From NCBI GenBank assembly GCA_018711685.1, contig DVHZ01000137.1, forward strand, positions 41,912-105,911: DNA of 64,000 nt, written 5' to 3'. The translations under genes were made by a program, and so were the position numbers. Of this stretch, positions 1-64,000 are shown in pieces. The stretch is from Candidatus Excrementavichristensenella intestinipullorum. GTDB taxonomy: Bacteria > Bacillota > Clostridia > Christensenellales > Aristaeellaceae. Under the pieces are notes generated by a model. That model did no database searches. It saw only the letters and a list, made by a program, of their open reading frames with translations, and had not been told where the DNA came from. How positions within the stretch are numbered: position 1 is the stretch's first letter; each line of letters opens with the position of its first letter.

Positions 1-108
1 CGTCCTTGACCACCAAAGCTCCCACCGGCATTTCTCCAGCGGCCAACGCCTTTTCCGCCTCAACCAGTGCCTGAGCCATATACTCCCTATCCTGAAGGCG
101 CTCTCCGT

Positions 109-1206
109 TCATACGTTGAAACGGAACAAGGTCACATCCCCGTCCTTCATCACGTAGTCCTTGCCCTCGCTGCGCACCAGTCCCTTTTCCTTGCAGGCGG
201 CCATGGAGCCCTCCCGCACCAGGTCGTCGTAGGCCACGATTTCGGCCCGGATAAAGCCCTTTTCAAAGTCGGTATGGATTTTGCCCGCCGCCTGGGGCGC
301 CTTGGTGCCCTGGGTAATGGTCCAGGCCCGCACTTCCTTGGGGCCGGCGGTGAGGAAGCTGATCTGGCCCAGCAGCGCGTAGCATAGCTTCACCAGCCGG
401 TCCAGACCCGACTGGCCGATGCCCATCTCCTCCAAAAAGAGCTGCTTTTCCTCCAAGGGCAGCTGGGCGATCTCTTCCTCCACCTTGGCGCAAATCACCA
501 ACACCTGGCTGCCCTCTTTTTGGGCGATTTCCCGTACCTGGCGCACCATGGGCAGGTTCTCCACATCGGTCCCCAGGTCTGCCTCGGCGATGTTGGCAGC
601 GTAGACCACCTTTTTCTGGGTGAGCAGGAACCAATCAGCGCAAGCCTGGCGCTGTTCCTCGGTGAGGGGGCAGGTGCGGGCGGGCAACCCCTGATTCAAG
701 TGCTCGGTCAAGGCCCTGGCGGCTTCCAGCTCCAGCTGATAGCGCTTTTCGCCATTCTTCACCAAATGGGCGGCCTTTCCTTCCCGCTTGCCCACCGTCT
801 CCAGGTCGGCCAGGATGAGCTCGGTTTGAATGGTATCGATATCCCGCGCCGGGTCTACGCTGCCGTCCACGTGAATCACGTTTTCGTCCTCAAAGCAGCG
901 CACCACGTGGACGATGGCGTCCACCTCCCGGATATGGCTCAAAAACTTATTGCCCAACCCCTCACCCCGGCTGGCCCCCTTCACCAGTCCGGCGATATCC
1001 ACGAATTCCAGCACGGCAGGGGTATACTTTTCCGGATTGTACATGCTGGCCAGCACGTCCAGCCGCTGGTCGGGCACGGCCACCACCCCGGTATTGGGCT
1101 CTATCGTACAAAAGGGATAATTGGCGGCCTGCGCCCCCGCGCAGGTAATGGCGTTAAACAGTGTGCTCTTGCCCACGTTGGGCAATCCGACCACGCCCAG
1201 CTTCAT
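109..1206 (-). CDS. ychF: Redox-regulated ATPase YchF / OLA1-family GTPase
   Basis: [21 protein letters not shown] start, TGS domain end ([17 protein letters not shown]); full length. Confidence 0.97.
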
Positions 1207-1219
1207 GTCGTCCCGCTCC

Positions 1220-1611
1220 TTTACATGCCGTTTGGACCATTATAGCGCATAGCGCCGAAAATGGCAATTGAATTCCGCGATGCCGGAATTGGGCTGGATT
1301 TCGGCAAAAATTTCCCAAAAAAGGTTGTGGGCGGCAATCCAGGCAAATAGGGGAAAAGGGCCCGGCGCACTCCCATATTTTGTGGTTTTCCAGAAGAAAT
1401 AGCCCAAAATTTGCCGCAATTTCCAGCCGTAATATTTTCGGCGCCAAATGGGGAAAAAAGCGGGGTCACATGCTTGATGAACCGGGGGTTTTTTGATATG
1501 ATAAGCAAGAACTTATCCCCAATGTATACTTTTTCTCCACCTTGTGTGGATAATTTGTGGATAAGTCTTTTTATGGAAGAAAATACGATTCTGAATTGCC
1601 GGGGGATACAA
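1220..1611. promoter_or_regulatory. oriC: Probable replication origin / dnaA regulatory region with DnaA boxes
   Basis: Two exact TGTGGATAA (TTATCCACA complement) at 1545-1553 and 1556-1564, near-match TTATCCCCA at 1513-1521; AT-rich region directly upstream of dnaA. Confidence 0.7.
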
Positions 1612-2919
1612 ATGAGCGTACAAGATCCATGGGACCAGGTGCTGAAAATCATGCAGAAACAAATGCAGAAGATCAGCTATGATACCTGGATTCGCACGTC
1701 CCAGGTGATGGCCGTCAGCGAAAACCGGCTGGTACTGGGCATACAGGATGTGACCGGGGTGCAGATCATGCGCCAACGGTACAGCCAGATGCTGATTGCA
1801 GCGGTGCGGGAGGCCTACGGCCGCAACCTAGACGTGGTGCTGACCAACGTGAACGAGCCCATACCCCCGGAAGCGACGGGGAACGTGGACCCGGCCGGCC
1901 AGCTGAACAGCAAATATACCTTCGACACCTTCGTGGTGGGCGAATCCAACCGGTTTGCCCACGCGGCTTCCCTGGCGGTAGCGGAACTTCCGGGGGAAGC
2001 CTATAACCCGCTGTTTTTGTACGGAGGCGTGGGACTGGGCAAGACCCACTTAATGCACGCCATCGGCCACTATTTGCGGGAGGAGAGCCCGGAGATGAGC
2101 GTGCTGTACATTACCAGCGAACGCTTCACCAACGAGGTGATCGAGGCCATCCAGAACCGCAAAACCCAGGAACTTAGGGACAGGCTGCGGGGAGTGGACG
2201 TGTTGATGGTGGACGACATCCAGTTCATCGCTGGAAAGACCAGCACCCAGGAAGAATTCTTCCACACCTTCAACCACCTGCATTCCGGGGGCAAGCAGAT
2301 CATCATCTCCTCGGACCGTCCGCCCAAGGATATTCCCACCCTGGAGGAACGGCTTCGCTCCCGGTTCGAGTGGGGGCTCATCGCCGACATCCAAAAGCCG
2401 GACTATGAGACCCGGGTGGCCATCCTACGGCGTAAGGCCAGCACTGAGCACATGGAGGTACCCGACGAGGTGCTCAACTTCATCGCCGAAAAGGTGGAAT
2501 CAAACATCCGGGAGCTGGAAGGTTCTCTGATCCGGGTAGGGGCTAAGGCCAGCCTAGAGCAAAAGAGCATCACCCTGGAACTGGCCCAGCAGTCTCTAAG
2601 CAGCTTGGTAAGCGCCCGGTCGGTGAAGCGGGTAACCCCGGAAGCCATCATGCAGGCGGTGGCCGACTATTATCGGGTAGACAAGGGGGACCTGACCAGC
2701 CAGCGCCGCAGCCGGGAAATCGCCCTGCCCCGCCAGGTGGCCATGTACCTGACCCGGGAGCTGACCGGGCTGTCCACCACCCGCATCGGGGACGCCTTCG
2801 GCGGGCGGGACCACACCACGGTGATGCACGGCTGCGACAAGATCGCCGCCACCGCCCGGGAACTGCCCCAGATGGCCAAGACCCTGGACGACATCCGGGC
2901 CGCCATCCGGGACCGGTAG
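1612..2919 (+). CDS. dnaA: Chromosomal replication initiator DnaA (start moved to MSVQDPWDQVL)
   Basis: Walker A GGVGLGKTHLMHAIG, Walker B VDDIQF, C-terminal GGRDHTTVMHGC. Confidence 0.97.
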   Translation: MSVQDPWDQVLKIMQKQMQKISYDTWIRTSQVMAVSENRLVLGIQDVTGVQIMRQRYSQMLIAAVREAYGRNLDVVLTNVNEPIPPEATGNVDPAGQLNSKYTFDTFVVGESNRFAHAASLAVAELPGEAYNPLFLYGGVGLGKTHLMHAIGHYLREESPEMSVLYITSERFTNEVIEAIQNRKTQELRDRLRGVDVLMVDDIQFIAGKTSTQEEFFHTFNHLHSGGKQIIISSDRPPKDIPTLEERLRSRFEWGLIADIQKPDYETRVAILRRKASTEHMEVPDEVLNFIAEKVESNIRELEGSLIRVGAKASLEQKSITLELAQQSLSSLVSARSVKRVTPEAIMQAVADYYRVDKGDLTSQRRSREIALPRQVAMYLTRELTGLSTTRIGDAFGGRDHTTVMHGCDKIAATARELPQMAKTLDDIRAAIRDR

Positions 2920-3173
2920 GCGGCCGGACAAAGGGCGCCGGGCCCATGGCCGTCAGGGCGCCCGCTGGGTATAATTTGGGGATGAAACAGGGGGTTGACG
3001 CACCGGTTTCCCCAAAATATTCCCGGGGAAAAATCCCGCCCCGCCTGGGCTTCACCCCCTTTTCCACAGTTTCCACACGTCTACTACGGCGACTGTGATA
3101 ACTATTCTTTCTACAGCGAACACCAAAACTTCTACGGACGCGGCAAAGCGCCCGGGAAAACAGGAGGAACGCC

Positions 3174-4280
3174 ATGAAATTTTCCTGCGAGGCCCAAGTT
3201 TTGCTGGGCGGATTGTCCATCGTCACCCGCGTGCTGTCCGCCCGCACCACTCAGCCCATCCTGGAAGGGGTGCTGGTGAAAACCACCGACGAAGGATTGC
3301 AGCTCACCTGCTCCGACGGAGCCATTAGCGTACTCACCACGGTACCCGCCCAGATTAGCGAGGAAGGGACGGTGGTGATGCCGGGCAAGCTGTTCCTGGA
3401 CGTGGTACGCAAAATGCCCCAGGCCCAGCTAAAAGTAACCGTCAACGAGCATTGGGTAGCCAAGCTGAGTTCTCAGGGAGTGCGCATGACCCTTTCGGGC
3501 CAAGCCGGGGAGCTGTATCCGTCGCTGCCCCTGGTCAGCGCGGAAAATTCCTTCGTGCTGCCCCAGACCTTGCTGCGGGACATGATCCAGCAGACCAGCT
3601 TCGCCATCGCCGTAGAGGACCCCCGCAAGGTGCTCAACGGATGCCTGCTGGAGCTGGACAACGGGGAAGCCCGCATGGTGGCCCTGGACGGGTTCCGTCT
3701 GGCCCTGCGCCTGGCCCGGGTAGGAGCGGAAGCGCCCAGCTTGAAGGCCATCATCCCGAGCAAAGCGGTCACCGAGATCGCCCGGGTGCTGGAGGGGGAC
3801 GAAAACAAGATGGCCATGGTGCTCATCGGCGGCAACCAACTGCTGATGAACCTGGAAAATACCCAGCTCTACGCCACCCTCATTGAGGGAGAGTACATCA
3901 ATTACCGGCAGATTCTGCCCGGCAGCTGGCAGACCCGGGTGACCTTCGACCGGGACCAATTGGCCATGTGCGTGGAGCGCTGCTCCCTCATCGCCCGGGA
4001 GGGCAAGAACAACCTGATCCGCATGGAAATCGGCCAGGGGCGCATGGTGATCACCTCCAACGCGGAGAACGGGGAAGCCTACGAGGAACTGGAAGCCGAG
4101 GTAGAGGGGGACGACCTGACCATCGCCTTCAACGTGACCTACGTGTCCGATATCCTGCGGGTGTTGCCCGAGGGCAGGCATTACATGCGCTTTAACTCCC
4201 CGGTGAGTCCCTGCGTGGTGTGTCCCACGGAAGGGGACGATTTCCTGTACCTGATGCTGCCGGTGCGGGTGAACGCCTGA
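3174..4280 (+). CDS. dnaN: DNA polymerase III beta subunit (sliding clamp)
   Basis: 368 aa DnaN-like sequence downstream of dnaA; ends with PVRVNA. Confidence 0.95.
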   Translation: MKFSCEAQVLLGGLSIVTRVLSARTTQPILEGVLVKTTDEGLQLTCSDGAISVLTTVPAQISEEGTVVMPGKLFLDVVRKMPQAQLKVTVNEHWVAKLSSQGVRMTLSGQAGELYPSLPLVSAENSFVLPQTLLRDMIQQTSFAIAVEDPRKVLNGCLLELDNGEARMVALDGFRLALRLARVGAEAPSLKAIIPSKAVTEIARVLEGDENKMAMVLIGGNQLLMNLENTQLYATLIEGEYINYRQILPGSWQTRVTFDRDQLAMCVERCSLIAREGKNNLIRMEIGQGRMVITSNAENGEAYEELEAEVEGDDLTIAFNVTYVSDILRVLPEGRHYMRFNSPVSPCVVCPTEGDDFLYLMLPVRVNA

Positions 4281-5617
4281 TGGGGGACACCATCGCGGCC
4301 ATCGCTACAGCCAGAGGCGAGGCGGGAGTCGCCATTGTGCGCATCAGCGGCCCCCAAGCCCAGCGGATATTGGGGGAATGCTTTCAAGCGGCCCGGGGAA
4401 ATGTGGCGCCGGGCCGGCTTTGCTATGGGCACGTGGTGGACGGCCAGGGCGAGGCCATGGACGAGGCCATGGGGGTGCTCATGAAGGGGCCTGCCTCCTA
4501 TACCCGGGAGGACGTGGCCGAAATCCAGTGCCACGGCGGAGAGGTGAACGCCCAGCGGGTGCTGCGCCGGGTGTTGGAGGCGGGAGCGCGCCTGGCGGAG
4601 CCGGGGGAGTTTACCCGCCGCGCCTTTGAAAACGGGCGGATGGACTTGAGCCAGGCTGAGGCGGTGATGGCCTTGGTGGGGGCCAAGGGCCAAGCCGCGG
4701 CCCGGGCGGCGGTCCGGCAGATGAGCGGCGGCGTCTCCCAACTGGTGGAGGAAGCGGCCAAGGGCATATTGGACATGCTCTCCCTCATCGAGGCAGGCAA
4801 CGATTTTCCCGAGGAAGTGGAGGAACAGGCCGCCCGGGACCAGCTGCTGCGGGACATCCGCCAGGTGTACAGGGCGCTACAGCGGGCGGGGGACCCTACG
4901 AGGGCCAGGCTGGTGCGCAGCGGGGCGGTGGCGGCGCTGTGCGGCCGGCCCAATACGGGCAAATCTTCTTTGATGAACGCCCTGCTGGAATACCAGCGGG
5001 CCATCGTCACCAACCAGCCGGGCACCACCCGGGACACCCTCACCGAGACCATGGAGGTGGAGGGGCTGCCCGTAGCGCTGACCGATACAGCCGGCCAGCG
5101 GGACTGCGCCGACCAGGCGGAGCGCATCGGGGTGGACCGGGCCCGGCAGGCGGAGGAACAGGCCGATCTGGTGCTGCTGGTGCTGGATGGAAGCCAGAGC
5201 GCCCAGCCGGAGGATCTGGACATGATTTCCCGGGCGGACCAGCGGTACCTGGCGGTGATCAACAAATGCGACAGGCCCCTGGTCTTTGACGTGAACCTGG
5301 TGAAGCACCTGGAGCGGGTAAGCACCTGCGCCCTCAACGGGGCGGGGATGGACCAGCTGCGCGCCGCGATCCGCCGCAGGCTTTCCGGCGCGGCGTCGGA
5401 GGAAGCGCTGATCACCGGGGAAAGGCAGCTGGCGCTGTGCGCCCAGGCCCTTCAGCGCCTGGAAAGCGCCCGGACGGGGCTGGAAGCGGGCTTTCCCGCC
5501 GACGTGGCGGCGGTGGATTTGCAGGGCGCTTTGGAGGCGCTGTGGTCCATTACCGGCAAAAATGCCCGGGAGAGCGTCATCGATCAGGTATTTTCCAGGT
5601 TTTGTGTAGGAAAATAG
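4280..5617 (+). CDS. mnmE: tRNA-modifying GTPase MnmE (start overlaps dnaN stop)
   Basis: MGDTIAAIATARGEAGVAIVRISG N-terminus, G-domain GRPNTGKSSLMNALL, C-terminal FCVGK. Confidence 0.96.
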   Translation: MGDTIAAIATARGEAGVAIVRISGPQAQRILGECFQAARGNVAPGRLCYGHVVDGQGEAMDEAMGVLMKGPASYTREDVAEIQCHGGEVNAQRVLRRVLEAGARLAEPGEFTRRAFENGRMDLSQAEAVMALVGAKGQAAARAAVRQMSGGVSQLVEEAAKGILDMLSLIEAGNDFPEEVEEQAARDQLLRDIRQVYRALQRAGDPTRARLVRSGAVAALCGRPNTGKSSLMNALLEYQRAIVTNQPGTTRDTLTETMEVEGLPVALTDTAGQRDCADQAERIGVDRARQAEEQADLVLLVLDGSQSAQPEDLDMISRADQRYLAVINKCDRPLVFDVNLVKHLERVSTCALNGAGMDQLRAAIRRRLSGAASEEALITGERQLALCAQALQRLESARTGLEAGFPADVAAVDLQGALEALWSITGKNARESVIDQVFSRFCVGK

Positions 5618-5630
5618 GCGAAGAATGTGG

Positions 5631-5659
5631 TTGAACTTAACGCGGGAAGCCGATATAAT
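5631..5659 (+). promoter_or_regulatory. Sigma-A type promoter for the oxidoreductase operon
   Basis: TTGAAC (5631-5636) - 17 nt - TATAAT (5654-5659), ~37 nt before the ferredoxin-like subunit. Confidence 0.6.
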
Positions 5660-5695
5660 CAATAGATACATTGAGCGAATAGAGGTGTGTGGAAG

Positions 5696-5899
5696 ATGGC
5701 CAGCGTACATATCGCCCAGGATACCTGTAAGGGATGCGGCCTGTGCGTGGACAGCTGCCCCAAGGGCATTCTGGCGCTGTCCGGCAAGATCAACCAAAAA
5801 GGGTACCACCCCGCCGAGTGCGTGGATCCGGACAAGTGCATCGGCTGCGCGTTCTGCGCCCGGATGTGCCCGGACTGCGCGATTACGGTGGAGAAGTAA
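5696..5899 (+). CDS. 2-oxoacid:ferredoxin oxidoreductase delta subunit, 2[4Fe-4S]
   Basis: CKGCGLCVDSCP and CIGCAFCARMCP motifs; first gene of four-subunit operon. Confidence 0.9.
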   Translation: MASVHIAQDTCKGCGLCVDSCPKGILALSGKINQKGYHPAECVDPDKCIGCAFCARMCPDCAITVEK

Positions 5900-5921
5900 A
5901 GGGCGAGGAGGCTGAAACACA

Positions 5922-6989
5922 ATGGCGGATCGAGTCATGATGAAGGGCAACGAGGCCATCGCCGAGGCCGCCGTCCAGGCGGGCTGCCGGTATTTCTTCG
6001 GTTACCCCATCACCCCCCAGAACGAAATTCCCGAATATATGTCCAAGCGCTTGCCCGAGGTGGGCGGCGCGTTCCTCCAGGCGGAGAGCGAAGTGGCGGC
6101 CATCAACATGGTGTATGGCGCTGCGGGCACCGGAGCCAGGGTCATGACCAGCTCTTCCAGCCCGGGCATCTCCCTGAAGCAGGAGGGCATCAGCTATATC
6201 GTGGGCGCGGAGCTGCCCTGCGTCATCGTGAACATTGTCCGGGGCGGCCCGGGCCTGGGCTCCATTCAGCCCGCCCAGTCCGACTATTGGCAGGCCACCC
6301 GGGGCGGCGGCCACGGGGACTATAACCTGTGCGTATTCGCCCCCAGCACGGTGCAGGAGGCGGTGGAGCTCACCCAGCGGGCCTTCGACGTGGCGGACCA
6401 GTACCGCACCCCGGTGATGGTGCTGGGCGACGGCGTCATCGGCCAGATGATGGAGCCGGTGCGCATGCCCGACTATAAAAAGCGGGACCTGCCCGAAAAG
6501 GATTGGGCCGCCACCGGCTGGAAGGAAGGCTGCGGCCGGGAGCGGGCGGTGATCAATTCCCTGTACATCCAGCCCGACGCCTGCGAGGCCCACAACCTGA
6601 AGATCCAGAAGAAGATGCAGAAGCTGGCCGAGAACGAACTGCTCTACGCCACCGAGATGATGGACGACGCAGATTTCGCCATCGTGGCCTACGGCACCAC
6701 CGCCCGCATCGCCCTGAGCGCGGTGCGCAAGCTGCGCCAGCAGGGGCATAAGGTGGGGCTCATCCGGCCCATCACCCTGTGGCCCTTCCCCACCCAAGCC
6801 ATCGCCCAGGCGGCCAAGCAGGTCAAGGGCATGCTCACGGTGGAGATGAGCTTGGGCCAGATGGTGGAGGACGTGCGCCTGGCGGTGAACGGCGCTTGCC
6901 CGGTGGCCTTCTTTGGACGCACCGGCGGCATGATCCCCGGGGTCAAGGAAATCGCGGAGCGCGCGCTCGCCATGAAGGAGGGACTGTAA
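5922..6989 (+). CDS. 2-oxoacid:ferredoxin oxidoreductase alpha subunit (VorB/KorA type)
   Basis: [46 protein letters not shown]. Confidence 0.93.
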
Positions 6990-7726
6990 TGGCCATCGTA
7001 TTTGAAAAGCCCAAAATGTTGGCGGACGTGCCCTTTCACTACTGCCCCGGCTGCACCCACGGCATCATCCACCGGCTGGTGGCCGAGGCCATCGACCAGT
7101 TGGGCGTGGGGGACAAGACCATCGGCGTAGCGCCGGTGGGGTGCGCGGTGTTCGCCTATAACTACTTTAACTGCGATATGTACGAGGCTTCCCACGGCCG
7201 CGCCCCGGCGGTGGCCACCGGCATCAAGCGGGCCCGGCCCCAGAACGTGGTGTTCACCTACCAGGGCGACGGCGACCTGGCCTCCATCGGCGCGGCGGAG
7301 ATCGTCCACGCCGCCACCCGGGGAGAGAAGATCACCGTAATCTTCGTCAACAATGCCATCTACGGCATGACCGGCGGCCAGATGGCCCCCACCACCCTGA
7401 TCGGCCAGAAGTCCACCACCTCCCCCTATGGCCGGGACGTGGAGCGCAACGGCAACCCCATCCGGGTGAGCGAGATGCTGGCCACCCTGGACGGCCCGGC
7501 GCTGATCCAGCGGGTGAGCGTCCACGACGTCAAGCACGTGCTGGAGGCGGGCAAGGCCATCAAGAAGGCGTTCCAGTACCAGCTGGAGGGCAAGGGCTTT
7601 AGCCTCATTGAGGTTTTGTCCACCTGCCCCACCAACTGGGGCATGACCCCCAAAGAGGCCCTGAAGTGGCTGGTGGACAACATGATCCCCCAGTATCCGC
7701 TGGGCGTCAAGAAGGAGGTGCAGTGA
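6989..7726 (+). CDS. 2-oxoacid:ferredoxin oxidoreductase beta subunit (TPP-binding)
   Basis: [51 protein letters not shown]. Confidence 0.93.
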
Positions 7727-7727
7727 C

Positions 7728-8267
7728 ATGGAAAAGCGCATGATCATCGCCGGATTCGGCGGCCAGGGCGTGCTGCTCATCGGCCAGCTCATCGCCTACG
7801 CGGGAATGCTGGCGGACAAGGAGGTCTCCTGGATGCCCTCCTACGGCCCCGAGATGCGGGGCGGCAGCGCCAACTGCGCGGTGGTGGTGTCCGACGAGCC
7901 GGTGGCTTCCCCCAAGGTGGAGGAGGCCGACCTGGTCATCGCCATGAACCGACCCAGCATGGAGCTGTTTGAAAAGGCGTTGGTGCCCGGCGGCGTGCTG
8001 ATCTACAACAGCAGCCTGATCGACGTCAAGCCCACCCGGCAGGATATCCAGGTGGTGGCGGTGCCCTGCAACGACATCGCCAACGACTTGGGCTCCCTGC
8101 GCTCCACCAACATGGTGATGCTGGGCGCTTACGCCGGGGTCACCGGGGAGTATAGCGTGGATACCCTGATGGGCGCCCTGCGCCATAAGCTGGGTCCCTC
8201 CAAGGAGAAATTCATGCCCGCCAACCAAAAGGCCATTGAGGCCGGAATGGCGGCGGTTCGGGGGTAA
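7728..8267 (+). CDS. 2-oxoacid:ferredoxin oxidoreductase gamma subunit
   Basis: IIAGFGGQGVLLIGQLIAYAGM, SYGPEMRGGSANCAVVVSD. Confidence 0.93.
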   Translation: MEKRMIIAGFGGQGVLLIGQLIAYAGMLADKEVSWMPSYGPEMRGGSANCAVVVSDEPVASPKVEEADLVIAMNRPSMELFEKALVPGGVLIYNSSLIDVKPTRQDIQVVAVPCNDIANDLGSLRSTNMVMLGAYAGVTGEYSVDTLMGALRHKLGPSKEKFMPANQKAIEAGMAAVRG

Positions 8268-8268
8268 A

Positions 8269-8472
8269 ATGGATATCCAGCTGGGGGACTTGGTCCAAAT
8301 GAAAAAACCCCATCCCTGCGGCAGCCTGAATTGGACGGTGACGCGGGTGGGCGCGGATATCAAGATCAAATGCCAGGGCTGCGGCCGCGTGGTCATGCTG
8401 GACCGGGCGGTGTTTGAGAAACGACTGAAAAAAATCCTGCGCCGCCAGGCGGGAGAGGAAGGGCCTTCATGA
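8269..8472 (+). CDS. DUF951 family protein
   Basis: MDIQLGDLVQMKKPHPCGSLNWTVTRVGADIKIKCQGCGRVVMLDR. Confidence 0.85.
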   Translation: MDIQLGDLVQMKKPHPCGSLNWTVTRVGADIKIKCQGCGRVVMLDRAVFEKRLKKILRRQAGEEGPS

Positions 8473-9314
8473 GCTACCGCTACGATGAGGACTACGAAGA
8501 TGTACCCGCCAGGCGGGTGAAGAAGCCCGCGGGAGAGGGCGCCCAGCGCGGCGGCGAGAAGCGAGCCGCCCGCAAGGCGTCCCCTTCCTCCGGCGCTTCA
8601 TCCCGGAAGGGGGACGCCAAGGCCGCCGCAGGCAAGGCCAGGCCTTCGTCCAAGGCCGCCAAGCCGGCCCCGGAGGGAGGGGCGAAAAAGCGTCCGGCGC
8701 CATCGGGCGCCGCCCGTAAGCCTCGCCACCGCTATCCGGAGGAGGATTACGCGCCCCGGCCCAAGCGCCCTTCAGGGCGCAAGAAGGGCCGCAAAAGGCG
8801 GACCAATCCCATTACGGCGCTGCTGTATTGGGTACTGGCTTTGGCTTTGGCCTTCGGCATCAGCTATTTCGTTCGGGAGTACTGCTTTGAGATCGTCCGG
8901 GTATCGGGAGACAACATGTACGAGACCCTGATGGACGGCGATTTGGCCCTGGTGACCAAGTTCGATTACCAAAGCGAGACGCCCCAGCGGGGCGACGTGG
9001 TGGCGGTGGAGCTGGGCGGCAATCAGGGCTATGTGCTCAGGCGTGTGGTGGGCCTGCCGGGAGAGACCGTGGAGATCGTGGGGGGCGAAACCCTGATCAA
9101 CGGCTCCAAGCTGCTGGAATCCTACATCGGCCTGGCCACCTACGACACCTTTGACGGAAAAACGCTGCCCTCGGGCAAGTATTACCTGCTGGGGGACAAC
9201 CGCACCGAGACCAACGACAGCCGCTCCAGCCAGATTGGCCTGGTGGATCAGGAGGACATCGTGGGCAAGGTGCGCTGGGTGATTTGGCCCTTGAGTCACT
9301 TGGGCAGTTTGTAA
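8469..9314 (+). CDS. Signal peptidase I-like protein with long basic N-terminal extension; predicted catalytically inactive
   Basis: S26 fold motifs (GDNRTETNDSRSSQ) present, but SGDNM in place of SGxSM and VLRRVVGLPG in place of xxKRxxGxPG. Confidence 0.85.
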   Translation: MSYRYDEDYEDVPARRVKKPAGEGAQRGGEKRAARKASPSSGASSRKGDAKAAAGKARPSSKAAKPAPEGGAKKRPAPSGAARKPRHRYPEEDYAPRPKRPSGRKKGRKRRTNPITALLYWVLALALAFGISYFVREYCFEIVRVSGDNMYETLMDGDLALVTKFDYQSETPQRGDVVAVELGGNQGYVLRRVVGLPGETVEIVGGETLINGSKLLESYIGLATYDTFDGKTLPSGKYYLLGDNRTETNDSRSSQIGLVDQEDIVGKVRWVIWPLSHLGSL

Positions 9315-9336
9315 TCGCAGAAAGGTCGGAAAATTC

Positions 9337-9912
9337 ATGAGCGAAGTGGAGCGCATCGCGCCGGAAACCGCCCCAGGCGGGGAGAAAAAGAAAAAGACCG
9401 TGAAGCAGGAAATCTTTGAGTGGATCAAGGCAATCGTCATAGCCCTGGTCGTGGTGTTCATCATCCGCAAATTCTTCTTTACCATGATTCGGGTGGACGG
9501 AAAATCCATGCTGGAGACACTCCAGGACGGCGACCGGGTAGCGGCCACCATCATCGACATGAAGCTGTACGGGCCTCAGCGGGGCAACATCGTCATTTGC
9601 ACCTATCCGGGACAGGATTACCTGTGTATCAAGCGGGTCATCGGAATGCCCGGGGATACGTTGCAGATCATCCGGGGCGTCACCTACATCAACGGCGAGG
9701 TATACGAGGAGCCCTATGTGACCCATCCTAAGACCAACGAGTATTATGGGCCGATCACGCTGGGCGAGGACGAGTACTTCGTCATGGGCGATAACCGGGC
9801 CGTGTCCCACGATAGCCGCTCCAGCGACGTAGGTCCCTTGAGCGCTTCGGCCATCGAGGGCAACGCCAGGTTGCGTCTTTGGCCGCTGAACGCCATTGGA
9901 ACGCTGGACTAG
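9337..9912 (+). CDS. lepB: Signal peptidase I
   Basis: VDGKSMLETLQDGD, CIKRVIGMPGD, VMGDNRAVSHDSRSSD. Confidence 0.94.
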   Translation: MSEVERIAPETAPGGEKKKKTVKQEIFEWIKAIVIALVVVFIIRKFFFTMIRVDGKSMLETLQDGDRVAATIIDMKLYGPQRGNIVICTYPGQDYLCIKRVIGMPGDTLQIIRGVTYINGEVYEEPYVTHPKTNEYYGPITLGEDEYFVMGDNRAVSHDSRSSDVGPLSASAIEGNARLRLWPLNAIGTLD

Positions 9913-9952
9913 CCCAGTGCGCTTCCCGGCCCTGTGAAAGGGGTTTCAGCCC

Positions 9953-10441
9953 ATGGGATGGGAGAGGGCGAAGCGATGGGAAAGCTTGGTTATGGCTGGA
10001 GTCCTGCTTCTGACGGTCTTTGTGGTGCGCTCCACCCTGTTTACCGTAATCCGGGTGGAGGGGCAGTCCATGCGGGAGACGTACCAAGGCGGCGAGCTGC
10101 TGCTGGTTACCGTGCCCGATTTGTGGTTGCAAGGCCCGCGGCAGGGCGACGTGGTCATATTGCGCTATCCAGGTCAACAGGGCTTATTCGTCAAGCGGGT
10201 GGCTGCCTTGGGCGGACAGCAGGTAGCTTTGCGTCAGGGACGGCTGTACGTGGACGGTTACCCGGTCCAGGAAGAGCCGGGGGTGGTGCGGGATCAGCGC
10301 GCTTTTGGCCCCGTGACGGTGCCGCAGGACAGCGTATTCGTATTGGGCGATAACCGGCCGGATTCCATGGACAGCCGCATGGTGGGGCCGGTTCAGAAGG
10401 ACATGCTGGTGGGCAGGGTGCTGGTCCAATTGACCGGTTGA
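9953..10441 (+). CDS. Signal peptidase I (third tandem copy)
   Basis: VEGQSMRETYQGGE, LFVKRVAALGG, VLGDNRPDSMDSRMVG. Confidence 0.9.
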   Translation: MGWERAKRWESLVMAGVLLLTVFVVRSTLFTVIRVEGQSMRETYQGGELLLVTVPDLWLQGPRQGDVVILRYPGQQGLFVKRVAALGGQQVALRQGRLYVDGYPVQEEPGVVRDQRAFGPVTVPQDSVFVLGDNRPDSMDSRMVGPVQKDMLVGRVLVQLTG

Positions 10442-10456
10442 ATCGAAGGAGGTCTT

Positions 10457-11971
10457 ATGGCAAAGAACCATCATTCGGGAAAGCGGGGACTGACCAGGCT
10501 ATTGGCGCTAATTTTATGCGTTTTGCTGGGGGGAATGGCCGTCGTAGGCGTACTGATTACCGTAGCCTACGGGGAGGAATCGCCGGGCAATGCCACCCAG
10601 CTTACCTTGACTGTGGAGGAGGGCGCGCAGGGACTGCGCGCCCTTCAAGTTACTCGTTATGTGAACCAAACCGGCGGTCACTTGAGCCAGGTGATCTTTT
10701 CTCTGGGCGCAAACAGTATGCGCCGGTTGTCCACCGCCCCTTTTGAGGATGAGGAACTGGCCCAGGCCTATCCTCAAGGCTTCAACGTGGGCGGGGTGCA
10801 GATGGAGCGGGTGATGGTAGACGATCGGCTAGCCAATTGGGGGGTGCAGGGGGATGGAGAAACCTTCATCCGGGTGGACTGCGATTTGGAGCAGGGCGAG
10901 AGCGCGCTGTTCCAATTTGAATACCAGGTGCTCCTGCCTCAGGCCCAGGGCTTTCTGGGCACCGGGGATATAGGCTGGCGGCTCTCCTACTTCACCCTGG
11001 CCCCCTGCGTGTTTCAGGATGGGGATTTCGCCTGCGTGGAGATTGGGCCGGTGGGGGAATGCGCCTATTTCGTGCCACAGGATTATTCCGTCACCATAGA
11101 CGCCCCGGATACCTATCTCATCGCTTCTGGCGGGGAGCAGCATAGCCAGGATGACGGCCAGGGGCGGAGGACCACCACCTTGACCCTGCATGATACGGTG
11201 AGCTTTGCCCTGGCGCTGAGCAGGCGCTATACCCTATACCAGGGCGAGCAGGTTCAGGGCGTGGATCTGGCGTGCTATGCCAATACAGGTTGGGGGGCGG
11301 GCAAGGCGCTGAAAGCGGCCAGCCGGATTTTGGAAGTGTACATTGGCGGGTTGGGGGATTGCCCAGTGGACAAGATAGCCATCGCCCAGGTGGACGGTGT
11401 GCGCCAGGTAGAGAGCCATGATGGGCTGCTGTTGGTGGACCAATCGCTGTTCGCTTTGGGCAAGGAGGAGGAGCTGGAGCGGGCTTTGGCCCTGGGACTG
11501 GCCCGGCAGTGGTTCGGCCTGTCCGTGGAAAACGATCCGGAGCAAGCGCCCTGGCTTTCGGAGGCGGTATGCGCTTACCTGGCGTTTTTGTATTATCAGG
11601 ACCAGTATGGGGACCAGCGCTTTCTGGAAGAATTAAACCTGGAAGTCCTGGACGCCCTGAACATTACGCTGCCCGGCCGGTTGAGCCCGGACGCCTTGCG
11701 CAGTCAATTCTCCAGCCGCTCCGCCTATGAGATCATCGTGCGCCGACGCGGCGCGGCGGTGCTCCACGAGATGAGCAAGGCCGTCGGCCGGCAAGCCCTG
11801 TGGGATACCTTCAAAAGCTATTACCAGGCCAATCGGGGCCAAACCGCCGATAAAGGCGATTTTGAGGAGGCCTTGCTGCAAGCTGCGGGACAGGATTACA
11901 GCCAGGCCCTGGACCATTACATGCAGACCATTTCGGAATACGTGGATCAGAGGCTGGAATGGTATGAATAA
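10457..11971 (+). CDS. Membrane-anchored M1 (gluzincin) aminopeptidase-like protein lacking the HExxH motif
   Basis: N-terminal TM segment; LGLARQWFG....WLSEAVCAYLA resembles HExxHQWFG...WLnEGfA. Confidence 0.6.
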   Translation: MAKNHHSGKRGLTRLLALILCVLLGGMAVVGVLITVAYGEESPGNATQLTLTVEEGAQGLRALQVTRYVNQTGGHLSQVIFSLGANSMRRLSTAPFEDEELAQAYPQGFNVGGVQMERVMVDDRLANWGVQGDGETFIRVDCDLEQGESALFQFEYQVLLPQAQGFLGTGDIGWRLSYFTLAPCVFQDGDFACVEIGPVGECAYFVPQDYSVTIDAPDTYLIASGGEQHSQDDGQGRRTTTLTLHDTVSFALALSRRYTLYQGEQVQGVDLACYANTGWGAGKALKAASRILEVYIGGLGDCPVDKIAIAQVDGVRQVESHDGLLLVDQSLFALGKEEELERALALGLARQWFGLSVENDPEQAPWLSEAVCAYLAFLYYQDQYGDQRFLEELNLEVLDALNITLPGRLSPDALRSQFSSRSAYEIIVRRRGAAVLHEMSKAVGRQALWDTFKSYYQANRGQTADKGDFEEALLQAAGQDYSQALDHYMQTISEYVDQRLEWYE

Positions 11972-12122
11972 TCTCCTATCAACGTAGATAAAGAAAAATC
12001 AATGGGATTTGCGGTAGAATTAAAAATTCAAGATGGAAATAAACTGTATTGCAATCTATTGGCCAGTACACGACAATCAAATTTGTATAAGCGAACACGA
12101 TGAATGATATAAATTCAACACA

Positions 12123-12162
12123 TTGACATTTCTGATATTCAAAGATATAATATCGATGATAT
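12123..12162 (+). promoter_or_regulatory. Perfect consensus sigma-A promoter plus overlapping palindrome
   Basis: TTGACA (12123-12128) - 17 nt - TATAAT (12146-12151); ATATC-gat-GATAT at 12150-12162. Confidence 0.75.
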
Positions 12163-12196
12163 CCAGGGACGTTGAAAAAAACAGGCGGATTGAACA

Positions 12197-12553
12197 ATGG
12201 CTGGAATCAAGGCTTTGATGGAAAAATTGGAAGCCGACGCGGCTTTTGCAGGGGAAATTATCAAAGCGGGAAGTGTCGAAGAACGGATGGATAAGATTCG
12301 ACAGGCGGGATTTGAAATTACCTCCGAAGAACTCGCCAAAGCCCAGAAGAGTGCTGATGGCGATGAGAACTCAGCCTTGAGGGAAGATGAACTGAAAGCG
12401 GTTACTGGAGGAACCAATAGTGATGAGTACGTGGAAATGATAGAAGAGATGAATAGAGTTATCGATGAGTTCAAAAATAATTTTCCGGGGCTTGATGTCA
12501 GCAACCCTGTTATACGGAGAATGTTAACAGATAATCTTAATCATATTTTCTAA
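12197..12553 (+). CDS. Nif11-class RiPP precursor-like peptide (leader ending TGG)
   Basis: IKALMEKLEADAAFAGEIIKAGSVEERMDKIRQAGFEITSEELAKA....LREDELKAVTGG, then a ~46-aa Cys-free core. Confidence 0.75.
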   Translation: MAGIKALMEKLEADAAFAGEIIKAGSVEERMDKIRQAGFEITSEELAKAQKSADGDENSALREDELKAVTGGTNSDEYVEMIEEMNRVIDEFKNNFPGLDVSNPVIRRMLTDNLNHIF

Positions 12554-12954
12554 GATTTTTTATCAGAGTATTGCAGAAGGCTTGTTAGAAAACCGGTTTT
12601 TGGAATAGAGTGACTTGCTCTATTGAAGAATGCTTTTCATACCTCAAAAAACATCGGGAAATAGCACAACCGATCTCTTTATGCAAAAAGATATTGCCGT
12701 ATTTGTATAAAGGGATTGGCTATAATTTTGTCGATCCATTGTAAGGGCCACAAAAACAGGAAAGCTGTAAATATCAGGCTTTTCGGAGCCTACAATCCGA
12801 AAAAATAAAAGTCTATCACATTACGTTGCAAGCCGTTCAGGTACAATCGGATGGCTTTTTTGCGTGGTAGACTTTGGAAAGGAGAAAATTTTTCAGCAGA
12901 AAAGCAATGCCTATTTTTGTGCAAGGCGGTTGATCGCAGTTCCTGCGGTCTGGT

Positions 12955-13013
12955 GAAGTGCCGCCGCCCTTCGGCGGCGGCACTTCACCGCCCGGGGGGC
13001 TTCGCCCCCCGGG
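12955..13013. repeat. Hairpin pair belonging to the palindromic repeat family (partial/solo module)
   Basis: gaagtgccgccgc-ccttcg-gcggcggcacttc (12955-12986) then cccggggggc-ttc-gccccccggg (12991-13013). Confidence 0.8.
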
Positions 13014-13128
13014 ACCCCCCACAACGCCCATGCCCCAGCTTTTTCCAGTTTGTCCTTGCCTTTGCTGCGGGGTCCTCTCCAGCCTTCGCTCGTCATCCCG
13101 GCACGAACTCATAGCCCCAGCGTTCCCG

Positions 13129-13726
13129 CGGCAGGGCCGCCGCCAGATGGCGACGGCCCTGCCGCGCCCGGGGGGCGCTGCCCCCCGGGACCCCCTGACG
13201 CGGGCGTTGGGGCTGTTGGTGGTCTGGTGGAGCGTGGGTACTGCGGTGTGGGAAGTCGGTGGGATTGTGGTGAGTGCGGGGCTTTTTGGGGGATGGGTCA
13301 TCGAGGATGGGGTGTTCTGGCGGTCCCCAATGCCGCCCTTTACGGCGGCATTGGGGGGCTCAGCGTATTTGGGACGTGGGCTCCGCCACATTGCTGCGGC
13401 TCGTGGCTCCGCCCGAAGTTACTGCCGCCCATAGGCTCCTCGCTGGGGCGGATGCGGGTTTGGCTCCTGTTGCTGTGCCCGTTCGCTTTCTGGAGCCTAT
13501 GGGCGGGGAATCAGGTGACGGGGGCTACGGAGGACCGGGGTTGCCGGGGGTGTGGGGATGCGGTGGGGCGCAAAAGTTCGGTGGGCTAGGTGGCTGACTC
13601 GGCGCCGGGGGCGCTGCCCCCGGGCCCCCGCCAGGGACTCCTCGCCCCTGGACCCCCGCCAAGGGGGGATGGCCCCCCTTGGAACCGCCTATCTCGCTGG
13701 CGCGTAGGTGGGGCAACGGCCTTGAG
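13129..13726 (+). repeat. ~600-bp non-coding palindrome-rich repetitive element, copy A
   Basis: Reverse complement of 49761-50362 over most of its length with variable internal segments; multiple hairpins. Confidence 0.88.
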
Positions 13727-13812
13727 TGGCGCGGTGGCGTTCGTTGGCCGGATTCAAACAAAATGATGTGGTGGCGTTAGAGCTGGAGCGCGTTTTCTTG
13801 GGGATAAAATCC

Positions 13813-13840
13813 AGCCCCTGGATCGCCAAATCCAGGGGCT
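13813..13840 (-). terminator. Rho-independent-like terminator after the feo genes
   Basis: AGCCCCTGGAT-cgccaa-ATCCAGGGGCT; minus strand continues ggattttatcc. Confidence 0.6.
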
Positions 13841-13847
13841 AGATGGA

Positions 13848-14006
13848 TCATTTTTTGGGACAGGAGCCTTTGCATTGGCCACTGTATGGGCAATTTTCGC
13901 AGGCGGAACGGCCGCCCGTCTTGATAAACCGACGGAGCCGCCGGATAAGTATCCAGGCCGCTAGGACCAGAAGCAACCCCCCCGCCAGGGCCCATGCCGC
14001 GCTCAT
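13848..14006 (-). CDS. FeoB-associated Cys-rich membrane protein (52 aa; below ORF-track cutoff)
   Basis: Translated from reverse strand: MSAAWALAGGLLLVLAAWILIRRLRRFIKTGGRSACENCPYSGQCKGSCPKK; ATGA overlap with feoB. Confidence 0.85.
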   Translation of the reverse strand: MSAAWALAGGLLLVLAAWILIRRLRRFIKTGGRSACENCPYSGQCKGSCPKK

Positions 14007-16159
14007 AGCCCCAGCAGCAGCCCCACTTGGTATACCACCAGGGCTATGGTGTAAGCAACCGCCAATTGTAATCCAATGCCCAGCAATGTGTATTTGGCCG
14101 AATGCATCTCCCGGCGCATGGCGGCCAGCGCCGCCACGCAGGGGGTGTACAGCAGAATGAATACCAGGAAGGAAAAGGCGGACAATGGGGTGAAGAAGCC
14201 GGGAAGCGTCCCCGCCAGAGAGGCGGTATCCGCGCAGGCGTAGAGCACCTGCAGGCTGGACACCACCGCTTCCTTGGCTACCAGGCCGCTAAGCAAGGCC
14301 ACGCTCTTGCGCCAATCGCCAAACCCTAAGGGCGCGAAAATCGGGGCGATAAAACCGCCGATTTTGGCGAACATGCTTTGGCTGGAATCGGTGACGAACT
14401 GTAATTGGGGCGAAAAGCTTTGCAGGAACCAGATGACCACGCTCATGGCAAAGATCAATGTGCCGGCCCGGGTCAGAAAATCCTTGGCCCGATCCCACAG
14501 CCGCCGAAGCACGTTCGCCGGCGTAGGCATGCGGTAGGGCGGAAGCTCCATGACGAAGGGGGTTTCACCCGATTGAAAGACGGTGCGCCGCAGGAGAAGC
14601 CCGCAGCCTACCATGACCAGCATCCCCAGCAGGTACAGGCTGAATACCACCAACCCCCGGTTGGCGGAGAAAAAGGCGGCGGTGAACAGGCCGTACACCG
14701 GCAGCCGGGCCCCGCAGGACATGAAGGGGGTGAGCATGATGGTCATGCGCCGGTCGCGCTCGTTCTCTACGCCCCGGGCGGCAATGATCGCCGTGGTGGT
14801 GCAGCCAAATCCCATTAGCATGGGGATGAAGGAGCGGCCGGACAAGCCCATCTTGCGCAGCAGTTTATCGGTAATGAAGGCGGCCCGGGACATATACCCC
14901 GAGTCCTCCAGGATAGACATGAACAGGAAGATCAGCAGAATCTGGGGCAAAAACACCAATACTCCGCCTACGCCGGCGATGATGCCCTCTATCACCAGGG
15001 AGTACACCCACTGGGGTGCGCCGCCGGCCATTAACGCGGCAGAAGCGGCCGCGCCCAGGACGTTGTTCACCAGGGCGTCCATGAGGGTGGTGAGGAAGCT
15101 GCCTACCGGGCCGAAGGTGAGGGCGAACATGAGAGCCATTACCGCCAGGAAGATGGGGAAGGCCAGGTATTTGTTCATCATCACCTTGTCGATGCGGGAG
15201 GAGATATCCTCGTGCTTATCGCTGGAGCGCAAAAAGCCGGTTTCCTTCAGCGCCCGCTCGATGGTGCGGTACCGGCAGTCGGCCACCAGGGTGAGCCCGT
15301 CAATGCCCGGATGTATGCAGCGGCCGCGCTCCACATAGCCTTCTACCGCCTGGCGAATGCTCTCCTTTTGCCGGCCGGTCAGGTAGGCCGCCTGGTACAT
15401 GGTCTGGTCGCCTTCCAGGAACTTGATGGCGACCCAGTCTACAGGGGGGGCAAAGTCCACGTCGCCTTCGTCCACATAGCCGCCGATGTGGCCGTGCTCG
15501 GCCCGGGGACCGTGGTCGTTGTCCCGCTCGTGCTCGTCCCGGTGTTGAAAGTGCTCCGATACGTCAAAGGCCGAGTGGGAGCCCGCGCCGCCCAGGGCCG
15601 CCACGATTTCCGCTACTGCTTGCCGGGTGGATGCGTCGTACCGCTCCACCGGCCGGGGCAGGGTCTTGTCGTGGGCCTGCTGGTGGATGGCCTCAAACAG
15701 CTGGTCAAAGCCCTGGCGCTTTTTAGCCGAGATGGGCACCACTGGGGTCTTCATCATTTTGGACAGCGCCGCGCAGTCGATCTTGCCGCCGTGGCGCTCC
15801 AATTCGTCCATCAGGTTCAGCGCCACCACCATGGGCCGCTCCAGCTCCATCAGCTGCAGCGTCAGGTACAGGTTGCGCTCCAGATTGGTGGCGTCTACGA
15901 TGTTGAGCACCACGTCCGGGCTATGCTGGGCGATGAAGTGGCGGGTGATATTCTCCTCAATGGAATAAGGGGACAGGGAATACACGCCGGGCAGATCCAC
16001 CAGGGTAGCCTGGTCGTCCCCGATTTGAAACCGGGCTTCCTTGCGCTCCACCGTTACGCCGGGCCAGTTGCCCACGTATTGGTTGGAGCCGGTGAGGGCG
16101 TTGAACAGGGTGGTCTTTCCGCTGTTGGGATTGCCCGCCAGAGCGATGGTGATGTTCAT
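14003..16159 (-). CDS. feoB: Ferrous iron transport protein B
   Basis: GNPNSGKTTLFNALTG G-domain; MGFGCTTTAIIAARGVENERDRR and other FeoB membrane motifs. Confidence 0.96.
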   Translation of the reverse strand: MNITIALAGNPNSGKTTLFNALTGSNQYVGNWPGVTVERKEARFQIGDDQATLVDLPGVYSLSPYSIEENITRHFIAQHSPDVVLNIVDATNLERNLYLTLQLMELERPMVVALNLMDELERHGGKIDCAALSKMMKTPVVPISAKKRQGFDQLFEAIHQQAHDKTLPRPVERYDASTRQAVAEIVAALGGAGSHSAFDVSEHFQHRDEHERDNDHGPRAEHGHIGGYVDEGDVDFAPPVDWVAIKFLEGDQTMYQAAYLTGRQKESIRQAVEGYVERGRCIHPGIDGLTLVADCRYRTIERALKETGFLRSSDKHEDISSRIDKVMMNKYLAFPIFLAVMALMFALTFGPVGSFLTTLMDALVNNVLGAAASAALMAGGAPQWVYSLVIEGIIAGVGGVLVFLPQILLIFLFMSILEDSGYMSRAAFITDKLLRKMGLSGRSFIPMLMGFGCTTTAIIAARGVENERDRRMTIMLTPFMSCGARLPVYGLFTAAFFSANRGLVVFSLYLLGMLVMVGCGLLLRRTVFQSGETPFVMELPPYRMPTPANVLRRLWDRAKDFLTRAGTLIFAMSVVIWFLQSFSPQLQFVTDSSQSMFAKIGGFIAPIFAPLGFGDWRKSVALLSGLVAKEAVVSSLQVLYACADTASLAGTLPGFFTPLSAFSFLVFILLYTPCVAALAAMRREMHSAKYTLLGIGLQLAVAYTIALVVYQVGLLLGL

Positions 16160-16404
16160 GCCCGCACCCCCTTGGATACCTGGATTTGCTGGGCGTCTTC
16201 TTCCCGCAGGGTGAGCACATAGCCCCGCAGGCGTATCTCCATGGGGTCGCCCAGGGGTGCCCGCCGGGATATGGACACCTGTGTACCCGGGGTAATGCCC
16301 ATCTCCACCAGGCGGCGGCGGGTGCGCCCCTCCACGTCAATGCGCTCCACCGTGGCTGGTTCATCGATCTTCAGGCTGCTCAGCGGTTGCCATGCCCCAT
16401 CCAC
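16156..16404 (-). CDS. feoA: Ferrous iron transport protein A
   Basis: 82 aa SH3-like FeoA (RRRLVEMGITPGTQVSISRRAPLGDPMEIRLRGYVLTLR) overlapping feoB. Confidence 0.92.
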   Translation of the reverse strand: MDGAWQPLSSLKIDEPATVERIDVEGRTRRRLVEMGITPGTQVSISRRAPLGDPMEIRLRGYVLTLREEDAQQIQVSKGVRA

Positions 16405-16585
16405 ATTCGTCCCCTCCCCATTGCATCCTCAAACAAAAATAATGATAAACCCGGCAGCAGGCCTTGTCAAACCCTAATTTGCCCCCTGGACGCCATGGCC
16501 GGTTAAAAATCGGGAAAAGATGAATCCCCGGCTTTCCACCGGGCCTGGGCCGCGCTATAATGAAAGCGTTTTGGGAGGAAAGAGC

Positions 16586-17469
16586 ATGGATGTACTGACT
16601 TTAACCCTCAATCCCTGCGTGGACCGCACCCTGTGGCCCGATGGCCGGGTGGATTGGCAGAGCGGGGGCAAAGGGGTAAACGTGGCCCGGGTGCTGGCCA
16701 ATTTGGGGGCCGATTGCCTGGCCCTAGCCCCCGTAGGCGGCGCAGGCGGGCAGACCTTTGCCGCTCTGGCCCGGCAGGAAGGGGTACGGCTGGAGGAGGC
16801 GCCCATTCAGGCGCAAACCCGCACCGTGGACACCTATGTCTCCGGGTCGGATTATGCCCAACGGGTGGTGGTGGGGCGGCCGCCCCAGATGACGCCTGAG
16901 GAGGTAGAGGCGCTGTACGCCCAGGCGGCGCGGCTGATTCCCCAGGCCAAGGTGTTCTGCGTGTGCGGCTCCGCCTGCTGCCTGGAGGCGGCCCAGGCCG
17001 GGGCGCGGCTCATCCAGCTGGCCAACCGGCTGGGGGTGCCCACGCTGCTGGACGCCAACGGGCCCATGCTTACCCTGGGGGTTGAGGCCAAGCCCAAGCT
17101 GATCAAGCCCAACCAAAAGGAGCTGGGCCAACTGCTGGGCCGGGAGATCGCGCCCGGCGGCGAGGAGGCAGCCGCCCAGGCGCTGCTGCAGCGGGGAATC
17201 CAGCGGGTGCTGGTTTCCCTGGGCGAGGCAGGGGCGGCGCTGTTTACCCAGGAACAGTCGCTGTACTGTCCCGCGCCCAAGGTACAGGCGGTGAATCCGG
17301 TGGGGTCGGGGGATAGCTTTGTGGCGGGCTATTTGTTCGCCCTGCTTCGGGGGCAAAGCGACTGGGGCGCGCTGGCCTACGCCTGTGCCGCCGGGGCGGC
17401 CAACGCGGCCATGTTCCCTGCGGCCCGGGTGGGGGCAAAGGAGATTCAGGAGATAACGGGGTATGTGCT

Positions 17470-17473
<4 letters not shown>
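16586..17473 (+). CDS. 1-phosphofructokinase / tagatose-6-phosphate kinase family (PfkB)
   Basis: [47 protein letters not shown]. Confidence 0.9.
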
Positions 17474-19260
<1,787 letters not shown>

Positions 19261-19288
19261 TGTCCTCATGATTCGGACTTTATCTCTC

Positions 19289-19331
19289 AAAGCGCCGGCG
19301 CCTGACCATATAGGCAAGGCGCCGGCGCTTT
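19289..19331 (+). terminator. Rho-independent-like terminator downstream of mnmG
   Basis: aaagcgccggcgcc ... ggcgccggcgcttt stem-loop. Confidence 0.6.
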
Positions 19332-19366
19332 GGGGTAAAAAACAATATAGTTTCCAGTAATTATAT

Positions 19367-20122
19367 TTAAATCACAATGAAATTCCCAGGATACTCCTGC
19401 ATCCCCTCTTTGCGGTTACAAATGACGTGATCAAAAGCTGACAATTTACTAAAGCGGCAGTAGGCAGTGGTGTCAAACTTGCTGGCGTCGATGAGCAAAT
19501 AATTATGGGCCGAATACTGCATAGCCGCTTCTTTCACGGGAATGGTATCGATATCGTTATTGTAGGCCATTTGCTGGCGTAAGTCGATTCCCGAGCAGCC
19601 GAAAAAGGCATGGTCAAAGTGAAATTGGGCAATCATTTTTTCGGCATAGTGGCCTACCGTGGTAGCGTGGTAGGGACGGTAATAACCGCCTACGATAAAT
19701 ACATCTGCTTGCGTATCGGTCAAATATTGTGGAATTAATAGGTTGTGGGTAACGATCTTAATCTTTTTGCCGCCTAGGCAGGCGGCCATGGGAGCCAAAC
19801 TGGTGCCACCGTCCAGAAAAATGCAGTCCCCGTCGTTCACAAACGCGGCGGCCCGCTGGGCGACGGCCTGCTTGGCGGCTACGTTAATCTCGGGCTTACG
19901 GGGAATGGAGGGCGTTTGCGCAGGCTGATGGGACTGCCCTCCTTCTGCCCGTAAGGCGCCGCTATGTACTCGAACCAGCCGTCCCAGTTTTTCCAGCTTT
20001 TGAAAGTCCCTGCGCACGGTGGCTTCGGATACGCTTAATTCTCGGGCGATATCCTTTAAGCTCAGGGTTTCCCGCTCCTGTAAGCGCTTGAGAATATAAC
20101 TGGCTCGTTCCTCAGCGATCAT
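19367..20122 (-). CDS. DeoR/GlpR family transcriptional regulator
   Basis: MIAEERASYILKRLQERETLSLKDIARELSVSEATVRRDFQKLEKLGRLVRVHSGA. Confidence 0.92.
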   Translation of the reverse strand: MIAEERASYILKRLQERETLSLKDIARELSVSEATVRRDFQKLEKLGRLVRVHSGALRAEGGQSHQPAQTPSIPRKPEINVAAKQAVAQRAAAFVNDGDCIFLDGGTSLAPMAACLGGKKIKIVTHNLLIPQYLTDTQADVFIVGGYYRPYHATTVGHYAEKMIAQFHFDHAFFGCSGIDLRQQMAYNNDIDTIPVKEAAMQYSAHNYLLIDASKFDTTAYCRFSKLSAFDHVICNRKEGMQEYPGNFIVI

Positions 20123-20316
20123 TATGCAAACCTTCAATCTATATTTATAAAGCCAATAACCCACATACCACTATGGAAATTATACTGTACATGGTGTTGA
20201 ATTGCAACCGGTTTGGCGCTATTTAACCGCATTCTATCATTGCCAATCATTGTCGTGCATATGTGTACAAAAAAGACAAAGGGCCGCCGTTTGAAAGCCG
20301 GCGGCCCGCGCAGGGA

Positions 20317-21642
20317 TTAGCGTCCCGGAGTGGGGGGAACCTTGCCTTCTGCCAATTCTTGCTCAAATATCATTTGCCCTTCGTCCATCAGCTGCTGGGC
20401 GGTAATTTCGTTCAGCCATACCCGCTCGATGTTCTCGTAGAGATAAGACTCGAAGCTGGGAGACCAGAAGGTCCACATAGACAGGCCGGGGGCGTCTTCG
20501 GGGATGGTATTGAACTCTTCGATGACGCGCAGGAATTTGGGATCGGTGTCTTCGGGGAAGTCGGACAATTCATACTCCATAGGAATCCACAGTTCGCCAT
20601 TTAAGGTCACGGACAGAGCGGCGGCGCGCTGTTTGTCTTCCAGCAGGAAGTTGATAAACCGGGCGGCGGCATCCTGCTTTTCGGGCGTAGTGTTGGCGTT
20701 AATGGCCCAGCAAGAGCCGATGCCTACGATCAGGCTTTCTTCGGTATCCGGATTCCACACCGGCCAACGGGTAAAGTCGAAGTCGAAATTGTCGGAATAC
20801 TTGGCCAAATCTTTCAGCAGCCAGGTAGCCCAGCCCACAAAGCCGGCCTTTTCTTCGCCGAAAAGGGACAGGGCGTCGCTCATGGTGATCTCATGGGACA
20901 TTTTGCCGGTAATGTAGCCCTTTTGCCACATGGTGTTCAGCGTTTCCACCGCTTCCACAAAGATGGGGGAGTTCCAGGGGAGTTCACCGCGCAGGGCTTT
21001 GGCCACGTTGTCCCGGCCCGCGTAATAGTTGAACGCCAGGGTCAGCCACCATTCATTGGCAGCTTTGAAGTCGGAAGCGCCAAAGGCAAAGGGATAAATT
21101 CCCTTCTCCATCATGGCGTCGCAAACTGCCGTCAGTTCGTCAAAGGTAGTGGGAACTTCCCAGCCGTTTTCCGCCATCATATCCGGGTTGTAGAACAGGA
21201 ATACGGTCTCGGTGGTGGTGGGGATGGAGTAGAGCTTACCGTCATAGCAGCAGGCATCCAGGGCCCAATCCATTACATTAGCGGTCCAATTGTAGGTTTC
21301 AGAGTAAGCGGTCAGGTCGGCGGCCAGGCCGTCGATGGCGAACTGCATACTGTAAGCAGGCCCATTGGTGCAGTAGATGTCCGGGCCGCTGTTGGTGGCC
21401 AAAGCGGTTTGCAGTACGCGGTCATAATCGCCCTTCCCTACGGCTTCGACTTTTATATCGGGATTGGCCGCCTCAAAGGGGGCGATGATTTGCTCCTGAA
21501 TCTTGCTCATCAGGTCTGCATCGGTGTATTCGGACCACCAGGTGATGGTGATGGGCTGTTCCTCTTGAGCCGCCGCGGGCAGAACGCCTAGGCACAGGAC
21601 CAACGCCAGCATAAGGGATAAGAATGCCTTGAACGTCTTCAT
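20317..21642 (-). CDS. Sugar ABC transporter extracellular substrate-binding protein (family 1)
   Basis: Signal peptide MKTFKAFLSLMLALVLCLGVLPAAA; ITWWSEYTDADLMSKIQEQIIAPFEAANPDIKVE. Confidence 0.92.
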   Translation of the reverse strand: MKTFKAFLSLMLALVLCLGVLPAAAQEEQPITITWWSEYTDADLMSKIQEQIIAPFEAANPDIKVEAVGKGDYDRVLQTALATNSGPDIYCTNGPAYSMQFAIDGLAADLTAYSETYNWTANVMDWALDACCYDGKLYSIPTTTETVFLFYNPDMMAENGWEVPTTFDELTAVCDAMMEKGIYPFAFGASDFKAANEWWLTLAFNYYAGRDNVAKALRGELPWNSPIFVEAVETLNTMWQKGYITGKMSHEITMSDALSLFGEEKAGFVGWATWLLKDLAKYSDNFDFDFTRWPVWNPDTEESLIVGIGSCWAINANTTPEKQDAAARFINFLLEDKQRAAALSVTLNGELWIPMEYELSDFPEDTDPKFLRVIEEFNTIPEDAPGLSMWTFWSPSFESYLYENIERVWLNEITAQQLMDEGQMIFEQELAEGKVPPTPGR

Positions 21643-21966
21643 GGGGATAACTCCTTTCAATATTTTTAGAAAAGAAAGCCGGTATGAATGATGGAACCCA
21701 AAGGTTATCGCGCCCCTCCTTCCTGATAAACGGTATCCTCACGCCCTACAGGGCGATTGAACGCAGGGGGTATGATGCATGGTGAAAATATATCACAAAC
21801 GAACGGAGATGTCAATATATTTCCGTCAATGTCATTTATATTCGTGCAAATCTTCAGAATTTCCCGGGTTATGAAAGAAATTGAAATATAATGATTGACA
21901 TTTGAGAGATTGCGTAGTATAGTCATGGCTATAAAGAATACGATTGGAAATGGAGGGGAACCCGCC

Positions 21967-22977
21967 ATGCCCAGGGAACTACCGGACGGCTGCGCCAGAG
22001 AGATAGCCGTGTCCTCCCGGCTCAATTCATTTTCAGCCCAGCCCCAAGGGTATGATTGGAAATACGGCCCACGGGACCCACGGGATATGCTGCACCGGGC
22101 GGAAAGCGTAAAAGGGCTACATTATGTAAGCCTGAACTATCCCGAGCATTTTCCGCAGCCCATCGAAAAGGAAATGACCAAGGCCGTTCTCGATTCCAAG
22201 CTGAAGGTATCTACCATCAACTTGAGGTATAGCAGCAGGTTTTCCCTGGGAGCGTTTACCCATCCGGACAGCGCTGTGCGGCAGCAGGCGTTGCAGGTAA
22301 CCTGTTTGGCGATTGACAAATGCGCCGAATTGCAGGGAACCGATGTGGTCATATGGCCGGGATGCGACGGATTCGACTATCCATTTCAAATGGACTACGC
22401 TGCCGCGTGGCAATGGGAAACCGAGGGGGTAGCTCAAGCGGCGGATTACGCCGCCGGGCGAGGCATTCGGTTGAGCATCGAATACAAGCCCTGCGAACCC
22501 CGCAAGTATAGCCTGTTGGGAAATTTTGGCCTGACGCTGGCGGCGGTACAGGAGCTCAATCGGGAAAATTTGGGCATTACCTGCGACTTTTGCCATATGC
22601 TCATCGCTCGAGAATCTCCAGCCCAATCGGTTGGCCTGGCGCTGTCCAAGGACAAACTCTTTGGCCTGCACTTGAACGACGGCTACGGGCAGGAAGATGA
22701 CGGCCTTCCCATCGGTACGGTCAATCTGTTTGCCACGCTGGAAGTATTAAAGCTCTTGCAGAACGCGAATTTTAAGGGATTTCTTTACTTTGATACGTTC
22801 CCCGTCAATGAGGACCCGGTGGAAGAATGCTCGGCCAATTTGCTTAGGCTCAATCAATTGATACGGTTTGCCCAGCGCATTGACACCCAGGCGCTGCGCC
22901 GGAATATCCAGTCTCAGGAAGGGTTAAAGGCCCAGCAACATATTTTTTCCCAACTATTTTGTGAGGAGGAGAGATGA
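21967..22977 (+). CDS. Sugar isomerase-like TIM-barrel protein (xylose/L-rhamnose isomerase-like)
   Basis: TDVVIWPGCDGFDYPFQMDYAAAW, LSIEYKPCEPRKY, ITCDFCHMLIARESPAQS, GLHLNDGYGQEDDGLPIG. Confidence 0.75.
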   Translation: MPRELPDGCAREIAVSSRLNSFSAQPQGYDWKYGPRDPRDMLHRAESVKGLHYVSLNYPEHFPQPIEKEMTKAVLDSKLKVSTINLRYSSRFSLGAFTHPDSAVRQQALQVTCLAIDKCAELQGTDVVIWPGCDGFDYPFQMDYAAAWQWETEGVAQAADYAAGRGIRLSIEYKPCEPRKYSLLGNFGLTLAAVQELNRENLGITCDFCHMLIARESPAQSVGLALSKDKLFGLHLNDGYGQEDDGLPIGTVNLFATLEVLKLLQNANFKGFLYFDTFPVNEDPVEECSANLLRLNQLIRFAQRIDTQALRRNIQSQEGLKAQQHIFSQLFCEEER

Positions 22978-24017
22978 GGATGCTTACCCAACTGGAGAAG
23001 AAGGTCTTTTGCGGCTTGGCCGGCCTGTATGCCGGCGATGCCTATGGGCTGCCCATGGAGATGATGCCCAGAGAACATGTGGCCCAAGTATTTGGCCGGG
23101 TAGAGGATCTGGTGACATTGGATACGCCGGCAGCCCTGGACGGATATTGGTACCGTCCCATCTTTCCCCGGGGCCGGGGATCGGATGATACATATTTCAA
23201 TACCTATGTCATAGAAAAGTATATTGCTGACGGCAAAATGGACGAGGAGGCCACAGCCCAGATTTTTACCGATAACATCCGGGAGATCTTGGATACGCCC
23301 TTTTATGGGCCAAGCACGTTGGCGGCCATTGGACGCATGATGAAGGGCCAGGACCCGGCGTCTACCGGCCTGCCGGGGTCGCCTTTGGGCGACGGTCAAT
23401 CCTGCGGCGCCGCTACGCTGCGTTCCACCCCCATCGGAATGGCCAACCCGGCCAATCCGGAGGCCGCCGCATTGGAGGCGGCCCACGCGGCGCTTCCTAC
23501 CCACGGAAGCCGCGTGGCGCTGTCCGCAGCGTCTGCCTGGGCTGCTGCGGTGGCCTGCGCCATGTCCGATAATCCTTCTTTGGAGGCGGTACGGGATGCG
23601 GCCCTGCTGGGCGCCGAGATTGGGGCGCGCTTCGGGCGTCCCGGCATTTATGCCTCGGTGGCCGGCCGCATTGAGCTGGCCTGGCAGATTGCTGTCCAGG
23701 CTCCTTCGCCTCAAAAGGCGGCGGACCGCCTGTACGATTTGATTGGCGCAGGATTGCCCGCCAACGAGACGGTGCCCGCCTCTCTGGGCATGTTCTTCGC
23801 TTGCCCCAACGACGTGTTGGGCACTATCCTCACCGCTGCCAACGCGGGCGGGGATACCGATTCTACCGCCAGTATGGCGGGCGCCTTGGCCGGCGTGTAC
23901 AGCGGAGCCTGCAATATTCCTCAGGATCGCCTGGCCATGATTGAAAGGGTCAACCGCATAGACATCGGCGATATTTCCAAGCGGTTTAGCGCCTGGATAC
24001 GTCAAAATCGAGCGTAA
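22974..24017 (+). CDS. ADP-ribosylglycohydrolase family protein
   Basis: GLAGLYAGDAYGLPMEMM, RGSDDTYFN, NAGGDTDSTASMAGALAGVYSG. Confidence 0.9.
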   Translation: MRMLTQLEKKVFCGLAGLYAGDAYGLPMEMMPREHVAQVFGRVEDLVTLDTPAALDGYWYRPIFPRGRGSDDTYFNTYVIEKYIADGKMDEEATAQIFTDNIREILDTPFYGPSTLAAIGRMMKGQDPASTGLPGSPLGDGQSCGAATLRSTPIGMANPANPEAAALEAAHAALPTHGSRVALSAASAWAAAVACAMSDNPSLEAVRDAALLGAEIGARFGRPGIYASVAGRIELAWQIAVQAPSPQKAADRLYDLIGAGLPANETVPASLGMFFACPNDVLGTILTAANAGGDTDSTASMAGALAGVYSGACNIPQDRLAMIERVNRIDIGDISKRFSAWIRQNRA

Positions 24018-24038
24018 AACGGCAAGGGGGAGTGAGCC

Positions 24039-24941
24039 GTGAATCGGACGGGTACACTAAGGGACGGGAGCAGGCACAGCTTGGAACCTAACGGCATGGT
24101 CTTTATGCTGCCCACGCTGATCATCTACACCTTTGTGGTGGGCCTGCCTTCCATCATGACGTTGGGGTATGCTTTTACCGACTGGCGAATCGGTGGCACG
24201 GCGGTCTTTACCGGACTTAACAACTTTCGAAAGATGTTCGATCCTACCCAATGGGTGGTATGGAGCGCCGTGAAAAACAACCTGTTGTGGATGGTGCTGA
24301 TGGTGACCATCAACATCACCTTAGCCATCGTAATATCCGGCTGCCTGCTCAATGTATCCCGCCGGGCCCGGCAGATATTGCGGGTGCTGTTCTTCGTCCC
24401 GGTGGTGCTGCCCCGCACGGTGGTTTGCCGGATATGGATGTGGCTCTATAATCCCATAACCGGTCTGGCGCCCATCCTGAGACAGTTTGGCTTGGGCTTT
24501 CCCGGCATAGGCGACCCGGCTACCGTCATGTACGCCATCGCTTTGGTGGGGGTATGGTGCTGGTGGGGCTTTCCGCTGGTCATCTTTTTGTCCTCCTTGG
24601 AGCAAATCGATCCGGTGTACTACGAAGCGGCGGAACTGGAGGGCGCCAACCGGCTTCAGGTATTTCTCCGCATTACGCTGCCTTTGCTGCGGGCTACGCT
24701 GATTTTCGTGTTCGTCTTGACCATTATTTCTTCTTTCCAGATATTCGACCTCATCTACATCATGACCAACGGCGGACCTGGGCGGGCGTCGGAGGTGCTT
24801 TCCACCCTCATATACAAAAACGGCATTTTGCAGTTTGACGCAGGCTATGGTTCAGCATTGGCCGTTTTGCAGCTGCTGATTTCGTCGGTGGGTATCGCCG
24901 CGTATATCTATATGCAAAAGAAGGGGATGGAGGACGTATGA
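24039..24941 (+). CDS. Sugar ABC transporter permease (MalF-like)
   Basis: EAAELEGANRLQVFLRITLPLLRATLIFV EAA motif. Confidence 0.92.
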   Translation: MNRTGTLRDGSRHSLEPNGMVFMLPTLIIYTFVVGLPSIMTLGYAFTDWRIGGTAVFTGLNNFRKMFDPTQWVVWSAVKNNLLWMVLMVTINITLAIVISGCLLNVSRRARQILRVLFFVPVVLPRTVVCRIWMWLYNPITGLAPILRQFGLGFPGIGDPATVMYAIALVGVWCWWGFPLVIFLSSLEQIDPVYYEAAELEGANRLQVFLRITLPLLRATLIFVFVLTIISSFQIFDLIYIMTNGGPGRASEVLSTLIYKNGILQFDAGYGSALAVLQLLISSVGIAAYIYMQKKGMEDV

Positions 24942-25762
24942 GGCGAATTTCACCGGCAAGCATCGTATCCTGGATTATCCTACTCGTCATGGTAGTCGTG
25001 ACGTTGATCCCCCTTTACGTGTTGGGAATAAACGCCATCAAGCCGGATGTGGAGGTAAAGGCCAGCCCCATCACCTTTCCCTCTATCCTGGCGTGGGAAA
25101 ACTTTCCTACGGCTTTTGAAAAGGGCGGATTTGCCAGGGCGCTGCTGAACAGCCTAAAGTTGGCGGTGGTGACCTCGGCGATATTGGTTCCGTCGGCGGG
25201 TTTTGCCGCCTACGCCCTGGCGCGTATGCGGGTACCCGGCAGGTTAAAGTGGAACACCTATCTGCTGTTCGGTATGGCCGTACCGCCTCAGCTCTTTCTC
25301 ATTCCCTTATACAGCAACCTGAGCAGTTTGGGATTGACCAATTCCCATTTGGGCATCATCATCGTGTATGTTGGAATATACATTCCATTTTCGGTTTTTT
25401 TCCTGCGCTCCTTCTTCCTGGGTATGCCCAAGGCCATTGAGGAAGCGGCGCGGATTGACGGATGCTCATCCATTCAAGTGGTCACTCGAATCATCTTGCC
25501 TATGGCGAGGACGGCGCTGTTGAGTCTGGTCCTGATTATCTTCACATGGGTGTGGAACGAGTTTACGTTTTCCGTCACCCTGCTGCAAAGCGATCCCCTG
25601 AAAACCGCGGCGACCCAGTATCTGTCCTTCGTCAGTTCCAGGGACGTAGACCTTTCCCTGGTGGCCGCTTCGGGAATTATCACCACCATTCCCATCCTCG
25701 TGCTGTTCATCTGTTTGCAGCATTACTTTATTGAGGGAATGACGGCAGGGAGCGTGAAGTAA
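24938..25762 (+). CDS. Sugar ABC transporter permease (MalG-like)
   Basis: EEAARIDGCSSIQVVTRIILPMARTALLSLVLI EAA motif. Confidence 0.92.
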   Translation: MRRISPASIVSWIILLVMVVVTLIPLYVLGINAIKPDVEVKASPITFPSILAWENFPTAFEKGGFARALLNSLKLAVVTSAILVPSAGFAAYALARMRVPGRLKWNTYLLFGMAVPPQLFLIPLYSNLSSLGLTNSHLGIIIVYVGIYIPFSVFFLRSFFLGMPKAIEEAARIDGCSSIQVVTRIILPMARTALLSLVLIIFTWVWNEFTFSVTLLQSDPLKTAATQYLSFVSSRDVDLSLVAASGIITTIPILVLFICLQHYFIEGMTAGSVK

Positions 25763-25764
25763 GG

Positions 25765-26307
25765 ATGCCGCGATTGTATGTGCCCTTGCCCAACGAAGTG
25801 AGCTACTGCTACGCCTATGACCAGCCCATTTCCTTTGGCAACACCAGTCAGGGCGCCCTAAAGGTGGAATGGATGGGCGGCATGGAGGCTACGCTGCGCC
25901 GCCTGGCGGCGGTCGGGGTGCAAGCAATTCCTTGGGGAAGCGTGGGCGCCGACCTGCTGGGAGAGGTGCGCTATGAGATGCTCCGGGAGATGGGCCTGGA
26001 CATAGACTGTATGGGACGGATACAGGGGAGAACCGGGCTAAGGGTAACCATTGAACAGCCCGGCGCGCCGGAGCAGATCGCCTTGGTATACGGCTGTGCG
26101 GAAAGCGCGCTCCCTCCGCTCCTCAAGGGAAAGGACCCGGGATGCTTGTATCTCTATGGCGAGTACGCCGCAGAATACCGCCAGCAGGTGCTTTTGCGAA
26201 CCGGATGGCACACGCCTCTGGCGCTGCAGGAAATGGGCGGCGCGTTGTTGGCGGGGCCCCAGGAAATGGTTGAGGCGATGGCGGACAGATTGGAGGCGCT
26301 ACGGTGA
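25765..26307 (+). CDS. PfkB-like N-terminal half protein, lacking the catalytic C-terminal half
   Basis: GGMEATLRRLAAVGVQAIPWGSVGADLLGEVRYEMLREMGLDIDCM resembles the ribokinase N-terminal region; no GAGD motif; 180 aa. Confidence 0.5.
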   Translation: MPRLYVPLPNEVSYCYAYDQPISFGNTSQGALKVEWMGGMEATLRRLAAVGVQAIPWGSVGADLLGEVRYEMLREMGLDIDCMGRIQGRTGLRVTIEQPGAPEQIALVYGCAESALPPLLKGKDPGCLYLYGEYAAEYRQQVLLRTGWHTPLALQEMGGALLAGPQEMVEAMADRLEALR

Positions 26308-27251
26308 GTCGATTTCTCATTGGCCCGGCTTGCTTTGCTTTGGATGTGATCGGCGTGGTGCCCAGGTTAAAGCCGCAGCAGCCCCAGGATCAGATGGAGG
26401 ACCTGGTGGTCGCGCCTGGAAGCTCGGCGCTGAATTTGGCCTACGGTTTGTCCAAACTAGGGCATCAGGTATCCATATTCGGGGATTGCGCTCAGGACGC
26501 AATAGGGCGGGCTTGCCTACGGGATATTCAACAGGCGGGCATCGACGCATCCCGTATGCGCCGTACCCTGCCGGTTACGTATACCGCTTTTGTGCTGGCG
26601 GAACCGGAGGCCCCCAGGCGAACCATCTTCTCCAATCCCGCCCCGCCCAGGGAAGAGAAAGTAGATTGGATAAAGCTGATGGGAGACTGCCAAAGCGATT
26701 TCTTCGGCATGTTGGCGCCCGCCTTGGATACCTTGGAGGAAACGGAAAGCTATTGCCGGTTGTATGCTTGGGCCAAGGGCCTAGGGATGAAGACCTTTTT
26801 GGAGCCCTGCGAGGATGCCGGCCGCCTGAATCCACAGCTCTTGGCGCGGCTGCTCCCCTTTGTGGATATTTTCCTGCCGGGGATAAAAGAACTGCCTTTG
26901 GCTACCGGGCAGGAAGATGTGGATTCAGCCCTTCGCTATTTACAGGCGCTGGGCGTATCCATGACGGCCGTCAAGTTGGGCGCCAAGGGCTGCCGGATAT
27001 GCGTCGGAAATGAACAGCTCTTTTCCCCGGGCTTTGCCGTGCCGGTGCGGGATTTGACAGGCGCGGGAGACGGCTTTGCCGCCGGCTTTTTGCACGGATT
27101 GGCCTGCCGCTGGCCCCTGGCGCAAGTGGGAACTTTTGCTAACGCCTATGGGGCGGCCAATGTCATGAGGCTTGGACCCCGAGGAGGCATGGGAACCTAC
27201 CATGAAGTGGTTGAAGAAGTAATGAAACGCTACCCTCGCCGGGAGGCATAA
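26304..27251 (+). CDS. PfkB family carbohydrate kinase
   Basis: GSSALNLAYGLSKLGHQVSIFGDCAQDAIG, DLTGAGDGFAAGFLHG. Confidence 0.9.
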   Translation: MSRFLIGPACFALDVIGVVPRLKPQQPQDQMEDLVVAPGSSALNLAYGLSKLGHQVSIFGDCAQDAIGRACLRDIQQAGIDASRMRRTLPVTYTAFVLAEPEAPRRTIFSNPAPPREEKVDWIKLMGDCQSDFFGMLAPALDTLEETESYCRLYAWAKGLGMKTFLEPCEDAGRLNPQLLARLLPFVDIFLPGIKELPLATGQEDVDSALRYLQALGVSMTAVKLGAKGCRICVGNEQLFSPGFAVPVRDLTGAGDGFAAGFLHGLACRWPLAQVGTFANAYGAANVMRLGPRGGMGTYHEVVEEVMKRYPRREA

Positions 27252-27281
27252 CCGGGCCCTTCCCGCGCCAAAAGGAAAAAC

Positions 27282-27334
27282 GAAAGAGGCCATTCCCGGC
27301 TGGGAAAAGCTCCGGGCTGGGAGGGCCTCTTTTT
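27282..27334 (+). terminator. Terminator of the sugar ABC / PfkB operon
   Basis: agaggcc ... gggcctct followed by TTTTT. Confidence 0.6.
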
Positions 27335-27586
27335 AGCGCCAGGAATTGGAATGCTAGGCGGGAAAAAGCAAAACAACCGCCAAGGGCGATAAGGCTCAAT
27401 GAGCCCTCAGATAAAAAAAAATATTCCAAGGCGGAAAAGGAGATAACCGTGAAGAACGGGAAACACGGGAAACAGGTATTGGACAAAACCCATTCTAACG
27501 GACGAGAAAGTTCGTAGGGACGGGGAAAGAACGAAAGGCCGGCTGGGTGGCAGCCGGCCTTGAAAAATTGCCGTAGCGGCGTGGAT

Positions 27587-27976
27587 CTACAGGGCTTGGT
27601 TGAATTCCACTTTTTCCTGGTTTACGCCCAGGATGGTGAAGAACTTTACCCCGTTTTCCAGGAAGGGCAGGAAGTTGATTTCCTTGTCCAGCAGGGTGAA
27701 CCCGTTCTCCTTGCAGAAGGCGAAGGCGGCTTCGATGTCCTTGACGTTGATGGCCACGTGGTCGATGGCGCCGGCTTTCAGGGCGGGCTGGGCCTCGTAG
27801 TAGGTTTCCACCACCAGGTCGTGCAGCTTCAAAAAGGCCACGTTGTTGGGGCAGCCGGGGCCGCTGCGCCACATCATCTCAAAGCCCAGCTTCTCATAAA
27901 AGGCGATGGTCTGCTCCACCTGGGCGGTAGGGATGCCCAGGTGCTGAATGCCGGTGGCGTTGGCGCGCATATCCAT
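27587..27976 (-). CDS. VOC/glyoxalase family protein
   Basis: IQHLGIPTAQVEQTIAFYEKLGFEMMWR; IDHVAINVKDIEAAFAFCKENGF. Confidence 0.88.
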   Translation of the reverse strand: MDMRANATGIQHLGIPTAQVEQTIAFYEKLGFEMMWRSGPGCPNNVAFLKLHDLVVETYYEAQPALKAGAIDHVAINVKDIEAAFAFCKENGFTLLDKEINFLPFLENGVKFFTILGVNQEKVEFNQAL

Positions 27977-28076
27977 GCAAAAGGCCTCCTTTAGATAGAA
28001 TAGGATGATCCCACAAAGGGGGAATGCGCGGGTACAAAAAAGGGGACCGGCTTGGCCGATCCCCCGGTGGGAGAGA

Positions 28077-29684
28077 TTACTTCTCCACGTAGGCGTATTC
28101 GAAGTTGGCGTGTCCGCCGTAGTTCACCTGGAAGCCCTTCACGTAGGGCTTCACCAGGCGCAGGGTGGTGTAGGAGTATACCGGCAGGATGGGGCAGGTG
28201 TTGAACAGTTCCTGCTCCGCCAGGCGCAGCACTTCCTCCCGCTCCTGGCCGGAGATGCCGGCCTGCAGCTGGGCCACGTAGCCGTCGTACACCTCGTTGT
28301 CGCAGTCGGAGCCGTTCTCATAGCACTTGGCGGTGGTGAAGTTCACCAGCAGGGACAGGGGATCCAGGTAGGAGCCGGTGTTGCCGGTATAGGCGATGTC
28401 GAAATCGGACTCGTCGTTTACCTTGGTCCAGTACACGCCGGTCTCGTAGGTGACCACTTCCACGTCGATGCCCAGGTTCTGCTTCCACATGGCCTGCATG
28501 GCCTGAGCCACCTTCACCAGAGAGGCGGTGGGGGTGGAGCACAGGCGGATGGTGGGCAGGCCCTCGCCGTTGGGATAGCCGGCCTCGGCCAGCAGTTCCT
28601 TGGCCCGCTCCACATCCTCTTCGAACACGTTGCCGTTTACCTCGCGCCAGCCCTTTTCAGGCTCCACGATGTCCGGGAAGGCGTGGGGGATGTAGCCGTA
28701 CAGGGGCTCGTAGTCGGACTGGAGCACGTTCTCCACCAGGATTTTCCGGTCGATGGAGATGGTCAGCGCCTGGCGCACCCGGGGATCCTGGAGCGCCTCG
28801 CTCTTGCAGTTCATGTGGTAGAAGCGCATGCCGATCTTGCCCTGGCTGAACATATCGGGGGTGCCGGTATAGCGGGCCTCGGCGTCGGCGTTCACGTCGT
28901 AGAGCACGTCGATTTCGCCGTTCTCATAGGCCAACAGGGCGGTCTCGGCGGCGTTGAGGAACACGTACTCCAAGGTCTCCAGCTTTACGTTGTCGGCCTC
29001 GTAGTAGTTGGGGTTCTTGACCAATACGAACTTCTCGTTGGGATAGAACTCCTTGGGCATGAAGGGGCCGTTGCACACGTAGGTCTCAGGATTCTTGACC
29101 CACTCCTCGCCGTAGGTTTCCAGGGCGGCCTTACACACCGGCAGGAAGGCGGAGGAGGCGGTGAGGGAGATGAACCAGGGGGTGGGCGCTTCCAGGGTAA
29201 TCTCCAGGGTCTTCTCGTCCAGCGCCTTGACGCCCACGTCGTCCAGGGTCAGGCTGTCGTCCAGGCCGTTGAACAGCTTTTCCACGTTTTTGATGCAGTA
29301 CAGCTCATAGCAGGTGGCCGAGGCGTTGGCCGGGTCCGCGATGCGCTTGTAGGTGAACTCGAAGTCGTAGGCGGTGAGGGGAGAGCCGTCGGACCACACC
29401 AGGCCGTCCCGCAGGGTGAAGGTGTAGACCGTCTCGTCCTCGGACAGGGTGTAGCCCTCCGCCATGGCGGGCACCAGGTTGTTGGACTGATCGAATTTGT
29501 ACAGGCCCCGGAACAGGTTCATGTGAACCTGAGCGCCTTCCTCAAACTCGTTGAGGGTGGGATCCATGTACTGGGGCTCGTTGCTCATCTGATAGATGAT
29601 CTTCTGCTCCGTTTCGGCCATGGCGGGCGCGGCCATGGACAGGGCCAGGCACAAAACCAGTGCCAGAGTAAACAGCTTCTTCAT
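28077..29684 (-). CDS. Peptide ABC transporter substrate-binding protein (family 5, OppA/DppA-like)
   Basis: YQMSNEPQYMDPTLNEFEEGAQVHMNLFRGLYKFDQSNNLVPAMAEGY. Confidence 0.93.
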   Translation of the reverse strand: MKKLFTLALVLCLALSMAAPAMAETEQKIIYQMSNEPQYMDPTLNEFEEGAQVHMNLFRGLYKFDQSNNLVPAMAEGYTLSEDETVYTFTLRDGLVWSDGSPLTAYDFEFTYKRIADPANASATCYELYCIKNVEKLFNGLDDSLTLDDVGVKALDEKTLEITLEAPTPWFISLTASSAFLPVCKAALETYGEEWVKNPETYVCNGPFMPKEFYPNEKFVLVKNPNYYEADNVKLETLEYVFLNAAETALLAYENGEIDVLYDVNADAEARYTGTPDMFSQGKIGMRFYHMNCKSEALQDPRVRQALTISIDRKILVENVLQSDYEPLYGYIPHAFPDIVEPEKGWREVNGNVFEEDVERAKELLAEAGYPNGEGLPTIRLCSTPTASLVKVAQAMQAMWKQNLGIDVEVVTYETGVYWTKVNDESDFDIAYTGNTGSYLDPLSLLVNFTTAKCYENGSDCDNEVYDGYVAQLQAGISGQEREEVLRLAEQELFNTCPILPVYSYTTLRLVKPYVKGFQVNYGGHANFEYAYVEK

Positions 29685-30042
29685 CCGTTTGTCCCCCTTC
29701 TTTAAACTGCGTCGCGCCTGTCAGCCTTTCGGAATTTCCCGGTGCGAACAAAGCTATCATAACATAGCCGGGCCCCTTTGTCAAAACCTGTGGGGGGAAA
29801 AAACGCAATTTGGCCAGGATTAACCTGCATTTTATGTTTTGAAACGGGCGAAAGACCATTGTTTCTGATAAAATTAGAGAAATATTCTTCATTTATAGCC
29901 TGTGAGAAGAATGCAGGCGCCGCCCCTCGGGCAAATCCCGGTAGCGGGTGGCGAAGGTGCGGTACGAACCGGGGGAAAAGCGGTAAGGACAACCATTTTG
30001 GAAGAACCATGGGAGAATTTGAGGCCGTAAGGGGATGAAGAC

Positions 30043-30966
30043 ATGGGCCGGTATATCGTCAGGCGCGTGATTTCAGGGGTGGTCACCCTGTTCGTGCTGT
30101 TAGTGGTCACCTTTTTTCTGATGCACATTGTGCCGGGCAGCCCGTTCGCCCAGCACGAGGACAAGATGCCCGCGGAAATCCGGGCCCAGGTGGAGGCCAA
30201 ATACGGCTTAGACAAGCCCCTGATGGAGCAGTTTATTACCTACCTGGGCAACACGCTGCGAGGGGACTTCGGCATTTCCTTTATCAAGCCCTCCACCAAC
30301 GTAAACGAGATCCTGGACCTGGGCTTTCCCATCTCGGCCCGGGTAGGCGCTATCGTGGTGGTGGTGTCCCTGTTCATCGGGGTGGGCGTGGGCATTCTAT
30401 CGGCCATACGGCGGGGTTCGCTGCTGGATAGCGCGGTGATGGTTTTTGCCACGGTGGGGGTATCGGTGCCCCTGTTCGTCATATCGGTGCTGCTGCTATA
30501 CCTGTTCGCCGGGGTGTGGAACGTGCTGCCCACCTACGGGCTGACCACCTGGCGGCACTACATCTTGCCGGTGGCCTGCCTGTCCTTTAGCCCCATCGCC
30601 TACATCGCCCGGCTTACCCGCTCCTCCATGCTGGAGGTCATCGAGCAGGATTACATCCGCACCGCCCGGGCCAAGGGGGTCAAGGAGAGCATGGTGATCC
30701 TGCGCCACGCCCTGCGCAACGCCATATTGCCCGTGGTCACCTACCTGGGGCCCCTGGTGGCCAGCCTACTCACCGGCAGCTTCATCGTGGAAAGGCTGTT
30801 CGCCATACCGGGCATGGGGCGCTATTATGTGGAAAGCATCGGGTCCCGGGACTACAATGTAATCCTGGGCATGACGGTATTCTTCGGCATCTTCGTGGTG
30901 GCCTGCAACCTGCTGGTGGATATCCTGTACGGGATCATTGACCCCCGGGTGAAGATGGACGAATAG
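30043..30966 (+). CDS. Peptide ABC transporter permease (OppB/DppB)
   Basis: MGRYIVRRVISGVVTLFVLLVVTFFLMHIVPGSPF; IRTARAKGV EAA loop. Confidence 0.94.
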   Translation: MGRYIVRRVISGVVTLFVLLVVTFFLMHIVPGSPFAQHEDKMPAEIRAQVEAKYGLDKPLMEQFITYLGNTLRGDFGISFIKPSTNVNEILDLGFPISARVGAIVVVVSLFIGVGVGILSAIRRGSLLDSAVMVFATVGVSVPLFVISVLLLYLFAGVWNVLPTYGLTTWRHYILPVACLSFSPIAYIARLTRSSMLEVIEQDYIRTARAKGVKESMVILRHALRNAILPVVTYLGPLVASLLTGSFIVERLFAIPGMGRYYVESIGSRDYNVILGMTVFFGIFVVACNLLVDILYGIIDPRVKMDE

Positions 30967-30981
30967 GAGGAGGGACGGCCC

Positions 30982-31887
30982 ATGGATACCAGATATCAAT
31001 TCATCGACACGGCGGCTCTCAACCGGGAGGAGATTTCCCGGCCCTCCCAGTCCTACTGGCAGGACGCTTGGCGGCGGCTGAAGAAGGACCGGCTGGCCAT
31101 GTTCGGGATGGTGACGCTGGCCATCATCACTTTGCTGGCCATATTCGGGCCCATGTTCTGCCCCTACGAGTACGACGGGGCCGATTTCATGGCCATCAAC
31201 CAGTGGCCCAGCCAGCAGCACTGGTTCGGCACCGACGCCCTGGGGCGGGACCTGTACGTGCGCATCCTGTACGGGGCGCGCATTTCCCTGTCCATCGGCG
31301 TGGTGGCGGCGGCCATCAACATGGTGATCGGGGTGCTGTACGGGGGCATCGCCGGTTTTGCCGGGGGGCGGGTGGACTCCATCATGATGCGCATCGTGGA
31401 CATCATCATCTCCCTGCCCTCGTTGCTGTACATCATCCTCATCATGATGATCATGGGGGCCAACGTGAAATCCATCCTGGTGGCCCAGTGCATCTCCGCC
31501 TGGGTGGGCACCGCCCGGGTGACCCGGGCCCAGGTGGTATCCCTGAAGCATTCAGAGTACGTGATGGCGGCCAAGCTCAGCGGGCTGAGCAACTGGCAGA
31601 TCCTGCTCTCCCACCTGCTGCCCAACTCCATGGGCCCCATCATCGTCACCGTCACCTTTCTGATTCCCACCGCCATCTTCAACGAGGCCTTCCTCAGCTT
31701 CCTGGGCATCGGCATTCAAAAGCCCATGGCCAGCTGGGGATCCCTGGCCAACGACGCCATCGAGACGCTGCGCTCGGCGCCCTACCAGATGGTGTTCCCC
31801 ATCCTGGCTATCAGCCTGACCATGTTTTCCCTGAACTTTGTGGGCGACGGCCTGCGGGACGCCCTGGACCCCCGGCTGAAGAAATGA
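30982..31887 (+). CDS. Peptide ABC transporter permease (OppC/DppC)
   Basis: HWFGTDALGRDLYVRILYGARISLSIG; NEAFLSFLGIGIQKPMASWG. Confidence 0.94.
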   Translation: MDTRYQFIDTAALNREEISRPSQSYWQDAWRRLKKDRLAMFGMVTLAIITLLAIFGPMFCPYEYDGADFMAINQWPSQQHWFGTDALGRDLYVRILYGARISLSIGVVAAAINMVIGVLYGGIAGFAGGRVDSIMMRIVDIIISLPSLLYIILIMMIMGANVKSILVAQCISAWVGTARVTRAQVVSLKHSEYVMAAKLSGLSNWQILLSHLLPNSMGPIIVTVTFLIPTAIFNEAFLSFLGIGIQKPMASWGSLANDAIETLRSAPYQMVFPILAISLTMFSLNFVGDGLRDALDPRLKK

Positions 31888-31899
31888 GGAGGCGGCACT

Positions 31900-32898
31900 A
31901 TGGCCCTATTGGAAGTTAAAAACCTGCGCACCACCTTTCATATCCACGTGGGCACCGTCCAGGCGGTGCGGGGCGTGGACCTGACGGTGGGCGAGGGAGA
32001 GACGGTGGGCATCGTGGGGGAATCCGGCTGCGGAAAATCGGTGTCCATGATGTCCATCCTGCACCTGCTGCCCAAAAACGCCCAGATTCAGTGCGACAAG
32101 ATGGTCTTTGACGGCATGGACCTGACCCGGGCCACTTCCCAGCAGTTGCGCCACATTGAAGGGGACAAGATCGGCATGATCTTTCAGGACCCCATGACCA
32201 GCTTAAACCCCCTGTTCACCGTGGGCAAACAGCTGGCCGAGCCCCTGCGCATCCACAAGGGGATGAGCAAGGCCCAGGCCCGGGAGCGGGCGCTGGAGCT
32301 GCTCAAGACGGTGAACATGCCCGACCCGGCCAGCCGGCTCAAACAGTATCCCCACGAGCTGTCCGGCGGCCAGCGCCAGCGGGTGATGATCGCCATGGCC
32401 ATCGCCTGCGGGCCCAAGCTGGTCATCGCCGACGAGCCCACCACCGCCCTGGACGTGACCATCCAGGCCCAGATTTTGGACTTGCTGGGGGAGCTCAAGG
32501 AAAAACTGAACACCGCCGTGGTGATGATTACCCACGATTTGGGGGTCATCGCCGGCATGTGCCAGCGGGTGGTGGTGATGTACGCCGGCAAGGTGGTGGA
32601 GGAAGGTACGGTACGGGAATTGTTCTATGAGCCCCGCCACCCCTACACCTGGGGCCTGCTGCGCTCCATTCCCGGCGCGGCGGGGGCCCACGCCAAGCTG
32701 GTGCCCATTCCGGGCACGCCTCCGGACTTGATCGCCCCGCCGCCAGGCTGTCCCTTCGCGCCCCGGTGTCCCTACGCCATGAACATCTGCATGAGCGGCA
32801 TGCCGGGCCGCACCGCCCTGTCGGAGACCCACGGGGTGTGCTGCTACCTGAACGACGAGGGCGCACCGGATGTGGAGTGGGGAGGTGCCAAGGGGTGA
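31900..32898 (+). CDS. Peptide ABC transporter ATP-binding protein (OppD/DppD)
   Basis: GESGCGKSVSMMS, ELSGGQRQRVMIAMAI, DEPTTALDVTIQAQILDLL, C-terminal CPFAPRCPYA. Confidence 0.95.
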   Translation: MALLEVKNLRTTFHIHVGTVQAVRGVDLTVGEGETVGIVGESGCGKSVSMMSILHLLPKNAQIQCDKMVFDGMDLTRATSQQLRHIEGDKIGMIFQDPMTSLNPLFTVGKQLAEPLRIHKGMSKAQARERALELLKTVNMPDPASRLKQYPHELSGGQRQRVMIAMAIACGPKLVIADEPTTALDVTIQAQILDLLGELKEKLNTAVVMITHDLGVIAGMCQRVVVMYAGKVVEEGTVRELFYEPRHPYTWGLLRSIPGAAGAHAKLVPIPGTPPDLIAPPPGCPFAPRCPYAMNICMSGMPGRTALSETHGVCCYLNDEGAPDVEWGGAKG

Positions 32899-33869
32899 GC
32901 CAACAGATATTGATCGAGGCCAAGGGCCTGAAGATGCATTTCCCGGTGGGCAAGAGCTTTTTCGGCAAGAACCAGCGGCTGCTCAAGGCGGTGGACGGGG
33001 TGGACCTGTCCATCCAGAAGGGGGCCACCTACGGGCTGGTGGGGGAATCGGGCTGCGGCAAGACCACGGTGGGCCGCTGCCTGGTGCGGCTGTATGACCC
33101 CACCGGCGGCCAAGTGCTCTACGACGGCGCCGACATCACCCACCTGGGCTATAAGGAGCTGATTCCCTACCGCCGCCAGATTCAGATGATCTTTCAGGAC
33201 CCCTACGCCTCTCTGGACCCCAGGATGACGGTGGAGGCCATCGTCATGGAGCCTCTGCGGGTGCGCAGCGACATGCCCACCAAGGACAAGCTGGACCGGG
33301 TCCACCAGCTGGTGGAGCTGGTGGGGCTAAAGAAGGACCATTTGCTGCGCTATCCCCACGAGTTTTCCGGCGGCCAGCGCCAGCGCATCGGCATCGCCCG
33401 GGCCCTGGCCAACGAGCCCCGGTTCGTGGTGTGCGACGAGCCCATTTCCGCCCTGGACGTGTCCATTCAGGCTCAGATCATCAACACCCTGGAGGAGTTG
33501 CAGCAGAAATTGGGGCTCACCTACCTGTTCGTCTCCCACGATTTGAGCATGGTGCGCCACATCTCCCACCGGGTGGGGGTGATGTACCTGGGCACCCTGG
33601 TGGAGGAGGCCACGGTGGAGGACCTGTACAGCAATATGCTCCATCCCTACACCCGGGCGCTGCTCTCCGCCGTGCCGGTGCCCGACCCGGACGCCGCCCG
33701 CAACAGCGTGCGCATCCATCTTCAGGGCGACGTCCCCACTCCCATCGATCCGCCCAGCGGTTGCCCCTTCCGCACCCGCTGCCCCGAGGCGCTGCCCGCC
33801 TGCGCCGAGGCAAGGCCCGTCCTGAAAGATGTGGGCGGCGGCCACTGCGTGGCCTGCCATAGGGTATAA
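32895..33869 (+). CDS. Peptide ABC transporter ATP-binding protein (OppF/DppF); GTG start inferred
   Basis: GESGCGKTTVGRCLVRL, EFSGGQRQRIGIARALA, CPFRTRCPEALPAC; 4-nt overlap with previous gene. Confidence 0.94.
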   Translation: MSQQILIEAKGLKMHFPVGKSFFGKNQRLLKAVDGVDLSIQKGATYGLVGESGCGKTTVGRCLVRLYDPTGGQVLYDGADITHLGYKELIPYRRQIQMIFQDPYASLDPRMTVEAIVMEPLRVRSDMPTKDKLDRVHQLVELVGLKKDHLLRYPHEFSGGQRQRIGIARALANEPRFVVCDEPISALDVSIQAQIINTLEELQQKLGLTYLFVSHDLSMVRHISHRVGVMYLGTLVEEATVEDLYSNMLHPYTRALLSAVPVPDPDAARNSVRIHLQGDVPTPIDPPSGCPFRTRCPEALPACAEARPVLKDVGGGHCVACHRV

Positions 33870-33965
33870 ATTGGGGGCCGGGTGGGGAATCGCACCTATT
33901 TTTCTGTGGAAAAATCCGGGTTTGGACCTAAAAAGCCTGTCTAAATGGCCATAATTTATGGGATT

Positions 33966-34015
33966 ATTCGCCATGATCAGCCAAAAAGAAGGATTTTTGG
34001 CGCATCATGGCGAAT
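33966..34015. repeat. Long near-perfect inverted repeat in AT-rich intergenic DNA
   Basis: ATTCGCCATGAT-ca-GCCAAAAA-gaagga-TTTTTGGC-gc-ATCATGGCGAAT. Confidence 0.8.
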
Positions 34016-34092
34016 ATTTATGTCTGTAGGTGCATATCCTTATATCCCAGATATCCGGCCACGGCTATACCCTTGGCGGAAAGGAAGCACAT

Positions 34093-34611
34093 ATGAAATT
34101 TTTCCATCTAAAGCGCTCGCGCAGTCGGGTGCATCATAGCCAGCGCTATCCCCTGTACGGGGCGCTGGCGCTGCTGCTGGCCCTGGCGGTGACGCTGACG
34201 GTGGTGTGGATGGGCAAAGACCGGGCGGAGCAAAGTGCCGCCCTGGCCCGGCAAAACCTGGCGACCAGCGTCCAAAGCGACCTGAACGCGGCCATCCGCG
34301 CCTATGAAAGCGCCAGCTTGCCCACCGCCGACCTGAGGGGAGACATTTTGCCTTCCATGCGCCGGTACCTGTACGCTGCCCGGGTAGGCAATCGGGTGAT
34401 GCTGGATACTTATCAAGAAAGCGTGGTGGACGAACAAATCCTTACTCAGATCGAAACGGCTATCGCCCAGGTGGAGCGCACCTTGACCTTGGGCCAATCC
34501 AGCACCAGCGCCTTAAGCGCCCTGGGCGCTGCCCTGGACCAAATGGAGGAAGAATTGAGCGCCCGCTTCGCTGATACCGGACTGCTGCTCTCCCGCAGCG
34601 CCCTCAAGTGA
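34093..34611 (+). CDS. Hypothetical single-TM protein
   Basis: MKFFHLKRSRSRVHHSQRYPLYGALALLLALAVTLTVVWM then a helical extracytoplasmic region. Confidence 0.6.
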   Translation: MKFFHLKRSRSRVHHSQRYPLYGALALLLALAVTLTVVWMGKDRAEQSAALARQNLATSVQSDLNAAIRAYESASLPTADLRGDILPSMRRYLYAARVGNRVMLDTYQESVVDEQILTQIETAIAQVERTLTLGQSSTSALSALGAALDQMEEELSARFADTGLLLSRSALK

Positions 34612-34952
34612 ACCGGGACGGCGCCTTGCTTCTGGCCGCCCTGGCCTTCATGGCGGCGCTGGCGTGGGCCTTCGCCCCCGGCCTGCCCCAGACGTTGGCG
34701 CTGCCCGCTCCCCAAGCCTCCGCCGGGGGTATTCTTTGGCGGGACGGACAGGCCCTGGTGGACGTGAACCAGGCCGGCCTGGAGCTGCTCCAATCCCTGC
34801 CCGGAATCGGCGCCACCTTGGCCCAGCGCATCCTGGAGGACCGGGCGGAGAACGGCCCCTACCCATCCCTGGAGGACCTGGACCGGGTGCCCGGTATAGG
34901 TCCCGGCAAGATCGCCGGGCTGGCGTCCAGGGCCGCCGTGAGCCAAGGCTGA
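34608..34952 (+). CDS. ComEA-like helix-hairpin-helix protein
   Basis: DVNQAGLELLQSLPGIGATLAQRILEDRAENGPYPSLEDLDRVPGIGPGKIAGL. Confidence 0.85.
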   Translation: MNRDGALLLAALAFMAALAWAFAPGLPQTLALPAPQASAGGILWRDGQALVDVNQAGLELLQSLPGIGATLAQRILEDRAENGPYPSLEDLDRVPGIGPGKIAGLASRAAVSQG

Positions 34953-35128
34953 CGCCGTTGGGCACAGGCTCCGCAAGGCCGCCGGGCGCATCTTCAGGGC
35001 CGCTGTGGGCGGGGAGATGGGGCACTAATCTCGAACGTTCGCGGCGGCTTTCGTCCCGTTTGGGGGCGTTTTTTTGTGGGGAGCAGGCGGTGGGGGACGG
35101 AAAATCCCCAAGTTTTAACCAATATTTC

Positions 35129-35157
35129 TTGTTGCGGGGCGGGATTTGTGCTAAAAT
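35129..35157 (+). promoter_or_regulatory. Putative promoter of the rpsB-tsf operon
   Basis: TTGTTG - 17 nt - TAAAAT. Confidence 0.45.
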
Positions 35158-35257
35158 AGATCGGAAAACGCACCTTTGCCGATGAATCGGGGGTTGCCTT
35201 TCGGGGTTCCCGGTTCAGGAGAGGCATGGGGTGGAAAAAAACGAGGAGGGAATCCCT

Positions 35258-35998
35258 ATGGCAGTCATTTCCATGAAGCAGCTGCTGGAGGCTGGCGTAC
35301 ATTTCGGCCACCAGACCCGTCGCTGGAACCCCAAGATGGCCCAGTACATCTTCACCGAGCGCAACGGCATCTACATCATCGACCTGCAGAAGACGGTGCG
35401 CAAGATCGACGAGGCCTACCTGTTCGTGCGGGATCTGGCCCTGGAGAACAAGTCCATCCTGTTCGTGGGCACCAAGAAGCAGGCCCAGGAATCGGTGGAG
35501 AGCGAGGCCAAGCGCTGCAACATGTTCTACGTGAACAACCGCTGGCTGGGCGGCACCCTGACCAACTTCCGCACCATCCGCACCCGGATCGACCGGCTCA
35601 ACGCCATCGACAACATGGAGAAGAACGGCTCCTTCGAGGTGCTGCCCAAGAAGGAAGTCATCAAGCTGTGCGCCGAGCGGGAAAAGCTGGAGAAGAACCT
35701 GGGCGGCATCCGGGAGATGAAGAAGCTGCCCGGCGCCCTGTTCGTGGTGGACCCCCGCAAGGAGCGCATCGCCGTGGCCGAGGCCCGCATTCTGGGCATT
35801 CCCATCGTGGCCATCGTGGACACCAACTGCGACCCCGACGAGATCGACTACGTGATCCCCGGCAATGACGACGCCATCCGCGCCGTGAAGCTGATCGCGG
35901 GCAAGATGGCCGACGCCGTGCTGGAAGGCCGTCAGGGCGAGCAGGCCGGCGAGGCCGCCGAGGCCCCGGCGGAGGCCCCGGAAGCCGCCGCGGAATAA
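35258..35998 (+). CDS. rpsB: 30S ribosomal protein S2
   Basis: [46 protein letters not shown]. Confidence 0.98.
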
Positions 35999-36030
35999 CG
36001 CATTTTATCCCGACAGGAGGAGAATAGAGT

Positions 36031-36957
36031 ATGGAAATTAGCGCCAAAGTGGTTATGGAGCTGCGCGGCCGCACCGGCGCGGGCATGATGGATTGCAAAA
36101 AGGCCCTGGCCGCCGTGGACGGCGACATCGAAAAGGCCATCGATTACCTGCGCGAAAAGGGCCTGGCCGCCGCCGCCAAGAAGCAGAGCCGCATTGCCGC
36201 CGAGGGCCTGGTCGCCAGCTACGTGTGCAAGAAGTGCAACACCGGCGCCCTGGTGGAGATCAACTGCGAGACCGACTTCGTGGCCAAGACCGACGAGTTC
36301 AAGCAGCTGTGCCAGGACATCGCCGAGCAGATCGTGCTCAACGATCCCGCCGACGTGGAAGCGCTGCTGGCCCAGAAGTTCATCAAGGACGAGAGCATGA
36401 CCGTGGAAGGCCTGATCACCAGCAAGGTGGCCAAGATCGGCGAGAAGATCACCGTGCGCCGCTTCGCCCGATACGCCGCCGGCGACGGCCTGGTGGACAG
36501 CTACATCCACATGGGCGGCAAGGTGGGCGTGCTGGTTGAGGCCAGCGGCCTGCCCGAGAGCGACAGCGTGAACGAGGTGCTCCACGACGTGGCCCTGCAG
36601 ATCGCCGCCGCTTCCCCCGTGGCCCCCGAGTACGTCACCCGGGACCAGGTGGACCCCGCCCACCTGGAGCACGAGAAGGAAATCCTCATTGCCCAGGCCC
36701 GCAACGAGGGCAAGCCCGAAGCCATCATCGAGAAGATGGTCCAGGGCCGCATCGTGAAGTTCTACAAGGACGTGTGCCTGATGGAGCAGCTGTTCGTCAA
36801 GGATGGCGACATGAATGTGGGCCAGATGGTGGACAAGAAGGCCAAGGGCCTGAAGATCGTGGCCTTCACCCGCTACAAGATGGGCGACGGCCTGGAGAAG
36901 AAGGTCAACGACCTGGCCGCCGAGGTGGCCGAGCAGACTGGCGCGCTGAAGAAGTAA
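36031..36957 (+). CDS. tsf: Elongation factor Ts
   Basis: [44 protein letters not shown]. Confidence 0.98.
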
Positions 36958-36971
36958 ACCGCTTTTGCGAG

Positions 36972-36998
36972 GGGGAACGCCCAGGCGTTCCCCTTTTT
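36972..36998 (+). terminator. Rho-independent terminator after tsf
   Basis: GGGGAACGCC-ca-GGCGTTCCCC-TTTTT. Confidence 0.8.
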
Positions 36999-37029
36999 CC
37001 TGTCAAAAAATACGAGAGGAGCCCATGTC

Positions 37030-37740
37030 ATGGCCATATACCGGCGCATCATACTCAAGCTGTCAGGAGAAACCCTCTCCCCTCTGTCCGGCGGAGCCTG
37101 CTACGACCCGGACCGGGTGGCTCAAGCCGCAGACATGCTGGTGAAGCTCACCGGCATGGGCGTGCAGGCCGGCGTGGTGCTGGGTGGCGGCAACATCTGG
37201 CGGGGCCGGTTCAGCCGGGACATGAACCCGGTGAACGCCGATCAGATGGGCATGCTGGCCACGGTGATGAACGCCCTGTGCCTCCAGGACGCCCTGGAGC
37301 GGCGGGGCATCAACTGCGTGGCCTTTTCCGCCCAGGAGATGAACCGCTTTACCCGGCTGTACACCGCCCGGGAGGCGGACCGGTGCCTGGCGGAAGGGGG
37401 CGTGGCCCTGTTGTCCGGGGGCACGGGCAACCCCTTCTTCACCACCGATACCGGCGCCGCCCTGCGGGCGGCGGAGCTGGGGGCAGACGCGGTGTTCAAG
37501 GGCACCACCGTGGACGGGGTATACGACAGCGACCCCCGGACCAACCCCAATGCCCGGCTGCTCACCGATATAACCTACGCCCAGTGCATCCGCCAGGGCC
37601 TCAAGGTGATGGACGCCACCGCCTTTCAGCTGTGCATGGAGCGGGGCGTCAAGGCCATCCGGGTGTTCTCCATGGACGATTTGAACAACGTGCTGCGGGT
37701 AGCTGCGGGAGAGAATATCGGCTCCCTGGTCCACGCCTAA
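37030..37740 (+). CDS. pyrH: UMP kinase
   Basis: YRRIILKLSGETL, VLGGGNIWRG, DGVYDSDPRTNPNARLL. Confidence 0.96.
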   Translation: MAIYRRIILKLSGETLSPLSGGACYDPDRVAQAADMLVKLTGMGVQAGVVLGGGNIWRGRFSRDMNPVNADQMGMLATVMNALCLQDALERRGINCVAFSAQEMNRFTRLYTAREADRCLAEGGVALLSGGTGNPFFTTDTGAALRAAELGADAVFKGTTVDGVYDSDPRTNPNARLLTDITYAQCIRQGLKVMDATAFQLCMERGVKAIRVFSMDDLNNVLRVAAGENIGSLVHA

Positions 37741-37820
37741 ATCCGCCGGAGCGAATCTGGACGCCCCAGTCCGCGCCGCTGGCCCGCCTCAGGGCAGGCT
37801 CCCTTCCCCAGACGAATAGC

Positions 37821-37852
37821 CGTCCCCCTGGATTTTGGAATCCAGGGGGACG
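37821..37852. terminator. Strong hairpin between pyrH and the convergent HyuA-like gene
   Basis: cgtccccctggatt-ttgg-aatccagggggacg, 14-bp stem; no clear U-tract. Confidence 0.5.
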
Positions 37853-37991
37853 CTGCGTAGAAAAGGTCAATCCGCGCCTGGGGGATAGAAAATGGGAACC
37901 TCCGCCTTGGGGGAAGTGGAGAACCGCCTCGGGCAAAAAAGCGGCCCTTGCCGGGATAAGGCAAGGGCCATTGAAGCAGCGGACAGGAATG

Positions 37992-39542
37992 TTAGGCCAG
38001 GTCCCCGGCAGCCTTGATCTTGACCCGGCAGGTGTTGCCGGGGTAGTAGGCCAGGGGCACGTCTTCCACGTCGATGATTTCCACCGTTTCCTCCACCGCG
38101 CCGGCAGCCACGGCCAGGGCTACGGCCTGCCTGCGCGCCTCCTCCAGCGCCTTTTCCCGGGGAATTTCGTTGTAATCCACCAGGTGCTCGTAGACGCCGG
38201 ACACCTTGGAGATGGCCGAGCCGATGGCGTTGGCCACGCCGAAGTGCTGAGGCAGCGCCACCTGCCGGGCGCCCGCCAGGCGCTCGGGCACCACGATGGA
38301 GCCGCCGCCCACCAGGATCACGTCCACCGGGTCGCTGGACAGCTTCATGGCGTCCAAAGCATCCTCGATCAGGGTGCGGATGGCGTCCAGGGCCTTGCAG
38401 GCCAGGTCCTCGCCGATGTGGGCCACCTTGGCCTTATCCCCCAAATCCGCCATGCCCAGGCGCACGGCGATGTCGGTGGCGGTGAGGGTATCGCCGCCGA
38501 ACACCAGCGCCTTTTCGGTGATGCGGTAGCCCACGCTGTCCGGGCCCACGGTGACGCTGCCATCGGGGTGCTGGCGCACGATGGAGCCGCCGCCCAAGCC
38601 GATGGAGATCACGTCGGGCATACGGAAGTTGGTGCGCACGCCGCCGATGGTCACCGCCACGCTGGACTCCCGGGGGAAGCCGTTCTGGATGACGCCCAGA
38701 TCGGTGGTGGTGCCGCCCACGTCGATGACCAGGGCGTTTTCCAAATGACTCAAGTAGCTGGCGCCCCGGATGGAGTTGGTGGGGCCGCAGGCGATGGTGA
38801 GGATGGGGTAGCGCCGGGCGAAGTCCACGGTCATCAGGGTGCCGTCGTTCTGGGACAAGTACACCTGGGCGTTGGTCACCCCTTCGGCGGCCAAGGAGCG
38901 GGCGAAGCCCTCGGTGAAGGAGTTGGCCACCTTGTAGAGCGCGGCGTTGAGGATGGTGGCGTTTTCCCGCTCGATGAGGCCCATGGAGCCGATCTCGCTG
39001 GAGATGGATATGTGGACGTCCTCCCCCATCACCTCCCGGCACAGCCGGGCGGCGGCCAGTTCGTGGTCGTTGCGCACGGTGGAGAACACACAGGAGATGG
39101 CCACCGAGCGCACCTTGCCCCGCAGCCCCTCAAAGAAGGCCCGGGCCGCTTCCTGGTCGAAGGGAGCCAATTCCTTGCCGTCGTACTCGAAGCCGCCGCC
39201 CACGATGACGCTGTCCACCGCGATTTTTTTCAGGTCCTCGGCCCAGTCCACCATGGGGGGAATGCCCACCGTGGCGGGAGCGCCGATGCGCATGACCCCA
39301 ATGGGGGCCAGGTTTTTGCGCTCCACGATGGCGTTGGTACACTGGGTGGTGCCCAGCATGGCCTGGCCGATGGCCTTGGGGTCCACGCCGGACTGGCGGA
39401 TGACGCCCCGCATGGCGTCCACGATGCCGTCGTATACGTCGGAAGTGGTGTGGCGCTTGACCTCAGCCACCACGTTGAAATTTTCATCGATCAGCACCGC
39501 GTCGGTATTGGTGCCGCCTACGTCAATGCCCAGCTTGTACAT
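37992..39542 (-). CDS. Hydantoinase/oxoprolinase (HyuA-like) family protein
   Basis: MYKLGIDVGGTNTDAVLIDENFNVVAEVKRHTTSD; VDVGGTTTDLGV (ORF-track start at 40133 rejected). Confidence 0.9.
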   Translation of the reverse strand: MYKLGIDVGGTNTDAVLIDENFNVVAEVKRHTTSDVYDGIVDAMRGVIRQSGVDPKAIGQAMLGTTQCTNAIVERKNLAPIGVMRIGAPATVGIPPMVDWAEDLKKIAVDSVIVGGGFEYDGKELAPFDQEAARAFFEGLRGKVRSVAISCVFSTVRNDHELAAARLCREVMGEDVHISISSEIGSMGLIERENATILNAALYKVANSFTEGFARSLAAEGVTNAQVYLSQNDGTLMTVDFARRYPILTIACGPTNSIRGASYLSHLENALVIDVGGTTTDLGVIQNGFPRESSVAVTIGGVRTNFRMPDVISIGLGGGSIVRQHPDGSVTVGPDSVGYRITEKALVFGGDTLTATDIAVRLGMADLGDKAKVAHIGEDLACKALDAIRTLIEDALDAMKLSSDPVDVILVGGGSIVVPERLAGARQVALPQHFGVANAIGSAISKVSGVYEHLVDYNEIPREKALEEARRQAVALAVAAGAVEETVEIIDVEDVPLAYYPGNTCRVKIKAAGDLA

Positions 39543-40636
39543 CAGTCCTTCCCTCCCTTGCAGCGCTCCTCCAGGGGAATGTAGTCGGTGTCGCAGCCGA
39601 AATAGCGGGGGCCCACCAGGGCGATGCCCTCGGGACTGCGCCACAGGGGGAAGCACTTGAGGCCTACCGCCATGACCCGCTTGCCGTACTTCAGCGCGTC
39701 GGTGGGCACCGGCACGAAGGTCTCCACGTCCACCAGACAGATCAGGTCCGGGGTGGTGGCCACGATCCGGCCCTCCACGGTGCAGGTCAGGTTCTCGTTC
39801 TGGAATTCCACAAAGGCGCTGCGGCCCTTGTCCTCCTGGATGCCCTCCAGCACCACTTTGCCGAAGTTGAAGGCGCCCCGGGTCTCCCGCAGCACGTCGC
39901 AGATCTTGCCCTTGAACAGCTTGAAGCCCTCGGTGAAGGAGAGGAACGCCTCTTCCGGGGTCATGCCCTGGACCTGCTTCACCTGGCGGATGGCCGCGCC
40001 CAGCTTCTGGCTGCGGGTGACGATGCCGCACACCCCGTATTTCTTCATCACCGCCCCCTCCATGGGATACAGGGACACCGACACCGACCCGCCGCAGCTC
40101 ATGGTCACTGCCCGGGCCAGTTCCTCGGTCCACTTATTGGTGATGGTGCGGAAGATGGCCGAATTGCCCTTCTCGTCGGTGAGGGCCATGGGGGTGGCGG
40201 ATACGCCGCCGATGGTGAAGGTGACCATTTGCAGTTCGGGGAAGGCCCGGCCCATGCCGTCCACGTCCACCAGGGGCAGCCCCAGCCGGGCCGCCGCCGC
40301 GATGGGCAGCATGGAGTTCACGCCGCCCGCCTCAATGGGCATGAAGGCGTAGATGGGCTTGCCGAAAAACTGGCTCACCGTGTCGTACAGCGTCTTGTAT
40401 TCGCCGCCGCCGATGGCCTTTTCGCCCAGGATGGTGGGCGCACCCATCATGGCGATGGGCACCACCAGGGCGTCGTCGGGCACTTCCTGGGGGTCCAGCA
40501 GGGTCACAGGGCCGCATTCCTTTAAAGCGCCCATGGCTACCAGCTTGCCGATATAGGGGTCTCCGCCGCCTCCCGCGCCCAGCAGGGCCGCGCCCAGGGC
40601 GATGTCCTCCACCTCGGCGATACCGATCTTGCGCAA
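39542..40636 (-). CDS. DUF917 family protein
   Basis: GAALLGAGGGGDPYIGKLVAMGAL; pairs with HyuA-like gene, overlapping stop/start. Confidence 0.88.
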   Translation of the reverse strand: MRKIGIAEVEDIALGAALLGAGGGGDPYIGKLVAMGALKECGPVTLLDPQEVPDDALVVPIAMMGAPTILGEKAIGGGEYKTLYDTVSQFFGKPIYAFMPIEAGGVNSMLPIAAAARLGLPLVDVDGMGRAFPELQMVTFTIGGVSATPMALTDEKGNSAIFRTITNKWTEELARAVTMSCGGSVSVSLYPMEGAVMKKYGVCGIVTRSQKLGAAIRQVKQVQGMTPEEAFLSFTEGFKLFKGKICDVLRETRGAFNFGKVVLEGIQEDKGRSAFVEFQNENLTCTVEGRIVATTPDLICLVDVETFVPVPTDALKYGKRVMAVGLKCFPLWRSPEGIALVGPRYFGCDTDYIPLEERCKGGKD

Positions 40637-40725
40637 TGTTCTTCACTCCTCGTCTCTAGAAAATGGTTCCTGAACGCCAGTATGCCCCGCCCCGCCTGGA
40701 AGCGGAGCGGGGGAGCGGAATCAAA

Positions 40726-42027
40726 CTATTTGTCCGGCATGGCTTTGGCCAGCAGGCAATACAGGATCATGGAGACCACGATACCGTTTATCGGCCCCAC
40801 GAAGAAGGGCAGGTTCAACCAGCTCACCCCCGCCAGGGCAGGGAAGGAGGCGAAGGTGCCGCCGGTGATGCAGGCCACCAGCGCTCCCACCAGGAAGGAG
40901 ATGACCCCCGGCGCCCGGAAGCCGTCCCGGATGGCGAAGTTCTCCTTGCGGCCACGGCCCATAATCCAGTAGTTGGCGATGATCACTCCGGCCAGGGGCG
41001 GAATCAGGGCGGACATCAGGGACAGGAAGGCCTGGAACCGGTCCAGCAGGCCCACCGCCGCCAGGATGGTGCCCACGCCGCCGGCGATGGCGGTGGTGAT
41101 GGTAAACCGGCTCTCGTCAAAGCCCAGCAAATTGCTCAGGGCCAGACCGCCGGAATAGGCGTTGGTCACGTTGGTGGTCCAGGTAGCTAGCACCAGGGCC
41201 AGCAGCCCCACGAAGGGCACTCCCAGTCCGGCCAGGATGGCGGAAATGTCGTACTGGCCGGTGACGATGGACATCACCGCGCCCATGAGCAGCATGAACA
41301 GTCCCGCCGGAATGACGCCCACGATGGAGGATTTCACCACGTCGGCCCGGCTCTTGGCGAAGCGGCAATAGTCCGCCGAAATGACGCCGCCCAGGGCGAA
41401 GGAGGCCACCACCATGGAGATGCCGAACACCATGCCCGCCGATTGCTCCGGGGCGTAGGCCGCCATGCGGGCCGCGCCGTCGTTCTGGGCCAATCCGGCG
41501 ATGACGCCGTACAGGCACACTACCACCAGCAGGGGCACCGCGATGTAGTTGAGCCATTTGAGGCCCTTAAAGCCGGAGCAGGCGGTGGCCAGCATGATGG
41601 CGCCCCACACCAGGGAGCAGGGCCAGGCCGGAATGGACGCCCCTGTGGCGCTGCTGAGCATGGAGGCGAAGGCCACGCCGCAGGTGGCCGACTGAATGCC
41701 GAACCAGCCGATGCAGGCGATGGCCAGCAAGGTGCTGATGACGTACTGGGCGCCCTTTTCCCCCAGGGCCCCCGAGGCCATCACCGAAACGGGCAGGCTG
41801 GTATCGCAGGCCTGCATGCCGATGAAGATCATGTAGGCGCAGATCAGGCCGTAGCCCAGCAGGATGGACCAAATGATCTGGGCGATGGACAGACCGCTGC
41901 CCGACAGTACCCCGCCGATCATCAGGCAGGGCACGCAAATCATTCCCCCCGCCCATACTGCGGCGATGGAAAGCCAGCTCTGCCGCTGTTCGGGCTTGAC
42001 CTCGAATCCGGTTTGCTTATTGGACAT
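40726..42027 (-). CDS. Cytosine permease-like NCS1 transporter
   Basis: 12-TM NCS1/CodB-like; start MSNKQTGFEVKPEQRQSWLSIAAVWAGGMICVPCLMIGG. Confidence 0.85.
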   Translation of the reverse strand: MSNKQTGFEVKPEQRQSWLSIAAVWAGGMICVPCLMIGGVLSGSGLSIAQIIWSILLGYGLICAYMIFIGMQACDTSLPVSVMASGALGEKGAQYVISTLLAIACIGWFGIQSATCGVAFASMLSSATGASIPAWPCSLVWGAIMLATACSGFKGLKWLNYIAVPLLVVVCLYGVIAGLAQNDGAARMAAYAPEQSAGMVFGISMVVASFALGGVISADYCRFAKSRADVVKSSIVGVIPAGLFMLLMGAVMSIVTGQYDISAILAGLGVPFVGLLALVLATWTTNVTNAYSGGLALSNLLGFDESRFTITTAIAGGVGTILAAVGLLDRFQAFLSLMSALIPPLAGVIIANYWIMGRGRKENFAIRDGFRAPGVISFLVGALVACITGGTFASFPALAGVSWLNLPFFVGPINGIVVSMILYCLLAKAMPDK

Positions 42028-42148
42028 ACCGTATCCCCTCCTTATCAGGCAAAAGAGCGCTCCCCCGCGCTCCTTTGACCAACAGAATGGGATAACTATA
42101 CAAAATTCGAGCCCTTTCGTCATTATGCTCCGGGCAAAAGATTCCGCC

Positions 42149-42176
42149 CGTCTTTTGTCCTTTTGGACAAAAGACG
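42149..42176. promoter_or_regulatory. Perfect palindrome upstream of NCS1 permease gene (operator or hairpin)
   Basis: CGTCTTTTGTCC-tttt-GGACAAAAGACG. Confidence 0.55.
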
Positions 42177-42250
42177 CCGCCCAGGTGGGCCTGGAGGGGC
42201 CAGGGCCTGCGGACCTCTGGCGGACGCGCCGGAGCCGCACCGCCTCCCGC

Positions 42251-42407
42251 CGCCGGGAAACGGGCGATAAGCCGGGAGCGGCCCCTATCTTCCGACGCCG
42301 GGAAATAGATGATAGCCCCGAGCGCACCCCATCTTCCGACGCCGGGACATGGGCGATAGCCCGTGAGCGGACCTATCTTTCGCCGCCGGAACATGGGCAG
42401 GTGAACC
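42251..42407. repeat. 44-45 bp tandem repeat, ~3.5 units
   Basis: Units start at 42251, 42296, 42340, 42384 with CGCCGGgAMA; consensus CGCCGGGAMATGGGCGATAGCCCGnGAGCGGACCYATCTTCCGA. Confidence 0.85.
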
Positions 42408-42439
42408 GCCGCGCCCGCCGCCGGGCCGGGCACGCAAGG

Positions 42440-43993
42440 CTATTGGCCCAGCAGCCGCCGCAGGGCCGCCGCCTGGTACAGCGCCGCAGCCTCGGGCATT
42501 CGGCCCGGGGGACAGCCCAGCTTTTCCGTGAGCCGGGCCAGCCGGTACTTGATGGTGTTCTTGTGCAGGTACATCAGCTGGGCGGTGCGGCTCACTTCCA
42601 TGTCCGCGTCCAGCAGGTACACCTCCAGGGTGCGCAGCAGTTCCCCGTCCTCCCGGATGGGGGCCAGCACCCCCAGGCAGGCGCCGGTCTGCCCCTCCCC
42701 CTGGGCCAGGATGCCGCTTATCTGCCCGGCGAAGCGGGCCTGCTCCAGGGTGAGGGCCTGGCGGCCGGGCCACAGCCGGGCGGCGGTCTCGCCGTGGCGG
42801 CAGAAGGTCAGGTAGGCGGAGCGGGCGTCGGCGGTGGTCAGGCTAAAGTGGTTCAAAAACAGTTGGGCCTTGAGCTGCGCCCGGTCCAGGGCCTCCAGCA
42901 GGGAGCGCACCAGCAGGGGCGCGTTCTGGCCCAGGCCCTCGTCCTCCAGGAAGAGGATCACGTCTTGCTCGTAGGGACCCGCCAGAACGGTGCGGCATTG
43001 GGGCCTGACCACCTCTCGGGCCAATTCGGCCAGGCGCTGCTGAATGCCCTCCGCCTCGGGGGCGGGGCGCAGCACCCACATGGTGTGGATGGCGGACACG
43101 TCTATGCCGAACAGCCTGGCCAGCCGCTGCATCTTCACCGGTTCGTCCCCCAGGATGGCCCGGATGAGCTCGGGAATGCCCGCCTCCCCGTGGCGCTCGC
43201 TCCAGATATTCACGAATAGCCGTACCGTCTCCACGCATTGACGGGCGGTCTCCTGGGAGAGCCCCTCCTGGGGCTCCTGGACCAACAGATTCATCCCGGG
43301 CCCCCGGTCACCCTGGATGGCAGCCCGGCGGATGCCCGCCCCCTCCCCCGCCGCCCGGTAGCGGGCGATGATCTCCCCGCTGGCGTCGGGCTGGGCGCTG
43401 GGCCAGCTGGCCAGGTTTAGGGTATTCCAGTAGGCGTCGGTGAGCAGTAGGGTGGCGTGGGTGCGGTCGCTGAGCAGCCGCAGCAGCGCGTCCATGCTGC
43501 GGCGCTGGGGGCTGAGCCGGGCCACCTGCTCCAGCACGTCGGGCAGAAAGTAATCGTCGCTGGTGCGGTCCCGCTGGATGGCCTCCACCACCTCGGTGAT
43601 CACCTCGCTGTAGCGCAGGGTCTTGTCGTTTTCCGGCATGAGGATCAGGGCAAAGTCCAGCTGGTCGGCCAGATCGATCAGCCGCTGGTCCACCCGGGGC
43701 AAAAAGATGCCCACGTAGTACAGGATCATGCCCACCTCCCCCACCATGTGGCTCATGCGGATGGCGTTGAGCTGGGCCTCCACGTCGTCCTTGATGCCGG
43801 TAAAGCCGGTGATCACCAGTTCGCTGCCCCGAAACTCGATGGTGTGGAACAGCTCCTCCAGCAGGGGCGTGGGCTGGGCGTACTCCAGCACCGATACCGA
43901 GGTGACCGTTTGAGACAGCCCGCCCTGCCCCCCGATGACCTTGGCCCGGCGCATACTGGGCAGCTGCAAAACCTGGGCAATGGTGACGCTCAT
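42440..43993 (-). CDS. PucR family transcriptional regulator
   Basis: [38 protein letters not shown]-terminal [24 protein letters not shown]. Confidence 0.93.
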
Positions 43994-44592
43994 GGCGTTC
44001 CCCCTTCCTCCTCCAGCAGGGAGCCGAATCCCCGCATCATCAGCCCCTGGGAAGCCCGGGCCAGTTCCTCCACGCTGGTGCGCATCCCCCCGTCCAGCCA
44101 CTTGCGCAAAAGCCCGATGCACCCGGCGCTGATGAAGGCGTAAAAGTATTCCAGCTTGCTGGCCGGTATGGCGGGAAAGTGGGCGGCGTGGACGTTCAGG
44201 CACTTTTCCCAGCCCAGGTCCAGCACCCGGGCGGCAAAATCGGTGTCCCCGTAGGGGCCCAGGATCACCGCGCAGATGTCCGCGTTGTCCTTGACGCAGC
44301 GGAAGATGGCCGTGGAGATCTCAAGCTGCATGTCCATGCCTGCCTCCGCCTGCTGCAAGGGCTCCAGCGCCCGCTGAAAGTCGGTCATCATCTCCTGCTC
44401 CAGCTTGTCCCGCAGGTCGTAAATATCGGTATAGTGGGCGTAAAAGGTACCCCGGTTGATCCCCGCCCGCTGGCATAATTCCTTCACGGAGATGCGCTCA
44501 ATGCTCATCTTGCCGATCATGTCGGTAAAGGCCCTGCGGATGAGCATCTTGGTCACCCGCACCCGGTGGTCCCCCGCTTTGGCCATGGCCAT
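43990..44592 (-). CDS. TetR/AcrR family transcriptional regulator
   Basis: LIRRAFTDMIGKMSIERISVKELCQRAGINRGTFYAHYTDIYDLRDKLE. Confidence 0.92.
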   Translation of the reverse strand: MAMAKAGDHRVRVTKMLIRRAFTDMIGKMSIERISVKELCQRAGINRGTFYAHYTDIYDLRDKLEQEMMTDFQRALEPLQQAEAGMDMQLEISTAIFRCVKDNADICAVILGPYGDTDFAARVLDLGWEKCLNVHAAHFPAIPASKLEYFYAFISAGCIGLLRKWLDGGMRTSVEELARASQGLMMRGFGSLLEEEGGTP

Positions 44593-44758
44593 CGTCCCTT
44601 TCTGACAATATTGTGGTTTTTAAGCCCTCTGAACAGATAATGTTGGTTTTGTCGGGCAACGTGCAGGGCCCCGGCCATCTGTCCATGGTTTCCAGACGCC
44701 AAATCCATTATAATACAGAGTGCAAGGAAAAACAACAGCGTGTCCAAAAACGGAGGCG

Positions 44759-45754
44759 ATGGCGGTGGAACGGCTGTATATCATCACCGGGTCCTGCGGC
44801 CACCTGGGCGGCGCCCTGGTGCGGCAGCTGAGCGCCCAGGGCGCGGCGGTGCGGGGCCTGCGGCTGCCCGGCGAGAAAGGGGTGGCTGCCCGAAGCGTCA
44901 CCTATGTGGAGGGGGACGTCACCGACCCGGCCAGCCTGAGGCCCCTGTTTCAGAACCTGGGGGACAGGCCGGTGGACGTAATCCACGCCGCCGGGATGGT
45001 GGATATCACCGGGGCGGACCTGCCCGCCCTGAGCCAGGTGAACGTGGGGGGCACCGCCAACGTGGTGCGGATGTGCGAGCAGGCCGGGGTGCGCCGCCTG
45101 CTGTACGTCAGCTCGGTCCACGCCCTGTCCGGCTGCGGCTCGGGCAAGCTGATCGGCGAGGAGCAGTGCTTCTCCCCCGCCGCCGTGGACGGGGGCTATG
45201 CCCGCAGCAAGGCGGCCGCTACCCAATTGGTGCTGGACGCCGCCGCCCGGGGCCTGGACGCGGTGGTGGTGCATCCCTCGGGAATGCTGGGGCCCTACGA
45301 CCGCTGCCGCAACCACCTGGTGCAGCTGGTGGGGGATTACCTGCAAAACCGCCTGCCCGCCTGCGTGAGAGGGGGCTACGACCTGGTGGACGTGCGGGAC
45401 GTGGCCCAGGGCTGCCTGGCCGCCCTGGACAAGGGGGCCAAGGGCCAGTGCTATATCCTGTCGGGCAAGTATTGGGAGATACGCCAGGTGCTGAACATGG
45501 TCCGGGATATTGCCGGCGGGCGCAAGCTGGTATGCCTGCCCCTGTGGTTGGCCCGGGCCATCCTGCCCGCCGTGGGCCTGGACGCCCGGCTGCGGGGCCG
45601 CCGCCCGCTGTATACCGGCTATTCCCTGCGCACCCTGGGCTGCGGCGACCACTTCTCCCACGCCAAGGCCACCTGGGCGCTGGGCTATACCGCCCGGGAG
45701 CTGTCCGTCACCCTGCGGGATACGGTTGCATGGCTGGAAAGCGCCGCCCTATAA
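44759..45754 (+). CDS. NAD-dependent epimerase/dehydratase family protein
   Basis: LYIITGSCGHLGGALVRQL; YARSKAAATQLV (YxxxK). Confidence 0.9.
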   Translation: MAVERLYIITGSCGHLGGALVRQLSAQGAAVRGLRLPGEKGVAARSVTYVEGDVTDPASLRPLFQNLGDRPVDVIHAAGMVDITGADLPALSQVNVGGTANVVRMCEQAGVRRLLYVSSVHALSGCGSGKLIGEEQCFSPAAVDGGYARSKAAATQLVLDAAARGLDAVVVHPSGMLGPYDRCRNHLVQLVGDYLQNRLPACVRGGYDLVDVRDVAQGCLAALDKGAKGQCYILSGKYWEIRQVLNMVRDIAGGRKLVCLPLWLARAILPAVGLDARLRGRRPLYTGYSLRTLGCGDHFSHAKATWALGYTARELSVTLRDTVAWLESAAL

Positions 45755-45819
45755 GGGACAGCGCCGGGCCGCTGGCCGCTTTCAGCCGGGCCGCGCCCCA
45801 TCCGCCCCCAGGGCGCAGG

Positions 45820-46422
45820 TCAGCTCAGCAGGGCGGTTTTTTGCGCGATCATCGCCTGAACTGCGCGCACCGTGTCCGGAATCGTCAGGCGGGTGGTATC
45901 TATCACATGGGCTTCGTACGCGCCCAAATCCTGAAATTGCCCCCACATGGCTTCCACCAGCTCCAGGTTGGTTTTTCTGTCCAGCTTGTCCCGATGAACG
46001 GCCCGCTCCAGGGTTTGCGCCTTACCGGCCCTCAAGACGATGTAATGGACCGGGCATCCCGCCCGGGCGGCGTCCATCCAGGGCCCGATGAACCAGGGCC
46101 CCACGATTCCATCCACGATGACGTCGTATCCGCCGCGGGCAAAGCGCAGCGCCGCCGCCAAAAACGCTTGGATCACCACCAAATTTTGTCCGTTGGATTC
46201 CGGCAAGTGAGGCGGAATGGCCCCCTTGCTGAGGGCATGGTAAAAATCGTCCGTGTGCATATGCACCGATCTTTCCATGCTGGATTCCCTGGCCAAGATG
46301 GCGCATATCGTGCTCTTTCCCGTCCCCGGCGCCCCCGTGACCACCACAATTCTTCCCGACTGCACAGGCCTCTCTCCTTTCCCGCCGGCGGCCCTTCCCC
46401 CCGGCTCCGTCCATTTTACCAC
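45820..46422 (-). CDS. P-loop AAA/zeta-toxin-like nucleoside/nucleotide kinase family protein
   Basis: IVVVTGAPGTGKSTICAILA Walker A; YDVIVDGIVGPWF. Confidence 0.7.
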   Translation of the reverse strand: MVKWTEPGGRAAGGKGERPVQSGRIVVVTGAPGTGKSTICAILARESSMERSVHMHTDDFYHALSKGAIPPHLPESNGQNLVVIQAFLAAALRFARGGYDVIVDGIVGPWFIGPWMDAARAGCPVHYIVLRAGKAQTLERAVHRDKLDRKTNLELVEAMWGQFQDLGAYEAHVIDTTRLTIPDTVRAVQAMIAQKTALLS

Positions 46423-46536
46423 AACAGCGGGCGGAGGGAAACCGCCCGCCGCCTGGGATCAGCCTTTCGCCCGGCGGGACAGCGCGATATTTTAACTTAC
46501 ATCCAATTCAAAAAACATGATAAAATGGCCTTGCAA

Positions 46537-46590
46537 CGAGTGGTTCCGGCGAACGTAAATCCGGTTGTCAGAACCCTCGCTTTCTTTTTT
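46537..46590 (+). terminator. Candidate leader attenuator upstream of paralogous small ORFs
   Basis: cgag-t-ggttc..ccgg......ccgg..gaaccctcg stem followed by ctttctttttt, before AAAGGGGGTGA. Confidence 0.4.
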
Positions 46591-46607
46591 GAAAGGGGGT
46601 GACGTCC

Positions 46608-46826
46608 TTGAAACGCATCCGAAGCGCATGCCTGAACATGACGGTGCTGTTCGACTGCCGCCAGGCCTACGATCAGTACATGGAGGGGCTGGCCCATAAG
46701 CGGATTCCCTGCCATGTGGTGAGCGAGCAGCCCCAGAAGGGGGGCGGTTGGCTGGTGTCCCTAAAAAAGCCCTACAATGGGTACGACTACGCCGGCTATT
46801 TTGAAGCCGCAAAGGAGCGATCTTGA
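46608..46826 (+). CDS. Small protein of unknown function, paralog 1 (TTG start inferred)
   Basis: KRIRSACLNMTVLFDCRQAYDQY...GGGWLVSLKKPY...; strong SD AAAGGGGGTGA. Confidence 0.7.
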   Translation: MKRIRSACLNMTVLFDCRQAYDQYMEGLAHKRIPCHVVSEQPQKGGGWLVSLKKPYNGYDYAGYFEAAKERS

Positions 46827-47026
46827 TGATGCGTATCCAAAGCGCCTGCCTGGAGCAGACCATCTTCTTTGAAACCCAGGAGGACTACGAACAGTATAAG
46901 GCCCGCATGGAAAAGCGCCGGACGCCTTACCGCATCGAAAACCAAGAACCCCAGTCGGGAGGCGGATGGTTGGTGCGGCTGAAAAAGCGCTATACCCACT
47001 ATCCCGTGGGCGATTACCTGGCTTAG
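46823..47026 (+). CDS. Small protein of unknown function, paralog 2
   Basis: MRIQSACLEQTIFFETQEDYEQY...GGGWLVRLKKRY...; clear similarity to preceding ORF. Confidence 0.75.
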   Translation: MMMRIQSACLEQTIFFETQEDYEQYKARMEKRRTPYRIENQEPQSGGGWLVRLKKRYTHYPVGDYLA

Positions 47027-47041
47027 GCGGGAGGTGGATTC

Positions 47042-47581
47042 ATGTTTCAGACCGGCCAGTATGTATCCTATGGGGACGACGGGGTGTGCCGGATAGACGG
47101 CATAGGTCCGCTGGCCATCTCCAGCCGGTACGCCGCCCCCAAAAACTATTATACCCTCACCCCCCTCTCCTATAAGGGCGCCATATACGCCCCGGTGGAC
47201 GAGGACGCGCCCATACGCCCCCTCATCGGAGCGGAGGAGGCCCGAGCCCTGCTGCTGCGGCTGCCCCACCTGACCGGCAGCGCCTGTTACGCCAGAGATA
47301 AGCGCCAACTCACGGAACACTATCGCCGCCAGCTGAAGGAGGGTACCTGCGAGGCCTTTGCCCGTACCGCCAAGGGTATCTACGAAAAATATCACACCCC
47401 GGGCCGGGCCCCGCACCTGCCCAACCAGGTGGAAATGCGCTACTTTAAACGGGCCGCCCAACTGCTGATCCAGGAATTGTCCGTGGCGCTGGACCAATCC
47501 CCGGACCATATCCAGGCCCGCATCGAGGCAATCTGCGGCATAGAGCCGGGTCAGGCCATTCCCCGGAGCAATCCAGCCTGA
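47042..47581 (+). CDS. CarD-like / CarD_TRCF-domain transcriptional regulator
   Basis: MFQTGQYVSYGDDGVCRIDGIGPLA...YYTLTPLSYKGAIYAPVDED. Confidence 0.85.
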   Translation: MFQTGQYVSYGDDGVCRIDGIGPLAISSRYAAPKNYYTLTPLSYKGAIYAPVDEDAPIRPLIGAEEARALLLRLPHLTGSACYARDKRQLTEHYRRQLKEGTCEAFARTAKGIYEKYHTPGRAPHLPNQVEMRYFKRAAQLLIQELSVALDQSPDHIQARIEAICGIEPGQAIPRSNPA

Positions 47582-47699
47582 TCCTAGACCCCAGGTCCAA
47601 CGCCTTTCCCATCCCGCCCTGGCAATGGAGCAGGGTTTGTGGTATACTGTAGGGCGAAGCCGGGGAACCATCTCCGGGAGAAAGGGGGGAGGGGCGGCC

Positions 47700-48653
47700 A
47701 TGGAGTTTTATCACAGGCCGGTGCTGCTGGAGGAATGCCTGGAAGGGCTGGCCCTGCGGCCCCAAGGCATCTATCTGGACGGCACGTTGGGAGGCGGCGG
47801 CCATTCGGCGGCCATCCTGGAAAGGCTGGGCCCTCAGGGCCGGCTGTACGGCATCGACCGGGACCCCCAAGCCCTCCAGGCCGCAGCCGCCCGCATCCAG
47901 GACCGCCGGTTTACCCCCATTCGGGGCAACTTCCATCACGCGAAACAGCTGCTGGCCCAGCATGGCGTGGCCGACTTGGACGGGGCGCTGCTGGACCTGG
48001 GCGTGTCCTCCCACCAGCTGGACGCCCGGGAACGGGGCTTCTCCTACCACGACGACGCGCCCCTGGACATGCGCATGGACCCGGATCAGCCCTTCAGCGC
48101 CCGGGACCTGGTGAATCAGTGGAGCCAGGAGGACATCGCCCGGGTGCTGCGGGACTACGGGGAAGAAAAATGGGCGGCGCAAATCGCCCGGGTGCTGTGC
48201 GACCGCCGCCAGAGCCATCCCATCCAGACCACCGCCCAATTGGTGGACATCGTAGACGCGGCCATCCCCAAAAAAGTGCGGGCCCGGGACGGCTCCCACC
48301 CGGCCCGGCGCACCTTCCAGGCGCTGCGCATCGCGGTGAACGACGAATTGGCCCCCTTGGAGCAGGCGCTGCGGGACCTGGCGGAGCTGCTGGTTCCCGG
48401 CGGGCGGCTGTGCGTCATCGCCTTTCACTCCCTGGAGGATCGGGTGGTCAAGAATACCTTCCGCAGCCTGGCGGACCCCTGTACCTGCCCCAAAAATTTG
48501 CCGGTATGCGTGTGCGGCAAAACGCCCACCGTCCGCCTGATTACCCGAAAGCCCATCACCGCCACGCCCCAGGAGCTGGCGGAAAACCCCCGGGCCCGCA
48601 GCGCCACCCTGCGGGTGCTGGAGAAATTGGAGGCCGGCCATGCCCATCCTTGA
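47700..48653 (+). CDS. rsmH: 16S rRNA (cytosine(1402)-N(4))-methyltransferase
   Basis: MEFYHRPVLLEECLEGLALRPQGIYLDGTLGGGGHSAAIL; TFQALRIAVNDEL. Confidence 0.96.
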   Translation: MEFYHRPVLLEECLEGLALRPQGIYLDGTLGGGGHSAAILERLGPQGRLYGIDRDPQALQAAAARIQDRRFTPIRGNFHHAKQLLAQHGVADLDGALLDLGVSSHQLDARERGFSYHDDAPLDMRMDPDQPFSARDLVNQWSQEDIARVLRDYGEEKWAAQIARVLCDRRQSHPIQTTAQLVDIVDAAIPKKVRARDGSHPARRTFQALRIAVNDELAPLEQALRDLAELLVPGGRLCVIAFHSLEDRVVKNTFRSLADPCTCPKNLPVCVCGKTPTVRLITRKPITATPQELAENPRARSATLRVLEKLEAGHAHP

Positions 48654-49713
48654 GACCCGCCACGGCAGCGTGCCCCTGCCCGCCTTCTTTCCCGACGCCA
48701 CCTACGGCGCGGTGCGCGCCGCCGGCTTTGAGGACGTGGAAAACGCCGGGCTCACGGGCCTGGTGATGAACACCTACCACCTGTACAACCGCCCCGGCGC
48801 CCAGCTGATCAAGCGGCTGGGGGGCCTGCACGCCTTTACCGGCTATTCCGGCACGCTGCTCACCGATTCGGGGGGCTTTCAGCTGTACTCCCTGATCCGG
48901 GAGAACCCGGCCTACGGGGAAATCCGGGAAGGGGAGATCATCTTTCGCCCCGCCCAGGACGCCAAAAAGCTGATCTTCACCCCGGAAAAGTGCATCCAGG
49001 CCCAAATGCAGTACGGCTCGGACATCCTGATGTGCCTGGACGTGTGTACCCATCCCGACGACCCGCCCCAGGCCCAGCGCCGCAGCGTAGAGCTGACGGT
49101 CAAGTGGGCGGCCCGGTGCCGGGCCGAGTTCGATAAGCTCACTGCCCGGCTGGAAGACAAGCCCAAGCTGTTCGCCATCGTCCAGGGGGGCGCCGACGAG
49201 GCCCTGCGCCAGGAGTGCGGGCAGCGCCTGCAGCAAATCGGGTTTGACGGCTACGGGTTCGGCGGCTGGCCGCTGGACAGCCAAGGCAATTTCCGGCCGG
49301 AGATCCTCAACTGGGCCTGCCAGGCCATGCCCCCGGACCTGCCCCGGTACGCCATGGGGTTGGGAAGGCCGGAGGAGATTGTGGCCTGCGTGGACATGGG
49401 GTATAACCTGTTCGACTGCGTGATTCCCACCCGGGAAGCCCGGCATCAACGGCTGTACGTGTTCAATCCGGACGGCCAAACGCCGGAAGGGCTGCGGCGG
49501 GGCGGCTTTTATCACTTCCACTACGCCCTGGACGACCGCCACATCTGCGACCGGCGGCCGGTGGACGCAAACTGTTCCTGCATCCTCTGCCGCCGCTATT
49601 CCCGGGCCTACCTGCACCACCTGTTCAAGACCGGCGACGCCCAAGCCCAGCGCCTGGCCACCGCCCACAACCTTCGCTTTTTTGCCCGGCTCATGGAATT
49701 ATTACGAGCTTAG
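48640..49713 (+). CDS. tRNA-guanine transglycosylase-like protein, divergent
   Basis: NTYHLYNRPG, LTDSGGFQLYSL, FDCVIPTR, zinc motif CSCILCRRYSRAYLHHL. Confidence 0.85.
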   Translation: MPILETRHGSVPLPAFFPDATYGAVRAAGFEDVENAGLTGLVMNTYHLYNRPGAQLIKRLGGLHAFTGYSGTLLTDSGGFQLYSLIRENPAYGEIREGEIIFRPAQDAKKLIFTPEKCIQAQMQYGSDILMCLDVCTHPDDPPQAQRRSVELTVKWAARCRAEFDKLTARLEDKPKLFAIVQGGADEALRQECGQRLQQIGFDGYGFGGWPLDSQGNFRPEILNWACQAMPPDLPRYAMGLGRPEEIVACVDMGYNLFDCVIPTREARHQRLYVFNPDGQTPEGLRRGGFYHFHYALDDRHICDRRPVDANCSCILCRRYSRAYLHHLFKTGDAQAQRLATAHNLRFFARLMELLRA

Positions 49714-49760
49714 CCTTTGCGCAACAGCTTTGGGCGGAGCGACGGCTCCTTCCGCCCCCG

Positions 49761-50362
49761 CTCAAGGCCGTTGCCCCACCTACGCGCCAGCGAGGATGGC
49801 GGTTCCAAGGGGGGCCATCCCCCCTTGGCGGGGGTCCAGGGGCGAGGAGGCCCTGGCGGGGGCCCGGGGGCAGCGCCCCCGGCGCTGAGTCAACAGCCGC
49901 CCCATCGAATTCCCGAATTGCACCGCATCCTCGCTACCTCCGCTCTCCGGCATCCCGCTCCCCCGTACCCCCCGTCACCTGATTCCCCGCCCATAGGCTC
50001 CCCAAAATGGACGGACACAACAGCAGGACACAGAACGGGACAGCGGGAGCGAGGAGCCTATGGGCGGCAGTAACTCGGGGCGGAGCCACGAGCCGCAGCA
50101 ATGTGGCGGAGCCCACCTCCCGAATACGCTGAGCTCCCCCAATGCCGCCGCAAAGGGCGGCATTGGGGGACCGCCAGAACACCGCCTCCCCGATGACCCA
50201 CCGCCCCAAAAAGCAGGGATTGAACGATACGCCCCGCCTCCCACCACGGCGAAACCGGCGCTGCACCGGAGCACTCAAAGCTGCGCCTATCGCGTCAGGG
50301 GGTCCCGGGGGGCGGAGCCCCCCGGGCGCGAAGGAGGCCCGGCTTTGCCGGGCCTCCTTCGC
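49761..50362 (-). repeat. ~600-bp non-coding palindrome-rich repetitive element, copy B (inverted relative to copy A)
   Basis: Reverse complement aligns with 13129-13726 over most of its length. Confidence 0.88.
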
Positions 50363-50394
50363 CGGTTCCCGGCGATTTGAGTCATTCCCCAGGA

Positions 50395-50853
50395 TCAAAG
50401 GAGACATTTCTGGATATACGCCAGGGGAATACCCATTCGTTGGGCCACTTGCTCCGGGGTCATGCCGCTGTCGATAAATCGCTGGCATACCGCGTTCAGG
50501 TTTTCGCCGATTTCAATGACGTGCTTGTCCGGGTCGTAAAAGCGCACCACCCGTTGGCCCCAGCCATGCTCTTTGACAGGATGGACGTAGTCGATGTCCA
50601 ACAGGCTCAGCCGCTGAATAAAGCCGTCGAAATCGTCTTCCTCAAAATAGATTTCCCCATCGTTGCCGCCAAAAGAAACTTCATGGGCGCCGATAAATTC
50701 CTTCCAGCTCTCCAGCGCCTGCAGCGCCAGGCCGCCGGTCAACGTTTTATTGGCTCCAAAATCCACAATCACCTCGAGCCCCAGCGCCTTCTTATAAAAG
50801 GATACCGACTTATCCATATCCTTGACCACCAGCATAGGCGTTTGTAGTTTCAC
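50395..50853 (-). CDS. VOC/glyoxalase family protein
   Basis: MLVVKDMDKSVSFYKKALGLEVIVDFGANKTLTGGLALQ. Confidence 0.85.
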   Translation of the reverse strand: MKLQTPMLVVKDMDKSVSFYKKALGLEVIVDFGANKTLTGGLALQALESWKEFIGAHEVSFGGNDGEIYFEEDDFDGFIQRLSLLDIDYVHPVKEHGWGQRVVRFYDPDKHVIEIGENLNAVCQRFIDSGMTPEQVAQRMGIPLAYIQKCLL

Positions 50854-51001
50854 GGATCTTCCTCCTTTGATTTATGGATATACATGACTGGAGCGCCTCA
50901 TATCCGGGTCTTCTTCCTTGACTGTATAGCGCTTTGTCCGAAAGGATTCCCTCCACGAGAGCCGCTAACGTTAGCTGAAGAGCTGACTCCACAATGAACG
51001 G

Positions 51002-51826
51002 CTAGCTTCGATTGAAGATATAGCGGTACACCGCCTGGGCCACGCCGTCCTGGTCGTTGGAGCCGGTGACGGCCTTCGCCACCGCCTTGGTCTGGGCATA
51101 GGCGTTGGCCATAGCCACGCCCAGCCCGGCGTAGGAAAGCATGTCCAGGTCGTTGAGGCCGTCGCCGCAGGCCATGAGGGCTTCCCGGCTCTCCCCCAGG
51201 TGCTCCAGCAGCCGCTCCAGGCCGCTGGACTTGGTGACGCCCAGGGCGGTCAATTCCAGAAAGTAGCTTTCCGAGAGGAACACGTTGAGCTTGCCCTGAA
51301 AAAAGTGCTGGGCATACTGGGCGCAGGGGGCCAGCTTGTCCGGCTCGCCCACCATCATCAGCTTGGGGGTAGGCCAGGTAATCCGCCGGGCCATGGCGCC
51401 CTCATAGGCCACGGGCAGGCCGTTGTTGAACGCCTCCAGGCGCACGTACTTGTCCTGGGGACTGCTGCTGATGACGCCCTGACTGTCATAGCACAGCAGG
51501 GCCACCTGAAACCTGCGGGCGATGTCCTCCATCTGGGCGATGCTCTCCCCGGGAACCGCCGAGGTGAACACCGCCTGACCGGTGCGGCAGGACACCACCT
51601 GGCCCCCGTTGGCGGCCAGGATATACCCGTCCAGCCGGGCCAGATCCAGCTGATCGGCCAGGGGCTGAATGCCCATCACCGGCCGGCCGGAGGCCAAAAC
51701 GATGGTAACTCCAGCCAAGGCCGCCTCCTCTAAGGCCGCCTTGGTGACAGGGGTAATTTGCTTTTGGGAATTGGTGAGGGTGCCGTCCAGGTCCAGGGCC
51801 AGCACCCGGTAGGGCAGCCGGTTCAT
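51002..51826 (-). CDS. Cof-type HAD-IIB family hydrolase
   Basis: LALDLDGTLTNSQKQITP; ACGDGLNDLDMLSYAGLGVAMANA. Confidence 0.94.
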   Translation of the reverse strand: MNRLPYRVLALDLDGTLTNSQKQITPVTKAALEEAALAGVTIVLASGRPVMGIQPLADQLDLARLDGYILAANGGQVVSCRTGQAVFTSAVPGESIAQMEDIARRFQVALLCYDSQGVISSSPQDKYVRLEAFNNGLPVAYEGAMARRITWPTPKLMMVGEPDKLAPCAQYAQHFFQGKLNVFLSESYFLELTALGVTKSSGLERLLEHLGESREALMACGDGLNDLDMLSYAGLGVAMANAYAQTKAVAKAVTGSNDQDGVAQAVYRYIFNRS

Positions 51827-53796
51827 CAGCTCGCCGCCTTTCCCTCGTTCTGGCTAAAGGAGGGCACCAGCGCCTTGAGGGGAATGCGCACGTCCCCATC
51901 TTCTTTGGCCGCCTCTTTGCCCAACGCCTCCAGCTTGGTCAAGAATGAGGCGTCGTCCATGGCCACGGGCTCCAGCACCATGATTTTGTCGTGGCAGGTG
52001 GTATGCAGGCTTTCGGCCTCCTCGGTCATGGTCAATTCCTCGTACAGCTTTTCGCCGGGGCGCAGGCCGCAAAACTCGATCTTGATATCGGTATCCGGCT
52101 CGAATCCGGCCAGGCGGATCAGGTTGCGGGCCAAGTCCACGATCTTCACCGGAGTGCCCATGTCCAGCACGAAGATGTTGCCGCTTTCTCCAATGGCTCC
52201 CGCCTGAAGCACCAACTGCGCCGCTTCGGGAATGGTCATGAAGAAGCGGGTGATCTCCGGATGGGTGACGGTGACCGGGCCGCCCCGGGCGATCTGGTTT
52301 TTGAACAGGGGGATGACGCTGCCGTTGGAACCCAGCACGTTGCCAAAGCGCACCGCCATGTACCGGGTGTGGGAGTGGCGGGCCATGTACTGGATGATCA
52401 GCTCGGTGACCCGCTTGGTGGCGCCCATCACGTTGGTGGGGTTTACCGCCTTGTCGGTAGAGAGGATTACCATCCGGCTTACGCCATGGCGGTCTGCGGC
52501 CTTGGCTACGTTCAAGGTGCCGAAGATGTTGTTCTTGACCGCTTCCGCCGGGCTATCCTCCATGAGGGGCACATGCTTGTGGGCGGCGGCGTGGAACAGC
52601 ACCTGGGGCTTGATCTGGTCCATCACCTGGTCCAGCCGGGCGGTATCCCGCACCGAGCCGATGAGCACGGTGAGCTTGAGCTTGCCCCCGTACTTGGACA
52701 GCAGCTCCCGCTCCAGCTCGTAGGCGTTGTTTTCGTAGATGTCCATGACCACCAAATGGCTGGGCTCGAATTGGGCGATCTGCCGGCACAGCTCCGAGCC
52801 GATGGAGCCGCCGCCACCGGTGACCAGCACCACTTTGCCGGTGATATAGCTCCGGATGGAGTCCATGTCCAGGCGCACTTCCTCCCGGCACAGAAGGTCG
52901 GTGATGTTCACGTCCCGCATGGGGCTGATGCGGCCCGGCCCGCCGGTGACATCCTGCATGGCGGTGACCATGCGCAGCTTACAGCCGGTGCCGGCGCATA
53001 CCGCCATGATCTGGCGCATCCGGGCGTTGGAGGCAGAGGGAATGGCGATGACGATGTCCCCGGCCCGGTATTTCTGGACGTATTCGGGAATGCGCTCGGT
53101 GCCCAATTCGATGGGAATGCCCATAATGCGGGTGCCTGCCTTGTCCGGGTCGTCGTCCACCGCGGCCACCGGCATCCCCTCCCGGTAGCCCCGGGCTACC
53201 AGTTCCCGGATCACAGACGCACCGCCCCAGCCGGCGCCCACCACCAGCACCCGCCGGGTCTGATCCCGGCGGATGGCCCGGTGGCGCACGCCCGCCTGAT
53301 TGATCAGGCGGATGCTGAAACGCTGGCCGGTAATCAGCACGAACATGATGAGCCAGGCCATGCCGTATATGACCTTGCCGTGGAGGAAATGGTTGGGGGC
53401 GATGCGCACGCTATTGCCTACCAGGCCCAGCATGTACTCCATAAAGGGAATTTGGGTATTGGCCCGTTGAACGGCGGTAATGAGGATAGCGAACAGGTAG
53501 GTGGCCCCCATGCCCAGCAGGGTGCCCCCCAGCACCCGCATCACTTCGCCGATGCTGGCGTAGCGCCACAGGCTCCGGTAGGTGCGGGTAACCGCCAGCC
53601 CCGCCAGGCAGCACAGGGTGAGCACGGGCCAGATGTTTACATACCGGTCCATGATGGAAACCGGCACCACTTTTTCGTAGCGCAGATACATGGCTGCCAG
53701 AAAGGACAGGTTGATCATCACGATATCCAGTATCACCTGAATCGCCGTGTGTGCCCGATGCCGCCACACCCGCTTGTTTCCCTTGCTGTGAGACAT
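51826..53796 (-). CDS. Polysaccharide biosynthesis nucleoside-diphosphate-sugar epimerase/dehydratase (CapD-like)
   Basis: TM-rich N-terminus, VLVTGGGGSIGSELCRQIA, FHAAAHKHVPLMEDSPAEAVKNN. Confidence 0.95.
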   Translation of the reverse strand: MSHSKGNKRVWRHRAHTAIQVILDIVMINLSFLAAMYLRYEKVVPVSIMDRYVNIWPVLTLCCLAGLAVTRTYRSLWRYASIGEVMRVLGGTLLGMGATYLFAILITAVQRANTQIPFMEYMLGLVGNSVRIAPNHFLHGKVIYGMAWLIMFVLITGQRFSIRLINQAGVRHRAIRRDQTRRVLVVGAGWGGASVIRELVARGYREGMPVAAVDDDPDKAGTRIMGIPIELGTERIPEYVQKYRAGDIVIAIPSASNARMRQIMAVCAGTGCKLRMVTAMQDVTGGPGRISPMRDVNITDLLCREEVRLDMDSIRSYITGKVVLVTGGGGSIGSELCRQIAQFEPSHLVVMDIYENNAYELERELLSKYGGKLKLTVLIGSVRDTARLDQVMDQIKPQVLFHAAAHKHVPLMEDSPAEAVKNNIFGTLNVAKAADRHGVSRMVILSTDKAVNPTNVMGATKRVTELIIQYMARHSHTRYMAVRFGNVLGSNGSVIPLFKNQIARGGPVTVTHPEITRFFMTIPEAAQLVLQAGAIGESGNIFVLDMGTPVKIVDLARNLIRLAGFEPDTDIKIEFCGLRPGEKLYEELTMTEEAESLHTTCHDKIMVLEPVAMDDASFLTKLEALGKEAAKEDGDVRIPLKALVPSFSQNEGKAAS

Positions 53797-54108
53797 ATCC
53801 ACTACTCCCACCGTTTAATGTCCGGCCCGGCCGTCCCCGCGTATCTGGACTAAGCTGCGCTTTATGCTATCATACCATAACCGGGTGATGGCGTCAAACC
53901 GCGAAAGCGTTAAGGCGGGCCCAATTCCGGGCCGCCGGGGGCGGAAAAGAGCTCCAAAGGCGCGCGGTGGCGGGGTTCCCCTCCCACGGGGATGGTCTGG
54001 GGAAAGCTGCCCGGGAGGCCCAAGGGGAACGCCTGGGCCCCTTGCGCGGGGACCGGTTTTATGGTATCATAAATTTACCTTGATTATTGAAGCTGGGGAG
54101 GCGGCGGC

Positions 54109-54987
54109 ATGATTCTAGGCGCTTTGGAGGCGGGCGGAACCAAGATGGTGTGCTCTGTAGGCGACGAGCAGGGCCATATCCTGGACCGGGCGGTAATGCC
54201 CACGTTGACGCCCGATGAGACGTTGCCGGGTATCGCGGCGTATTTTGGGGACAAGCACATTGAAGCCCTGGGCATCGCCGGGTTTGGTCCCCTGGATTTG
54301 AACCCGAATTCTTCCACCTATGGCTATATCACCACCACGCCCAAGCCGGGCTGGCAGAACTGTCCCCTTACGCCCTACCTGCGGGAGGCCCTCAAGGTGC
54401 CCGCCCTCATCGATACCGACGTGGGCGCGGCGGCGTTGGCCGAGTTCGAGATGGGCGCAGGCAAGGATGTGAACAACCTGATCTATGTCACCGTGGGCAC
54501 CGGCGTGGGCGGGGGCGTCATCGTGAATGGCCAGCTGGTCCACGGGCTGGTCCACCCGGAGGCGGGGCATATCATCGTCAAGCCCCATCCCCAGGACCCC
54601 AATCCGGAGGGCTTCTGCCCCTATCACAGCAGCTGCCTGGAAGGGTTGGCCAAAGGCCCCACCTTCGACCAGCGCTGGGGGATCTCCTCCAAAGCATTGC
54701 CTCAGGACCATATCGGCTGGGTGATCGAGGCCGATTACCTGGCCCAGTTCTGCGCCAACGCCCTCACCATGCTGTCCACCGAAATGATCGTGCTGGGCGG
54801 CGGCGTGATGCAGCAGCAGTTCCTCTTCCCCATGATCCGCAAGCGGACGCTGGAGATTCTGGGCGGCTACGTGGCCCACGACAAGGTGCTCAACCACATC
54901 GACCAGATCATCGTGCCGCCGGGATTGGGCGTGAACAGCGGGGTCACAGGCGCACTGCTGCTGGCCGCCCGGGCGCTGAAGGGATAG
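54109..54987 (+). CDS. ROK family fructokinase
   Basis: LGALEAGGTKMVCSVG; VTVGTGVGGGVIVNGQLVHG. Confidence 0.9.
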   Translation: MILGALEAGGTKMVCSVGDEQGHILDRAVMPTLTPDETLPGIAAYFGDKHIEALGIAGFGPLDLNPNSSTYGYITTTPKPGWQNCPLTPYLREALKVPALIDTDVGAAALAEFEMGAGKDVNNLIYVTVGTGVGGGVIVNGQLVHGLVHPEAGHIIVKPHPQDPNPEGFCPYHSSCLEGLAKGPTFDQRWGISSKALPQDHIGWVIEADYLAQFCANALTMLSTEMIVLGGGVMQQQFLFPMIRKRTLEILGGYVAHDKVLNHIDQIIVPPGLGVNSGVTGALLLAARALKG

Positions 54988-54989
54988 AA

Positions 54990-55017
54990 AAAAGGCGGCC
55001 CTCAGGCCGCCTTTTTG
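54990..55017. terminator. Bidirectional rho-independent terminator
   Basis: AAAAAAGGCGGCC-ctca-GGCCGCCTTTTT. Confidence 0.85.
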
Positions 55018-55025
55018 CAACAAAC

Positions 55026-55196
55026 TCAGGCTTCCGCAGGGGCGCCCACCGGGCAGGTATCGGCGCAGGCGCCGCAGGAAATGCAGGTGTTGGCGTCGAT
55101 GACGTACTTACCGTCGCCCTCGGAGATAGCGCTCACCGGGCAAGCTTCGGCGCAGGCGCCGCAGGAAATGCAATCGTCGGAAATCTGATAGGCCAT
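55026..55196 (-). CDS. 2[4Fe-4S] ferredoxin
   Basis: MAYQISDDCISCGACAEACPVSAISEGDGKYVIDANTCISCGACADTCPVGAPAEA. Confidence 0.95.
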   Translation of the reverse strand: MAYQISDDCISCGACAEACPVSAISEGDGKYVIDANTCISCGACADTCPVGAPAEA

Positions 55197-55294
55197 GGAA
55201 AACACCTCCACTATTTGATGCGGTCATTATAGCATCATTTGCGTAAAAATGCAATATCATTTCTTGGGGAATCGGGAAAGGACGGCATGGGGAC

Positions 55295-55795
55295 ATGAGG
55301 GAATCGGTAAGGCGGGCGCGGCTGCTGCTGGAGGATGCGGCGCCCCTGAGCTATGACTGCGGCGAGCTGTGCGCCAAAGCCTGCTGCCTGCCCGACGAGG
55401 AGGGCAAGGGCGGGGTATGGCTGCTGCCCGGCGAAGAACAGGCCCTGGCCGGGGAGGATTGGGCCCGCATCCTCCCGGGCGATATCCCCATGCTCATGTG
55501 CCAAGGCCCCTGCAGCCGGGCGCTGCGGCCCTTCTTTTGCCGGCTGTTTCCCCTGATGGGGGTGCGCCGCGCCGGGAGCTGGCAGGTGCGGATGGACCGG
55601 CGGGCGCGGCCCCTGTGCCCCCTGGCCCGGAGCGGAACCCGGGGGCTGAACCCCGCCTTTGTGGAGGCGGCGGGCCAAGCCGTGGCCCTGGTGGGGGAGG
55701 ACCCGGTATGCGCGCCCATCCTCATGGAATGGGCGCGGCTGGAGAAGCGGTTCTCGCCCGGCGCACTGTGGGAGGCGGCCCATGGAGAAGATTGA
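55295..55795 (+). CDS. Conserved hypothetical Cys-rich protein
   Basis: DCGELCAKACC, CQGPCSRALRPFFCRLFPL; overlaps recD2 start. Confidence 0.7.
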   Translation: MRESVRRARLLLEDAAPLSYDCGELCAKACCLPDEEGKGGVWLLPGEEQALAGEDWARILPGDIPMLMCQGPCSRALRPFFCRLFPLMGVRRAGSWQVRMDRRARPLCPLARSGTRGLNPAFVEAAGQAVALVGEDPVCAPILMEWARLEKRFSPGALWEAAHGED

Positions 55796-57971
55796 GGGGG
55801 TGGTGGAGGAGATCATCTTCCACAACGAGGGCAACGGCTACACGGTGCTCAGCCTGAAAGCGGGAGCCGAGCGAACCACCTGCGTGGGCACGCTGCCCAC
55901 CCTGGCCGCCGGCGAACGGCTGCGGGTGGAAGGGGAGTGGACCGAGCACCCGGACTACGGCCGCCAGCTGCGGATACGGAGCTTTGAAAGCGTGCAGCCC
56001 ACCACCCGCGCCGGCATCGAACGGTACCTGGGCTCCGGGCTCATCAAGGGCGTGGGGGCGGCCACGGCCAAGCTCATCGTCCACGCCTTCGGGGAGGAAA
56101 CCTTGGCGGTGCTGGACGAGGCGCCCCAGCGCCTCACCCAGATTCCCGGCATCGGGCCCAAGCGTGCGGCCATGATTATCCAGAGCTATCAGGAGCAGCG
56201 CCAGGCCCGCCAGGCCATGGTCTTTCTCCAGACCTACGGCTTGAGCCCCGCCCTGTCCGCCAAGGTGGTGCGATTGTACGGCGAGCGCACCCAATCGGTG
56301 GTGCGGGCCGATCCCTACCAACTGGTGGAGCAGGTGGAGGGCATAGGGTTTAAGACCGCCGACGCCATCGCCTTTTCCCTGGGCATCCCCCGGGACAGCG
56401 ATCACCGGCTCACCTGCGGCATAAAATATTTGCTGGGTGAGGCCACCCGAGGGGGCGGACACCTGTTTTTGCCCCAGGAGCAGTTGGCGGAACAGGCTGC
56501 CAGGCTGCTGGAGGTTCCCCAGGCGCTGTGCCAGCGGGCGGTTTCCATGCTGGCCCTGTCCGGCGGGGCGGTGCTGCGCCAGGTGAACGGGGAGGACGTG
56601 GTGTACGACCGCTACCTGTACGACGCCGAGCGGGAAGTGGCGGTGCGGCTGTGCCGGCTGTTGGGGCGGGCCCGGCAGGATGAGGGGGAGGACTGGCCTG
56701 CCCAGATCCGGGCCTATCAGCGACAGGCCGGGCTGGACCTGGGGGAGGAACAGCGCCAGGCGGTGCTCACCGCCCTGAAGAGCCCGGTATCGGTGATCAC
56801 CGGTGGCCCGGGCACGGGCAAGACCACCTGCATCCGGTGCATGCTGGCCCTGATGCGCCGGGAGGGCACGGTGCTGCTGTGCGCCCCCACCGGCCGGGCG
56901 GCCAAGCGGATGCAGGAGGCCAGCGGCGAACCTGCCCAGACCATTCACCGGCTGCTGGAGTATTCCGGGGAGAGCGGTTCCTTTCTGCGGGGAGAGGATA
57001 GCCCCCTGCTGGTGGACAGCCTCATCGTGGACGAGGTTTCCATGGTGGATATCACCCTGATGCGCTCACTGCTGCGGGCGCTGCCCAGCCATGCCAGGCT
57101 GGTGCTGGTGGGGGACGCGGACCAGCTGCCCTCGGTGGGGGCGGGAAACGTGCTGGGGGATATGATCGCCAGCCGGGCGGTGCCCGTGGCCCATCTCACC
57201 GAGATCTACCGCCAGGCCGCTCAATCGGATATCGTGGTCAGCGCCCACCGCATCAACCGGGGGGAGATGCCGGTGGTCAACCGCAAGGGCGGGGATTTCT
57301 TCTTCCAGCGGGCCGCCACCGCCGCACAGGCCGCTCAGGTGGTGCGGGAACTGGTGCTCACCCGGCTGCCCGGCTTTCTGGGGGCGGACCCCATCCGGGA
57401 TATTCAGGTGATGTGCCCCATGAAAAAGGGCGAAGCGGGGGTATGGGCCCTGGGGCGGATGCTCCAACAGGCGTTAAACCCGCCGGGCCCGGACAAAAGG
57501 GAACTGACCGTGGGGGACGCGCTGCTGCGGGAGGGGGACAAGGTGATGCAGGTGCGCAATCACTATGAGCTCAACTGGACCCGGGGCGAGGAAACCGGGG
57601 CGGGAGTGTTCAACGGCGACATGGGCTTCATCCAGAGCATCGACCCCCAAGGGCGCAAGGTTCTGGTGGCCTTTGACGATGAGCGTCGGGTCACCTACGA
57701 GGAGAGCGACCTGGAAGACCTGGAAACCGCCTACGCCATGTCGGTACACAAGAGCCAGGGCAGCGAGTTCGACGCGGTGGTGCTGCCCCTGGTCAGCGGG
57801 CCGCCGATGCTGTTGACCCGCAACCTGCTCTATACCGCCGTCACCCGGGCCCGGCGCCTGGTGGTGCTGGTGGGGCGGGAAGAATGCGTGCGCCAGATGG
57901 TGAACAGCGGCTATGTAAACCGCCGGTATTCCAACCTGGCCGGTGCCCTGCGGGAGGTGAAGGGCGTTTGA
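55782..57971 (+). CDS. recD2: RecD2-type ATP-dependent DNA helicase
   Basis: MEKIEGVVEEIIFHNEGNGYTVLSL, GGPGTGKTTCIRCMLAL, YAMSVHKSQGSEFDAVV. Confidence 0.95.
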   Translation: MEKIEGVVEEIIFHNEGNGYTVLSLKAGAERTTCVGTLPTLAAGERLRVEGEWTEHPDYGRQLRIRSFESVQPTTRAGIERYLGSGLIKGVGAATAKLIVHAFGEETLAVLDEAPQRLTQIPGIGPKRAAMIIQSYQEQRQARQAMVFLQTYGLSPALSAKVVRLYGERTQSVVRADPYQLVEQVEGIGFKTADAIAFSLGIPRDSDHRLTCGIKYLLGEATRGGGHLFLPQEQLAEQAARLLEVPQALCQRAVSMLALSGGAVLRQVNGEDVVYDRYLYDAEREVAVRLCRLLGRARQDEGEDWPAQIRAYQRQAGLDLGEEQRQAVLTALKSPVSVITGGPGTGKTTCIRCMLALMRREGTVLLCAPTGRAAKRMQEASGEPAQTIHRLLEYSGESGSFLRGEDSPLLVDSLIVDEVSMVDITLMRSLLRALPSHARLVLVGDADQLPSVGAGNVLGDMIASRAVPVAHLTEIYRQAAQSDIVVSAHRINRGEMPVVNRKGGDFFFQRAATAAQAAQVVRELVLTRLPGFLGADPIRDIQVMCPMKKGEAGVWALGRMLQQALNPPGPDKRELTVGDALLREGDKVMQVRNHYELNWTRGEETGAGVFNGDMGFIQSIDPQGRKVLVAFDDERRVTYEESDLEDLETAYAMSVHKSQGSEFDAVVLPLVSGPPMLLTRNLLYTAVTRARRLVVLVGREECVRQMVNSGYVNRRYSNLAGALREVKGV

Positions 57972-58420
57972 GCATCCTGGGCGTGGGACTGGACCTGTGC
58001 GATATCCGGCGCATCCGGCGGGCCATGGAAAACCCACGGTTTGCCCAGCGCGCCTTTACCCAGGGCGAACGGGAGCGCATCGCCCAGCGGGGGGAGCAGA
58101 CCGCCGCCGGGCTGTTCGCCGCCAAGGAGGCGGTGGCCAAGGCCCTGGGCACCGGCTTTGACGGCTTTTTCCTGGACAAGGTGGAGGTATACTGGGACCG
58201 GCTGGGCTGCCCCCATTGCCGCCTTCACGGCGGCGCCCTGGAGCGGCTCAGGGCCATGGGGGGCGATACGATTCGCCTGTCCATTACCCATCAGGGGGAA
58301 ATGGCTGCGGCGGTGGCGGTGGTGGAGGAAGCCCGGAAAACGGAACTAGGGGAGACACAACCGCGGGCCATGGAACCGCCGGGGACGAAACCCCGGGAGG
58401 CGGAAACCGATTTTGCCTAA
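57968..58420 (+). CDS. acpS: Holo-[acyl-carrier-protein] synthase (TTG start inferred)
   Basis: SILGVGLDLCDIRRIRRAM; AGLFAAKEAVAKALGTGF; SITHQGEMAAAVAV. Confidence 0.9.
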   Translation: MSILGVGLDLCDIRRIRRAMENPRFAQRAFTQGERERIAQRGEQTAAGLFAAKEAVAKALGTGFDGFFLDKVEVYWDRLGCPHCRLHGGALERLRAMGGDTIRLSITHQGEMAAAVAVVEEARKTELGETQPRAMEPPGTKPREAETDFA

Positions 58421-58479
58421 AATGGGAACCAAACCGGCTTTTAGCCAGTCCAAAAAAGGCAACGGAGGAGGTGAGCGCC

Positions 58480-59475
58480 ATGAAATGTAGTTTGCGCCCC
58501 TGGATATGTCTGGCTGTGGCGCTTGGAATCGCCCTGACGGCCTGCGCCCCCGCTTGGGCGGATATGACCCTGGCATCGGCCAAAACGCCGCTGAACGACT
58601 CCTCAAAAAACAAGATCAACAACATCCAACTGGCGGCGGCTTCTATTGACGGAACGTACTTGGCGGTAGGGGATTACTTCTCCTTCAACGACATCGTGGG
58701 TCCCCGCACCGCGTCCTACGGCTATGCCAACGCCTTGAACGGGCGTGGGGTGAAGGTGATGGGCGGCGGCGTGGCCCAAGTGGCCACCACCTTGTACCTG
58801 GCGCTGAAAAAGATCGACGGCATTACCTACGTGCAAAAGCAGACCTATTCCCATTTTACCGACAACTATGTATCCAGCAAGAAAAACGCCATCGTGGTGG
58901 ATTACAAGGCCGATACCGATTTCAGCTTCTATAACGACGGCGCCGTGGAGTTCCGCATCGATATTTGGGTGAGCGACGAATACGTCAATTGCTCTTTGGT
59001 AAGCGAAAGCGCCTACGGCTCCCAAAGCGGTTGGGGTGGAGGATACAGCGAGATTTATGTAAACGGCGGCGCCGCCATGAAGGCGAATATCACCCTGGCG
59101 GCGGATAGCATCTACGATACCACCCTGTCCAACGGAGATCTGTTTTCCTTCAACGATATCGTGGGCCCCCGCACCCAGCGTTACGGCTACCAGAAGGCGG
59201 TCAACGGCCGGGGCGTGAAGGTGGTGGGCGGCGGCGTGGCCCAGGTAGCCAGCGCGATTTATATGGCGGTGAAAGATATGGATTGCGTGGAAATCGTGGA
59301 CAAGTCCCTGTACAGGGATTACAACCAGGATTATGTAGCCGACTCGGCGGACGCTATCGCGGTGGACTACTCCGACGGTTTGGATTTTTCCTTCCGCTAT
59401 ATTGGCTACGGCACGCTGAGCGTTTATACCCAATTGATCGACGATGTATTGAGCTGCGAAATCGTGGAATACTGA
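58480..59475 (+). CDS. Secreted protein with two tandem VanW-like domains
   Basis: Signal peptide; DYFSFNDIVGPRTASYGYANALNGRGVKVMGGGVAQVATTLY and LFSFNDIVGPRTQRYGYQKAVNGRGVKVVGGGVAQVASAIY. Confidence 0.85.
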   Translation: MKCSLRPWICLAVALGIALTACAPAWADMTLASAKTPLNDSSKNKINNIQLAAASIDGTYLAVGDYFSFNDIVGPRTASYGYANALNGRGVKVMGGGVAQVATTLYLALKKIDGITYVQKQTYSHFTDNYVSSKKNAIVVDYKADTDFSFYNDGAVEFRIDIWVSDEYVNCSLVSESAYGSQSGWGGGYSEIYVNGGAAMKANITLAADSIYDTTLSNGDLFSFNDIVGPRTQRYGYQKAVNGRGVKVVGGGVAQVASAIYMAVKDMDCVEIVDKSLYRDYNQDYVADSADAIAVDYSDGLDFSFRYIGYGTLSVYTQLIDDVLSCEIVEY

Positions 59476-59540
59476 TGCAGGACAGGAATATCAGGCTGCC
59501 TGCTTGGGAAATGCCGGTCACATTTCCCGCCTCCAAATAG

Positions 59541-59564
59541 GCCCCCGGCCATTGTGCCGGGGGC
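59541..59564 (+). terminator. Hairpin after VanW-like gene
   Basis: GCCCCCGGC-cattgt-GCCGGGGGC. Confidence 0.5.
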
Positions 59565-59814
59565 ATTCGTATGCCCGGCGCCTCCTTGCCTGCGCCTTTT
59601 CAGAAGCGTCCCAGGGACCGCCGGCATCAGCTGCCGTAGCTGGGCTGTGCCGGGCGGCGCACCGGGGGCGGCGTCTGGATGGTGGCGCAAACAAAGTCCC
59701 CCTCAAAGCCCGGTGCGGCCGGGTCAAAGGGGATCCGCCCACAGCGGCCATCCACCCGCAGCGCTTATCCATCTACAGCGGTTATTCGCTCAGACCCGGG
59801 GATTTTTCGAGAAA

Positions 59815-59848
59815 AGGGCCGCCTCCCCGCGACGGGGGAGGCGGCCCT
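59815..59848 (-). terminator. Terminator of the coiled-coil gene
   Basis: aagggccgcctcccc-gcgac-ggggaggcggccctt type stem. Confidence 0.6.
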
Positions 59849-59863
59849 TGGAAAAGCGAATGG

Positions 59864-60472
59864 TTAGGCGTTCTGAGGGGCTTCCTCTACAGCCTCCGAA
59901 ACGGTTTCCTCGTCCGGCTGGACGGCCTCCTTGGCCTCAGCCTCCGGGGCTTCCGCCTCAGCCTCCGGGGTGGATGCCTCTTCATCCCCTTCCGGGGCCT
60001 CGGCCTCGGCATTCTCCATTTGCTCCAGCAGCTGGGCTTCCCGCTCCTCGGCGGTGGCCAGCTCGCTGATCTTGGCCTGCAACTCATCCTGAACCTGCTT
60101 CAGGGCCTCCTGGGCGGCGGTGAGGGTCTGGTTCAGCGCGGCGGCCTGATCCTGGGCGTCGGCCTGAGCCTGCTCCAGTTGGAGTTGGGCGTCAGCCTGG
60201 ACCTGCTCCAGCTGGGCCTGGGCCTCGGCCTTCACCTGCTCCAGTTCTGCCTGGGCGTCGGCTTTTACCTGCTCCAGCTCCGCTTGAGCCGCTTCGGCGG
60301 CGGAAACCGCCGCTTCTTCCGAGGCGGTCAGGGCCTCAAGATCCGCCCGCATATCGGCCAACTGGGTGTACCACTGGTTGTCCAGGTCGTTGTTGTAATT
60401 GATGGCCACTACGGCCAGCACGATGAGGGCTATACACAATAGGGCGATGACGATCTTGGCGGGTTTGTTCAT
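59864..60472 (-). CDS. Membrane-anchored coiled-coil protein with 11-residue repeats and acidic PEST-like tail
   Basis: TM at N-terminus; LEQVKADAQAELEQVKAEAQAQLEQVQADAQLQLEQAQADAQ. Confidence 0.7.
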   Translation of the reverse strand: MNKPAKIVIALLCIALIVLAVVAINYNNDLDNQWYTQLADMRADLEALTASEEAAVSAAEAAQAELEQVKADAQAELEQVKAEAQAQLEQVQADAQLQLEQAQADAQDQAAALNQTLTAAQEALKQVQDELQAKISELATAEEREAQLLEQMENAEAEAPEGDEEASTPEAEAEAPEAEAKEAVQPDEETVSEAVEEAPQNA

Positions 60473-60567
60473 GGGTGTTCCTCCTCTATAAGCGTGATGG
60501 AATTTTTCTTATTATAACATAGGGAGGATAGGCTTTCAACGCTTGAGGAAGGATTTGTCATATAATA

Positions 60568-60597
60568 TTGTAAGGTTGGCCGGGACGATGGTATAAT
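60568..60597 (+). promoter_or_regulatory. Putative promoter of sdaAB
   Basis: TTGTAA - 18 nt - TATAAT. Confidence 0.4.
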
Positions 60598-60622
60598 GGA
60601 TACAGGGAGGAGGAGAAAACCT

Positions 60623-61279
60623 GTGCACGTCTTTGACATCATCGGCCCCATCATGATCGGTCCCAGCAGTTCCCACACGGCGGGAGCGGCGCGGATTGGC
60701 CTGGTGGCCCGGCAATTGTTGGGGGAGACGCCCCGGGGCGCCCGCATCGGGCTGTATGGTTCCTTTGCCGCCACCGCCCGGGGTCACGGCACCGACCGGG
60801 CCCTGGCCGCAGGGCTGCTGGGGTTGGCGGTGGACGATCCGGCCCTGAAGGATAGCCTGGAGATGGCCAAGGCTCAAGGGGTGGATTTGGGGTTCTATCA
60901 AGCCCGGTTGCGGGAAGCCCATCCCAATACCGCAGTGGTGGAGGTATGGGGAGAGCGCAATCGGGTGAGCCTGCGGGCCGCCTCGGTAGGCGGCGGGGCC
61001 ATTCGGGTCCAGGAGCTGGATGGGCTGCCGGTGAACTTCTCCGGGGAGGCCAACACCCTGATCCTGCGCCATCTGGACAGGCCGGGGGCCATCGCCCAGG
61101 TATCCCGGCTGCTGGCGGAGGCGAACATCAATATCGCTACCATGCAGGTGTTTCGGGAGCGGGCAGGGGGGCTGGCGGTCATGGCGTTGGAGATCGACGG
61201 CTGGCCGCAGCCTCAGGTGGTAGAAAAACTTCGCGCCTTGGAGGACATCCAGCGGGTCTCTCTGCTGCGCAGAATATAG
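60623..61279 (+). CDS. sdaAB: L-serine dehydratase, iron-sulfur-dependent, beta subunit (GTG start inferred)
   Basis: VFDIIGPIMIGPSSSHTAGAARIGLVAR; ACT domain. Confidence 0.95.
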   Translation: MHVFDIIGPIMIGPSSSHTAGAARIGLVARQLLGETPRGARIGLYGSFAATARGHGTDRALAAGLLGLAVDDPALKDSLEMAKAQGVDLGFYQARLREAHPNTAVVEVWGERNRVSLRAASVGGGAIRVQELDGLPVNFSGEANTLILRHLDRPGAIAQVSRLLAEANINIATMQVFRERAGGLAVMALEIDGWPQPQVVEKLRALEDIQRVSLLRRI

Positions 61280-61289
61280 GAGGAACGCC

Positions 61290-62156
61290 ATGCTGAAGGA
61301 ATATTCCATGGCCGAGCTGTTGCGCCAGGCCGGTGGGGGCAGCATTGCCCAGGCGGTGCTGAAAGACCAGGCGGAGCAGGACGGAGTCAGCCGGGAACGG
61401 CTGATGGAGGATATGGCCAAGGCCCTGGAGGTGATGCGCCAGGCTGCCCGGGAGGGATTGACGCCGGGCTTGCGCTCGGTTTCCGGCATGACCGGCGGCC
61501 AAGCGCCTCAATATAAAGCCTGGGTGGAGAAGGATGGGGGCTTGGGCGGCCAGGCCCTGGGCCAAGCCGGGGCCATCGCTTTGGGGGTGGCCGAGCTCAA
61601 CGCCTGCATGGGCCGCATTGTGGCCGCGCCGACGGCCGGGGCTTGCGGCGTGCTGCCCGGCGTGCTGCTGGCCCTGGAAAAGCAAAAGGGCTATACCGGG
61701 GAACAGCTGGTGATGGCCCTGTTCACCGCCGCCGGCGTGGGCGAGGTCATCGCCCACCGGGCCAGCATTGCCGGGGCGGAGGGAGGCTGTCAGGCCGAGG
61801 TAGGGGCGGCGGCGGCCATGGCCGCCGCCGCCGCGGTGGAACTGGCAGGAGGCCAGCCCCAGCAGGCCGCCGCCGCCGTATCCATGGCGCTGATGAACCT
61901 GATGGGCCTGGTGTGCGACCCGGTGGGTGGCCTGGTGGAGGTGCCCTGCGTGTATCGCAACGTGGCGGGGGCGGCGGTGGCCCTCACCGCCGCCGATATG
62001 GCCTTGGCCGGCATAGCGCCCATCCTGCCCGCCGACGAGGTCATCGACGCCATGGGCAGGGTGGGACGGATGATGCCCGCCGGCCTGCGGGAAACCGGGG
62101 AGGAGGGCTGCGCCGCCTGTCCCAGCGGCGGGCGCTTCCGCTCCCCTTCCTTCTAA
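61290..62156 (+). CDS. sdaAA: L-serine dehydratase, iron-sulfur-dependent, alpha subunit
   Basis: APTAGACGVLPGVLLAL; GAEGGCQAEVGAAAAMAAAA; CDPVGGLVEVPC. Confidence 0.96.
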   Translation: MLKEYSMAELLRQAGGGSIAQAVLKDQAEQDGVSRERLMEDMAKALEVMRQAAREGLTPGLRSVSGMTGGQAPQYKAWVEKDGGLGGQALGQAGAIALGVAELNACMGRIVAAPTAGACGVLPGVLLALEKQKGYTGEQLVMALFTAAGVGEVIAHRASIAGAEGGCQAEVGAAAAMAAAAAVELAGGQPQQAAAAVSMALMNLMGLVCDPVGGLVEVPCVYRNVAGAAVALTAADMALAGIAPILPADEVIDAMGRVGRMMPAGLRETGEEGCAACPSGGRFRSPSF

Positions 62157-62251
62157 AGGACAAAACCTATGAAATGATATTATAGAAAGAGTGCGCCCGG
62201 CCGGATTGGAATGCCGAGGCGCACTCTTGAACGCTTTTCCCCCGGAAAAGA

Positions 62252-63493
62252 TTAGGGGCTGTCCGCCAGGGAAGCTGCCGCCGCCCTGGCCGCCGCCACC
62301 AACCGTTGGGCCTGAGCTCTGCCCTGGGCCCGGTACTGGGTGTCGAAGGCGGAGACCGGGCGCAAAACGCCTAAGGTGGATTGCTCCAGTTCCTCCATGC
62401 CCTGATCCCCAACGTACAACGGGCCACCTTGGGTCACCCGCAGCGCCCGGATACTGGTCAGTGCTTGCTGGGCGTCTTCTTCCAGTAAAAAGGTCAGAAA
62501 GTCTTCCATTAGCGCCTCCCGGGCGGCGCCGTCCTGACGGTTGGTCCGGGGCACCGCCAATAGCAGCAGTTGGTCGGTAAAAGCCGCGCCCCCCGCCGCC
62601 ACCGTCCAGTCCGGAGCCCTGCCTGACTGGCTCAACAGCTGTAACCGCCGGATTTCCCGCTGGGTTACCGGGATGGCCCCGTAGACGCCTTGGGTAAATC
62701 CAGTGTAGAAATCGTCCCCCTCCAGGAAATTTTCCGGCAGGGAGAGGGGCAGGCTGCACAGGGCCAGATAGGTCTGGGGCTGAGGCGTAGGGGAGGCCGA
62801 GGGGTCTTGGGGCAGGCCCAAATCGATTTGGGCCTCTGCCTGGCCCAGAGCTTCCCCGTCCAGGGTTACCCGCCTGGGTGCGCACAGCGCGTCCAGAACC
62901 GCCGGCCAGCAGCGGTAGGGCTCCTCCGCCGGTACCTGCATCAGGTAGCGGGGCGTCTGCTTTACCGGCTGAGGCGTTTCCAGCTGGGCCCAGTCCAGGG
63001 GGACCTGATCTACCAGTGTCCGATTCAGCGCCCAGGCATATCCTCCCATGGCCACCGCCACAGCTACCGTGTCCTCCTCCCACCAGCCCGCCCCTCTTAG
63101 CTCGGTGCGCAGCCCTGCCGGTTCCTCTAAAGGGCACAGCCCCTGACCGCTTGGCAACATGCCCGGGGCAAAGAGCAGCCCGTCCGGCGCGGGATCCGCC
63201 TGCCCGAAGGCGCAAAGTACATCCGCCTCCACCGGCTCCATCTGCAGATAAACCCCTGGATGGCGCTTTTCAAACCGGGCCGCCTGTTGATTCAGCCAGG
63301 GAATAAAGCTGCCGTACCCAGGTTGCCAGCCGCCGCAAACCCATACCCGCAGCACGCCCGCCCAGCCTTCGTAAGACTGGGCCGCGATGCCCCTGCTGTC
63401 TACCGGAAGCCCGGCCAGCAGAGGCCGCCAGCATAAAACCATACCCGCCAACAGTAGCCAGCACAATCCCTGCCCTATCCGCTTCACCCCCAT
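62252..63493 (-). CDS. Extracellular solute-binding protein-like, orphan
   Basis: N-terminal TM; LRVWVCGGWQPGYGSFIPWLNQQAARFEKRHPGVYLQME. Confidence 0.6.
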   Translation of the reverse strand: MGVKRIGQGLCWLLLAGMVLCWRPLLAGLPVDSRGIAAQSYEGWAGVLRVWVCGGWQPGYGSFIPWLNQQAARFEKRHPGVYLQMEPVEADVLCAFGQADPAPDGLLFAPGMLPSGQGLCPLEEPAGLRTELRGAGWWEEDTVAVAVAMGGYAWALNRTLVDQVPLDWAQLETPQPVKQTPRYLMQVPAEEPYRCWPAVLDALCAPRRVTLDGEALGQAEAQIDLGLPQDPSASPTPQPQTYLALCSLPLSLPENFLEGDDFYTGFTQGVYGAIPVTQREIRRLQLLSQSGRAPDWTVAAGGAAFTDQLLLLAVPRTNRQDGAAREALMEDFLTFLLEEDAQQALTSIRALRVTQGGPLYVGDQGMEELEQSTLGVLRPVSAFDTQYRAQGRAQAQRLVAAARAAAASLADSP

Positions 63494-63766
63494 GGTGCCA
63501 CCTCCCTCAGCTGCGGCCATAATATATAGAAGAAAAGACCGGAGAACATGCAGGACAGGGGGAATATTCCGACTTTTCAAACTGTTAACAATGCACAAAA
63601 ACGAGAAATGGAGGCAAAAACACGAACATTAAATGCCGAATTCCCCCGGAAAACGGAAGATTTCCCGAACGCTATTGGGAGAAGCCTTGCTAGTGACCCC
63701 AATATGTGGGCAAAAGGATGCAAAATAGCGAACGTGGGAGGGTTTCTTTACCTAGGAAAAAAGAGG

Positions 63767-63795
63767 TTGACAACGGGCGGGCGGCGTGATATTAT
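63767..63795 (+). promoter_or_regulatory. rRNA operon promoter
   Basis: TTGACA (63767-63772) - 17 nt - TATTAT (63790-63795), ~170 nt upstream of 16S. Confidence 0.8.
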
Positions 63796-63966
63796 ATACA
63801 AGCGCTCAAGGGAAGGGGCCCGCGAGGGAGCTGAAAGAGCGCGAAGCGATCCTTGAAAACGATACAGCGAGAGCGAGAGAACGAGGAAAGAACAGTCAGA
63901 TTCTGATGAGTAAGCAGCATTGGGGGGGCCGGCTTTGGCGAGTCGGGCGCCCCGATGTGAAGGATT

Positions 63967-64000
63967 AAACGCAAGAGTTTGATCCTGGCTCAGGACGAAC
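63967..64000 (+). rRNA. rrs: 16S rRNA, 5' end only (truncated by window)
   Basis: AGAGTTTGATCCTGGCTCAGGACGAAC universal 5' motif at 63974. Confidence 0.97.

What the first reader, a model, noticed from the sequence alone, without database searches (positions are those of the whole stretch)
13129..13726. Uncharacterised ~600-bp palindrome-rich repetitive element, copy A
Seen directly: the reverse complement of 49761-50362 realigns to this block in long near-identical runs (e.g. ATGCCGCCCTTTRCGGCGGCATTGGGG; CTCAGCGTATTYGGGASGTGGGCTCCGCCACATTGCTGCGGCTCGTGGCTCCGCCC; TTACTGCCGCCCATAGGCTCCTCGCT; GGAGCCTATGGGCGGGGAATCAGGTGACGGGG; CTCGCTGGCGCGTAGGTGGGGCAACGGCCTTGAG). It encodes no recognisable protein, sits between genes, and is a chain of hairpins. 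Two copies in 64 kb suggests a family-wide repeat. Inference: a non-autonomous mobile element or a structured RNA/DNA family.
Basis: partly seen in the sequence, partly recalled or inferred. Interest (0 to 1): 0.8.

Follow-up and report, generated by a model that had tools for sequence, protein, structure and literature searches.

The report
Mosaic hairpin repeat between converging genes
The two copies belong to a previously undescribed family of large, hairpin-filled, non-coding DNA repeats (at least 24 core copies) that one uncultured gut or rumen Clostridia species carries mainly where two genes run head-on into each other; they resemble the BIME repeats of E. coli and probably serve, or are tolerated, as gene-end structures.

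Summary
Copies A and B are 82% identical over 578 aligned positions (E 5e-154). They belong to a genome-wide family: about 24 cores and about 70 hits reaching the 3' end of the model, in a 2.68 Mb draft genome. The element is not protein-coding. It is a mosaic of separable modules: a 5' hairpin pair, a spacer, a ~390-bp core and a 3' module of ~200 bp repeated one to three times. Copies carry recombined blocks. The 5' hairpin has 16-19 bp stems with two-sided substitutions and almost no G-U intermediates. Nearby gene ends facing the element are 3' ends in 39 of 48 cases (background 48%), and 8 of 10 fully bracketed copies lie between convergent genes (background 16%). No Rfam family reaches threshold. 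The core pattern is absent from other GTDB species, viral contigs and the one congener held. I found no target duplication and no linked transposase. Another genus of the family has a different-core analogue starting at stop codons. Best reading: a new BIME-like extragenic mosaic repeat, non-autonomous, whose hairpins and C-rich linkers probably act as a two-way gene-end module. That function is inferred; a purely selfish element is the main rival.

The parts
12955..13013 (+). copy A, extra 5' hairpin pair (GCCGCCGCC-type stem, then CCCGGGGGGC-N3-GCCCCCCGGG)
   Evidence: read; repeats 13133-13195 at 79%
13014..13123 (+). copy A, 5' spacer module (M5), also found without the core elsewhere in the genome
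   Evidence: nhmmer E 1.4e-27 here; 16 hits, 7 without core or 3' module nearby
13127..13166 (+). copy A, 5' variable hairpin; the stem covaries across 20 copies
13167..13201 (+). copy A, invariant hairpin CCCGGGGGGC-N3-GCCCCCCGGG followed by ACCCCCTGACGC; start of the core model
13202..13324 (+). copy A, G/T-rich linker with two alternative haplotype blocks among copies
13325..13356 (+). copy A, core hairpin CCCCAATGCCGCC...GGCGGCATTGGGG with compensatory changes
13378..13414 (+). copy A, core hairpin GGGC-TCC-GCCAC...GTGGC-TCC-GCCC
13425..13506 (+). copy A, long stem CCGCCCATAGGCTCC / GGAGCCTATGGGCGG closing a variable loop
13510..13560 (+). copy A, G-run linker; quadruplex-like here and in some but not all copies
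13595..13726 (+). copy A, 3' module (M3): three hairpins joined by ACCCCCG spacers, then the GCTGGCGCGTAGGTGGGGCAACGGCCTTGAG tail; tandem in other copies
50328..50362 (-). copy B, 5' variable hairpin with a different stem sequence
49758..50330 (-). copy B, core plus 3' module, between tgt (+, ends 49713) and a glyoxalase-family gene (-, ends 50395)

Best explanation
A new family of BIME-like extragenic mosaic repeats. SHOWN: the element is dispersed, non-coding and built from separable modules of hairpins; copies exchange blocks; and it is concentrated at the 3' ends of genes, above all between convergent genes. INFERRED: it spreads as non-autonomous DNA (single-stranded hairpin intermediates, or recombination and template switching between copies) with no dedicated enzyme now visible. 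It is kept where it does no damage, and there it works as a two-way gene-end module: transcripts entering from either gene meet stable hairpins separated by unpaired, C-rich, G-poor stretches, which would stall polymerase, favour Rho-assisted termination and protect the mRNA 3' end.
For: Copy number and dispersal. Modules found alone and in tandem. Four-gamete pairs rise from 55% (under 100 bp apart) to about 80-90% at greater distances. Gene ends within 400 bp facing the element are 3' ends in 39/48 against 48% background (p 2e-6); 8/10 bracketed copies are convergent against 66/410 gaps. Only 4/39 of these gene ends have a canonical hairpin-plus-T-run terminator before the element, versus 69/342 other 3' ends. 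Genes entering from the M3 side have C>G sense skew 0.17 versus about 0 elsewhere (p 2e-7). The genome encodes Rho. A different-core analogue in another genus starts at stop codons, with C>G sense skew at 20 of 20 ends and 7 convergent, 8 codirectional, 0 divergent sites. Published precedents: REPs lie mostly downstream of genes (PMC3733652), are frequent between convergent genes (PMC1525189), and are reported to bind gyrase and aid Rho-dependent termination (PMC2817692).
Against: No transcript data. On the upstream-gene side there is no C-skew in the first 150 nt. Some copies lie upstream of genes (9 of 48 near gene ends), so the element is not strictly a gene-end device. The congener G001 has short gaps (52-148 bp) after several of the same genes without any element, so the genes do not need it. 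Genes are my own codon-usage calls on a draft assembly (206 contigs), and clusters at contig ends are not fully independent.
Confidence: 0.5

Rival explanations
1. Purely selfish or neutral non-autonomous repeat (MITE- or REPIN-like). Its 3'-end position is only what purifying selection leaves, because insertions in genes and promoters are lost.
For: Species-restricted, mosaic, varying module number; absent after the same genes in the congener; tolerated upstream of some genes.
Against: No target duplication or defined ends, no associated transposase; a different genus shows the same stop-codon placement with unrelated core sequence, suggesting more than chance tolerance.
Confidence: 0.33
2. 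DNA topology or chromosome-organisation site (gyrase or nucleoid protein binding), placed where convergent transcription piles up positive supercoils, as for BIME-2 in E. coli.
For: Convergent placement; BIME-2 binding of gyrase is reported (PMC2817692).
Against: No binding data; no gyrase or IHF-type motif was identified here.
Confidence: 0.1
3. A structured non-coding RNA family with its own promoter and function.
For: Strong stem covariation in the 5' hairpin (9 pairs with two-sided change, 0/500 shuffles) and weaker in the core; conserved linker sequence.
Against: Almost no G-U intermediates in the covarying stem; M3 hairpins show no covariation signal; modules occur in isolation; no Rfam match at threshold, only weak sub-threshold ones.
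Confidence: 0.06
4. Assembly artefact or simple segmental duplication.
For: Many copies sit at contig ends of a draft genome.
Against: Several copies lie inside long contigs with unrelated flanks, e.g. three on the 106-kb contig C126; full-length copies are 68-90% identical to each other, too diverged for assembly duplication.
Confidence: 0.01

Closest known systems
BIME (bacterial interspersed mosaic element) of enterobacteria
   Same: Extragenic, repeated, mosaic of palindromic units and linker motifs, variable number of units, enriched at gene 3' ends and between convergent genes.
   Different: Units are not ~35-bp REPs in alternating orientation; a ~390-bp core and ~200-bp modules lie in fixed order and orientation; no GTAG or CGTC tag; no RAYT found.
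REP / REPIN (GTAG- or CGTC-tagged palindromes, RAYT-mobilised)
   Same: Hairpin units dispersed between genes, mainly downstream of coding regions.
   Different: Stem length and composition differ, no conserved tag, and the only Y1 transposase of the genome is an IS200-type gene with different end sequences nearby.
MITE
   Same: Short, non-coding, dispersed, structured.
   Different: No terminal inverted repeats bounding a fixed length and no target-site duplication detected.
Analogue in genome G025 (another genus of the same family)
   Same: Large hairpin arrays with ACCCC-type spacers at gene 3' ends.
   Different: Core sequence unrelated; similarity is confined to the hairpin-ACCCCC-hairpin part of M3.

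Membership tests
BIME (in the broad sense) | repeated extragenic mosaic of palindromic units and other motifs | tested here: met
BIME (in the broad sense) | palindromic units are REPs in alternating orientation | tested here: not met
   modules lie in one fixed order and orientation in all copies
BIME (in the broad sense) | binds gyrase, IHF or DNA polymerase I | not testable with these tools
   needs binding or cleavage assays
REP / REPIN | 20-40 bp palindrome with a GTAG or CGTC tag at one end | tested here: not met
   GTAG occurs in the M3 tail of some copies but is replaced by GGTG, GGGG or GGAA in others and is not at a hairpin end; no other conserved tag seen
REP / REPIN | a RAYT transposase gene flanked by the repeats | tested here: not met
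   single Y1_Tnp in the ~90% complete assembly, IS200-type, not flanked by the element
MITE | terminal inverted repeats plus target-site duplication | tested here: not met
   direct repeats around 9 copies do not exceed shuffles; 3' end varies with module number
Rfam family | match at or above the gathering score | tested here: not met
   none in the window; sub-threshold only, e.g. GA-cis 24.0 versus 34.7 bits
Intrinsic terminator | GC-rich hairpin followed by a T run | tested here: inconclusive
   4 of 39 neighbouring gene ends have one before the element; no T-run after the conserved hairpins in copies A and B; termination not measured

The most novel reading that the evidence does not exclude
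In this group of uncultured Clostridia, different species have independently amplified large hairpin mosaics that occupy gaps between stop codons and act as the main gene-end signal (hairpins alternating with C-rich Rho-binding linkers) in place of ordinary T-run terminators, with stems kept perfect by template switching in DNA rather than by selection on each base pair.
Probability: 0.15. Interest if true: 0.75.

Novelty: new variant of a known kind. Interest (0 to 1): 0.45.

Why it matters
It extends the BIME/REP kind of repeat to a large mosaic in uncultured gut or rumen Clostridia with no visible transposase. It gives a ready comparative system for an old question: whether extragenic palindromes at convergent gene ends are parasites or gene-end devices. 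It also explains some breaks in metagenome assemblies of such genomes, because contigs end inside the element. The covarying stem with almost no G-U intermediates is a caution against reading base-pair covariation alone as proof of a functional RNA.

Tried and rejected
Rfam membership: no match at threshold. Coding sequence: rejected on single-base indels among copies. RAYT-driven REP: a Y1 transposase search found only an unlinked IS200-type gene. Phage or plasmid origin: no match. Presence in other species: the core pattern had no hit in GTDB genomes, and DNA search of 60 relatives gave only short hairpin-level matches. A hairpin-spacer pattern searched over 150 family genomes occurs in few of them, so a family-wide shared sequence is rejected. 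G-quadruplex as a defining part: motif in only 7 of 12 copies after the AATCAG landmark and frequent in shuffles, so not claimed. Target duplication: none above shuffles.

Full report
OBSERVATION. BLAST of copy A against the window's own genome (2.68 Mb, 206 contigs, about 90% complete) gave 77 matches. A profile built from the best copies found 87 hits in 58 clusters in the 0.97 Mb of contigs I held. By my count of that table, 24 hits start at the 5' end of the model (cores) and about 70 reach its 3' end. Many hits run to a contig end. In an arbitrary set of 40 contigs, 7 of 74 ends lay in the element, and many other contig ends were other GC-rich hairpins.

ANATOMY. Reading 5' to 3': a variable hairpin of 16-19 bp (13127-13166 in copy A), the invariant hairpin CCCGGGGGGC-N3-GCCCCCCGGG followed by ACCCCC, a G/T-rich linker, three conserved core hairpins (13325-13356, 13378-13414, 13425-13506), a G-run linker, and a 3' module M3 of three hairpins joined by ACCCCCG spacers plus a conserved tail. 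In some copies a second hairpin pair and spacer (M5) precedes this; in others M3 is repeated two or three times. M5 occurs without core or M3 nearby at 7 of 16 places, and M3 occurs without the core. It is therefore a mosaic of modules, not one fixed unit. Eleven full-length copies are 68-90% identical to each other, and pairs of biallelic sites showing all four combinations rise from 55% within 100 bp to about 80-90% beyond, which is the mark of recombination between copies.

STEMS. In the 5' hairpin 9 of 17 pairs show changes on both sides, no shuffle reaches this, and sliding the partner destroys it. One pair is GC in 10 copies, CG in 6, UA in 3 and AU in 1, with no mismatch and no G-U. The core hairpins show the same more weakly; M3 is too conserved to tell. 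Two-sided change with almost no intermediates is what DNA template switching produces (Monttinen and Loytynoja, PMC8794818). So the covariation shows that the palindromes are kept perfect; it does not by itself prove an RNA function.

PLACE. I called genes by codon usage on the held contigs. Gene ends within 400 bp facing the element are 3' ends in 39 of 48 cases, against 48% for gaps in general, p 2e-6. Of ten copies bracketed on both sides, eight lie between convergent genes, against 66 of 410 gaps. Both window copies do: copy A lies between a small Nif11-domain ORF and feoB, copy B between tgt and a glyoxalase-family gene. Neighbouring gene ends seldom have a T-run terminator before the element (4/39, versus 69/342 for other 3' ends). 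On the M3 side the first 150 nt after the stop codon are C-rich and G-poor in the sense strand (median skew 0.17 versus about 0; p 2e-7). Rho is encoded. Exceptions exist: 9 of 48 near gene ends are 5' ends.

DISTRIBUTION. The core pattern has no match in the GTDB genome collection or viral contigs (records of this or very near genomes may be left out), and BLAST finds none in phages or plasmids. Of 60 relatives, two besides the own genome gave only short hairpin-level matches. The same-genus genome G001 has no match, and several of its orthologous 3' ends have short gaps without the element. Relatives named through tgt are uncultured gut and rumen Clostridia, including Candidatus Fimadaptatus. 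Genome G025, another genus of the same family, carries its own hairpin mosaics (0.4-1.2 kb) with an unrelated core: 15 with both flanking genes called, 7 convergent, 8 codirectional, 0 divergent, many beginning within a few bases of the stop codon, with C>G sense skew at all 20 gene ends examined. The sense-strand orientation there is partly a consequence of inverted ends, so it is not independent proof of a transcript function.

MECHANISM. Shown: dispersal, modularity, recombination between copies, perfect stems, gene-end placement. Inferred: non-autonomous spread (no target duplication, no linked transposase) and a two-way gene-end role through hairpins and C-rich linkers. REPs and BIMEs supply precedents for placement, Rho-aided termination and gyrase binding (PMC3733652, PMC1525189, PMC2817692). 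A purely selfish element held in harmless places is the strongest rival. I put about 0.7 on the class 'BIME-like extragenic mosaic repeat' and about 0.35 on the gene-end function; the stated confidence of 0.5 is for the two together in loose form.

LIMITS. Draft assembly, home-made gene calls, no transcripts, no strain series, no ISfinder. The 58 clusters are not all independent, because broken copies can appear on two contigs.

Noticed in passing
genome G025, loci L156-L164 (e.g. L159:4290-5500, L162:8797-9492): A second, different-core family of 0.4-1.2 kb hairpin arrays running nearly from stop codon to stop codon; in places the stop codon lies in a hairpin loop (CAGGGGG-TAA-CCCCCTG).
   Followed up: partly
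window 12197-12553 (+): Small ORF with a Nif11 domain (Pfam E 6e-6), like leader peptides of ribosomally made peptides, just 5' of copy A.
   Followed up: partly
window 8469-10441 (+): Three consecutive ORFs that read like type I signal peptidases (by eye, not tested).
   Followed up: no
loci L202 and L205 (genomes G015, G084): The GGGGGC-N3-GCCCCC-N-GACCCCC hairpin stands directly after the stop codon of what reads like an IS3-type transposase in two genera.
   Followed up: no
genome G000 contigs C4, C24, C12, C18, C26, C32, C44 (ends): Many other perfect GC-rich hairpins and short tandem arrays (e.g. GGGGGGCAAGGCCCCCCGGACCCCCTGCAGC) at contig ends, unrelated to the core.
   Followed up: no
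genomes G001 (locus L212) and G000: An operon contiguous in the congener is scattered in G000, with elements next to several of the broken ends; repeat-mediated rearrangement is possible but confounded by contig breaks.
   Followed up: partly
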